IMG/VR virus record: IMGVR_UViG_3300034095_000462
Span: 1 to 29,787 of that record
Strand: one strand, 5' to 3'
From: a virus
DNA: 29,787 nucleotides
Part shown: positions 1 to 29,787 of the stretch, piece by piece
Layout of the letters: every line of letters starts with the position of its first letter
Position numbering within the stretch: the stretch's first letter is position 1
Position numbers and translations under genes: made by a program
The notes under the pieces: model-generated
The model's input: the letters and a program-made list of their open reading frames with translations, nothing else
The model's database searches: none
Told to the model about the DNA's origin: nothing

Positions 1-4
1 CATC

Positions 5-187
5 TTATTCTGTTTTTAAAAGTTGTTTTAACTTTTTCTTTGCTATTTCATGTTGTTTCTTGAAATAGTAAGATTTAAATTTATTTGATTTTCTGTTACA
101 AAAGTCAATCATATACTGACAATAATCAATGTAATTATCAAGTTTTCTTTTGCTCTTGGTATTTGTTCTATATAATATACTACTCAT
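5..187 (-). CDS. Small basic hypothetical protein
   Basis: This 60-residue protein is rich in Lys and Tyr and ends in a lysine-rich helix (KKKLKQLLKTE). No family is recognised and it has no membrane segment. It is the last complete gene of the minus-strand series, two bases after the stop of the gene that begins at 432. Bases 1-3 read ATG on the minus strand, so another gene may begin there and run out of the window. Confidence 0.6.
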   Translation of the reverse strand: MSSILYRTNTKSKRKLDNYIDYCQYMIDFCNRKSNKFKSYYFKKQHEIAKKKLKQLLKTE

Positions 188-189
188 AT

Positions 190-432
190 TTACTGTATTA
201 AATTCTCCATATTCAGACCCTGGTCTTCCATTAATTCTCCAATCATTTCAAATACTCTATCCAGAGTTTCTTGACCAGATAAATTATCAGTATCAAGTAT
301 ATACTCCATCTTCTTTTTGACATTGACTTTTAGTTCCCATAGTACTAAAGCCATACCAAGAGCATTACTCATTCTTTTATGATCCATCATATCTTCTGGA
401 TCATTCATGTCAAACACAAATGTTGCTTTCAT
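190..432 (-). CDS. Phage protein of the MKATF-x-FD type
   Basis: This acidic 80-residue protein opens with MKATFVFDMNDPED. It resembles a widespread family of short phage proteins that start with a beta strand (MKATFxFDLPED) followed by helices and a stretch predicting disease-like 'LxELxxxxKKKxxY' spacing. Function is unknown in that family. The ATG overlaps the stop of the preceding gene (429-608) by four bases, so the two are probably translationally coupled. Confidence 0.75.
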   Translation of the reverse strand: MKATFVFDMNDPEDMMDHKRMSNALGMALVLWELKVNVKKKMEYILDTDNLSGQETLDRVFEMIGELMEDQGLNMENLIQ

Positions 433-608
433 TCTTTTTTATTTAAATAATTATAATTTCTAATGTGGGTAATAGCAACATGCTCATTACATAATCCACA
501 TGTTCCAAGATAAAATGTGCAAATCATTGTTTTATCTTTCTGTTCTTCTGTGAGATATTTTACTCCACATTTTACACAGACATAATCAGATTTTCTATTC
601 TCCTTCAT
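429..608 (-). CDS. Small zinc-ribbon-like protein
   Basis: The 59-residue product starts MKENRKSDY and has CVKC near the N-terminus and CGLC further on, with another Cys between them and a His after. This spacing suits a small zinc ribbon. A longer frame runs back to 668, but its extra residues lie inside the preceding gene. The ATG at 608 sits just before that gene's stop, in the usual short overlap of this operon. The function is unknown; nucleic-acid or protein binding would be typical. Confidence 0.65.
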   Translation of the reverse strand: MKENRKSDYVCVKCGVKYLTEEQKDKTMICTFYLGTCGLCNEHVAITHIRNYNYLNKKE

Positions 609-933
609 TGTCATAAATTTCTTTTTCTTCAGGACTAAGTTCTTCATATTTAGGTATAATATAACCATTAATCATTTCTTCTTCTGTAAAATATTCTTGA
701 TTTTTATAACCAAAACAAATACGGTTAGCTTCAAGTTGTATACTTTTTTCTCTTTCAAGTTGAAGTTTAGACTCTTTACTAAAATACTCTTCACTACAGT
801 TTCTTTTTCTAAGAATAAGCATTATCAAAAGATACAATTCTGAATCTTTGTCAAGTTTCACAAGTGCATCAAGTAAACTATTTGTTGTATACCTGCAGTA
901 ATCTATTTGATAAACTCTTTCTTCTTTTTTCAT
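595..933 (-). CDS. Hypothetical protein, helical and charged
   Basis: This 112-residue protein starts MKKEERVYQIDYCRY and ends in an acidic tail (EEKEIYDNEGE). It looks mostly alpha-helical and no family is recognised. It begins two bases after the gene ending at 936 and overlaps the next gene by 14 bases, which fits one long polycistronic transcript. Confidence 0.65.
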   Translation of the reverse strand: MKKEERVYQIDYCRYTTNSLLDALVKLDKDSELYLLIMLILRKRNCSEEYFSKESKLQLEREKSIQLEANRICFGYKNQEYFTEEEMINGYIIPKYEELSPEEKEIYDNEGE

Positions 934-935
934 TT

Positions 936-1145
936 TTAAATATCAATGTGTATTAAAAAACTAATTTTTCTTTTTAGAGTTGGATACTTTTCCAACAACC
1001 ATTTTGTCAAAGCATCATCACTTTTTTTACCATCAATATGGCATTCAATGTATACATGTTTTTTATAACCATGTATCAAAGGATTGGTTCTTAATTCTAC
1101 AGGTATCTCAGATACGGGAATTATTGATCTTTTAATTGTTTTCAT
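936..1145 (-). CDS. Small hypothetical protein
   Basis: A 69-residue basic protein beginning MKTIKRSIIPVSEIPVEL. No domain is recognised. Its ATG overlaps the stop of a 35-residue gene as ATGA, a pattern that recurs in this phage and supports both starts. Confidence 0.6.
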   Translation of the reverse strand: MKTIKRSIIPVSEIPVELRTNPLIHGYKKHVYIECHIDGKKSDDALTKWLLEKYPTLKRKISFLIHIDI

Positions 1146-1249
1146 ATCAACTTTTTATGTTTATAACAATCTATACATATGTGATACCCAGGATTTACAC
1201 TTGGTACCCATGTGTGTCTACAAAATAATCTTTTAATTTTTTTCCACAT
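1142..1249 (-). CDS. 35-residue zinc-finger-like microprotein
   Basis: The frame encodes MWKKIKRLFCRHTWVPS followed by HICIDCYKHKK. The Cys-His pair near residue 10 and the CxxC near the end make a plausible one-zinc knuckle. Small proteins with a C-R-H-x-W and later C-x-x-C pattern are common in Bacteroidota phages, with no assigned function. It fills an otherwise empty gap, overlaps the previous gene by 17 bases and ends in an ATGA overlap with the next. Confidence 0.6.
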   Translation of the reverse strand: MWKKIKRLFCRHTWVPSVNPGYHICIDCYKHKKLI

Positions 1250-1445
1250 GTTGTTTATTTTTAAGTTTCTTTCTTTTGTTTTTACTAAGTCTAAACTTTC
1301 TCATATCCCAATCCATAACAGTCTGGCATAATCTTCCTAAAATAACAATTGCTTCTTGATCTGATTCTGCTTCAAATGCTAATTTGGCTGTAATAATCTT
1401 GTGTTTAAACACATATTTATATCGTTTGCTAACAACTTGTTCCAT
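1233..1445 (-). CDS. Small basic hypothetical protein
   Basis: The 70-residue product begins MEQVVSKRYKYVFKHKIIT and ends in a strongly basic tail (KNKRKKLKNKQHVEKN). A longer frame reaches 1523, but the ATG at 1445 follows an A-rich stretch and the upstream gene stops at 1451, so 1445 is preferred. The basic C-terminus suggests nucleic-acid contact, but this is only inference. Confidence 0.6.
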   Translation of the reverse strand: MEQVVSKRYKYVFKHKIITAKLAFEAESDQEAIVILGRLCQTVMDWDMRKFRLSKNKRKKLKNKQHVEKN

Positions 1446-1450
1446 ACTAT

Positions 1451-1747
1451 TTATTTTTTTAATTTGACTATAAAAGTTGAAAATCCATGAGCAATAAAAG
1501 TACCTTCTGATATAGACAGGCAAGTAATTTGAAAGTTATCATTTTTGTAAAGTTCTTCTTTAACTTCTTCTATTGAACTTTCACCATATTTATTAATCCG
1601 TCTAAGGAAAATCAATTCTTCTCCTTTCATTACTCTTTGAGGTCTAAACATTTCAATAAGAATACTTTGCTCAATAATTCTTTTTCTTATAGTCCAAATA
1701 CCTATTGCTAATTGCAATGAGATGATTACAAAATATATAAGTTCCAT
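1451..1747 (-). CDS. Small single-pass membrane protein
   Basis: The 98-residue protein starts MELIYFVIISLQLAIGIW, one hydrophobic segment of about 17 residues followed by basic residues (RKRII). This predicts an N-out, C-in inner-membrane anchor or an uncleaved signal. The rest is a soluble alpha/beta domain of about 75 residues. No family is recognised. Confidence 0.6.
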   Translation of the reverse strand: MELIYFVIISLQLAIGIWTIRKRIIEQSILIEMFRPQRVMKGEELIFLRRINKYGESSIEEVKEELYKNDNFQITCLSISEGTFIAHGFSTFIVKLKK

Positions 1748-1749
1748 AG

Positions 1750-2004
1750 CTATTTTATATTTGTTAAAGGATAACTGTTTAAGATTGAATCCTTATCAAC
1801 TTCATAATAGTCACCTGTTGCACACCCATCTTCTTCTACGTAAATTGTATCTGCTTTCTCACTTGCTTCTTTCAATGCAGCTTCTACATGAAGTTTAGCA
1901 AATGCAATCATCATTTCAGAAACATTTCTGCCTGACATTGACAATTTGAAATCTTTATCATCATTAATAATTAAAAATTTTTCTGCTGTTGGTATTTCTG
2001 CCAT
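1750..2004 (-). CDS. Hypothetical acidic protein
   Basis: The 84-residue product begins MAEIPTAEKFLIINDDKD. The frame is open to 2040, but the ATG at 2004 follows the A-rich AAAGAAATAGT leader that also precedes the gene starting at 2296. The sequence is acidic with a predicted central helix (MMIAFAKLHVEAALKEAS). No function is recognised. Confidence 0.65.
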   Translation of the reverse strand: MAEIPTAEKFLIINDDKDFKLSMSGRNVSEMMIAFAKLHVEAALKEASEKADTIYVEEDGCATGDYYEVDKDSILNSYPLTNIK

Positions 2005-2014
2005 ACTATTTCTT

Positions 2015-2296
2015 TTAGATTTCTTCTTTAACCCAATCACTGAATTGAGTTTCTGCTTTTATTTGATTACCACTCATGTTAGTTTCTTTCCAATCTAATA
2101 CATCTTGTGTCTTTTTATGGATTTGACTATCTTTTTCACACCATACTGTAAAAGTTTTGTGTCCATAGTTTCCTGTGCTTACACCATTAGATGCTGTCTG
2201 ATATATCTTTCCATTCTTAGATAGATTGCTACCTCTATGTTTATGCGGTTGGTAATATAATCTTGTAGGAATGTGTTTCATTTTGTAAGGTTTCAT
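2015..2296 (-). CDS. Hypothetical protein
   Basis: The 93-residue product begins MKPYKMKHIPTRLYYQPHKH and is basic and aromatic-rich, probably beta-rich. The open frame extends to 2485, but that part lies inside the 242-residue gene upstream. The ATG at 2296 has the same AAAAAGAAATAGT leader as other genes here. No family is recognised with confidence. Confidence 0.6.
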   Translation of the reverse strand: MKPYKMKHIPTRLYYQPHKHRGSNLSKNGKIYQTASNGVSTGNYGHKTFTVWCEKDSQIHKKTQDVLDWKETNMSGNQIKAETQFSDWVKEEI

Positions 2297-2297
2297 A

Positions 2298-3026
2298 CTA
2301 TTTCTTTTTAAATTGTTCAAACCATTCATTAAATGATACTTTGCATTCAATTCCATCAGGAACATTTGCTTTCCAACAAGCAATAAATGCTTCTGCCATG
2401 TCTTCCTCACTATACATTCTTTCAGCTTGCCATTTAGCACCACTTTCAAATGCCTTTTCAATTTCATTTCTTGAATACTTACCATTACTGTTTTTTGGTA
2501 AAACTTCTTCTAATGTTTCTCGTTTAGGTTTAGAATTGTGCCACCTCATAGATGATGGTATATCAAGTTCCTGTTCTAACTCAAACATTTCTTTTTCTAA
2601 ATCTTGTTTAGGTTCTTCTTGTGGTATGATTATTTTGTACATCATCTTAAATGTTAAGGGGAATTCGACAAGTTTTTTATTAACTTCAACAAACTCACAA
2701 GTAGGATTCTTAACGAACCATTCTAAGAACTCATCATCAATAGCTTGAACACCATCTGCAATTAGAGTTGGGTCTGTTGTTAATATAATCCCCTGTAGTT
2801 TAGACTGATATTCAGCACCATTTGAATTCATTGGTTTATGTAAAAACTTATCTAAATACCATTGTCTTACACCTTTCTTAACATTTTCATAAGATGTGAT
2901 GTATAGTACTAAGGGATTTTTTATTGCAGTAAAACGTCCAGGATTCAATCCCAAATTACCAATAGCATTAATATGTAGCCTACTTGGGCTATCTTCTTTT
3001 GCTGGTAGTATGTGTATGTTTTTCAT
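2298..3026 (-). CDS. Phage protein with MKNIHILP-type N-terminus
   Basis: This 242-residue protein opens MKNIHILPAKEDSPSRLHIN, a signature seen in many uncharacterised proteins of Bacteroidota phages and prophages. A middle segment (ILTTDPTLIADGVQAIDDEF) is also typical of that group. The C-terminal third (AFESGAKWQAERMYSEEDM) resembles the short 'AFxxGxxWQ' helical module found alone in other phages. It may therefore be two modules joined by an acidic linker around residues 140-170. Function is unknown. Confidence 0.75.
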   Translation of the reverse strand: MKNIHILPAKEDSPSRLHINAIGNLGLNPGRFTAIKNPLVLYITSYENVKKGVRQWYLDKFLHKPMNSNGAEYQSKLQGIILTTDPTLIADGVQAIDDEFLEWFVKNPTCEFVEVNKKLVEFPLTFKMMYKIIIPQEEPKQDLEKEMFELEQELDIPSSMRWHNSKPKRETLEEVLPKNSNGKYSRNEIEKAFESGAKWQAERMYSEEDMAEAFIACWKANVPDGIECKVSFNEWFEQFKKK

Positions 3027-3059
3027 TTTATTCTTCTTTAAAGTTTCTTACTTTCTAAT

Positions 3060-3929
3060 TTAAAATATATATCTAATTGTATTCCAGGGTATTATAGAAT
3101 CATGTGCTTTTATAAATTCTTTAATATATCCTGCTTTTAAGATATGATTATACCTTAAATTAGTTCCACCATATTGTGATATTTTTCTTTCTTGAATAGT
3201 TGGTGTCCAAAGTAAATTTTCTCCAGGAAGATTATTCTGCAGGTTATAAACATGCTTCTCTGCATTGTGAGTAAGGAATATAACTTCAGCTTTTACATCT
3301 TGTCTCCAATCATACAGATAGGATGAGGCATTTACTTCAGCAAATAGTTCTTTATACTCTAATAACCAGCCATCACATATAATCACCGGACTGAAGTTTA
3401 AGTGCACATCATAACCAGCATCTTGGAATCTTCTTACAGCATTTAATCTCTCATGTATAGGAGTTGTATTAGGTTCTAACTTTTGTCTTAATGCTTCCGG
3501 CATAAGACTGAATCTAATTCTTACCTTACCTTGAGGATTAAATTTAAGTAAGTCTTCATTTACATACTTAGTAGCAAATGATGCCATAGCTCTTGGATGC
3601 AAGATAAAGAAATCAAAGATTCTCTCCCACTGATGGTATTTAGCATGCAGAGCAAAGTCTTCATTGCAACTAATGTCATAAGTTATGTACTCTTCATGTG
3701 TTTGATTGGGTTTTTCCACATCAGCAAACCATGCATGATCACTAATAGCTGTTAATATATCTCCATGATTTTTAGCAATAGATAAACCTGTAGGTTTATT
3801 TCTCTTCATGTAGCAGTAACTACAGTTATATAAACACCCATGTCCAAAGGACGGTGAAATATAATCTGTAGATCTGCCACTGGGTCTAATAAGCATTGAC
3901 TTTCTAGACACCTGTGTAACTAAACTCAT
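3060..3929 (-). CDS. Radical SAM protein, spore-photoproduct-lyase family
   Basis: This 289-residue protein carries the radical-SAM cluster motif CX3CX2C at Cys32, Cys36 and Cys39 (GCLYNCSYCYMK). Later blocks (SLMPEALRQKLEP; GYDVHLNFSPVI) match the SplB/COG1533 group. Members bind a 4Fe-4S cluster and S-adenosylmethionine, and the founding enzyme repairs the thymine spore photoproduct. I could not identify the extra hydrogen-donor cysteine of true SplB, and the only other cysteines are in SCNED and IICDG. It may therefore act on a different nucleic-acid substrate. It sits beside a cell-wall hydrolase, with no informative operon partner. Confidence 0.85.
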   Translation of the reverse strand: MSLVTQVSRKSMLIRPSGRSTDYISPSFGHGCLYNCSYCYMKRNKPTGLSIAKNHGDILTAISDHAWFADVEKPNQTHEEYITYDISCNEDFALHAKYHQWERIFDFFILHPRAMASFATKYVNEDLLKFNPQGKVRIRFSLMPEALRQKLEPNTTPIHERLNAVRRFQDAGYDVHLNFSPVIICDGWLLEYKELFAEVNASSYLYDWRQDVKAEVIFLTHNAEKHVYNLQNNLPGENLLWTPTIQERKISQYGGTNLRYNHILKAGYIKEFIKAHDSIIPWNTIRYIF

Positions 3930-3933
3930 TAAA

Positions 3934-4449
3934 TCAATTTGTTAATTCTTGATACTCTTTGAAATATTTTTCTAAATATTCACTGTAACCAGTATGAGCA
4001 TAGTTTCTATCTAAGTGAGATAAATACTGCTCTCTTGTCATTTGATGTCCTTGTACAAATTCTAAGTATAACTTATAATCAAGTACACTATGTTGCCAAG
4101 ACTCAAAATGTGCAAAACCTTTCTTGCTTCCTAGGCTTTTAGTAGGTCTTACACCCGGATGTCTCATACCAAATAAATTCTTATTTGATTTAAATAACCC
4201 GCTGCACATGTTACTTTCCTGCCGTACAATAGCATAGGCAATCTCAGGATGTTGTATATTCTTTTCTAGAATATAACTTACTAGTAGTTCTCTATCTAAT
4301 TTAGAACTATCTACTGCTACTACATCTGTAGTATCTTTAATCACTTTCTTTACAACCTTAATTTTTTTATTTTCACTTTTCCCTAAGCTTACTAAACCGG
4401 CTGTTAATACTCCAATCATTACAAACATTACTGTTACTTTCATATACAT
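3934..4449 (-). CDS. Exported glucosaminidase-type peptidoglycan hydrolase
   Basis: The 171-residue protein has an N-terminal hydrophobic segment at about residues 4-22 (signal peptide or anchor), a basic Lys-rich linker, then a glucosaminidase fold (PF01832-like). Markers are AYAIVRQESN with probable catalytic Glu78, NLFGMRHPG, and a C-terminal YSEYLEKYFKEY helix. Such enzymes cleave the glycan strand of peptidoglycan. It lies on the early strand, far from the holin cassette at 26246-27380, so it may act in DNA entry or wall remodelling rather than final lysis. A second in-frame ATG lies two codons on. Confidence 0.8.
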   Translation of the reverse strand: MYMKVTVMFVMIGVLTAGLVSLGKSENKKIKVVKKVIKDTTDVVAVDSSKLDRELLVSYILEKNIQHPEIAYAIVRQESNMCSGLFKSNKNLFGMRHPGVRPTKSLGSKKGFAHFESWQHSVLDYKLYLEFVQGHQMTREQYLSHLDRNYAHTGYSEYLEKYFKEYQELTN

Positions 4450-4460
4450 TAATTTAAGTT

Positions 4461-4519
4461 AAAAAACCGGTGGTAGACTTTTATGAATGTCAAGTAAATA
4501 AATTTATCTAACCACCGGT
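4461..4519 (-). terminator. Long-stem terminator of the 4520-5195 transcript
   Basis: ACCGGTGGT (4466-4474) pairs perfectly with ACCACCGGT (4511-4519), and the next bases read on the minus strand are TTTTTT (4466-4461). The loop of 36 bases is long for an intrinsic terminator, but the stem and U-tract are strong. It separates the gene-free region from the glucosaminidase gene. Confidence 0.65.
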
Positions 4520-5195
4520 AAATAAGAAGAATCCCACTTCTATATACCCTGTTGTAATCCGCAAGGCTTAGAGCTACTTATTCACTCCCGTGCAGTCAGA
4601 ACAGAACTCGAATCTGTCTTTGAGCCCCATGACAGAGCTTACGGAGTAATTACACTTACTCATCTCTAGGGATGTGAACCCATTCCGTATTGGATAAACC
4701 TTATTCCACCACCTGACCATAAATAACAGGAAGCACCTGTTTAGATTGTGTTACATTTCGCTGACCTCTTGTGCGTAACACTTCTTTTTGTTTATGAGGC
4801 AACCTAATCACCCATGCCTTTGGGTCAATCTGTTTCTTCCGGAAGAACTTGTATAGGGTATACTAACGCTCAAACCCCTATACATTGTCTTCCTTCTTAT
4901 GTTTTAAGTTTTAGACAACGCTATGTCCCAGTCAACTTCAACTTTAAGCTGCCGCTTCCTTTTATACAGTGTAAACGAGAACTATCTGTTTTGTAGTTTT
5001 CCTTAAGGCTACATGACTTTAACTACAAAAGTTCTTGCGTTAATTTAATTCCACGCACCGGAATGAGGTTGAGAACCTCTGTGTTGGTGGCAACTCAACT
5101 ATCCACATTTACTCATCTCCTATCTCAAGGGAACAACACATATAATCAGTCGCCTGCTTTAAGGTCAGCCACCCAGTAATGGATCGCACAGGAAT
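4520..5195 (-). ncRNA. Candidate large structured RNA with two related modules
   Basis: No credible gene fits here, yet the segment is full of local helices: 7 bp at 4748-4754/4775-4781, 9 bp at 4850-4858/4876-4884, 10 bp at 4989-4998/5021-5030, and hairpins at 4811-4824 and 5065-5079. Read on the minus strand, two modules of about 110 bases each start with an ACAGGTG...CCTGT hairpin and end with GAGATGAGTAArTGT (about 5215-5105 and 4741-4655). A perfect T-arm-like helix (ACAGA, loop TTCGAGT, TCTGT; about 4619-4603) is present, but I could not build a whole tRNA around it. Size and phage context recall giant RNAs such as GOLLD and ROOL. I cannot assign it to either. Confidence 0.5.
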
Positions 5196-5324
5196 CTAAT
5201 TGCTCACACCTGTACTGATTGTTTTTTCTTGTTTTTTAGCTTTTCTTTCTTTTTCATCAAGCTTGTTGAAATACTCAAGTCTTTCAGCTATTTTCTTGTT
5301 CACCAGTTGATTGTTGTCTGGCAT
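5196..5324 (-). CDS. 42-residue charged microprotein
   Basis: The frame begins MPDNNQLVNKKIAERLEYF and continues as a highly charged helix (DEKERKAKKQEK), ending in TAG. It starts inside the preceding 53-residue gene, in another frame, with a purine-rich GAAGGAGAA stretch just upstream that could serve as a Shine-Dalgarno site. Its 3' end touches the structured RNA region. It is short and unrecognised, so it is only moderately supported. Confidence 0.45.
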   Translation of the reverse strand: MPDNNQLVNKKIAERLEYFNKLDEKERKAKKQEKTISTGVSN

Positions 5325-5445
5325 ACTGTTCTCCTTCTTCATTCTCTTTCTGTTTTAAGATTCTAACAGCTTTATCTACACTTAATCCATCAGGTGTAAT
5401 ACCTGAATTAATTAAATCCATATACAATTCTTTAATCTTCCCCAT
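5284..5445 (-). CDS. 53-residue hypothetical protein
   Basis: The frame encodes MGKIKELYMDLINSGITPDG and then an acidic, Gln-rich tail (ENEEGEQYARQQ). It overlaps the end of the preceding gene by 14 bases, in keeping with the packed operon. It is predicted helical with no recognised family. Confidence 0.55.
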   Translation of the reverse strand: MGKIKELYMDLINSGITPDGLSVDKAVRILKQKENEEGEQYARQQSTGEQENS

Positions 5446-5809
5446 GTTGTGTGCCTCTTATGATTGCACCAATAACACCTCTAAAAGGATCATTTACTTC
5501 TTTACCAAGTTTATTACCAACTAAAAAACTTACAAATGCAAGCTCATTAGGATGTGTTACATGTTTACTTACATCAACCAATATTTTTGTAATATTCTCA
5601 TTACTATAGGCTGATTTAACTATTTCATATAACTCATTTCTTCTTTCAGGTGTAATACCTAATGTGCCTGTGATAGTTTCATCAGTATCATCAATGATCT
5701 TAACTGTAAGATAGTCTTGGTAGTTAGGTAAAACTACTGGAGTTTCTTTCTTGCTAAATAATTGAGAGATCCAATTCTTCTTCTTTGACTGTGATTTCTT
5801 GTTTTTCAT
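5432..5809 (-). CDS. Hypothetical protein with basic N-terminus
   Basis: The 125-residue product starts with a very basic segment (MKNKKSQSKKKNWISQLFSK) and continues as an alpha/beta domain. No other Met start lies before the domain, so the 56-base overlap with the preceding gene is accepted. It contains FVSFLVGNKLGKEVNDP and ends acidic. No function is recognised. Confidence 0.6.
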   Translation of the reverse strand: MKNKKSQSKKKNWISQLFSKKETPVVLPNYQDYLTVKIIDDTDETITGTLGITPERRNELYEIVKSAYSNENITKILVDVSKHVTHPNELAFVSFLVGNKLGKEVNDPFRGVIGAIIRGTQHGED

Positions 5810-6026
5810 AAATTTCTAAAGGTATAAAGCGTGAAGCACTATAATATTCATACGGAAAAGAATCTGGAGAAAGAGACACTTCCTCCAATTCAAATCCTAA
5901 TTCATTGCCCATAAGTGCTAATTGAACAATTTGTTTTACAGTATATACATTACCTTGAACTATCCATTCTGTAAGAGGAATCTTACCTGGCTTATTCTTG
6001 TCATTAATACAAACTACTTTAAGCAT
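5754..6026 (-). CDS. Phage protein of the MKVVCINDKN type
   Basis: The 90-residue protein begins MLKVVCINDKNKPGKIP, followed by a VYTV strand and a late FPYEYYSASRFIPLE block. This order (CINDxxxP ... W...G..YTV ... PYEYF..xRF) is familiar from many small phage proteins that resemble an SH3-like barrel. No function has been assigned to them. It overlaps ClpS upstream by 13 bases. Confidence 0.75.
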   Translation of the reverse strand: MLKVVCINDKNKPGKIPLTEWIVQGNVYTVKQIVQLALMGNELGFELEEVSLSPDSFPYEYYSASRFIPLEIYEKQEITVKEEELDLSII

Positions 6027-6298
6027 ACTCTTTTTATTTCAGATTTTAACTCCATCTGTTCTAAAGATGTGTTAATCTCTAACATATCCATATAATTACC
6101 AGATACAATATCTACTGAACCTTTACCATCTGCTATAAGAGCACATTGTTCTGCTTGATGGGCATCATGATTACAAAATCTAATTAAGCATGCAATAACA
6201 TATAAGAAATCATGCTGATCATCATTATGCAAAACAATCTTGTGTGTTTTAGTATCTTCCATATTATAATTTATGGAATTTTTTTCAGTATCCAACAT
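6014..6298 (-). CDS. clpS: ClpS-like protease adaptor
   Basis: ClpS delivers N-degron substrates to the ClpAP protease. The 94-residue protein has its core features: HKIVLHNDDQHDFLYVI (the NDD pocket residues at 25-27), then the HQAEQC helix at 47-52, then a KG turn and the TSLEQMELKSEI C-terminus. It looks closest to Bacteroidota ClpS. The pocket His of classical ClpS (His66 in E. coli) aligns by eye with Asp57 (IADGKG), so specificity may differ. Its ATG overlaps the helicase stop as TAATG, implying coupling. In a phage it would redirect or block host proteolysis. Confidence 0.75.
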   Translation of the reverse strand: MLDTEKNSINYNMEDTKTHKIVLHNDDQHDFLYVIACLIRFCNHDAHQAEQCALIADGKGSVDIVSGNYMDMLEINTSLEQMELKSEIKRVCLK

Positions 6299-7398
6299 TA
6301 ATATATTACATTAAATGTTTTGTAAGTTACTTTAGTTTGGTCAAATCCTTCTAAAGCTTGCTTAACCCAATGTTCATCAATAGTATTCTTATAACATAAA
6401 ATATGTACTACTGCTGTCTCATCTGGATTAAGTCTCAATAATCTACCAATTCTTTGGGCAGACTTTCTCTCATTACCATAAGCATGAAGAATAATACCTT
6501 GTCTAAGATCAGGAATATTAACACCTTCACTCAACTGATGTACAGTTGAAAGGCATTTAATCTTACCTTCTTTAAACCAAGTTAAACAATCTTCACTTCC
6601 TTTATTACCACTATGGTAAGAGTAAGGAGATAATAAATCTGCTTGCTCCTGTGTATTTGCAAAGACAATAACTTTGTTCTTTTGAGTAATGCTTGCTAAT
6701 AATTTCTTAGTATATTTTTCTTTACTAGGATACTCCATAAGAGCGCGCATTCTCATGACTCTGAGCATATGTAAATTACCTCCTCCGGACTCAACTCTTT
6801 GAGACCAGTACTGATAATTTAATTTCTCTGAGGTCAGGAAACTGTTATTCTTATTCTTCACTAAATAATCTTTCTTATCGGACAACTCAAGCATATGAAC
6901 AAATATCTTATAATCATTTAAGATATTATTCTCTACTGCATCATCAGCTTCAAAGCTATATACAACAGGACAGAAATCATTTACCATTCTACCCTTTTCA
7001 GAGCCGTGGTGTTTAGGAGGAGTACCAGTAAGACCCAGTATCTTTCCTTTGTAGTTCTCTAAGAAGAATCTATGTGAATCCAAAAGACTGTGTACTTCAT
7101 CCAAATAAACAATATCATAATCATTAGGATCATGTTTGTTTATGCTTAGATAAGTAGTAAACACAATTCTTCCAAGTAAATGAGCTTTATCAAATTTACC
7201 TGCATCATCAATCCAAGATTGAAATATAGATTTTTTTGGTGCAACAACCAATACTTTGTTTAGAGGAGATGTATTTCTATTAATATGGTTTAAACCAACT
7301 CTAGTTTTACCTACACCGGTACCCAATACAATAGTACATCTTCTATGATCATCAGTTTTGGCTAATGCAATGTCTTGTACATCATCTTTTGTAATCAT
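6298..7398 (-). CDS. SF2 DNA/RNA helicase (DEAD/DEAH-like)
   Basis: This 366-residue protein has the superfamily-2 motifs in order: Walker A GTGVGKT at 26-32, Walker B DEVH at 100-103, TGTPP at 124-128, and motif VI QRIGRLLR at 315-322. Only a short insertion separates the two RecA domains, so it is compact. The likely role is ATP-driven unwinding in phage replication, recombination or transcription. It lies in one operon with an HNH protein (six-base gap) and ClpS (overlap). Confidence 0.9.
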   Translation of the reverse strand: MITKDDVQDIALAKTDDHRRCTIVLGTGVGKTRVGLNHINRNTSPLNKVLVVAPKKSIFQSWIDDAGKFDKAHLLGRIVFTTYLSINKHDPNDYDIVYLDEVHSLLDSHRFFLENYKGKILGLTGTPPKHHGSEKGRMVNDFCPVVYSFEADDAVENNILNDYKIFVHMLELSDKKDYLVKNKNNSFLTSEKLNYQYWSQRVESGGGNLHMLRVMRMRALMEYPSKEKYTKKLLASITQKNKVIVFANTQEQADLLSPYSYHSGNKGSEDCLTWFKEGKIKCLSTVHQLSEGVNIPDLRQGIILHAYGNERKSAQRIGRLLRLNPDETAVVHILCYKNTIDEHWVKQALEGFDQTKVTYKTFNVIY

Positions 7399-7404
7399 TT
7401 TTAA

Positions 7405-7797
7405 TTATTTTAACCAGTTCATAACTCTTGCCTCTTCTGGATGTGTGTGTATCCAGTCATGACAGTTTCTGCAGACAGGTAACCATGTGCTTTGTATTAA
7501 ATAAAAAGCATCTCTATTGGCTCCTGCAAATGTGTGGTGTACATCACTTGCTTTTGTAGAACAACCAGCAACACTAACTTTACACATAGTATTCTCACTA
7601 AGGAATCTATAGCGGAGTTTTAAATACTCAGCATCTTGTTTCTTTCTCTTATCGGATACTGTAGGAATTACATTCTTATGTTCAGGGTCATCTGATTTGA
7701 CCTTGTTCCAACAGTATTGACAATACTTATTTCCTTCGTGATTCTTCCATATGATAGCTTCTTTGTTGCAACCACTGCAAACTTTAAGCTTTTTCAT
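7405..7797 (-). CDS. HNH endonuclease-like protein with zinc finger
   Basis: The 130-residue protein has an N-terminal zinc ribbon (CSGC at 7-10, CQYC at 26-29) and an HNH-like C-terminal half: SDVHHTF with His87-His88, then WLPVCRNCHDWIH with Cys109, Cys112, His113 and His117. HNH proteins cut or nick DNA using a metal ion. It could process replication or packaging intermediates, or be a free-standing homing-type nuclease. The placement beside the helicase favours a role in DNA metabolism. Confidence 0.8.
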   Translation of the reverse strand: MKKLKVCSGCNKEAIIWKNHEGNKYCQYCWNKVKSDDPEHKNVIPTVSDKRKKQDAEYLKLRYRFLSENTMCKVSVAGCSTKASDVHHTFAGANRDAFYLIQSTWLPVCRNCHDWIHTHPEEARVMNWLK

Positions 7798-7990
7798 CCA
7801 TTAGTTTTAATACTGTTTCAGTTATTGCTCTTACTCTATCTGGGAAACCTTCTTCAATACCATTCCATTTACCTTCAGCTAATAAGCCTTGTGCAACTGA
7901 AGCAATAACATATTCTTTTTTGGACATACCTGGTTGAAGAATGCCAGCATGTACAGTAGCAAATGCTGGCAAATTATCATTTTTTCTCAT
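7784..7990 (-). CDS. Small phage protein, unknown function
   Basis: The 68-residue product contains GMSKKEYVIASVAQGLLA and a C-terminal helix (RVRAITETVLKLMDEK). This layout resembles short phage proteins with LPAFPxxx...GxxxRDYFAxxAxxGLLA, known only as hypothetical. It overlaps the HNH gene by 14 bases. Confidence 0.65.
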   Translation of the reverse strand: MRKNDNLPAFATVHAGILQPGMSKKEYVIASVAQGLLAEGKWNGIEEGFPDRVRAITETVLKLMDEKA

Positions 7991-7999
7991 TGTTGGTTT

Positions 8000-8437
8000 T
8001 TATTTTTCCAAAGATAAGAAATTTTTAGGTAAGATACCTTCAAGCATAAACAACTCAACTAACTGATCCTTATGTATACACAAGTCTTTGAAAGTTAATG
8101 TGTTTTTGTAATTAGCATCCATATCTTCATAGCTATTTAATTCACTTATAAGTGAACTATTAGGAAATAGAGACAGTAATAATTTATCAGTTAACTGCTT
8201 TGTTACTCTGTGTTTGTAGTTATTAACAACTAACTGTGCACGGTTATAAACATTGAGAATGCGGGACTTCTTCTTACCGCACATACTATTAAGCTCATCT
8301 ACTGATAGAGAGTCTATACCATATAGAGCTCTTTTATACAAATAGTTTTGATAAGTACTATACTTATCTTGTTCAAAATCCTGATATTTCACAGGTTTTG
8401 CAATATAATCTTTGATGTCTTGTTTTAGCTTTTCCAT
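8000..8437 (-). CDS. Hypothetical helical protein
   Basis: The 145-residue product starts MEKLKQDIKDYIAKPVKY. An ATG four codons upstream is less likely, because the ATGATTATGGAAAA start region is shared with the gene at 8664. The middle is basic (GKKKSRILNVYNRAQLVV) and the protein looks all-helical. It sits between the HNH protein and the ssDNA-binding candidate, so a role in replication is possible but unproven. Confidence 0.65.
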   Translation of the reverse strand: MEKLKQDIKDYIAKPVKYQDFEQDKYSTYQNYLYKRALYGIDSLSVDELNSMCGKKKSRILNVYNRAQLVVNNYKHRVTKQLTDKLLLSLFPNSSLISELNSYEDMDANYKNTLTFKDLCIHKDQLVELFMLEGILPKNFLSLEK

Positions 8438-8472
8438 AATCATATACATTTTTAAATCATAAAATAATTTAC

Positions 8473-8664
8473 TTAAACAGATTCTTTCAAATCTTCTTCA
8501 CTTAACTCAGATATATCCAATAGAGAACCTAATAATGATGTACTAAGCATTGTTGCCGGACTTTCAGAATCAAAATCTTCTACATTAAAATTTTCTTCTA
8601 GTATCTCAATAGCTTTACTGATTAATTCTCTTAATTCAGCTTTGATTTGTTCTACATTTTCCAT
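8473..8664 (-). CDS. Small acidic helical protein
   Basis: The 63-residue product starts MENVEQIKAELRELISKAIE and is strongly acidic with a long amphipathic helix. Its leader (TTATTTTATGATTT then ATGATTATGGAAAA) is nearly the same as that of the next gene, suggesting a duplicated start region. No family is recognised. Confidence 0.6.
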   Translation of the reverse strand: MENVEQIKAELRELISKAIEILEENFNVEDFDSESPATMLSTSLLGSLLDISELSEEDLKESV

Positions 8665-8686
8665 AATCATATTTATTAAAAATCAT

Positions 8687-8713
8687 AAAATAAGAGCCTG
8701 CCGTAACAGGCTC
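8687..8713 (-). terminator. Intrinsic terminator after the ssDNA-binding candidate
   Basis: GAGCCTG (8694-8700) pairs with CAGGCTC (8707-8713) around a six-base loop, and the minus strand continues TTATTTTA. It is just past the stop of the gene 8725-9225 and would end or attenuate its transcript. Confidence 0.65.
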
Positions 8714-8724
8714 CTTGTTAATTA

Positions 8725-9225
8725 CTATAAGTTGAAACCTTCTGCTTCTGTGTCAAACTCAGCATTAGGTTGCATTGCTTTTGTTTTAGCTTTACTAGCT
8801 TCATTAGAAGCATAAGCAGCTTTTACTTCTGCTTTGTTATCATGACTAATCAAGATATCTTCAGCATTTGCTTTAGTAGTATACTTTGTTCTGCGGTGAA
8901 TAGGAAATCCACCTAATGTACAAGCTACATTTGTTTCACCAGCTTTCTTGATAGATTTACTTGGATCTTTTTTGTTAAAAGGATCTAATGATTCTTCAGC
9001 AACAATAGTTCCTGACAATTCTTGACCATCAAAGTAACCTGCTGATTGTAAGTCTTCTACAAGACCGTGAATAAGAGCAGAAAACTCTTTACGCTTCATG
9101 AATCCATTATCATCAATAACAACTCTGTTTTGTACTACACGTACATATCCAAAAATAGGGTTTGCTGATTGGTTAATTACCAATTTTGTTGCAGCATCAG
9201 CTACAACTTTAACTTTAGTGTCCAT
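8725..9225 (-). CDS. Putative single-stranded DNA-binding protein (crAss type)
   Basis: This 166-residue protein has a beta-rich core (GYVRVVQNRVVIDDNGF, EDLQSAGYFDGQELSGTIV, ESLDPFNKK, GGFPIHRRTKYTT) and a disordered acidic tail (FDTEAEGFNL). The order matches, from memory, the protein annotated as SSB in crAss-like phages. An acidic tail is typical of SSB proteins that recruit partners. It has its own terminator and leader, as expected for a highly expressed gene. The assignment needs a profile search. Confidence 0.55.
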   Translation of the reverse strand: MDTKVKVVADAATKLVINQSANPIFGYVRVVQNRVVIDDNGFMKRKEFSALIHGLVEDLQSAGYFDGQELSGTIVAEESLDPFNKKDPSKSIKKAGETNVACTLGGFPIHRRTKYTTKANAEDILISHDNKAEVKAAYASNEASKAKTKAMQPNAEFDTEAEGFNL

Positions 9226-9326
9226 CTCTTTAAGTTTTTGAGATTAATAAATAAATTGATTGTTGAGTAGAAATACTATATCACACAACTACTCATTGTG
9301 CAATAAGAAATAAATACAGGAAGTAT

Positions 9327-9593
9327 TTATATATCCAGATTATCTGTTAAATCAATGATATCATCAAACGGTATGCTGTCATCAGCTATATCATCAATTT
9401 CATCATTTGGGAGAAATTCAAAGTCATAAGACTTTTCTTTGGCATTATCAATACATGCGGATTCTGTGAAGGGATTTGCACAATATTCACCACCACCTAC
9501 AGATATTAAGTACTGAATATCAAGATCAGTCATGTTTAAATACTGATCAATACTAATGTTAATTACTTTTCCGTTGGGTAGCTGGTATAACAT
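9327..9593 (-). CDS. Small acidic protein with MLYQLPNGK N-terminus
   Basis: The 88-residue product begins MLYQLPNGKVINISIDQYL, continues with DLDIQYLISVGGGEY and ends in a very acidic tail (DDIIDLTDNLDI). Short proteins with this start are frequent in Bacteroidota phages and have no assigned function. The acidic tail resembles that of the neighbouring ssDNA-binding candidate. Confidence 0.65.
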   Translation of the reverse strand: MLYQLPNGKVINISIDQYLNMTDLDIQYLISVGGGEYCANPFTESACIDNAKEKSYDFEFLPNDEIDDIADDSIPFDDIIDLTDNLDI

Positions 9594-9681
9594 GTTTGAT
9601 TAATGTGTAGTAAATGTATTACATAAATAACAAATACTGTTCAAAATTAATTAAAAACATGCCACTATATAGCTAATAACA

Positions 9682-9738
9682 AAGAGAGAGCTATTAACTC
9701 TCTCTTATTATTATCTGGGAAAAGCGTCCACACAGGAC
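9682..9738 (-). terminator. Two hairpins after gene 9745-10158
   Basis: GTCC-ACACA-GGAC (9726-9738) lies directly after the stop codon. Further on, AAGAGAGAG (9682-9690) pairs perfectly with CTCTCTCTT (9698-9706), followed on the minus strand by TGTTATT. The second has the stronger stem and is the likelier terminator, though its U-tract is weak. Confidence 0.5.
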
Positions 9739-9744
9739 AAAATA

Positions 9745-10158
9745 TTATAAAATACTACTAACATCTAATACACTTTCCATAGGTAAATTAACTGTACCTT
9801 CTGGAAAGCCTATTGTATATGCATTGTAACTATGATATCCATTAAAGGATAACACAGTACCATATACAACTTCATCTATTGTATTATTAACAAGAATTTC
9901 TTTATCAGTAGTACTAAGCCAACCAGTTTTTTCTCTATCAATTTTGACTTTGGTACCTGCTTTAAGGGGTTCGGGAATTATTGTTCCTATAGAAAGATCA
10001 ATAATCTTCTTACACATGTTTTCACTTTCATAAGTAAGTAGAAAAAGCATTTCAATAAGTTTGTTTTTAACATATACATCATCAGATGTAATTAGTCTGT
10101 TGAACAACACTCTAAAAGTATTTATGTTATACTTTACATAACAATTTCTATCTTCCAT
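9745..10158 (-). CDS. Hypothetical protein
   Basis: The 137-residue product starts MEDRNCYVKYNINTFRVLF. The ATG three codons earlier is also possible. The N-terminal half is helical and the C-terminal half looks like a small beta barrel (GTKVKIDREKTGWLS, VYGTVLSFNGYHSYNAYTIG), of the kind seen in SH3-like domains. It overlaps the previous gene by 11 bases. No function is recognised. Confidence 0.6.
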   Translation of the reverse strand: MEDRNCYVKYNINTFRVLFNRLITSDDVYVKNKLIEMLFLLTYESENMCKKIIDLSIGTIIPEPLKAGTKVKIDREKTGWLSTTDKEILVNNTIDEVVYGTVLSFNGYHSYNAYTIGFPEGTVNLPMESVLDVSSIL

Positions 10159-10399
10159 AAAACACAAACATAAATAGTAAAATACTTACAGCAGCAATAA
10201 ATATCACTGTGCCTATTATGAATTCTTTTAAGAACTCTTTAAATTTCATGTCATCTATAATAGCTTCTAGATGTAGTTTCTCACGCTCAATGTTTTCTAA
10301 CTTTTCCCTTTTTAGTTCTAGCGGAGCATCACTACGTTCTACTGAATCACTATAGAATATTAGTGATTTTATCCTTTGGTCAATCTCTGTCTTTTCCAT
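10148..10399 (-). CDS. Coiled-coil protein with C-terminal membrane anchor
   Basis: This 83-residue protein has a charged coiled coil (about residues 20-55, LELKREKLENIEREKLHLEA) and one hydrophobic segment near the end (FIIGTVIFIAAVSILLFMF). This predicts a tail-anchored inner-membrane protein facing the cytoplasm. It resembles small phage membrane proteins of unknown role. Confidence 0.6.
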   Translation of the reverse strand: MEKTEIDQRIKSLIFYSDSVERSDAPLELKREKLENIEREKLHLEAIIDDMKFKEFLKEFIIGTVIFIAAVSILLFMFVFYGR

Positions 10400-10548
10400 T
10401 GTTTTTCTGTATTATAGTCTTCTTTACTCTTTTTACCAAACCATGAATGTATATAATTCATTGGTTTATAATCAAAGTCTTCATATCCCGGAAGACATGC
10501 TACAAACTTTGTTACTTCAATTGTTTCTTTTTTTCTTTTTGAAATCAT
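10369..10548 (-). CDS. 59-residue basic hypothetical protein
   Basis: The frame encodes MISKRKKETIEVTKFVACL, then GYEDFDYKPMNYIHSWFGKK and a basic tail (EKQWKRQRLTKG), and ends TAA. It overlaps the next gene by 31 bases and has the AAAAAGAAATAAT leader shared with other starts. It fills an otherwise empty gap. No family is recognised. Confidence 0.55.
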   Translation of the reverse strand: MISKRKKETIEVTKFVACLPGYEDFDYKPMNYIHSWFGKKSKEDYNTEKQWKRQRLTKG

Positions 10549-10559
10549 ATTATTTCTTT

Positions 10560-10835
10560 TTAAAAATTTGCTACTTGTTCTATTAATTCAGATACTTCAT
10601 CTTCTGTAAGATGACCTCTTACATCTCCTTGTGATACATCATTATCATAATGAATCTTGGATTCTTTCATGTCAGGAGACATGTAAATAACTGCTAATTC
10701 ATACAAACCTCTAGTACCACCATGTGAATAAGGTCCTTTAATTACTGACACACCAAAGTGGTTGTCAAATAGTAGCCATGCTGCTACACCATCCATGTCA
10801 TCTTCATGGAATTCTAAGTCTTTAAATGTTTTCAT
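10560..10835 (-). CDS. Hypothetical acidic protein
   Basis: The 91-residue product begins MKTFKDLEFHEDDMDGVAA, is rich in Asp, Glu and His, and looks alpha/beta. No domain is recognised. It lies directly downstream of the structured RNA at 10861-11016, which would form its 5' leader, so its expression may be controlled by that structure. Confidence 0.65.
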   Translation of the reverse strand: MKTFKDLEFHEDDMDGVAAWLLFDNHFGVSVIKGPYSHGGTRGLYELAVIYMSPDMKESKIHYDNDVSQGDVRGHLTEDEVSELIEQVANF

Positions 10836-10860
10836 AATTATATTTTTAAGATTAATAAAA

Positions 10861-11016
10861 TAATAAGTTGTTATTGGCTGTACTCAAGACCAATATACAT
10901 CACATCTTACCTATCAGGACATCCTGTGGCATTACCCAACTTTGCTACCTGCTTTTTATGCAGCACCCATATCCTATGGGTAGTGAGGAGACGCTCTGTG
11001 TGATTACAACTTATTA
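10861..11016 (-). ncRNA. Structured leader closed by an 11-bp stem
   Basis: TAATAAGTTGT (10861-10871) pairs perfectly with ACAACTTATTA (11006-11016), closing a 156-base gene-free segment. Inside, on the minus strand, lie AUCACA/UGUGAU, a seven-pair ACCCAUA-GGA-UAUGGGU hairpin, CUGC/GCAG, CAGG/CCUG and AUUGG/CCAAU. Together they form a multi-branch structure typical of a cis-regulatory RNA or a processed small RNA. It lies between the stop of 11020-11778 and the start of the gene at 10835. No known class is recognised. Confidence 0.55.
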
Positions 11017-11019
11017 AGA

Positions 11020-11778
11020 TTAAAAGGGTGATTCATCATATTTGTCACTTAACTGACTATCCCATTCTCTTCCTGCATAAGAAAAAATCTTATGATTCGG
11101 GAACACAGATTTTGCTGCTTCTACAGCAATAGAATCATCATACACACCATAGTCTCCGGACTTAGAGTATAGAATAACATTATTACCAATAACTTTAATC
11201 CAACCACCATAGATAGTATCCCAATTATATTCACGGAATATATTACTGATCATACTATGTGCATTACTTACAAACCTATATGGATCAAAACAGAACCTAT
11301 AAGCTTTAGTTTCTCTATGTTGTTGTATAATGAATTTAGCACCATTATCAATAAGCAAATCAGTAAAGTCTAACTTTTGTTTGTAGACTTTAACTGCAGT
11401 ATTGAACATCTTGTGTTCTAACTTAGCTATCTCATCACATTTCTGATGAAACCAGTTTTCATACTGTATATTATCAGCTTCATCAATTTCTTCTTTATCA
11501 TCTAACTCTATTTGTTTAGTAGATAAAGCTTTGACAGCTTCCATAACTTTCTCAGTCATCTTTGCTTGATGCTGATACATGCTAGGATTAACAGTAGCTA
11601 TGAATCTATCTGACTCAGCTGCTGTAATGTCATTGTTGTAAGCACCACCGGCAAATGACTTGAAGTCACTGCATGGTACTTTGAATTCTGGTAGTTTACT
11701 TGTAACTAACCATATGTATGTATTGTTATAACTTGTTACAGTATACATACCTTGTCTAGAGTTTAAATGAATTTTCAT
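11020..11778 (-). CDS. Hypothetical protein
   Basis: The 252-residue product has an N-terminal beta-rich part (MKIHLNSRQGMYTVTSYNN), a charged helical middle at about 75-125 with an acidic stretch (ELDDKEEIDEADN), and an aromatic-rich C-terminal part (REYNWDTIYGGWIKVIGNN). No catalytic motif is recognised. It stands alone between two structured RNA segments, each next to an almost identical leader type. Confidence 0.65.
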   Translation of the reverse strand: MKIHLNSRQGMYTVTSYNNTYIWLVTSKLPEFKVPCSDFKSFAGGAYNNDITAAESDRFIATVNPSMYQHQAKMTEKVMEAVKALSTKQIELDDKEEIDEADNIQYENWFHQKCDEIAKLEHKMFNTAVKVYKQKLDFTDLLIDNGAKFIIQQHRETKAYRFCFDPYRFVSNAHSMISNIFREYNWDTIYGGWIKVIGNNVILYSKSGDYGVYDDSIAVEAAKSVFPNHKIFSYAGREWDSQLSDKYDESPF

Positions 11779-11830
11779 AAGGTTTAATTTTTGAGATTAT
11801 TATTTAGATTAAGATTTTACAGAGTTTAAT
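11779..11830 (-). promoter_or_regulatory. Leader shared with gene 12052-12402
   Basis: Read on the minus strand, CTCTGTAAAATC, TAATCT, AATAATAATCTCAAAAA and TTATGAAAA follow one another before the start at 11778. The same blocks in the same order and near-identical spacing precede the start at 12402. The conserved stretch of about 50 bases probably holds a promoter and ribosome-binding region. Confidence 0.45.
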
Positions 11831-11843
11831 ATCCCTCTGCACT

Positions 11844-12047
11844 CAGTTGTAATAGGTAATAGTTCCTTACAATACCCTAAATTTACATTATGCATTACTG
11901 CAATACTTAGTCTTGTAAATTAGGTCTGACTATATTTCAGTGAAGATTGGCTCTTATTAAGCTTCTCCTTCCTATTACAACTGTCTACCCTTGGGAAGTA
12001 GAGATGGTGCATTAGTATTAGACTACCCTTATGCAGAGTAGTCTAAT
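11844..12047 (-). ncRNA. Structured RNA closed by a perfect 13-bp stem
   Basis: CAGTTGTAATAGG (11844-11856) pairs perfectly with CCTATTACAACTG (11971-11983). Inside, CCTAAATTTAC (11876-11886) pairs with GTAAATTAGG (11915-11924) with one bulge. A separate 10-pair hairpin, ATTAGACTAC (12017-12026) with GTAGTCTAAT (12038-12047), follows the stop of the gene 12052-12402. No gene fits here. The closing stem shares AGTTGTAAT with the structure at 10861-11016, so the two may be related. Confidence 0.5.
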
Positions 12048-12051
12048 ATAT

Positions 12052-12402
12052 TTAAAAGAGACTATTTAAATTCTCTATATTGTGTTCTTTCATCATTAAG
12101 CCAAAAGAATCATTTGCTGGATACTCATAGTTGATATAATATTTAGCTTTAAACTCTAATATGTTTAGAGCATCAGTAATATCTATCTTAATGTGTTCTG
12201 CAAATTCTTTTTGCTCAAGTGTAAATTGTAGCTTACCATCTTTAATAACATCAGCTAATAAAATGGGTCTTTGTACAAATCCATCTTTTCTACCTTCTAA
12301 ACCATTAATAAAGAATTCTTCTTTAGTAAAGTATGGGAAATAAACTCTTAGTCTAAGAGTACATTCTGTACAAACAATGTCTTGTGTGATGTGATTTTTC
12401 AT
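12052..12402 (-). CDS. Hypothetical protein with Cys pair
   Basis: The 116-residue product starts MKNHITQDIVCTECTLRLRV. The open frame continues to 12573, but the ATG at 12402 is preceded by the leader blocks that also precede the gene at 11778, and the upstream part is AT-rich leader. CTEC at 11-14 could be half of a zinc site. The rest looks alpha/beta and ends ENLNSLF. No family is recognised. Confidence 0.6.
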   Translation of the reverse strand: MKNHITQDIVCTECTLRLRVYFPYFTKEEFFINGLEGRKDGFVQRPILLADVIKDGKLQFTLEQKEFAEHIKIDITDALNILEFKAKYYINYEYPANDSFGLMMKEHNIENLNSLF

Positions 12403-12452
12403 AATTTTTAGTTTTGAAATTATTATTGAGATTATATATTTTACAAAGTTTC
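12403..12452 (-). promoter_or_regulatory. Leader shared with gene 11020-11778
   Basis: On the minus strand the blocks ACTTTGTAAAAT, ATAATCTC, AATAATAATTTCAAAA and TTATGAAAAA match those upstream of 11778 in order. It decides the start at 12402, since an upstream start at 12573 would put this conserved leader inside a coding region. Confidence 0.45.
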
Positions 12453-12573
12453 CGGAAGCATTTACTGTCCTAAAGCACATAACACTAATAACAATACTAT
12501 AAGTAATAGTAATACTGATTAATATATGTATAGACACACTTAATACTTTATATACAGGGAAATGCTTAGTCAT

Positions 12574-12895
12574 GTGTTAGCTATATAAATATTCATATAC
12601 AGCAAGTTACACATTTATGTATTCATGTGATAGGGTATAGATATGGTAGAAGTAGAACACCTTTTCTCACTTTATCACACATCTGCACACAATTTACAAA
12701 AATATAACTAGTTGATTACTAGATGTAAAGTGCCAAAGCTACACACGGTGGAGACAAGATATATATAACTTGTGAGTAGAATTAATCTTCCTACTACACA
12801 ACTTAAATAGTATTAATTAGTAGGTAGTACACGCTACTGAGTGTATTTATAATACTATTAAAGCTGAGTAAGCTTAATTTCATTATACACTTTCT
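12574..12895 (-). ncRNA. Gene-free, hairpin-rich segment
   Basis: No gene of convincing length lies here. Inverted repeats include TGTGATA (12626-12632) with TATCACA (12673-12679), ACAAG/CTTGT near 12755-12775, and AATAGTATTA (12806-12815) with TAATACTATT (12850-12859), whose loop holds a GTAG/CTAC stem. It could be a long structured leader of the gene at 12402 or a separate RNA starting near the motif at 12944. The strand is inferred from neighbours. Confidence 0.35.
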
Positions 12896-12898
12896 ACT

Positions 12899-12943
12899 AT
12901 TTATTTAATATAGAGCTTGTTAACAAGATTATATTAAATAAAT
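12899..12943. repeat. 45-base near-perfect palindrome
   Basis: ATTTATTTAATATA (12899-12912) is the exact reverse complement of 12930-12943, and between them CTTGTTAACAAG (12916-12927) is itself a perfect palindrome. Only GAG and AT (12913-12915 and 12928-12929) break the symmetry. It could be a cruciform, a dimeric-protein operator or an origin element. It has no U-tract, so it is not a terminator. Confidence 0.7.
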
Positions 12944-12958
12944 GGTTGATTGGAAGAG
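12944..12958 (-). promoter_or_regulatory. GGTTGAT motif, copy 1
   Basis: GGTTGAT followed by TGGAAGAGGG on the plus strand, directly next to the A-rich terminator tail of gene 13008-13439 and the palindrome 12899-12943. It is one of four such copies at the upstream edge of successive minus-strand units. Confidence 0.4.
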
Positions 12959-12961
12959 GGT

Positions 12962-12997
12962 AAAAAGAAAAATACTAGTGACCTAAGTCACTAGTAT
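12962..12997 (-). terminator. Strong terminator of gene 13008-13439
   Basis: ATACTAGTGAC (12972-12982) pairs with GTCACTAGTAT (12987-12997) around a four-base loop. On the minus strand it is followed by TTTTTCTTTTT. This is an 11-pair, U-tailed intrinsic terminator right after the stop codon. Confidence 0.85.
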
Positions 12998-13007
12998 CTA
13001 CTACTTA

Positions 13008-13439
13008 CTACATACTATCTAAGTTGTCTGTAGTTTCATCTGCAGTTTCTTCTGCAGATTCTTCTGCAAACTTAACCTCCACTGTTCTTTTCTTTGCAGA
13101 AACTGAACTTGTAAGTTTGTCTGCAAGACGGTCTGCAAACTTATCTGCTAATACTGCAGATGCTTCTGCAACAGCATTAAGTCTTGCTACATCTTTGTTA
13201 AAAGATCCTGTGTCTAAGGTGAAGTTACCATCCTTTTTAAGGATCATGTTAACTTCATCTTCCATGGAGATATAGTTTGTTATAAACTGAATCTCTCCAC
13301 TTGGACCTATACTTGGATATTTCACAAAATTCGGAGAATTTTTGTAAGCCTCAATTTCTTGAGTTGTTCCTACCACATTGTAAATGTGGAATACATTTCC
13401 TTTCTTGCTTCTTGGTGAAGCTGTGTAAACTGCTTTCAT
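13008..13439 (-). CDS. Hypothetical protein with Ala/Glu-rich C-terminus
   Basis: The 143-residue protein has an N-terminal globular part (MKAVYTASPRSKKGNVFHIY), a short helical part (ADKFADRLADKL), and an Ala/Glu/Thr-rich acidic tail (EESAEETADETTD). The tail resembles that of SSB-type proteins but no DNA-binding fold is recognised. It is a stand-alone unit: GGTTGAT motif at 13488, A-rich leader, gene, then a strong terminator. This design suggests high early expression. Confidence 0.7.
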   Translation of the reverse strand: MKAVYTASPRSKKGNVFHIYNVVGTTQEIEAYKNSPNFVKYPSIGPSGEIQFITNYISMEDEVNMILKKDGNFTLDTGSFNKDVARLNAVAEASAVLADKFADRLADKLTSSVSAKKRTVEVKFAEESAEETADETTDNLDSM

Positions 13440-13487
13440 GTTACTTGTTTTTAATTGTTAATAAAATTTATTTTATTATAAGTTAAG

Positions 13488-13503
13488 GGTTGATAAAAAG
13501 AGG
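13488..13503 (-). promoter_or_regulatory. GGTTGAT motif, copy 2
   Basis: On the plus strand AGTTAAG precedes GGTTGAT, and AAAAAGAGGGAAAAG follows. It lies about 50 bases upstream of the start at 13439, a plausible promoter distance. The preceding TTATTTTATTATA is shared with the copy at 13978. Confidence 0.5.
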
Positions 13504-13506
13504 GAA

Positions 13507-13535
13507 AAGAAAAAAAAGAACTTGGCCAAAGTTCT
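13507..13535 (-). terminator. Terminator of a non-coding unit
   Basis: AGAACTT (13517-13523) pairs with AAGTTCT (13529-13535) around a five-base loop. On the minus strand it is followed by a T-run of about seven (13517-13511) and more T-rich bases. No gene lies upstream of it within its unit, so it should end a non-coding transcript. Confidence 0.75.
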
Positions 13536-13677
13536 TTCTTGCAATCATGATATGTTCACTGTGATTGCCTCAATGGTAGTCCTGCTTTGAAAGCCTGTAC
13601 CTGCTATGAAAGCCTGTAATAATCAGAATGTGCTGTGACTACTTGGCTTATCTGATAATATATCAATACAAGTTAAT
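13536..13677 (-). ncRNA. Candidate small RNA between motif and terminator
   Basis: This unit has the same flanks as its coding neighbours (GGTTGAT motif at 13678-13684, terminator at 13517-13535) but contains no gene of any useful length. GCAATCA and TGATTGC form a seven-pair stem near 13542-13569. Two tandem 19-base copies occupy 13581-13618. The transcript would be about 150 bases long. Function is unknown; a regulatory or decoy RNA is possible. Confidence 0.5.
13581..13618. repeat. Tandem 19-base direct repeat
   Basis: CCTGCTTTGAAAGCCTGTA (13581-13599) is followed at once by CCTGCTATGAAAGCCTGTA (13600-13618), with one mismatch. It lies in the middle of the candidate small RNA. With only two copies and no spacer it is not a CRISPR array. 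Confidence 0.8.
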
Positions 13678-13693
13678 GGTTGATTAGAGGAGG
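13678..13693 (-). promoter_or_regulatory. GGTTGAT motif, copy 3
   Basis: AGTTAAT precedes GGTTGAT on the plus strand and TAGAGGAGGGAAAAG follows, very like copy 2. It marks the upstream edge of the non-coding unit 13536-13677 and lies right beyond the terminator of gene 13715-13951. Confidence 0.5.
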
Positions 13694-13694
13694 G

Positions 13695-13724
13695 AAAAGA
13701 AAAGCAAAACCAGCCTAAGCTGGT
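13695..13724 (-). terminator. Terminator overlapping the stop of 13715-13951
   Basis: ACCAGC (13709-13714) pairs with GCTGGT (13719-13724) around CTAA, which contains the TAG stop codon. On the minus strand TTTTGCTTTTC follows. It is compact and convincing. Confidence 0.75.
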
Positions 13725-13951
13725 CTTGCTGAACTAATATAGATGGCTTCATAGCCAGCTTTATTAGTGTACAATCTGCCGTTAAGGTACATCAAGTCAC
13801 CAGACTTGGTACCTGCAGGTAGATTGGATACAAATGTTCTGGGTAAGAACTTGTCACTATTGACAAGTTTGAGAACAAACATTTTATCAAATTTCTTTGA
13901 AGACAAAACTTTCACTAAGAAAGTTTGAGTCGAGATGAATTTAGATTCCAT
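13715..13951 (-). CDS. Small beta-rich protein, possibly OB-fold
   Basis: The 78-residue product starts MESKFISTQTFLVKVLSSKK. The frame is open to 13987, but the extra residues cover the GGTTGAT motif found at the head of the neighbouring units, so the ATG at 13951 is preferred. Alternating hydrophobic strands (MFVLKLVNSDKFLP, GDLMYLNGRLYTN, EAIYISSARP) suggest a small barrel such as an OB fold. That would suit nucleic-acid binding, but this is inference. It is the first minus-strand gene after the divergent switch, hence probably among the earliest expressed. Confidence 0.65.
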   Translation of the reverse strand: MESKFISTQTFLVKVLSSKKFDKMFVLKLVNSDKFLPRTFVSNLPAGTKSGDLMYLNGRLYTNKAGYEAIYISSARPA

Positions 13952-13977
13952 AATAAATAATTTTATTATGTATGTAG

Positions 13978-13984
13978 GGTTGAT
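13978..13984 (-). promoter_or_regulatory. GGTTGAT motif, copy 4
   Basis: GTAG precedes GGTTGAT on the plus strand, and TTATTATG lies just before, as TTATTATA does at copy 2. It is only about 27 bases from the ATG at 13951. If it is a promoter element the leader is very short, or it may be an operator. Confidence 0.45.
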
Positions 13985-14030
13985 CATTTTTTCACTAGAA
14001 AAAATGTTATAGTTATATTACATATGCAAT

Positions 14031-14106
14031 ATGTGGTTGAGCAAGCATGGGGGGTGGAGGCCTGACGCGCGGGGCGGGGGGTTGCTCTACTAGGGGATCT
14101 CCACAT
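14031..14106. other. G-rich nested inverted repeat at the divergent switch
   Basis: Two nested stems, ATGTGG (14031-14036) with CCACAT (14101-14106) and GAGCAA (14039-14044) with TTGCTC (14082-14087), enclose runs of six, four and six G (14049-14054, 14071-14074, 14076-14081). A fourth run of four G is at 14093-14096. Four G-runs on one strand can form a G-quadruplex. The rest of the genome is AT-rich, so this is striking. It lies where transcription diverges, and replication origin or control region are possible roles. The remainder of 13985-14254 holds no gene; I see only further G-runs near 14200. Confidence 0.6.
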
Positions 14107-14254
14107 CTCACTACATATACAGGCCCTAAATACCGTAAGTATATATTAGTGAATCTCTCACAGCAATATTACCATGGGGTAAGTTACTACTTGGTAACAT
14201 GAGGGGGGGTTCTTATACATCATGAAATTTTTATAAAAAATTTTTTATCTATAG

Positions 14255-14284
14255 TTGTGCTATAAGAAATGTTGTATATATTTG
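14255..14284 (+). promoter_or_regulatory. Bacteroidota-type promoter
   Basis: TATATTTG (14277-14284) matches the TAnnTTTG -7 box and TTG (14255-14257) lies 19 bases upstream, as expected for the -33 element. Transcription would start near 14288-14292, giving the short RNA that ends at 14359 and, by read-through, the tRNA. Confidence 0.7.
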
Positions 14285-14287
14285 CTC

Positions 14288-14359
14288 TGTCGTTTAGGTG
14301 CTGTTTCCGCAAATCCTAGTATGTTGTGTAGCCCTGGTGTAAAATCCCAGGGCTTTTTT
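14288..14359 (+). ncRNA. Short promoter-to-terminator RNA
   Basis: A transcript of about 70 bases is bounded by a good promoter and a good terminator and has no gene inside. It could be a free small RNA. Alternatively it is an attenuator controlling read-through into tRNA-Asn, nine bases beyond its U-tract. Confidence 0.5.
14330..14359 (+). terminator. Terminator upstream of tRNA-Asn
   Basis: AGCCCTGG (14330-14337) pairs with CCAGGGCT (14347-14354), followed by six T (14354-14359). It is a canonical intrinsic terminator. Confidence 0.85.
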
Positions 14360-14367
14360 ACAGAACC

Positions 14368-14441
14368 GCTTTTTTAGCTCAGTTGGTTAGAGCACTAGAC
14401 TGTTAATCTGGGGGTCCTAGGTTCGAGCCCTAGAAAAAGCG
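14368..14441 (+). tRNA. tRNA-Asn (GTT)
   Basis: All four arms are present: acceptor GCTTTTT (14368-14374) with AAAAAGC (14434-14440), D-arm AGCTCAGTTGGTTAGAGC, anticodon loop CTGTTAA with GTT at 14402-14404, and T-arm CTAGG-TTCGAGC-CCTAG. The CCA end is not encoded. It is the only tRNA I find in the window. It may offset codon-use differences or replace a host tRNA cut during defence; both are inference. Confidence 0.97.
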
Positions 14442-14599
14442 CAACTTCCCCCCTGTGGATAGTATCCATAGGCCAATGTACCAGGTAAGCATACCGTAAG
14501 AACTGCTCACTAGATCTGGTCTTCTCTGCGCAGGAAAGTGAATGTGCACTAAGTCTGGTTGACGAACCCCACTTAGTCAGTCATATAACTGTTTGCAAC
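14442..14599 (+). ncRNA. Structured RNA downstream of tRNA-Asn
   Basis: No gene fits between the tRNA and the terminator at 14600-14645. Helices include CTGTGGA/TCCATAG near 14455-14473, ACCAG/CTGGT near 14481-14521, and ACTAAGT/ACTTAGT near 14549-14578 with an inner GGTT-GACG-AACC. It may be a co-transcribed small RNA released by processing of the tRNA 3' end. Confidence 0.5.
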
Positions 14600-14645
14600 A
14601 CCCAGGAAAGTTTCTCTGATCAAGAATTACTTCCTGGGTTTTTTA
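14600..14645 (+). terminator. Terminator of the tRNA transcript
   Basis: ACCCAGGAA (14600-14608) pairs perfectly with TTCCTGGGT (14631-14639) and is followed by TTTTTT. The nine-pair stem has a 22-base loop. Confidence 0.8.
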
Positions 14646-14659
14646 TTTAAAATAATTCA

Positions 14660-14667
14660 TATATTTG
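14660..14667 (+). promoter_or_regulatory. TAnnTTTG box of the accessory operon
   Basis: TATATTTG lies 20 bases before the ATG at 14687 and just beyond a terminator. A clear TTTG -33 element is missing; only a T-run is at that distance. It would start the operon 14687-16422 with a short leader. Confidence 0.55.
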
Positions 14668-14686
14668 TGGAACCAACAAACTAAGT

Positions 14687-14917
14687 ATGAGTAAGAGTAA
14701 AAAAAAGGAACCTATAGTCCTTGTAGAAATCAGTATTAATTTAGAAGATAAATTTGAGATCAGACTCCAGAGAGTTGATAAATCTACTATTCCAGTTATA
14801 GTAGGGTTATTAGAAAAGGTAAAGTTTGATTTACTTGCTAGAGACTATGATGAAGATGGTGCTATAGAAGAAGACGCACTTCCCGTAAATTTTATGAATA
14901 ATAAATTTGACGCGTGA
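14687..14917 (+). CDS. Small acidic hypothetical protein
   Basis: The 76-residue product starts MSKSKKKEPIVLVEISINLE, has alternating strands then a helix, and an acidic segment (DYDEDGAIEEDA). It is the first gene of the accessory operon that includes the sponge candidate and GroES. No family is recognised. Confidence 0.65.
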   Translation: MSKSKKKEPIVLVEISINLEDKFEIRLQRVDKSTIPVIVGLLEKVKFDLLARDYDEDGAIEEDALPVNFMNNKFDA

Positions 14918-15201
14918 TGATTGAAAGATATATGAGTAAACCTGCATATGTTGATGTATTAAAATATGTAGATGATGAAAGAGATTCTGTGTTTGCTTTT
15001 GCAAATGGTAAAGCAGAGTTTATCATACCGGTAAACACAAAACAGTTGACATTATATGTGCATACTGATATGGGCCCTAAGAAGTGTAATCCTAATGATT
15101 ATATTGTAAAGGATACTGAAGGTACCTTGAGTGTATTAACAGAAGAACAATTAGAGGGTCTTTTTTTAAAAGTAAAGAAAACAGAAAGTAAATTGATATG
15201 A
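14917..15201 (+). CDS. Small phage protein with D-Y-I-V-K motif
   Basis: The 94-residue product starts MIERYMSKPAYVDVLKYVDD. A GTG one codon earlier is possible, but the ATG at 14917 shares a base with the previous stop (TGATG). The pattern (KPxxVxxxKY ... NDYIVKDTEGTLSVLTEEQL) resembles common phage proteins with 'GDWIIKGVxGExYPxxPDxF', whose function is unknown. It ends in an ATGA overlap with the next small gene. Confidence 0.7.
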   Translation: MIERYMSKPAYVDVLKYVDDERDSVFAFANGKAEFIIPVNTKQLTLYVHTDMGPKKCNPNDYIVKDTEGTLSVLTEEQLEGLFLKVKKTESKLI

Positions 15202-15281
15202 GTAAAACAAGTAACAAATCAAGATTAGAAGCTTTGAAAGCATGGCTTCAATGGTTAACAATAACTAAAAACAAAAAGTAA
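15198..15281 (+). CDS. 27-residue microprotein
   Basis: The frame encodes MSKTSNKSRLEALKAWLQWL plus a basic tail. It is locked between its neighbours by an ATGA overlap at the start and a TAATG overlap at the end, the classic sign of translational coupling. The middle forms an amphipathic Trp-bearing helix. Function is unknown. If it is not made as a protein, it may still serve to couple translation of the sponge gene. Confidence 0.5.
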   Translation: MSKTSNKSRLEALKAWLQWLTITKNKK

Positions 15282-15556
15282 TGAGTGAAACAGTAGTAAG
15301 TATTCCAGAAGTAATTGGAATGAATGAAGCTAAGGTACTTTCATTTGGTGAACAGTTAGTAGGGATTGAGTTCAATCCATCTAATGATGCTGGTGTAGCT
15401 AAAGTAAAAGAATTATGTGCTGAGATAGCTAATATCTTAAAAGACTCTTATCAAGAGGGTCCAGGAAACCCAGTTAAAAGTTTATTGTTTGACCACGCAG
15501 TTGGTGAATTAATAAGTGCCCAGATGGCAGTAGTAAAAGTAATTACGTTTAAATAA
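15281..15556 (+). CDS. Acb2/Tad1-like cyclic-nucleotide sponge (candidate anti-defence)
   Basis: The 91-residue protein has a small two-helix plan. A conserved GIEFNPSNDAGVAKVKEL block (FNPSND at 31-36) leads into the first helix. The C-terminal helix ends AQMAVVKVITFK (80-91). This matches, from memory, the Acb2/Tad1 hairpin family, whose founders bind cyclic oligonucleotides or cyclic ADP-ribose signals and so block CBASS and Thoeris. Most relatives have AQMW at the place where this one has AQMA. It lies in an operon with GroES and DUF3310. Confidence 0.65.
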   Translation: MSETVVSIPEVIGMNEAKVLSFGEQLVGIEFNPSNDAGVAKVKELCAEIANILKDSYQEGPGNPVKSLLFDHAVGELISAQMAVVKVITFK

Positions 15557-15564
15557 AAAGAAAG

Positions 15565-15840
15565 ATGAGACTATTAGGAAAAAGAATCTTGATTAACATT
15601 CCCGTTATTGAGAAAGCAGTAATTGAGTTAAGCCCTATGCAAGAAGCAGAGCGCGAAAAAGAAGCAATTCAAAAATGGACTGAATTAGAAATTCATGCTG
15701 TGGGAGATGAAGTAGAGAAAGTAAAAGCTGGGGACAAAGTATATGTACAAGCTTTTGGATTGGAGTCTGCTGAAAAAATCATGATTGGTTCAGAGCTGAA
15801 GTTATTAGTAAAAGAGTTTGACATTGCAATAGTGTATTAA
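15565..15840 (+). CDS. groES: GroES-like co-chaperonin
   Basis: The 91-residue protein follows the Cpn10 plan: RLLGKRILINIPVIEKAV, a central mobile-loop region, EIHAVGDEVEKVKAGDKVYV, and LKLLVKEFDIAIVY at the end. Phage co-chaperonins such as T4 gp31 replace host GroES so that GroEL can fold the capsid protein. No phage GroEL is visible, so it would work with host GroEL. The mobile loop is charged (EAEREKEAIQKW) and lacks the usual IVL tripeptide, so the GroEL contact may differ. Confidence 0.8.
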   Translation: MRLLGKRILINIPVIEKAVIELSPMQEAEREKEAIQKWTELEIHAVGDEVEKVKAGDKVYVQAFGLESAEKIMIGSELKLLVKEFDIAIVY

Positions 15841-15841
15841 T

Positions 15842-16219
15842 ATGAATGAGTTGCGTTACGGAGATTATAATAAATCAATTATGAAAGGTTTGAAAAAAGA
15901 GAATGTATCCGCTACACAAGAACCTAAGTGGGTTGATCCACAAGAGTACAATAAAAACATATTGGATAAAATGCCTAAATGGACTAACATTACTTCTCCT
16001 ACAGAACAACCAGATGCATTAAGACCTAAACATTACGGTGGAGCTGATAGTACGTATGAAGTATTTAAAGTATTAGAAGCTTGGAATCTTGATAAAGATT
16101 TCTATTTAGGAAATGTTATTAAGTATGTTGCGAGAGCTGGTAAAAAAAATTCTGCAAAAGAAAAAGAGGATTTACAAAAAGCTTTAGTATATTTACAGCG
16201 TAGAATTGATAGTTTATGA
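15842..16219 (+). CDS. DUF3310 protein
   Basis: The 125-residue protein has a disordered N-terminal half and a C-terminal DUF3310 domain: RPKHYGG at 61-67, EVFKVLEAWNLDKDFYLGN, and NVIKYVARAGKKNSAKEKED. DUF3310 (SaV-like) occurs in many phages next to nucleotide-metabolism genes. Its biochemical role is unproven. It overlaps the next gene by four bases. Confidence 0.9.
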   Translation: MNELRYGDYNKSIMKGLKKENVSATQEPKWVDPQEYNKNILDKMPKWTNITSPTEQPDALRPKHYGGADSTYEVFKVLEAWNLDKDFYLGNVIKYVARAGKKNSAKEKEDLQKALVYLQRRIDSL

Positions 16220-16422
16220 TTATTGTTTGTTTACTTATTGGTGTAATTATTATATATATACTGTATGGATTACAAAATTCTTGGCGTATGCCTATATACA
16301 ATAAAGTATATAACATGTGGCAAGAAGATACCGAGAAAGTAACTAAAGCTAACTTAGCAATAATTATAATGTGTTTTATATCATTTCTTCTAGGTGTTAT
16401 TTCTAACATGATGATTAATTAA
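16216..16422 (+). CDS. Small two-pass membrane protein
   Basis: This 68-residue protein has two hydrophobic segments (MIIVCLLIGVIIIYILYGL and ANLAIIIMCFISFLLGVI) joined by a charged loop. It ends the accessory operon in an ATGA overlap and is followed by a terminator. It could be an exclusion or membrane-modifying protein. The holin candidate at 26550 is a different gene. Confidence 0.65.
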   Translation: MIIVCLLIGVIIIYILYGLQNSWRMPIYNKVYNMWQEDTEKVTKANLAIIIMCFISFLLGVISNMMIN

Positions 16423-16440
16423 ATTTTTTATTTATATAAA

Positions 16441-16472
16441 AGGGCCCTGGTTTTTACTAGGGCTTTTTTTTG
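16441..16472 (+). terminator. Terminator of the accessory operon
   Basis: GCCCTGG (16444-16450) pairs with CTAGGGC (16457-16463), with one G-U pair, followed by eight T (16464-16471). Confidence 0.85.
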
Positions 16473-16485
16473 TGAAATTTTTTTT

Positions 16486-16496
16486 GTATATTATTA
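16486..16496 (+). promoter_or_regulatory. Candidate phage late promoter, site 1
   Basis: GTATATTATTA preceded by TTTTTTTT, 38 bases before the ATG at 16524 and just after a terminator. The same word recurs at equal distance before other structural and lysis genes. Confidence 0.55.
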
Positions 16497-16523
16497 ATAG
16501 TATTTATAGTTAAATAAAAAAGC

Positions 16524-16820
16524 ATGGACATATTAAATTGGTTGCACTGGAAAAAAGCAGGAAGAATTGTTTCTTCAGTAAGTGACAATGCATTAATTGC
16601 AGTAGGAGAACCTGATCCAAAAAGAGATGATAAGTATTTGACCGTTGCTATTAAGAAAGCAGATCTTTTACCTACAATACCAAGATTTCCTAACTATGCA
16701 GATAATACTTTGGCAACTGCGGCTATACCTGATGGTGTTCCCTTACCAGGTATGATATACTTTAATACTACTACCGATCAGTTAAAAGTATATAACGGAT
16801 CAGTATGGCAAACAGTTTAA
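16524..16820 (+). CDS. Small structural protein before the repeat fibre
   Basis: The 98-residue protein starts MDILNWLHWKKAGRIVSSVS and ends with GMIYFNTTTDQLKVYNGSVW, a block typical of phage tail-fibre and baseplate-adaptor proteins. It probably helps attach the large fibre encoded next, 26 bases downstream. It heads the late unit driven by the promoter candidate at 16486. Confidence 0.65.
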   Translation: MDILNWLHWKKAGRIVSSVSDNALIAVGEPDPKRDDKYLTVAIKKADLLPTIPRFPNYADNTLATAAIPDGVPLPGMIYFNTTTDQLKVYNGSVWQTV

Positions 16821-16846
16821 TTTAATCAATATTAAAAAAAATAGAC

Positions 16847-19780
16847 ATGAGTTTTACAGGACAATTTAATTTTGGGTACCCAATAACGGCCCACAATATA
16901 ATAACAACAGTACCAGATAATGCTGTGTTACCTTTATCATTAGGCAGCAGTTTACAAGGTAATACATTAGGTGTAACTTTTGCAGATTTAAAATCTCAAA
17001 TTTCTATTATTCCTGAATGGGGAACTATTATAGGAAACATTAATGATCAGAATGATTTAATGAACATAATTAATGGTAAACAACCTTTATTATTTTCAGG
17101 TAGTAATATTAAAACTATTAACGGTAGCTCAATATTAGGAGGAGGTAACCTTACAGTAGGTGTAACTGATGGTGATAAAGGAGATGTAACAGTATCTGGT
17201 AATGGTGGAACTTGGACAGTTGATAATTTACCACAATCTAGAATAAACAATTTAACATCAGACTTAGCTGGAAAACAAGCTACTCTTACATCAGGTTCTA
17301 ATATTAAAACCATTAATGGTTCTAGTATATTAGGTTCTGGAGATTTAACAGTGGGATTACCAAGTTTTATTCAGTATAACACAAGTGAAGTAACTGTTTG
17401 GAATAACGGAAAAGGAAACATTGTTGGTAATACTGCATATGGTATGCAGGCTTTTAGAGTCAATACAACAGGTTTCAATAATACTGTATATGGTTATGAA
17501 GCAATGTCACAAAACACTACAGGGGCAGTAAACACTGCTATTGGTAGATCTGCTTTATCTGGAAATACATCTGGTCAAAATAATATTGCAATTGGTTTTG
17601 GAGCGGTTTCAGCCTCACAAACTGTATCAAGAAATATAGGAATAGGTAATAATACATTACAGGTAAATACTTTAAGTTCTGATTTAGTAGCTATTGGTAA
17701 TTACGCATTAGGAAGTTTTAACGCAGCAAGTGGTGCTAATACAGCTGTAGGTACTGATAGTATGAGGAATACAACTACAGGTGTAAATAATACAGCACTA
17801 GGTAATCAAACAATGTATTATAATACAACTGGTGCAGATAATGTTTCAATTGGTAAACAAGTATTACAAAATAATACAACTGGTGTACAAAATACAGCAG
17901 TTGGTAGTAACTCTTTGTATAGTAATACTATAGGTTCTTTTAATAGTGCCTTTGGTTATAGAACAGCATATTCTAATACAACAGGAAATTATAATAGTGT
18001 ATTTGGTTTTTCTGCATTGTATTATAACACTACCGGAAATTACAATAGTGCCGTTGGTTATCAAGCATTGAGAAATAATACTATAGGTGAAAATAATACG
18101 GCAGTAGGTAATAATGCATTACTAAATAATACTACTGGTGGAAATAATACAGCAGTCGGTAATCAAGCATTATATAGTAATACTACAGGTAATATTAATA
18201 CAGCATTGGGAACTAGTGCATTATATTCTAATACAACTGGTAGATTAAATACAGCAGTTGGAGATGGTGCTTTAGGATCAAATACTACAGGTGAAGAAAA
18301 TGTTGGTGTAGGTAGAGGAGCATTATCTACAAATACTACTGCTAATAGAAATACAGCAGTTGGTAATGCAGCTTTACAAAATAATACTACTGGAACACGT
18401 AATGTAGCAATTGGTACAGTTTCTTTATTAAATAATACAACCGGTATTGATAATATTGCAATAGGTGAAAGTGCTGTAGTAACTAATACTACAGGTTCAT
18501 CTAAAATTGGTATTGGTAAATCAGCTTTATATAATAATACTGCAGGTAGTAATATTATAGCTATAGGTAGTAGCGCATTAGCTAGTGATATAAATGGTTA
18601 TAGTTCAGTTGCAATTGGAACAGCTGTTGCTGGAGGAACGGCATCTTTTGGATATAACAATGTTGCTATAGGTCTTGAAACTATGTTTGCTAATACAGGT
18701 AATCATAATATTGGAATTGGTAATGAAGCACTAAGAAACTCTACAAGTAATAATAATATTGCTATAGGACATCAAGTATTGCGATTAAGTACAACAGGTA
18801 ATTCAAATGTTGGTGTAGGATATCAAGTATTAACTAATAGTACTACAGCAAATGAAAACACTGGTGTAGGTAATAGAAGTTTAAAGAATACCACAACAGG
18901 TAATGAAAATACAGCTGCTGGTTCATTTGCATTACAAAATAATACCAGTGGTAGTTCTAATACTGCAGTTGGTAGAAGTAGTTTAGGTGCTAATACTACA
19001 GGTCTTCAAAATACAGCTGTAGGTGCTGGTGTTTTAGCTTCTAACACAACGGGTGGTAACAATATAGCATTAGGTTTAAGTACTATGCAATTTAATACTA
19101 CTGGTAGTTTTAATACAGCTGTTGGTTTTGAAGCTTTAAAAGTTAATACAACAGGTGACGAAAGTGTTGCGTTTGGCGCATATAGTTTAACTGCTTTTAA
19201 TAATGGAGTAGGTTATAATACAGCAATTGGTTATAAATCATTAACTACGGCAACTACAGGTACTAATAATACAGCTGTTGGTCATGAATCTCTTAAATTA
19301 ACTACAACAGGTGCTTATAATACAGCTATTGGTAAAAGTGCCTTACAATCTAATACTACAGCTGCCAATAATGTAGCAATTGGTTTTAATGCTGCTACTT
19401 CTAATACTACTGGAGTAACTAATACTGCTGTTGGTAGTCAATCTTTAAGTGCAAATACTACAGGTAATAGTAATACAGCAATAGGAAGTAGAACATTAGT
19501 TTCTAATACAACTGGGTTTAACAATATTGCAATTGGTGCCAATTCATTACAAGCTAATACCACTGGGGCAGGAAATATTGCACTTGGGATAGACTGTTAT
19601 AGTGGAAATTTTAATAGTTCTATAATTATTGGTACAAGTGCAACAGCAACAGCAGATAATCAATTTGTGGTTGGTTCAGCAACATTTCCTGCAGGAACCG
19701 TAACAACAGAAAGTTTATTATCAACAAAAACATGGACTGTTAAAATTAATGGAACAGTTCAGAAAATTTTATTAGCTTAG
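16847..19780 (+). CDS. Large tail fibre/adhesin with about 40 17-residue repeats
   Basis: The 977-residue protein has an N-terminal head (MSFTGQFNFGYPITAHNI), two copies of IKTINGSSILGxGxLTVG (about residues 85-175), then a long array from about residue 195. The repeat is NTAVGxxALxxNTTGxx, 17 residues, close to the beta-roll stalks of trimeric adhesins and phage fibres. A C-terminal cap (NQFVVGSATFP then TWTVKINGTVQKILLA) follows. No S74 autoprotease domain is present. The fibre probably forms a long trimeric stalk for host contact. Confidence 0.9.
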   Translation: MSFTGQFNFGYPITAHNIITTVPDNAVLPLSLGSSLQGNTLGVTFADLKSQISIIPEWGTIIGNINDQNDLMNIINGKQPLLFSGSNIKTINGSSILGGGNLTVGVTDGDKGDVTVSGNGGTWTVDNLPQSRINNLTSDLAGKQATLTSGSNIKTINGSSILGSGDLTVGLPSFIQYNTSEVTVWNNGKGNIVGNTAYGMQAFRVNTTGFNNTVYGYEAMSQNTTGAVNTAIGRSALSGNTSGQNNIAIGFGAVSASQTVSRNIGIGNNTLQVNTLSSDLVAIGNYALGSFNAASGANTAVGTDSMRNTTTGVNNTALGNQTMYYNTTGADNVSIGKQVLQNNTTGVQNTAVGSNSLYSNTIGSFNSAFGYRTAYSNTTGNYNSVFGFSALYYNTTGNYNSAVGYQALRNNTIGENNTAVGNNALLNNTTGGNNTAVGNQALYSNTTGNINTALGTSALYSNTTGRLNTAVGDGALGSNTTGEENVGVGRGALSTNTTANRNTAVGNAALQNNTTGTRNVAIGTVSLLNNTTGIDNIAIGESAVVTNTTGSSKIGIGKSALYNNTAGSNIIAIGSSALASDINGYSSVAIGTAVAGGTASFGYNNVAIGLETMFANTGNHNIGIGNEALRNSTSNNNIAIGHQVLRLSTTGNSNVGVGYQVLTNSTTANENTGVGNRSLKNTTTGNENTAAGSFALQNNTSGSSNTAVGRSSLGANTTGLQNTAVGAGVLASNTTGGNNIALGLSTMQFNTTGSFNTAVGFEALKVNTTGDESVAFGAYSLTAFNNGVGYNTAIGYKSLTTATTGTNNTAVGHESLKLTTTGAYNTAIGKSALQSNTTAANNVAIGFNAATSNTTGVTNTAVGSQSLSANTTGNSNTAIGSRTLVSNTTGFNNIAIGANSLQANTTGAGNIALGIDCYSGNFNSSIIIGTSATATADNQFVVGSATFPAGTVTTESLLSTKTWTVKINGTVQKILLA
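17430..19610 (+). repeat. Degenerate 51-base tandem repeat array
   Basis: The DNA coding the fibre stalk repeats every 51 bases (17 codons), about 40 times, with AATAC-AGC-GTTGGT and AAT-ACTACAGGT as recurring words. Similarity between units is strong in protein and partial in DNA. Recombination between units could change fibre length. Confidence 0.85.
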
Positions 19781-19803
19781 TAATAATTTAAAATCAAAAT
19801 AAA

Positions 19804-20043
19804 ATGTCAGAAGAAACAAAAATTGTAGAAGAAGTAACAGCTGAACAAGCAGCAAGATCTGTATTAGCAGCTTACGACAGTGTAGCTTTAATTGCTGAAT
19901 TAAAAGCTAAACCAGAATTAACTGAAGAAGAAACTGCAACTATTGGGCGCAATGAAGAGCATTTGAGAATTATGCTTGCAAAAGAATGGTTTGCTGAAGA
20001 ATTAACTCCAGCGCAAAAAACTGAATTGGAAGCATTGGTTTAA
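19804..20043 (+). CDS. Small acidic helical protein after the fibre
   Basis: The 79-residue protein (starts MSEETKIVEEVTAEQAARSV) is rich in Glu and Ala, predicted all-helical, and ends in LTPAQKTELEAL. Small helical proteins of this kind often follow fibre genes as chaperones or tail-fibre assembly helpers. That role here is inference from position. Confidence 0.65.
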   Translation: MSEETKIVEEVTAEQAARSVLAAYDSVALIAELKAKPELTEEETATIGRNEEHLRIMLAKEWFAEELTPAQKTELEALV

Positions 20044-20053
20044 AGTTTAAATT

Positions 20054-20066
20054 TTATATATTTACA
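20054..20066 (+). promoter_or_regulatory. Weak late-promoter-like site
   Basis: TTATATATTTACA lies about 36 bases before the ATG at 20090. It departs from the GTATATTAyTA word, but the distance fits the other sites. Low confidence. Confidence 0.25.
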
Positions 20067-20089
20067 CAATAAACCAAATAAATTTAACT

Positions 20090-20254
20090 ATGAATCCAAT
20101 TGAAGCAGTACAGGTATTAGAGCAAGCATTAAATGCAGCTAACTTAAAAGGTGTGTTTTCATTAGCAGATGCTAACAAAGTGTTAGTAGCATTGAATACA
20201 ATTCACAACTTAGAGGAAGTAAAAGCTTCTATTCCGGAATTAGTAACTGAGTAA
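20090..20254 (+). CDS. 54-residue helical protein
   Basis: The frame encodes MNPIEAVQVLEQALNAANLK, then GVFSLADANKVLVALNTIH, and ends IPELVTE. It is all-helical with regular hydrophobic spacing. It follows the previous small acidic gene and ends just before a terminator. Its codon use and a 46-base leader argue that it is real. Role unknown, perhaps a virion or assembly factor. Confidence 0.65.
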   Translation: MNPIEAVQVLEQALNAANLKGVFSLADANKVLVALNTIHNLEEVKASIPELVTE

Positions 20255-20273
20255 TTCCTACAGTAAATTCTTA

Positions 20274-20302
20274 AACCCTAGATTAACTTCTAGGGTTTTT
20301 TG
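20274..20302 (+). terminator. Terminator of the first fibre unit
   Basis: AACCCTAGA (20274-20282) pairs with TCTAGGGTT (20289-20297), followed by TTTTTTG. Confidence 0.85.
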
Positions 20303-20321
20303 TTTTTCTTATTTTTTTTAA

Positions 20322-20332
20322 GTATATTACTA
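20322..20332 (+). promoter_or_regulatory. Candidate phage late promoter, site 2
   Basis: GTATATTACTA preceded by a T-run, 32 bases before the ATG at 20354 and directly after a terminator. Confidence 0.5.
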
Positions 20333-20353
20333 TATAGTCTAAATATTTATATC

Positions 20354-20719
20354 ATGTCAATAGGAAATTTAAAAGATACCGGAAATCAAGGAAATAATTT
20401 TCCATATCAAATGAAAACATTACTGGGTCTTCAACAAATAGTAGATGGTATTTCTGGTATTGCGCCTCCTGGTGGAGCTGCTACAGAAACAACTCTCTTA
20501 ATAGTTGAGGCATATGTAGAAATAATTAAGAAAAATTCTATATCTAAAATAGGCAGGATCCAAGGATCAGCAAATTATAATAGAGTTTTAGCTTACAATG
20601 TTAATAATGATGTGACAAGTGTTACTCATACTGGAACTACTGAGTATGGTGTAGAAACTATTATTGAAACACTCAGTTATGATGAAAATAGAAATGTAAC
20701 AGAAATTCAATACTCATAA
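20354..20719 (+). CDS. Putative structural protein
   Basis: The 121-residue product starts MSIGNLKDTGNQGNNFPYQM. The frame is open to 20300, but the extra part would lie over the terminator and promoter candidate. It has an Ala/Thr helix (GGAATETTLLIVEAYVEII) and a beta-rich C-terminus. The location among fibre genes suggests a tail component. Confidence 0.65.
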   Translation: MSIGNLKDTGNQGNNFPYQMKTLLGLQQIVDGISGIAPPGGAATETTLLIVEAYVEIIKKNSISKIGRIQGSANYNRVLAYNVNNDVTSVTHTGTTEYGVETIIETLSYDENRNVTEIQYS

Positions 20720-20721
20720 TT

Positions 20722-20973
20722 ATGAAAAATAAATACAATCCAGTATCCGGTGAGTTTGATCTTGTAAATTCACTTCAAGACATAAGTTATGTACATACTC
20801 AATCCGTTCCTGCAACTACATGGGTTGTTACTCATAATCTAAATACTAAATGTTCTGTACAAGTAGTTGATGAAGATAAGAATGAAATCATTGCTCAGAT
20901 TGACTGGATAAATAACAACACTGTAAACATAACATTTAATATTCCAGTTTCTGGATATGTTTATTGTAATTAA
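20722..20973 (+). CDS. Small tail-fibre-associated domain protein
   Basis: The 83-residue protein contains SVPATTWVVTHNLNTKCSVQ and NNTVNITFNIPVSGYVYCN. The 'PxTTWxxxHNLN ... NxVxIxFxxPxSGxxx' pattern is widespread in phage tail and fibre proteins as a compact beta domain, usually fused to longer fibres. Here it stands alone, two bases after the previous gene. Confidence 0.75.
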   Translation: MKNKYNPVSGEFDLVNSLQDISYVHTQSVPATTWVVTHNLNTKCSVQVVDEDKNEIIAQIDWINNNTVNITFNIPVSGYVYCN

Positions 20974-20985
20974 TAAAATAAAATT

Positions 20986-20996
20986 GTATATTATAT
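20986..20996 (+). promoter_or_regulatory. Candidate phage late promoter, site 3
   Basis: GTATATTATAT lies 38 bases before the ATG at 21024. No terminator separates it from the previous gene. Confidence 0.5.
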
Positions 20997-21023
20997 TATA
21001 ACTTAAATTTAAAACAAAACAAA

Positions 21024-22505
21024 ATGGCAGAAAAAAAGTTTTTTGTAGACATTAATCTACAAGGTAGTGCATTAACAAATGCAAAAATTGGAACTAATTC
21101 AGCAATTGGTTCAACGGAAGGTGCTTTTGGATATGATTCAGCTTCACACCGTTTACAATATTTCAATGGTTCAACTACTGAAAATGTTGCTAACTTAGCA
21201 GACATTGCAGCAGTAACAGGTGGTTTGATCTTCCAAGGTGGATATGATCCAACAACAAATACTCCTGATATTACTGATGGAACAGCATTTAAAGGTTTCT
21301 TTTGGGCAGCAACTGCAGCAGGTACTTTCTTAGGAGAGTCTGTACAAGTTGGTGATTCAATTGTTGCTAAAGTTGATGCAGCTGGTGCTACATTAGCTGA
21401 CTGGTTGATTTTACAAGGTAACATTGTTATTGCTACTGATTCAGTTGATGGTATTTCTCGTTTAGCTACACAAACAGAAGCTAATGATGGTACAGAAGCT
21501 GGTGCAGTTGTTATTACTCCTGCTACTTTACAAGGTAAAATTGATGCTCAAATTACTCCTGAAATCAACTCTAAAGTTTCTAAGAGTGGGGATACTATGT
21601 CAGGAGACCTTAATATGGGTGGTCATAACATTGGTGGTGTAAATACTATAACAGTTAATACGTCTTTATATTCACCAGATACTACTCAATTTATAATTTC
21701 AACTGAGTCTGGAAAAATATTAATTCCAAACTCTAATTTAGACTTAAATAGTAACGGTAAAGTAATTAACTTACCTGCTCCAACTAACGGAGGTGACGCA
21801 GCTAATAAAACTTATGTAGATGATAATACATCTAACAAGTTACCATTAGCTGGTGGTACAATGTCAGGAACCCTTGCTATGAATGGTAATGGACTTACTG
21901 GTGCTGTCATATCAAATTCTGAATTAGGTACGGATTTAAACGCTTATAACTATAGAATTACATATCTCTCAGCACCAACTGATAGTGGAGATGCTGCTAA
22001 CAAAATTTATGTTGATGATGCTGATGCTCTTAAATTAGACTTGGCTGGTGGTACTATGACTGGTAATATCAATATGTCAGGCAATGAAGTAACGGGTGCA
22101 AGTGCTGTGCGTACTGGTAATTTATATTCTTCATCAACAGGTGATAGTATTTATGTTCAAGAAAATTTAGATTTTGAAAATGAAAAATCTATCATCAACT
22201 TACCAGCTCCAACAGCTGATGGTGATGCTGCTAATAAATTGTATGTTGATACAACTGTTGCTGCTCAGTCATTTACAGCAACAATTGCAACTGGTGATTG
22301 GACAGCTCTTGGTGACCAGTATGAAGCTGGTATTTCTCATAATTTAGGTACTATGTTCTTATCAGTTACAACTTTACATGGTAATGAAACTGCTGATTTT
22401 CTTGTAGAAACTGCTCTTAATGGAAATATAAGTACAATTTATTCTAATTTTGTACCAGCAAATGATGTTCATGTATCTTTAATTAAAGCTAATGGTAATT
22501 TATAA
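21024..22505 (+). CDS. Tail fibre protein
   Basis: The 493-residue protein starts MAEKKFFVDINLQGSALTNA, the same anchor as the next fibre. Next is a capsid-tail-type region (about 30-150), then three phage-fibre repeats of the type LAGGTMSGxLxMNGN...INLPAPTxxGDAANKxYVD. A C-terminal beta domain (TALGDQYEAGISHNLGTMFL) follows. The repeat is typical of long-tail-fibre shafts. Role: host attachment or baseplate spike. Confidence 0.85.
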   Translation: MAEKKFFVDINLQGSALTNAKIGTNSAIGSTEGAFGYDSASHRLQYFNGSTTENVANLADIAAVTGGLIFQGGYDPTTNTPDITDGTAFKGFFWAATAAGTFLGESVQVGDSIVAKVDAAGATLADWLILQGNIVIATDSVDGISRLATQTEANDGTEAGAVVITPATLQGKIDAQITPEINSKVSKSGDTMSGDLNMGGHNIGGVNTITVNTSLYSPDTTQFIISTESGKILIPNSNLDLNSNGKVINLPAPTNGGDAANKTYVDDNTSNKLPLAGGTMSGTLAMNGNGLTGAVISNSELGTDLNAYNYRITYLSAPTDSGDAANKIYVDDADALKLDLAGGTMTGNINMSGNEVTGASAVRTGNLYSSSTGDSIYVQENLDFENEKSIINLPAPTADGDAANKLYVDTTVAAQSFTATIATGDWTALGDQYEAGISHNLGTMFLSVTTLHGNETADFLVETALNGNISTIYSNFVPANDVHVSLIKANGNL

Positions 22506-22530
22506 TTTTTAAATTATCACATAAAAACTT

Positions 22531-22565
22531 AAAACCCATCTTATTTGAGGTGGGTTTTATTTTAT
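22531..22565 (+). terminator. Terminator after the first MAEKKFFVD fibre
   Basis: AAAACCCATC (22531-22540) pairs with GGTGGGTTTT (22549-22558), with one G-U pair, followed by a T-rich tract. Confidence 0.75.
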
Positions 22566-22576
22566 TTTTAAATTAG

Positions 22577-22584
22577 TATTTTTG
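22577..22584 (+). promoter_or_regulatory. TAnnTTTG promoter of the long fibre
   Basis: TATTTTTG matches the Bacteroidota -7 box, 16 bases before the ATG at 22600. The context TTAGTATTTTTGTAAAAAC resembles that at 27627. The leader would be only about ten bases. Confidence 0.45.
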
Positions 22585-22599
22585 TAAAAACAAAATAAA

Positions 22600-25500
22600 A
22601 TGGCAGAGAAGAAGTTTTTTGTTGATGTCAATCTTCAAGGGAATAACATCAATAATTTAAAAGCTGATACATTAGATATTACAACTAATTTAGCAAGTGC
22701 TAATACTAAAAGAATAGTGTATTGGTCTAGCCAATATTATTATTCAGATGGAACATCTTGGATTGCATTAGGTGGAAGTGGAAACTTACCAGCTGGTGGT
22801 GCAACAGGAGATATTCTAGCAAAAGCAAGTGGTACTGATTATGATGTAGAATGGATAAGTAACTACACTAGTACAGTACAACATGAAGTAAAAGCCGGAG
22901 TTGCATTAACAAAAGGACAAGCTGTTTATGTTAGTTCAGCAAATGGTACAAACATGATTGTTTCTAAAGCATCAAATGCATCAGAATCAACATCAAGTAA
23001 AACAATGGGGCTTGTAGCAAGTTCAGCCGCATTAAATGATATTATATTTGTTATCACTGAAGGTTTGCTTACCGGAACAGGTGGAGCACCTTTAGATACA
23101 AGTACTGCTACAGAAGGAGATCCTGTATGGTTAGGTACTAATGGTAACTTAATTTTTGGTTTAGCAAATAAACCAGTAGCTCCAGCACATTTAGTATTCC
23201 TTGGTATTGTTACAAGAGTAAGTTCTACTGTAGGAGAGATCTTTGTTAAAGTACAAAATGGTTTTGAACTAGGAGAACTACATGATGTAGATGCTTTAAA
23301 TGCATCTAATAATGATGGTTTATTCTATAATACAACTACTAGTTTATGGGAACATAAATCAATAGCTACTGCTCTAGGATATACTCCGGAAAATCAAGCA
23401 AATAAATCTACTAGTACTTCATTAGGTACATCAGATACATTATACCCAACACAGAATGCTGTTAAAGTATATGCAGATAGTTTATTAGGTAATGCTAACG
23501 CATTGGTTTACAAAGGAACAATTGATTGCTCAACCAACCCTGATTATCCAGCTGCAGATGCAGGTTGGATGTACATTGCAAGTGTTGCTGGTAAAATAGG
23601 TGGAGCAAGCGGTACAGATGTTGAGGTAGGAGATATGATTATTTGTAATACAGATGGAACTGTGTCAGGTGATCAAGCTACCGTAGGTCAATACTGGAAT
23701 GTAATTCAAAAAAATATTGTAGGTGCTGTAACTGGTCCTGCAAGTTCGATTAATAATACTTTACCTGTATTTGATGGTACAACAGGAAAGATAGTTAAAC
23801 AAGGGATTATTACTGACACTGGAAGTAGAATTGGAGTAGACATAACATCTCCCACTGCAAAACTACACATATCTAATTTAACTACAGATGATTCATTCTT
23901 AGTAGAAGATAATACAAACCCTGACTCAACTCCTTTCATTATCAATAATGCTGGTAATGTCGGTATAGGTATTCTAACACCTACCGCTAAATTACAAGTA
24001 AAATCTACTGCAATACCTTCATCACAAGAAGAACTTGCAAGATTTGAAGTTAGTGATGATACTAGTAGTTATTTAAGAGTATTTAATGGTACTACCCTAA
24101 ATTCAACTTATGTTCCAGCTATAGAAGGTAAAAATTCAAGTGGATATGTTGGATTATATATGGTTGGTATCGGTACTACAGATACTGGAACAACTCCAGT
24201 AACTCTATTTGATTCTAGACTTCCTTCTACCGCTGTAGTAACTAGACCATTATTCCAATGGAATAATTACGGAACTGCACAAATGATAATGGGTGCTAAT
24301 GGAAATTTAGGGATAGGCACATCTACTATTAGCGAAAAATTAAATGTATTTGGTAACATATATGCAAGTAGTTCCACAACTACAAAAATAAATATAGAAT
24401 CTGGAGCTGGTGTAAGAACTTATTTAGCTGCAGATGGTCAAGGTTCATCATTTGGGTCTTTAAGTAATCATGATGTTATATTCTATAGAAGTAACTCTGA
24501 ATTTGCTCGTAAAACAGCAACTGGGTTTGGGATTGGTACAGCAACTCCAGGAGCAACTTTAGAAGTTAATGGAAATGTTAAAATATCTACTATAGCAAAT
24601 GCTATAATTGACACTGATAAATTCCTAGTAAGTGATTCCGGTGTTATTAAATATAGAACTGGTACTGAAGTATTAAGTGATATAGGTGCTGTTAGTGGTT
24701 CAGGAACAGCAAACTTTATCTCTAAGTTCACGGCTAGCGGTACTATAGGAAATAGTATAATTCAAGATAATGGAGCTCAAGTAGGAATTAATACCGCCCC
24801 AATAGCAGGGTCAGCATTAGTTGTTAGTGCCGGTGCTAATAGTGCTGTTACTACAACTGCATCTGCTCCTGCTAAAAATGCAATATACGGTTCAAATATA
24901 GGAGATAGTGCAGGTAATAGAGCTGCAGCATTCTTTGAATCTTATCCTTCTGATACTCCCACAGTTACTAATATTTATGTTGCTGGTAGATTTTATGCAG
25001 ATGGACCATTTGCATACGCTGTTCAGTTACAAGATAATTCAGAAGGTATTGGAAAATTTTTAAAATGTATAACAAGTGCTGGACAAGCAAACTGGGCTAC
25101 AATGTCTGTTGCTGATACAGGATTGACAGTAACTACAACAGGCTCTTCAGGAGCAGCTACTTTAGTGGGTAATACTTTAAATATTCCTACTTATGAAAGT
25201 TCATTAATTCCTAAACTAGAAGGAAATGAAATTTGGAGAGGTAGTACATATAGAAATAACTCTACAACTGTAGATACAACATCCGGTCTTACAGTAACAC
25301 CTACAGGAACACCAACTGCGCGCGCAGTAGCTACTACATCTTATGCAACAAGAAGTATAAGATTAGGTATTACAGCTTCTGTAACTGCAACAGGTAGATA
25401 TTCTGGAGTAAGAGGTTCTGCATTATTATGGTATGTAACAGGAGGTTTCTTGTATACAGGTGAGTTTAATATATCTGATACAGCAACAGCTGTGGGTACA

Positions 25501-25944
25501 CATAACTTCTGGGGATTAGCTTCATCTACTTCTGATTTATTAATAGGTGGTGTAGGAAATAGTCAACCATCAGCATTAACAAATATTATTGCTTTTGCAA
25601 ATGACTCAGGAGATACTAACTTACAAATCATGCATAATGATGCTACAGATACAGCAACTAAAACTGATTTAGGATCAAGCTTTCCAGCAAATAGAACAGC
25701 TGGTGCAGCAATTACAACAATATACAGTTGTTACTTATACAATGCTCCTGCATCATCAAATGTTATTTATAGAATAGTTAACAAAGAAACTGGCGCAGTT
25801 GCCCAAGGAACATTGTCAACTAATTTACCTGCTTCTACAGTAGGATTAAATTTCTTTGGTGCAAGAACTATGGGAACATCCGGAGGTGGTATTAATAACT
25901 CTGGACAATTTGATGTTTATAGATTAGGTGTTTATTCTTTATAA
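22600..25944 (+). CDS. Long tail fibre with lectin-like C-terminus
   Basis: The 1114-residue protein shares the MAEKKFFVD start with its neighbour. A conserved domain follows (KAGVALTKGQAVYVSSANG, about 95-230). The shaft holds several GIGTxTPxxKLxVxGN motifs (NVGIGILTPTAKLQV, GFGIGTATPGATLEV), typical of Bacteroidota fibre proteins. The last 250 residues (from about GNEIWRGSTYRNNS) are a beta-sandwich that could be a carbohydrate-binding tip. No S74 domain is seen. It is probably the main receptor-binding fibre. Confidence 0.85.
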   Translation: MAEKKFFVDVNLQGNNINNLKADTLDITTNLASANTKRIVYWSSQYYYSDGTSWIALGGSGNLPAGGATGDILAKASGTDYDVEWISNYTSTVQHEVKAGVALTKGQAVYVSSANGTNMIVSKASNASESTSSKTMGLVASSAALNDIIFVITEGLLTGTGGAPLDTSTATEGDPVWLGTNGNLIFGLANKPVAPAHLVFLGIVTRVSSTVGEIFVKVQNGFELGELHDVDALNASNNDGLFYNTTTSLWEHKSIATALGYTPENQANKSTSTSLGTSDTLYPTQNAVKVYADSLLGNANALVYKGTIDCSTNPDYPAADAGWMYIASVAGKIGGASGTDVEVGDMIICNTDGTVSGDQATVGQYWNVIQKNIVGAVTGPASSINNTLPVFDGTTGKIVKQGIITDTGSRIGVDITSPTAKLHISNLTTDDSFLVEDNTNPDSTPFIINNAGNVGIGILTPTAKLQVKSTAIPSSQEELARFEVSDDTSSYLRVFNGTTLNSTYVPAIEGKNSSGYVGLYMVGIGTTDTGTTPVTLFDSRLPSTAVVTRPLFQWNNYGTAQMIMGANGNLGIGTSTISEKLNVFGNIYASSSTTTKINIESGAGVRTYLAADGQGSSFGSLSNHDVIFYRSNSEFARKTATGFGIGTATPGATLEVNGNVKISTIANAIIDTDKFLVSDSGVIKYRTGTEVLSDIGAVSGSGTANFISKFTASGTIGNSIIQDNGAQVGINTAPIAGSALVVSAGANSAVTTTASAPAKNAIYGSNIGDSAGNRAAAFFESYPSDTPTVTNIYVAGRFYADGPFAYAVQLQDNSEGIGKFLKCITSAGQANWATMSVADTGLTVTTTGSSGAATLVGNTLNIPTYESSLIPKLEGNEIWRGSTYRNNSTTVDTTSGLTVTPTGTPTARAVATTSYATRSIRLGITASVTATGRYSGVRGSALLWYVTGGFLYTGEFNISDTATAVGTHNFWGLASSTSDLLIGGVGNSQPSALTNIIAFANDSGDTNLQIMHNDATDTATKTDLGSSFPANRTAGAAITTIYSCYLYNAPASSNVIYRIVNKETGAVAQGTLSTNLPASTVGLNFFGARTMGTSGGGINNSGQFDVYRLGVYSL

Positions 25945-25946
25945 TT

Positions 25947-26189
25947 ATGAAACAGTTTACATTATCAACAAGTTATTACGTAGAGCCAGATTTAGAGGCT
26001 ATTGTTTGTTTAAGACCATCTGATCCTGAAATATCAGATTATATAGCAAGCTACTTTCCTTTTCCAAATGAGCAAGCTGCATTAGATGAAATCTATGAAT
26101 TAGCTATTACTCAGAGACCTATCTTATTTGAGAAGTTTCAAGCTATGGATAATATCCCTAGTGAAGTAAGAGATACGTATTTTTTATAG
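25947..26189 (+). CDS. Small protein after the long fibre
   Basis: The 80-residue product starts MKQFTLSTSYYVEPDLEAIV and is acidic and aromatic, with a helical second half. It follows the fibre by two bases, so it is co-translated. It may be a fibre assembly helper; no family is recognised. Confidence 0.6.
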   Translation: MKQFTLSTSYYVEPDLEAIVCLRPSDPEISDYIASYFPFPNEQAALDEIYELAITQRPILFEKFQAMDNIPSEVRDTYFL

Positions 26190-26208
26190 GTTTATTTTAA
26201 AATTTTTT

Positions 26209-26219
26209 GTATATTATTA
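26209..26219 (+). promoter_or_regulatory. Candidate phage late promoter, site 4
   Basis: GTATATTATTA preceded by TTTTTT, 37 bases before the ATG at 26246. It is the same 11-base word as at 16486 and would drive the lysis cassette. Confidence 0.55.
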
Positions 26220-26245
26220 TATATATTTTTATAAACTTATTAAAC

Positions 26246-26545
26246 ATGGATTCTAGTACACTAACAATTGTATTATTCATTACAGCAACAATAGTTACTG
26301 TCTTTGGTTTCTTTTTAAAGAATGCCTATAATGATACAAGAAAAGACATTGAAATTTTACTAAAGGGAGCTCAACATCATGCTGAGGAACTTGGTAAATT
26401 AAAAGGAAAAATTGAATTAGTTGAGCAAGAAGCAAGATTGAAGTATCAAGCAATTCAAGAACAAACACAGTTAGAGATAAAGAATCTTGCAAGAAATGTA
26501 AGTGAGCTTTCAGATGCTGTAAGACAGTTTGTAATCAATAAATAA
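26246..26545 (+). CDS. Membrane-anchored coiled-coil protein (spanin-like?)
   Basis: The 99-residue protein starts MDSSTLTIVLFITATIVTVF, one N-terminal membrane segment (about 6-24), then a long charged coiled coil to the end. This is the architecture of inner-membrane spanins (Rz type) or of XhlA-like lysis proteins. Its place just before a holin and an endolysin supports a lysis role. The frame is open to 26207, but that part covers the promoter candidate. Confidence 0.6.
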   Translation: MDSSTLTIVLFITATIVTVFGFFLKNAYNDTRKDIEILLKGAQHHAEELGKLKGKIELVEQEARLKYQAIQEQTQLEIKNLARNVSELSDAVRQFVINK

Positions 26546-26549
26546 ACAT

Positions 26550-26780
26550 ATGAAAGAGTTAAGTTTAAAAGAAAGATTTAATGCACCTACTCCTAAGTTT
26601 TGGAAGAAAATACAAAGAGTAGGTTTAATCTTAACAGCAATAGGAACAGTATTAGCTACAGCTCCCGTAGCATTACCAGTAGCAATCATAACAGCAGGTG
26701 GTTATGCAGCATTTGGTGGAGGCTTGTTAGCAGCAATGTCTCAGTTTACAGTTGATGATTCATCAACAGAAATAAAATAG
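26550..26780 (+). CDS. Putative holin
   Basis: The 76-residue protein starts with a basic region (MKELSLKERFNAPTPKFWKK), then two hydrophobic segments (RVGLILTAIGTVLATAPVAL and AIITAGGYAAFGGGLLAAM), and a short polar tail. Small size, a two-segment hairpin and position between a coiled-coil membrane protein and the endolysin fit a class II-like holin. Confidence 0.75.
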   Translation: MKELSLKERFNAPTPKFWKKIQRVGLILTAIGTVLATAPVALPVAIITAGGYAAFGGGLLAAMSQFTVDDSSTEIK

Positions 26781-26786
26781 AATTTT

Positions 26787-27380
26787 ATGATTAATGTAAG
26801 AACCTATAATGATGTACAACTTTTAAATAAAGTTAAGTCATTAAAATCATTTACAGCTCTCCCAAAAGGATATTGGATACTTGGTATAAGATCAAATGAA
26901 GATGCATCAAACAAATTTGATGATAAATTTTATTTGTTTAATGAAGCTTCTTTTGTTGGTGTTACATCTGGTACAACAAATCCTGGTACTCCAATTTTAC
27001 AAGGAGGTTTTTTGAAGTACAACAAAGCAGGAGCAGCAATAGTTAAATCAGATGAATGGTATTATAATGTGTGGGCTTATGGTCTACATATGGGTAAGAT
27101 GCCTGCATTAAAACAAGTAGGAAACTTTATTGTATTCCGTGATGGAGATATGGATGGCAAATCAGAAGAAATTGGAAAACCTATTATTGGTGCTGGTTAT
27201 GGTATTAACTTTCATGCTGCTACTTATGACAATAACTTTAAAGGCTTGCAGGAAAACATTGGAAGTTGGTCTGCTGGTTGTCAGGTTGTTAATGACAAAC
27301 AAAAACATTTAGAATGGATCAAATTATTAAAACCTCAGAAAAAAATTACTTATGTTTTATTAAATGAATTTGAAGTATGA
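26787..27380 (+). CDS. Putative endolysin, L,D-transpeptidase-like
   Basis: The 197-residue protein has a His at 143 (YGINFHAAT) and SAGCQV at 162-167, with Cys165. The His...SxGCxV arrangement is that of YkuD-type L,D-transpeptidase/peptidase folds, with Cys165 as the nucleophile. No signal peptide is seen, so it relies on the holin six bases upstream. Whether it cuts or forms peptide cross-links cannot be told from sequence. In a phage lysis cassette, hydrolysis is more likely. Confidence 0.65.
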   Translation: MINVRTYNDVQLLNKVKSLKSFTALPKGYWILGIRSNEDASNKFDDKFYLFNEASFVGVTSGTTNPGTPILQGGFLKYNKAGAAIVKSDEWYYNVWAYGLHMGKMPALKQVGNFIVFRDGDMDGKSEEIGKPIIGAGYGINFHAATYDNNFKGLQENIGSWSAGCQVVNDKQKHLEWIKLLKPQKKITYVLLNEFEV

Positions 27381-27535
27381 AATTTAGAAACAATTGGAAA
27401 TCCCCAACTAAACAGTGGGATAAATTAATTTTAAAATTAAGACTATCAAGTCTTGATTTATTTAGTGTAGAGATAGATGTTACTAGAGTGTTTTATTCAC
27501 TTACAATATTAAACTTTACAATTAAGAATAGGTAA
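27377..27535 (+). CDS. 52-residue protein overlapping the endolysin gene
   Basis: The frame encodes MKFRNNWKSPTKQWDKLILK and then RLSSLDLFSVEIDVTRVFYS, ending in TAA. It begins in an ATGA overlap with the endolysin stop and ends before a terminator. The pattern looks conserved rather than random (basic N-terminus, LDLFSVEID strand, LNFTIKNR end). No function is recognised. Confidence 0.65.
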   Translation: MKFRNNWKSPTKQWDKLILKLRLSSLDLFSVEIDVTRVFYSLTILNFTIKNR

Positions 27536-27563
27536 TACTCATTACCGTAACACACATTACTAT

Positions 27564-27594
27564 AATCCAGGTGCTCTAAGTATCTGGATTTTTT
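27564..27594 (+). terminator. Terminator after the lysis cassette
   Basis: AATCCAG (27564-27570) pairs with CTGGATT (27584-27590), followed by six T (27589-27594). Confidence 0.8.
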
Positions 27595-27626
27595 AATTTA
27601 AACATTATAGATTTAAACTTTATTAG

Positions 27627-27634
27627 TATCTTTG
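27627..27634 (+). promoter_or_regulatory. TAnnTTTG promoter of the packaging block
   Basis: TATCTTTG lies 24 bases before the ATG at 27658, in the context TTAGTATCTTTGTTTAAAC, like the site at 22577. The -33 TTTG is not clear. Confidence 0.5.
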
Positions 27635-27657
27635 TTTAAACTTAAAAAGTATAAACT

Positions 27658-27969
27658 ATGTCAAACCAACATGAAGAGCAAGAATTAACTCAAGAGGAGT
27701 TAGCTGCAAGAAAAGAAGAAATGAAAGCATTCTATGATGATTCATTACCTTATTTAGAATCACAAAGTAAGTATGAAAAGTTCTTAACTGAAATTGAGGA
27801 AGCAAGATTTAGAAGAGCAACTATTCAAATCCAGTGGGCTAATATTATGGCAGCTCAGCAAGAGCAAGATACTAGTGACCGTGAGGATGATCCTGAAGAA
27901 AAGAAAGAGGAAAAAGAAACTGCGGAACAAACTTCTCCTACAGCAGAAAGAAAACTTAAAAAATCATAA
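27658..27969 (+). CDS. Highly charged structural/assembly protein
   Basis: The 103-residue protein (starts MSNQHEEQELTQEELAARKE) is a helix-rich N-terminal part followed by an acidic, Lys/Glu-rich low-complexity tail. Small proteins with this design precede the IHF-like gene in crAss-like phages, by memory of gene order. It could act in scaffolding or DNA packaging; not proven. Confidence 0.6.
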   Translation: MSNQHEEQELTQEELAARKEEMKAFYDDSLPYLESQSKYEKFLTEIEEARFRRATIQIQWANIMAAQQEQDTSDREDDPEEKKEEKETAEQTSPTAERKLKKS

Positions 27970-27971
27970 AA

Positions 27972-28361
27972 ATGGCAACAGTTAACCAAGTTCAGAAAAA
28001 GGTTAAGATGCCTAAGTGGGATGTGGTTAAATTTCAGATACTAACTCATTGCTATATTAACCGTATAGTAATGAGTGAGTCTGATCTAAACTGTTTAACT
28101 CTATTAAGTTTTAACCAACCAATAGAGCTTACTCATTTTTGTTATGATGCATCTTCTGATGAAGACTGGATATTCAAGTCTCCACAAACGGTTAGAAATT
28201 GCATAAACAAAGCTGAGAAGAATGGATTGATAGTAAAAGATCCAAATAATAAAAAACAAGTGATGTTAAATCCAGCATTGAAAATACAAACAGCAGGTAC
28301 AATTTTACTTGATTATAAATTATTAGGTTATGAATCCCAAGAAAGCAGTCAACCTCTATAA
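27972..28361 (+). CDS. Conserved phage protein, possible winged helix
   Basis: The 129-residue protein contains WDVVKFQILTHCYIN and FKSPQTVRNCINKAEKNGLI, a helix-turn-helix-like block followed by a strand (VKDPNNKKQVMLNP). It resembles winged-helix DNA-binding proteins. It overlaps the IHF-like gene by 32 bases, suggesting joint action on DNA. Confidence 0.6.
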   Translation: MATVNQVQKKVKMPKWDVVKFQILTHCYINRIVMSESDLNCLTLLSFNQPIELTHFCYDASSDEDWIFKSPQTVRNCINKAEKNGLIVKDPNNKKQVMLNPALKIQTAGTILLDYKLLGYESQESSQPL

Positions 28362-28719
28362 TACAATTTCTGAGGAATTAGAAGTTGATCATAATTTAGT
28401 AGAAGACTTAATGGATTATGTATATAAAACATTAAAGAAAAATCTTACTAACTTATCACATCCTAGAATTAATGTAGATGGTTTAGGACAATTTGTTGCT
28501 AAACCGTATGCTGTTAAAAAAGGTATTGAAACTATTGAAACAAAACTAATTACTCATGACACATCTACATTTGCTGCATACCAACATAAAAAAGTTTTAG
28601 AAATAAAAGTTGAAGCAATGAAGAATCTGCATGAGATGATTGTTAAAGAAGAAGAAAGAAAAACTAATTTTAAAAAATCTAAAGATGAAACCAAACTTAA
28701 AGGAGATTTGGAAGAATAG
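28330..28719 (+). CDS. IHF/HU-like DNA-bending protein
   Basis: The 129-residue protein shows the HU/IHF plan: N-terminal helices (KKAVNLYNTISEELEV, EDLMDYVYKTLKKNL), then SHPRINVDGLGQFVAKPY, where HU has its 'INIRGFGTFxxR' strand. A long charged tail follows (KEEERKTNFKKSKDETK). IHF-like proteins are a hallmark of crAss-like phages. It probably bends or compacts phage DNA. Confidence 0.8.
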   Translation: MNPKKAVNLYNTISEELEVDHNLVEDLMDYVYKTLKKNLTNLSHPRINVDGLGQFVAKPYAVKKGIETIETKLITHDTSTFAAYQHKKVLEIKVEAMKNLHEMIVKEEERKTNFKKSKDETKLKGDLEE

Positions 28720-28990
28720 AACCCAAATCATGGAAGGTGTTAAGAATTCCATTATAAGAGATAGATTTGTTGAGGAGATAGCTGCAGCTAGAATGCAGCA
28801 TTGTAATGCATGTGTAAGAAAAGATGATAAAGGTGATTCTTGTGCTTTAACTGGATCACAACCATGTTGTCAATTGTGTGGTTGTTCATTAAAATTTAAA
28901 GTAAGATCTCTTTCATCAGACTGTCCTGATTTAAGATGGAAAGCCGTAGTATCAGAAGAAGATGAAGACAAACTTGACGCACTTAATTAA
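28685..28990 (+). CDS. Cys-rich zinc-binding protein
   Basis: The 101-residue protein starts MKPNLKEIWKNRTQIMEGVK. The frame is open to 28640, but the ATG at 28685 is preferred because the sequence before it lies in the IHF-like gene. Cysteines at 40, 43, 53, 61, 62, 65 and 67 (CNAC, DSCAL, PCCQLCGC) and SLSSDCP at 75-81 suggest a two-zinc site. Similar small proteins lie beside the IHF gene in crAss-like phages. Function unknown. Confidence 0.7.
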   Translation: MKPNLKEIWKNRTQIMEGVKNSIIRDRFVEEIAAARMQHCNACVRKDDKGDSCALTGSQPCCQLCGCSLKFKVRSLSSDCPDLRWKAVVSEEDEDKLDALN

Positions 28991-29000
28991 TACAAATCCT

Positions 29001-29366
29001 ATGCCTAATACAAATCCTTTTACAATAGGTAATGCTATAAACCAACCATCATTACTTACAACTGATGATATATCATCTATTATTACCAGTAACAACAGTG
29101 GTAAATGGTTACCAATGGATAGTGTTACTAGCGCGCCTAATATAACACTTACTGATGAAAAAGGTACTGTAAAAATTACAGCAGAATACATTAGACAAAT
29201 AGAAAAAAATAGTGTTTCAATGTTTCTTAGATTACTTGTCTTTGAAGGTAAGTTTACAAAAGAAGAAACTGATAATATTAAAAACATGTTAGAGTCTAAT
29301 GATTTAGCTTCAGTAGAACTAGCATGTGTAATTTTAAAAAATGAAGGTTATGAGTATATACTTTAG
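29001..29366 (+). CDS. Conserved hypothetical protein
   Basis: The 121-residue product starts MPNTNPFTIGNAINQPSLLT. An earlier in-frame ATG at 28962 would overlap the previous gene. Its C-terminal half is helical (EYIRQIEKNSVSMFLRLL) and Glu-rich. It overlaps the nuclease gene by 17 bases. No function is recognised. Confidence 0.6.
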   Translation: MPNTNPFTIGNAINQPSLLTTDDISSIITSNNSGKWLPMDSVTSAPNITLTDEKGTVKITAEYIRQIEKNSVSMFLRLLVFEGKFTKEETDNIKNMLESNDLASVELACVILKNEGYEYIL

Positions 29367-29787
29367 TGCAACAGATCATACTTACAAAAGCTTAGAAACT
29401 GAGGATAAAGTTAATTGGATAAGTGTAACAACTTTAGTTGCTCATTTTAAAAAACCTTTTGATGCTAAGTCTATTGCTGCAAAAGTTTCTAAGAATAAGA
29501 GATCTAAATGGTTTGGTATTGAACCAAAAAAGATACAAGAGATTTGGGAAACTGAATCTGAAAGAGCTGTTACAATGGGAACATATTACCACAACCAGAG
29601 AGAAGCAGATCTTTGTGCATTATCATCTCTTGAAGTTGATGGAAAAAACATACCAATATTCATTCCTAATGAAACAACAGAAACTGGTATAAAACTTGCA
29701 CCTAGTCAGAAGTTAGAAGAAGGAGTGTATCCTGAACATATGGTATATCTTAAATCTGCAGGTATATGTGGTCAGTCAGATTTAGTT
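29350..29787 (+). CDS. PD-(D/E)XK nuclease (Cas4/RecB-like), partial
   Basis: The frame runs from ATG at 29350 to the end of the window (146 residues seen, 3' end missing). It shows MSIYFSATDHTYKSLETEDK, ISVTTLVAHFKKPFD, the GTYYH motif (77-81), PEHMVYL with Glu129, and CGQSDLV with Asp144. This is the start of a RecB/Cas4-type nuclease core; the ExK motif should follow outside the window. Such nucleases recombine or process DNA and are conserved in crAss-like phages. Confidence 0.75.
   Translation, partial: MSIYFSATDHTYKSLETEDKVNWISVTTLVAHFKKPFDAKSIAAKVSKNKRSKWFGIEPKKIQEIWETESERAVTMGTYYHNQREADLCALSSLEVDGKNIPIFIPNETTETGIKLAPSQKLEEGVYPEHMVYLKSAGICGQSDLV

Follow-up and report, generated by a model that had tools for sequence, protein, structure and literature searches.

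The operon and its genes

The window, by which we mean the whole 29,787-nucleotide stretch of viral DNA under study (positions 1 to 29,787 of IMG/VR record IMGVR_UViG_3300034095_000462), carries an operon at 14687-16422 whose genes overlap or abut and which lies between two hairpin-plus-T-run structures (Table 1). Both structures were revealed by folding, and a scan for consensus terminators returned none, missing the two of them. The sequence TATATTTG at position 14660 was considered as a promoter but is not claimed as one, since Bacteroidota-type TAnnTTTG motifs are no commoner than expected by chance. The gene of main interest is a 91-aa ORF with an ATG start that contains both an FNPSND motif and the C-terminal segment AQMAVVKVITFK, exactly where an earlier reading of the DNA (the sequence-only reading) had placed them. 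Its product is a divergent relative of Acb2, a sponge protein with which phages mop up the alarm nucleotides of bacteria.

Table 1. Features of the operon and of the candidate sponge protein, by position in the window.
Feature	Position	Strand	Basis
Terminator-like hairpin and T-run upstream of the operon	14600..14646	+	Folding, z -3.6
First operon ORF, 76 aa, conserved	14687..14917	+	ORF list, relatives' loci, dN/dS
95-aa ORF overlapping its neighbours; weak PHROG matches phrog_419 and phrog_4159	14914..15201	+	ORF list, PHROGs
27-residue microprotein; stop overlaps the start of the sponge candidate (TAATG)	15198..15281	+	Conserved in lineage
Candidate sponge ORF, Acb2/Tad1 hairpin superfamily, AQMA subfamily, 91 aa	15281..15556	+	ORF, homology, fold, dN/dS
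F31, aromatic opposite T4 Acb2 Y8; N-terminal register uncertain	15371..15373	+	Pfam and A6-A5 alignments; PMC10097602
K43, invariant Lys opposite T4 Acb2 K23 (cGAMP contact)	15407..15409	+	Alignment; PMC10097602
A73, invariant Ala opposite T4 Acb2 A66 (hexamer interface)	15497..15499	+	Alignment; PMC10097602
A80, invariant Ala opposite T4 Acb2 A73 (hexamer interface)	15518..15520	+	Alignment; PMC10097602
A83, in place of the AQMW Trp; A/T/N/S/C in one clade	15527..15529	+	Alignment, tree
K86, invariant Lys opposite T4 Acb2 R79 (cGAMP contact)	15536..15538	+	Alignment; PMC10097602
GroES-like co-chaperonin fold, 91 aa	15565..15840	+	AF2 and Foldseek
DUF3310 (SaV/'nucleotide kinase'-annotated) protein	15842..16219	+	E 2.6e-13
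Small membrane protein, fast-evolving	16216..16422	+	dN/dS 0.52
Intrinsic terminator-like hairpin and T-run at the operon end	16437..16471	+	Folding, z -6.2

A total of 193 relatives of the candidate were found among IMG/VR viral contigs, 80 of which, with identities of 61-97%, were retained for analysis. The median pairwise dN/dS of the candidate is 0.22, which lies between that of the GroES-like gene next to it (0.14) and that of the membrane protein (0.52). An FDHAxGE block is present in all 80 relatives, within a conserved block that is the subfamily's own, KSLLFDHAVGE in the window-clade alignment, and the C-terminal block is near-invariant across the entire range of identities. The residue that follows AQM is Ala in 68 relatives, Asn in six, Thr in four and Ser in two. 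The number of relatives, the dN/dS value and the conserved operon together establish that the ORF is a real gene under purifying selection and not a chance ORF.

The neighbours that had been named from the sequence alone were borne out, namely a conserved 27-residue ORF, a protein with a GroES fold, a DUF3310 protein and a small membrane protein. The 27-residue ORF (MSKTSNKSRLEALKAWLQWLTITKNKK) occurs in 54 of the 80 loci with the core MSKTSNKxxxEALKGWLQWL. The GroES-like protein has only a weak GroES-like match in Pfam, and a Foldseek search with its AF2 model returned GroES as the best match (E 4.7e-4), with T4 gp31 at 0.04. The gene for this protein lies directly downstream of the sponge candidate in 80 of 80 loci. 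When loci were instead collected via DUF3310, and so were not chosen for the sponge candidate, the latter was present in 58 of the 68 that could be assessed. Relatives without it may retain the GroES and DUF3310 pair, and in one related phage (L178, 2653-3606) a gene that by eye is ThyA-like in sequence occupies its place directly upstream of that pair. The candidate is therefore near-core in this lineage, yet it can be lost or replaced.

Membership of the Acb2/Tad1 hairpin superfamily

Direct searches with the window protein produced no match in Pfam (hmmscan), PHROGs or PDB sequences. By tblastn against 2.3 Gb of phage genomes, however, it matched proteins of DSL-LC05, EcP1, Pmp11, Aaphi23, S1249 and PS3 at E values of 1e-5 to 4e-4. 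The proteins of DSL-LC05, EcP1 and Pmp11 score above the cut-off of the Pfam family PF24729 (Acb2_Tad1_hairpin), as do other relatives found in phages of Flavobacterium and in contigs of bacteria, and those of Aaphi23 and PS3 match it below its cut-off. T4 Vs.4 matches the same family at E 7e-20.

Profile comparisons connected these groups stepwise. The window clade (profile A2) aligned by hhalign with the Pfam-positive, Trp-type intermediates (A3) at 99.3% (E 1.7e-20), and the intermediates aligned with T4-type Acb2 (A5) at 95.5% (E 1.3e-8), with the best of 100 column-shuffled targets reaching 4% and 7%, respectively, and reversed targets remaining below 1%. In addition, hmmsearch of A3 against the PDB placed Vs.4 (7UQ2) on top at E 0.0017. 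When the AQMA clade was added to the profile, the Vs.4 match weakened to E 0.45 and ranked behind a designed protein, so that the link to Vs.4 rests on the Trp-type intermediates. The same applies to superfamily membership, since comparison of A2 with T4 Acb2 directly, including the A2-A5 profile comparison, detected no significant similarity. Searches of the PDB by phmmer with two Pfam-positive relatives gave nothing useful, and hmmsearch of profile A1 gave chance helical matches only. The assignment to the Acb2/Tad1 hairpin made in the sequence-only reading holds nonetheless, with profile searching positive through the intermediates and negative for hmmscan of the window protein itself. By this chain of sequence comparisons, the window protein is classed as a divergent member of the superfamily.

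A tree of 56 family members placed the non-Trp proteins on one side of a branch with support of 99/93, the remaining topology being limited by few columns and long branches. The non-Trp clade includes a protein with Cys after AQM from a contig binned as Bdellovibrionales (L091, 3959-4246), which at 45% identity is the nearest relative outside of viral contigs.

Predicted fold

The AF2 monomer model (pLDDT 80) has helices at residues 22-27, 37-57 and 64-89 and no strands. The latter two helices form a long hairpin, mostly with pLDDT above 90, and residues 1-14 are of low confidence. Foldseek against a viral library returned the Acb2/Tad1 hairpin protein of PS3 as the best match (E 6.8e-4, prob 1.0), and the top two matches are both annotated as Acb2/Tad1 hairpin; the search of the PDB with the monomer model gave no significant match and no Acb2 chain. 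The Acb2 protomer is composed of one short and two long helices, whereas in Tad1 an N-terminal antiparallel beta-sheet precedes the hairpin (PMC12043709). The model has the layout of the former and lacks the sheet of the latter. Of the two founders invoked from the sequence alone, only Acb2 thus agrees with the predicted architecture, and the protein is, as modelled, Acb2-like rather than Tad1-like.

Conserved and altered positions of the putative pocket

In T4 Acb2, Y8 and F82 stack on cGAMP, polar contacts to it are made by Y8, H11, K23 and R79, and L29, A66, A73 and A77 lie at the hexamer interfaces (PMC10097602). The C-terminal part of the A3-A5 alignment is gapless and pairs these and nearby residues as A66->A73, A73->A80, S74->Q81, W76->A83, A77->V84, R79->K86 and F82->T89, the last of which is adjoined by F90. 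Lys 23 of T4 Acb2 aligns with K43, and none of A73, A80, K43 and K86 varies among the 36 aligned sequences. By Pfam coordinates and the A6-A5 alignment Y8 lies opposite F31, in an N-terminal register that is uncertain, and the equivalent of H11 is Ser. Judged from these alignments, the positions for hexamer packing and phosphate contact look to have been kept, along with one stacking aromatic, and the other aromatic lost.

The sequence-only reading had drawn attention to Ala in place of the usual Trp of AQMW, which is correct for FNPSND-type relatives, and had suggested on that basis that the ligand pocket may differ. The loss of Trp is real and marks one clade, but it says little by itself on a changed pocket, since the residue, invariant in T4-type Acb2, is Met in Pseudomonas phage Acb2 and is not among the ligand contacts reported for T4 Acb2 (PMC10097602). 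The changes F82->Thr and H11->Ser appear to be more telling. The change S74->Gln is common to the Trp-type relatives as well.

Phage lineage and other genes of the window

The helicase encoded in the window is closest to those of crAss-like phages of Flavobacterium and Bacteroides. A search for Terminase_6N in large relatives was negative, and the lineage was placed instead by portal, TerL and major capsid protein (MCP), homologs of which are encoded by a 122-kb relative. The portal and MCP of that relative have 31% and 28% identity, respectively, to those of Leptolyngbya phage Lbo-JY46, followed by crAss-like and Cellulophaga phages. The source of the window is a freshwater phage of a crAss-like lineage, and its host may be either bacteroidete or cyanobacterial. 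The Lbo-JY46-like portal and MCP, on pieces L219-L223 of the 122-kb relative, suggest that this crAss-like branch may include cyanobacterial viruses.

Other genes of the window include one for a phage ClpS adaptor (6014-6298, minus strand; Pfam ClpS, E 1.3e-12), whose matches among phage records are to uncultured phages of ~0.64 Mb only, all at <45% identity. The minus strand also encodes a homolog of spore photoproduct lyase, a DNA-repair radical SAM enzyme (3060-3929; PF20903, E 9e-24). A 977-aa virion protein with many NTTGxxNTAVG-type repeats, which is head-domain-like, is encoded at 16847-19780 on the plus strand.

Function of the candidate sponge

We consider it probable, if well short of assured, that the protein forms an Acb2-like hexamer and acts as a sponge of altered specificity for an immune nucleotide. 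The two long helices would assemble into the hexamer, as the conserved packing alanines suggest, with nucleotide pockets lined by F31, K43 and K86. The ligand would probably be an immune nucleotide of the host, such as one of the cyclic di- or trinucleotides used by CBASS, by type III CRISPR or by a related system, and its sequestration would leave the cognate effector without activation. Such a protein may have anti-CBASS or anti-Thoeris activity. Because the pocket is changed at the second stacking position (F82->Thr), H11 and S74, it should accept a different range of ligands from T4 Acb2.

It is less usual for an accessory anti-defence gene to be near-universal in its lineage and to adjoin GroES, as is the case here, and the presence of GroES and DUF3310 would suit virion assembly or nucleotide metabolism just as well as the host takeover that had been proposed for the operon. 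These features favour the main rival explanation, which we regard as unlikely but serious, in which the hairpin hexamer was exapted for a non-immune role (such as nucleotide binding, or help in assembly with GroES and DUF3310) and its sponge action is gone. The fixed order of the candidate and the GroES-like gene, the subfamily's own conserved block, the changed pocket and the ThyA-like gene at the same place in one related phage would all fit such a role. However, the basic ligand-contact positions K43 and K86 remain invariant, and the gene is missing from some relatives that have the same GroES-DUF3310 pair. Furthermore, hairpin relatives are found beside terminase, between internal virion genes and in early regions, and such varied contexts are more in keeping with an anti-defence cassette than with a single, fixed structural role.

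Loss of the aromatic equivalent to F82 raises the question of decay, in which binding was lost, as may occur under Panoptes-type guards. Acb2 activity is punished by Panoptes, and there are reports of phages losing or retuning Acb2 under this pressure, tuning of specificity being the response they are thought to make (PMC12657218). Decay is improbable here, as strong purifying selection and a near-invariant C-terminal block over the entire range of relatives do not fit with it. A still more remote reading, that of an unrelated small helical hairpin merely resembling Acb2, gains from the negative direct searches with the window protein and is largely refuted by the intermediate-sequence chain, with its shuffled and reversed controls, and by the Foldseek agreement.

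The response thought to be made to Panoptes makes a retuned specificity an attractive, if conjectural, reading. More speculatively, this could be a near-core sponge of a freshwater crAss-like lineage with a rebuilt pocket for a signal beyond those known for Acb2, which would point to an uncharacterised nucleotide-signalled host defence or to avoidance of sponge-sensing guards such as Panoptes; we put this forward as a tentative possibility, itself rather unlikely. Literature searches turned up no relevant report of anti-CBASS genes in crAss-like phages.

If the protein is a sponge, the Acb2 family would be present in crAss-like phages as a near-universal gene and not as an occasional accessory, and nucleotide-signalled immunity, or a sponge-sensing guard, would be a constant pressure on the lineage. 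The pocket varies naturally, with Trp, Ala, Thr, Asn, Ser or Cys following AQM and Phe or Thr at the stacking position, and this variation would then permit direct tests of what determines ligand choice.

Comparison with known systems

Tad1 (Thoeris anti-defence 1), a binder of cADPR isomers that counters Thoeris, has the Pfam hairpin domain in common with the window protein by family definition, and differs in its N-terminal antiparallel beta-sheet (PMC12043709), as the AF2 model here is without strands. Closer likenesses are found in EcP1 gp26, Pmp11_0039, Aaphi23 ORF38 and vB_PstP_PS3 gp43, FNPSND/AQMW hairpin relatives of phage and prophage origin in or near PF24729, which by tblastn are 29-40% identical to the window protein along most of its length and have a VG[IL]xFNPSND loop, the invariant Lys and an AQM..VK.IT end. 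These relatives carry Trp after AQM, whereas members of the window clade (99/93) have Ala, Thr, Asn, Ser or Cys, and they have an SVAITEAQT block where the window protein has FDHAVGELVS.

Acb2 (anti-CBASS 2) is a binder of cyclic di- or trinucleotides that counters CBASS. The Acb2 proteins of T4 (Vs.4; PDB 7UQ2) and of Pseudomonas phage (p26; PDB 8H2J/8IXZ) have the same short N-terminal and two long helices as predicted here, and the C-terminal core A-x-x-x-x-x-x-A-x-M-x-x-x-[KR] is common to all. The window protein has Lys opposite both K23 and R79 of T4 Acb2 and its packing alanines opposite A66 and A73. It differs from T4 Acb2 at F82 (Thr), H11 (Ser), S74 (Gln) and W76 (Ala), and in a conserved FNPSND loop where T4 Acb2 has GYKPHT, and the two proteins show no direct pairwise similarity; relative to Acb2 it also has ~20 extra N-terminal residues, predicted with low confidence. 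Automated annotation would most likely leave the subfamily as hypothetical, since Pfam, PHROGs and direct PDB sequence search all miss the window protein. The AQMA subfamily is a divergent variant of the known Acb2 family.
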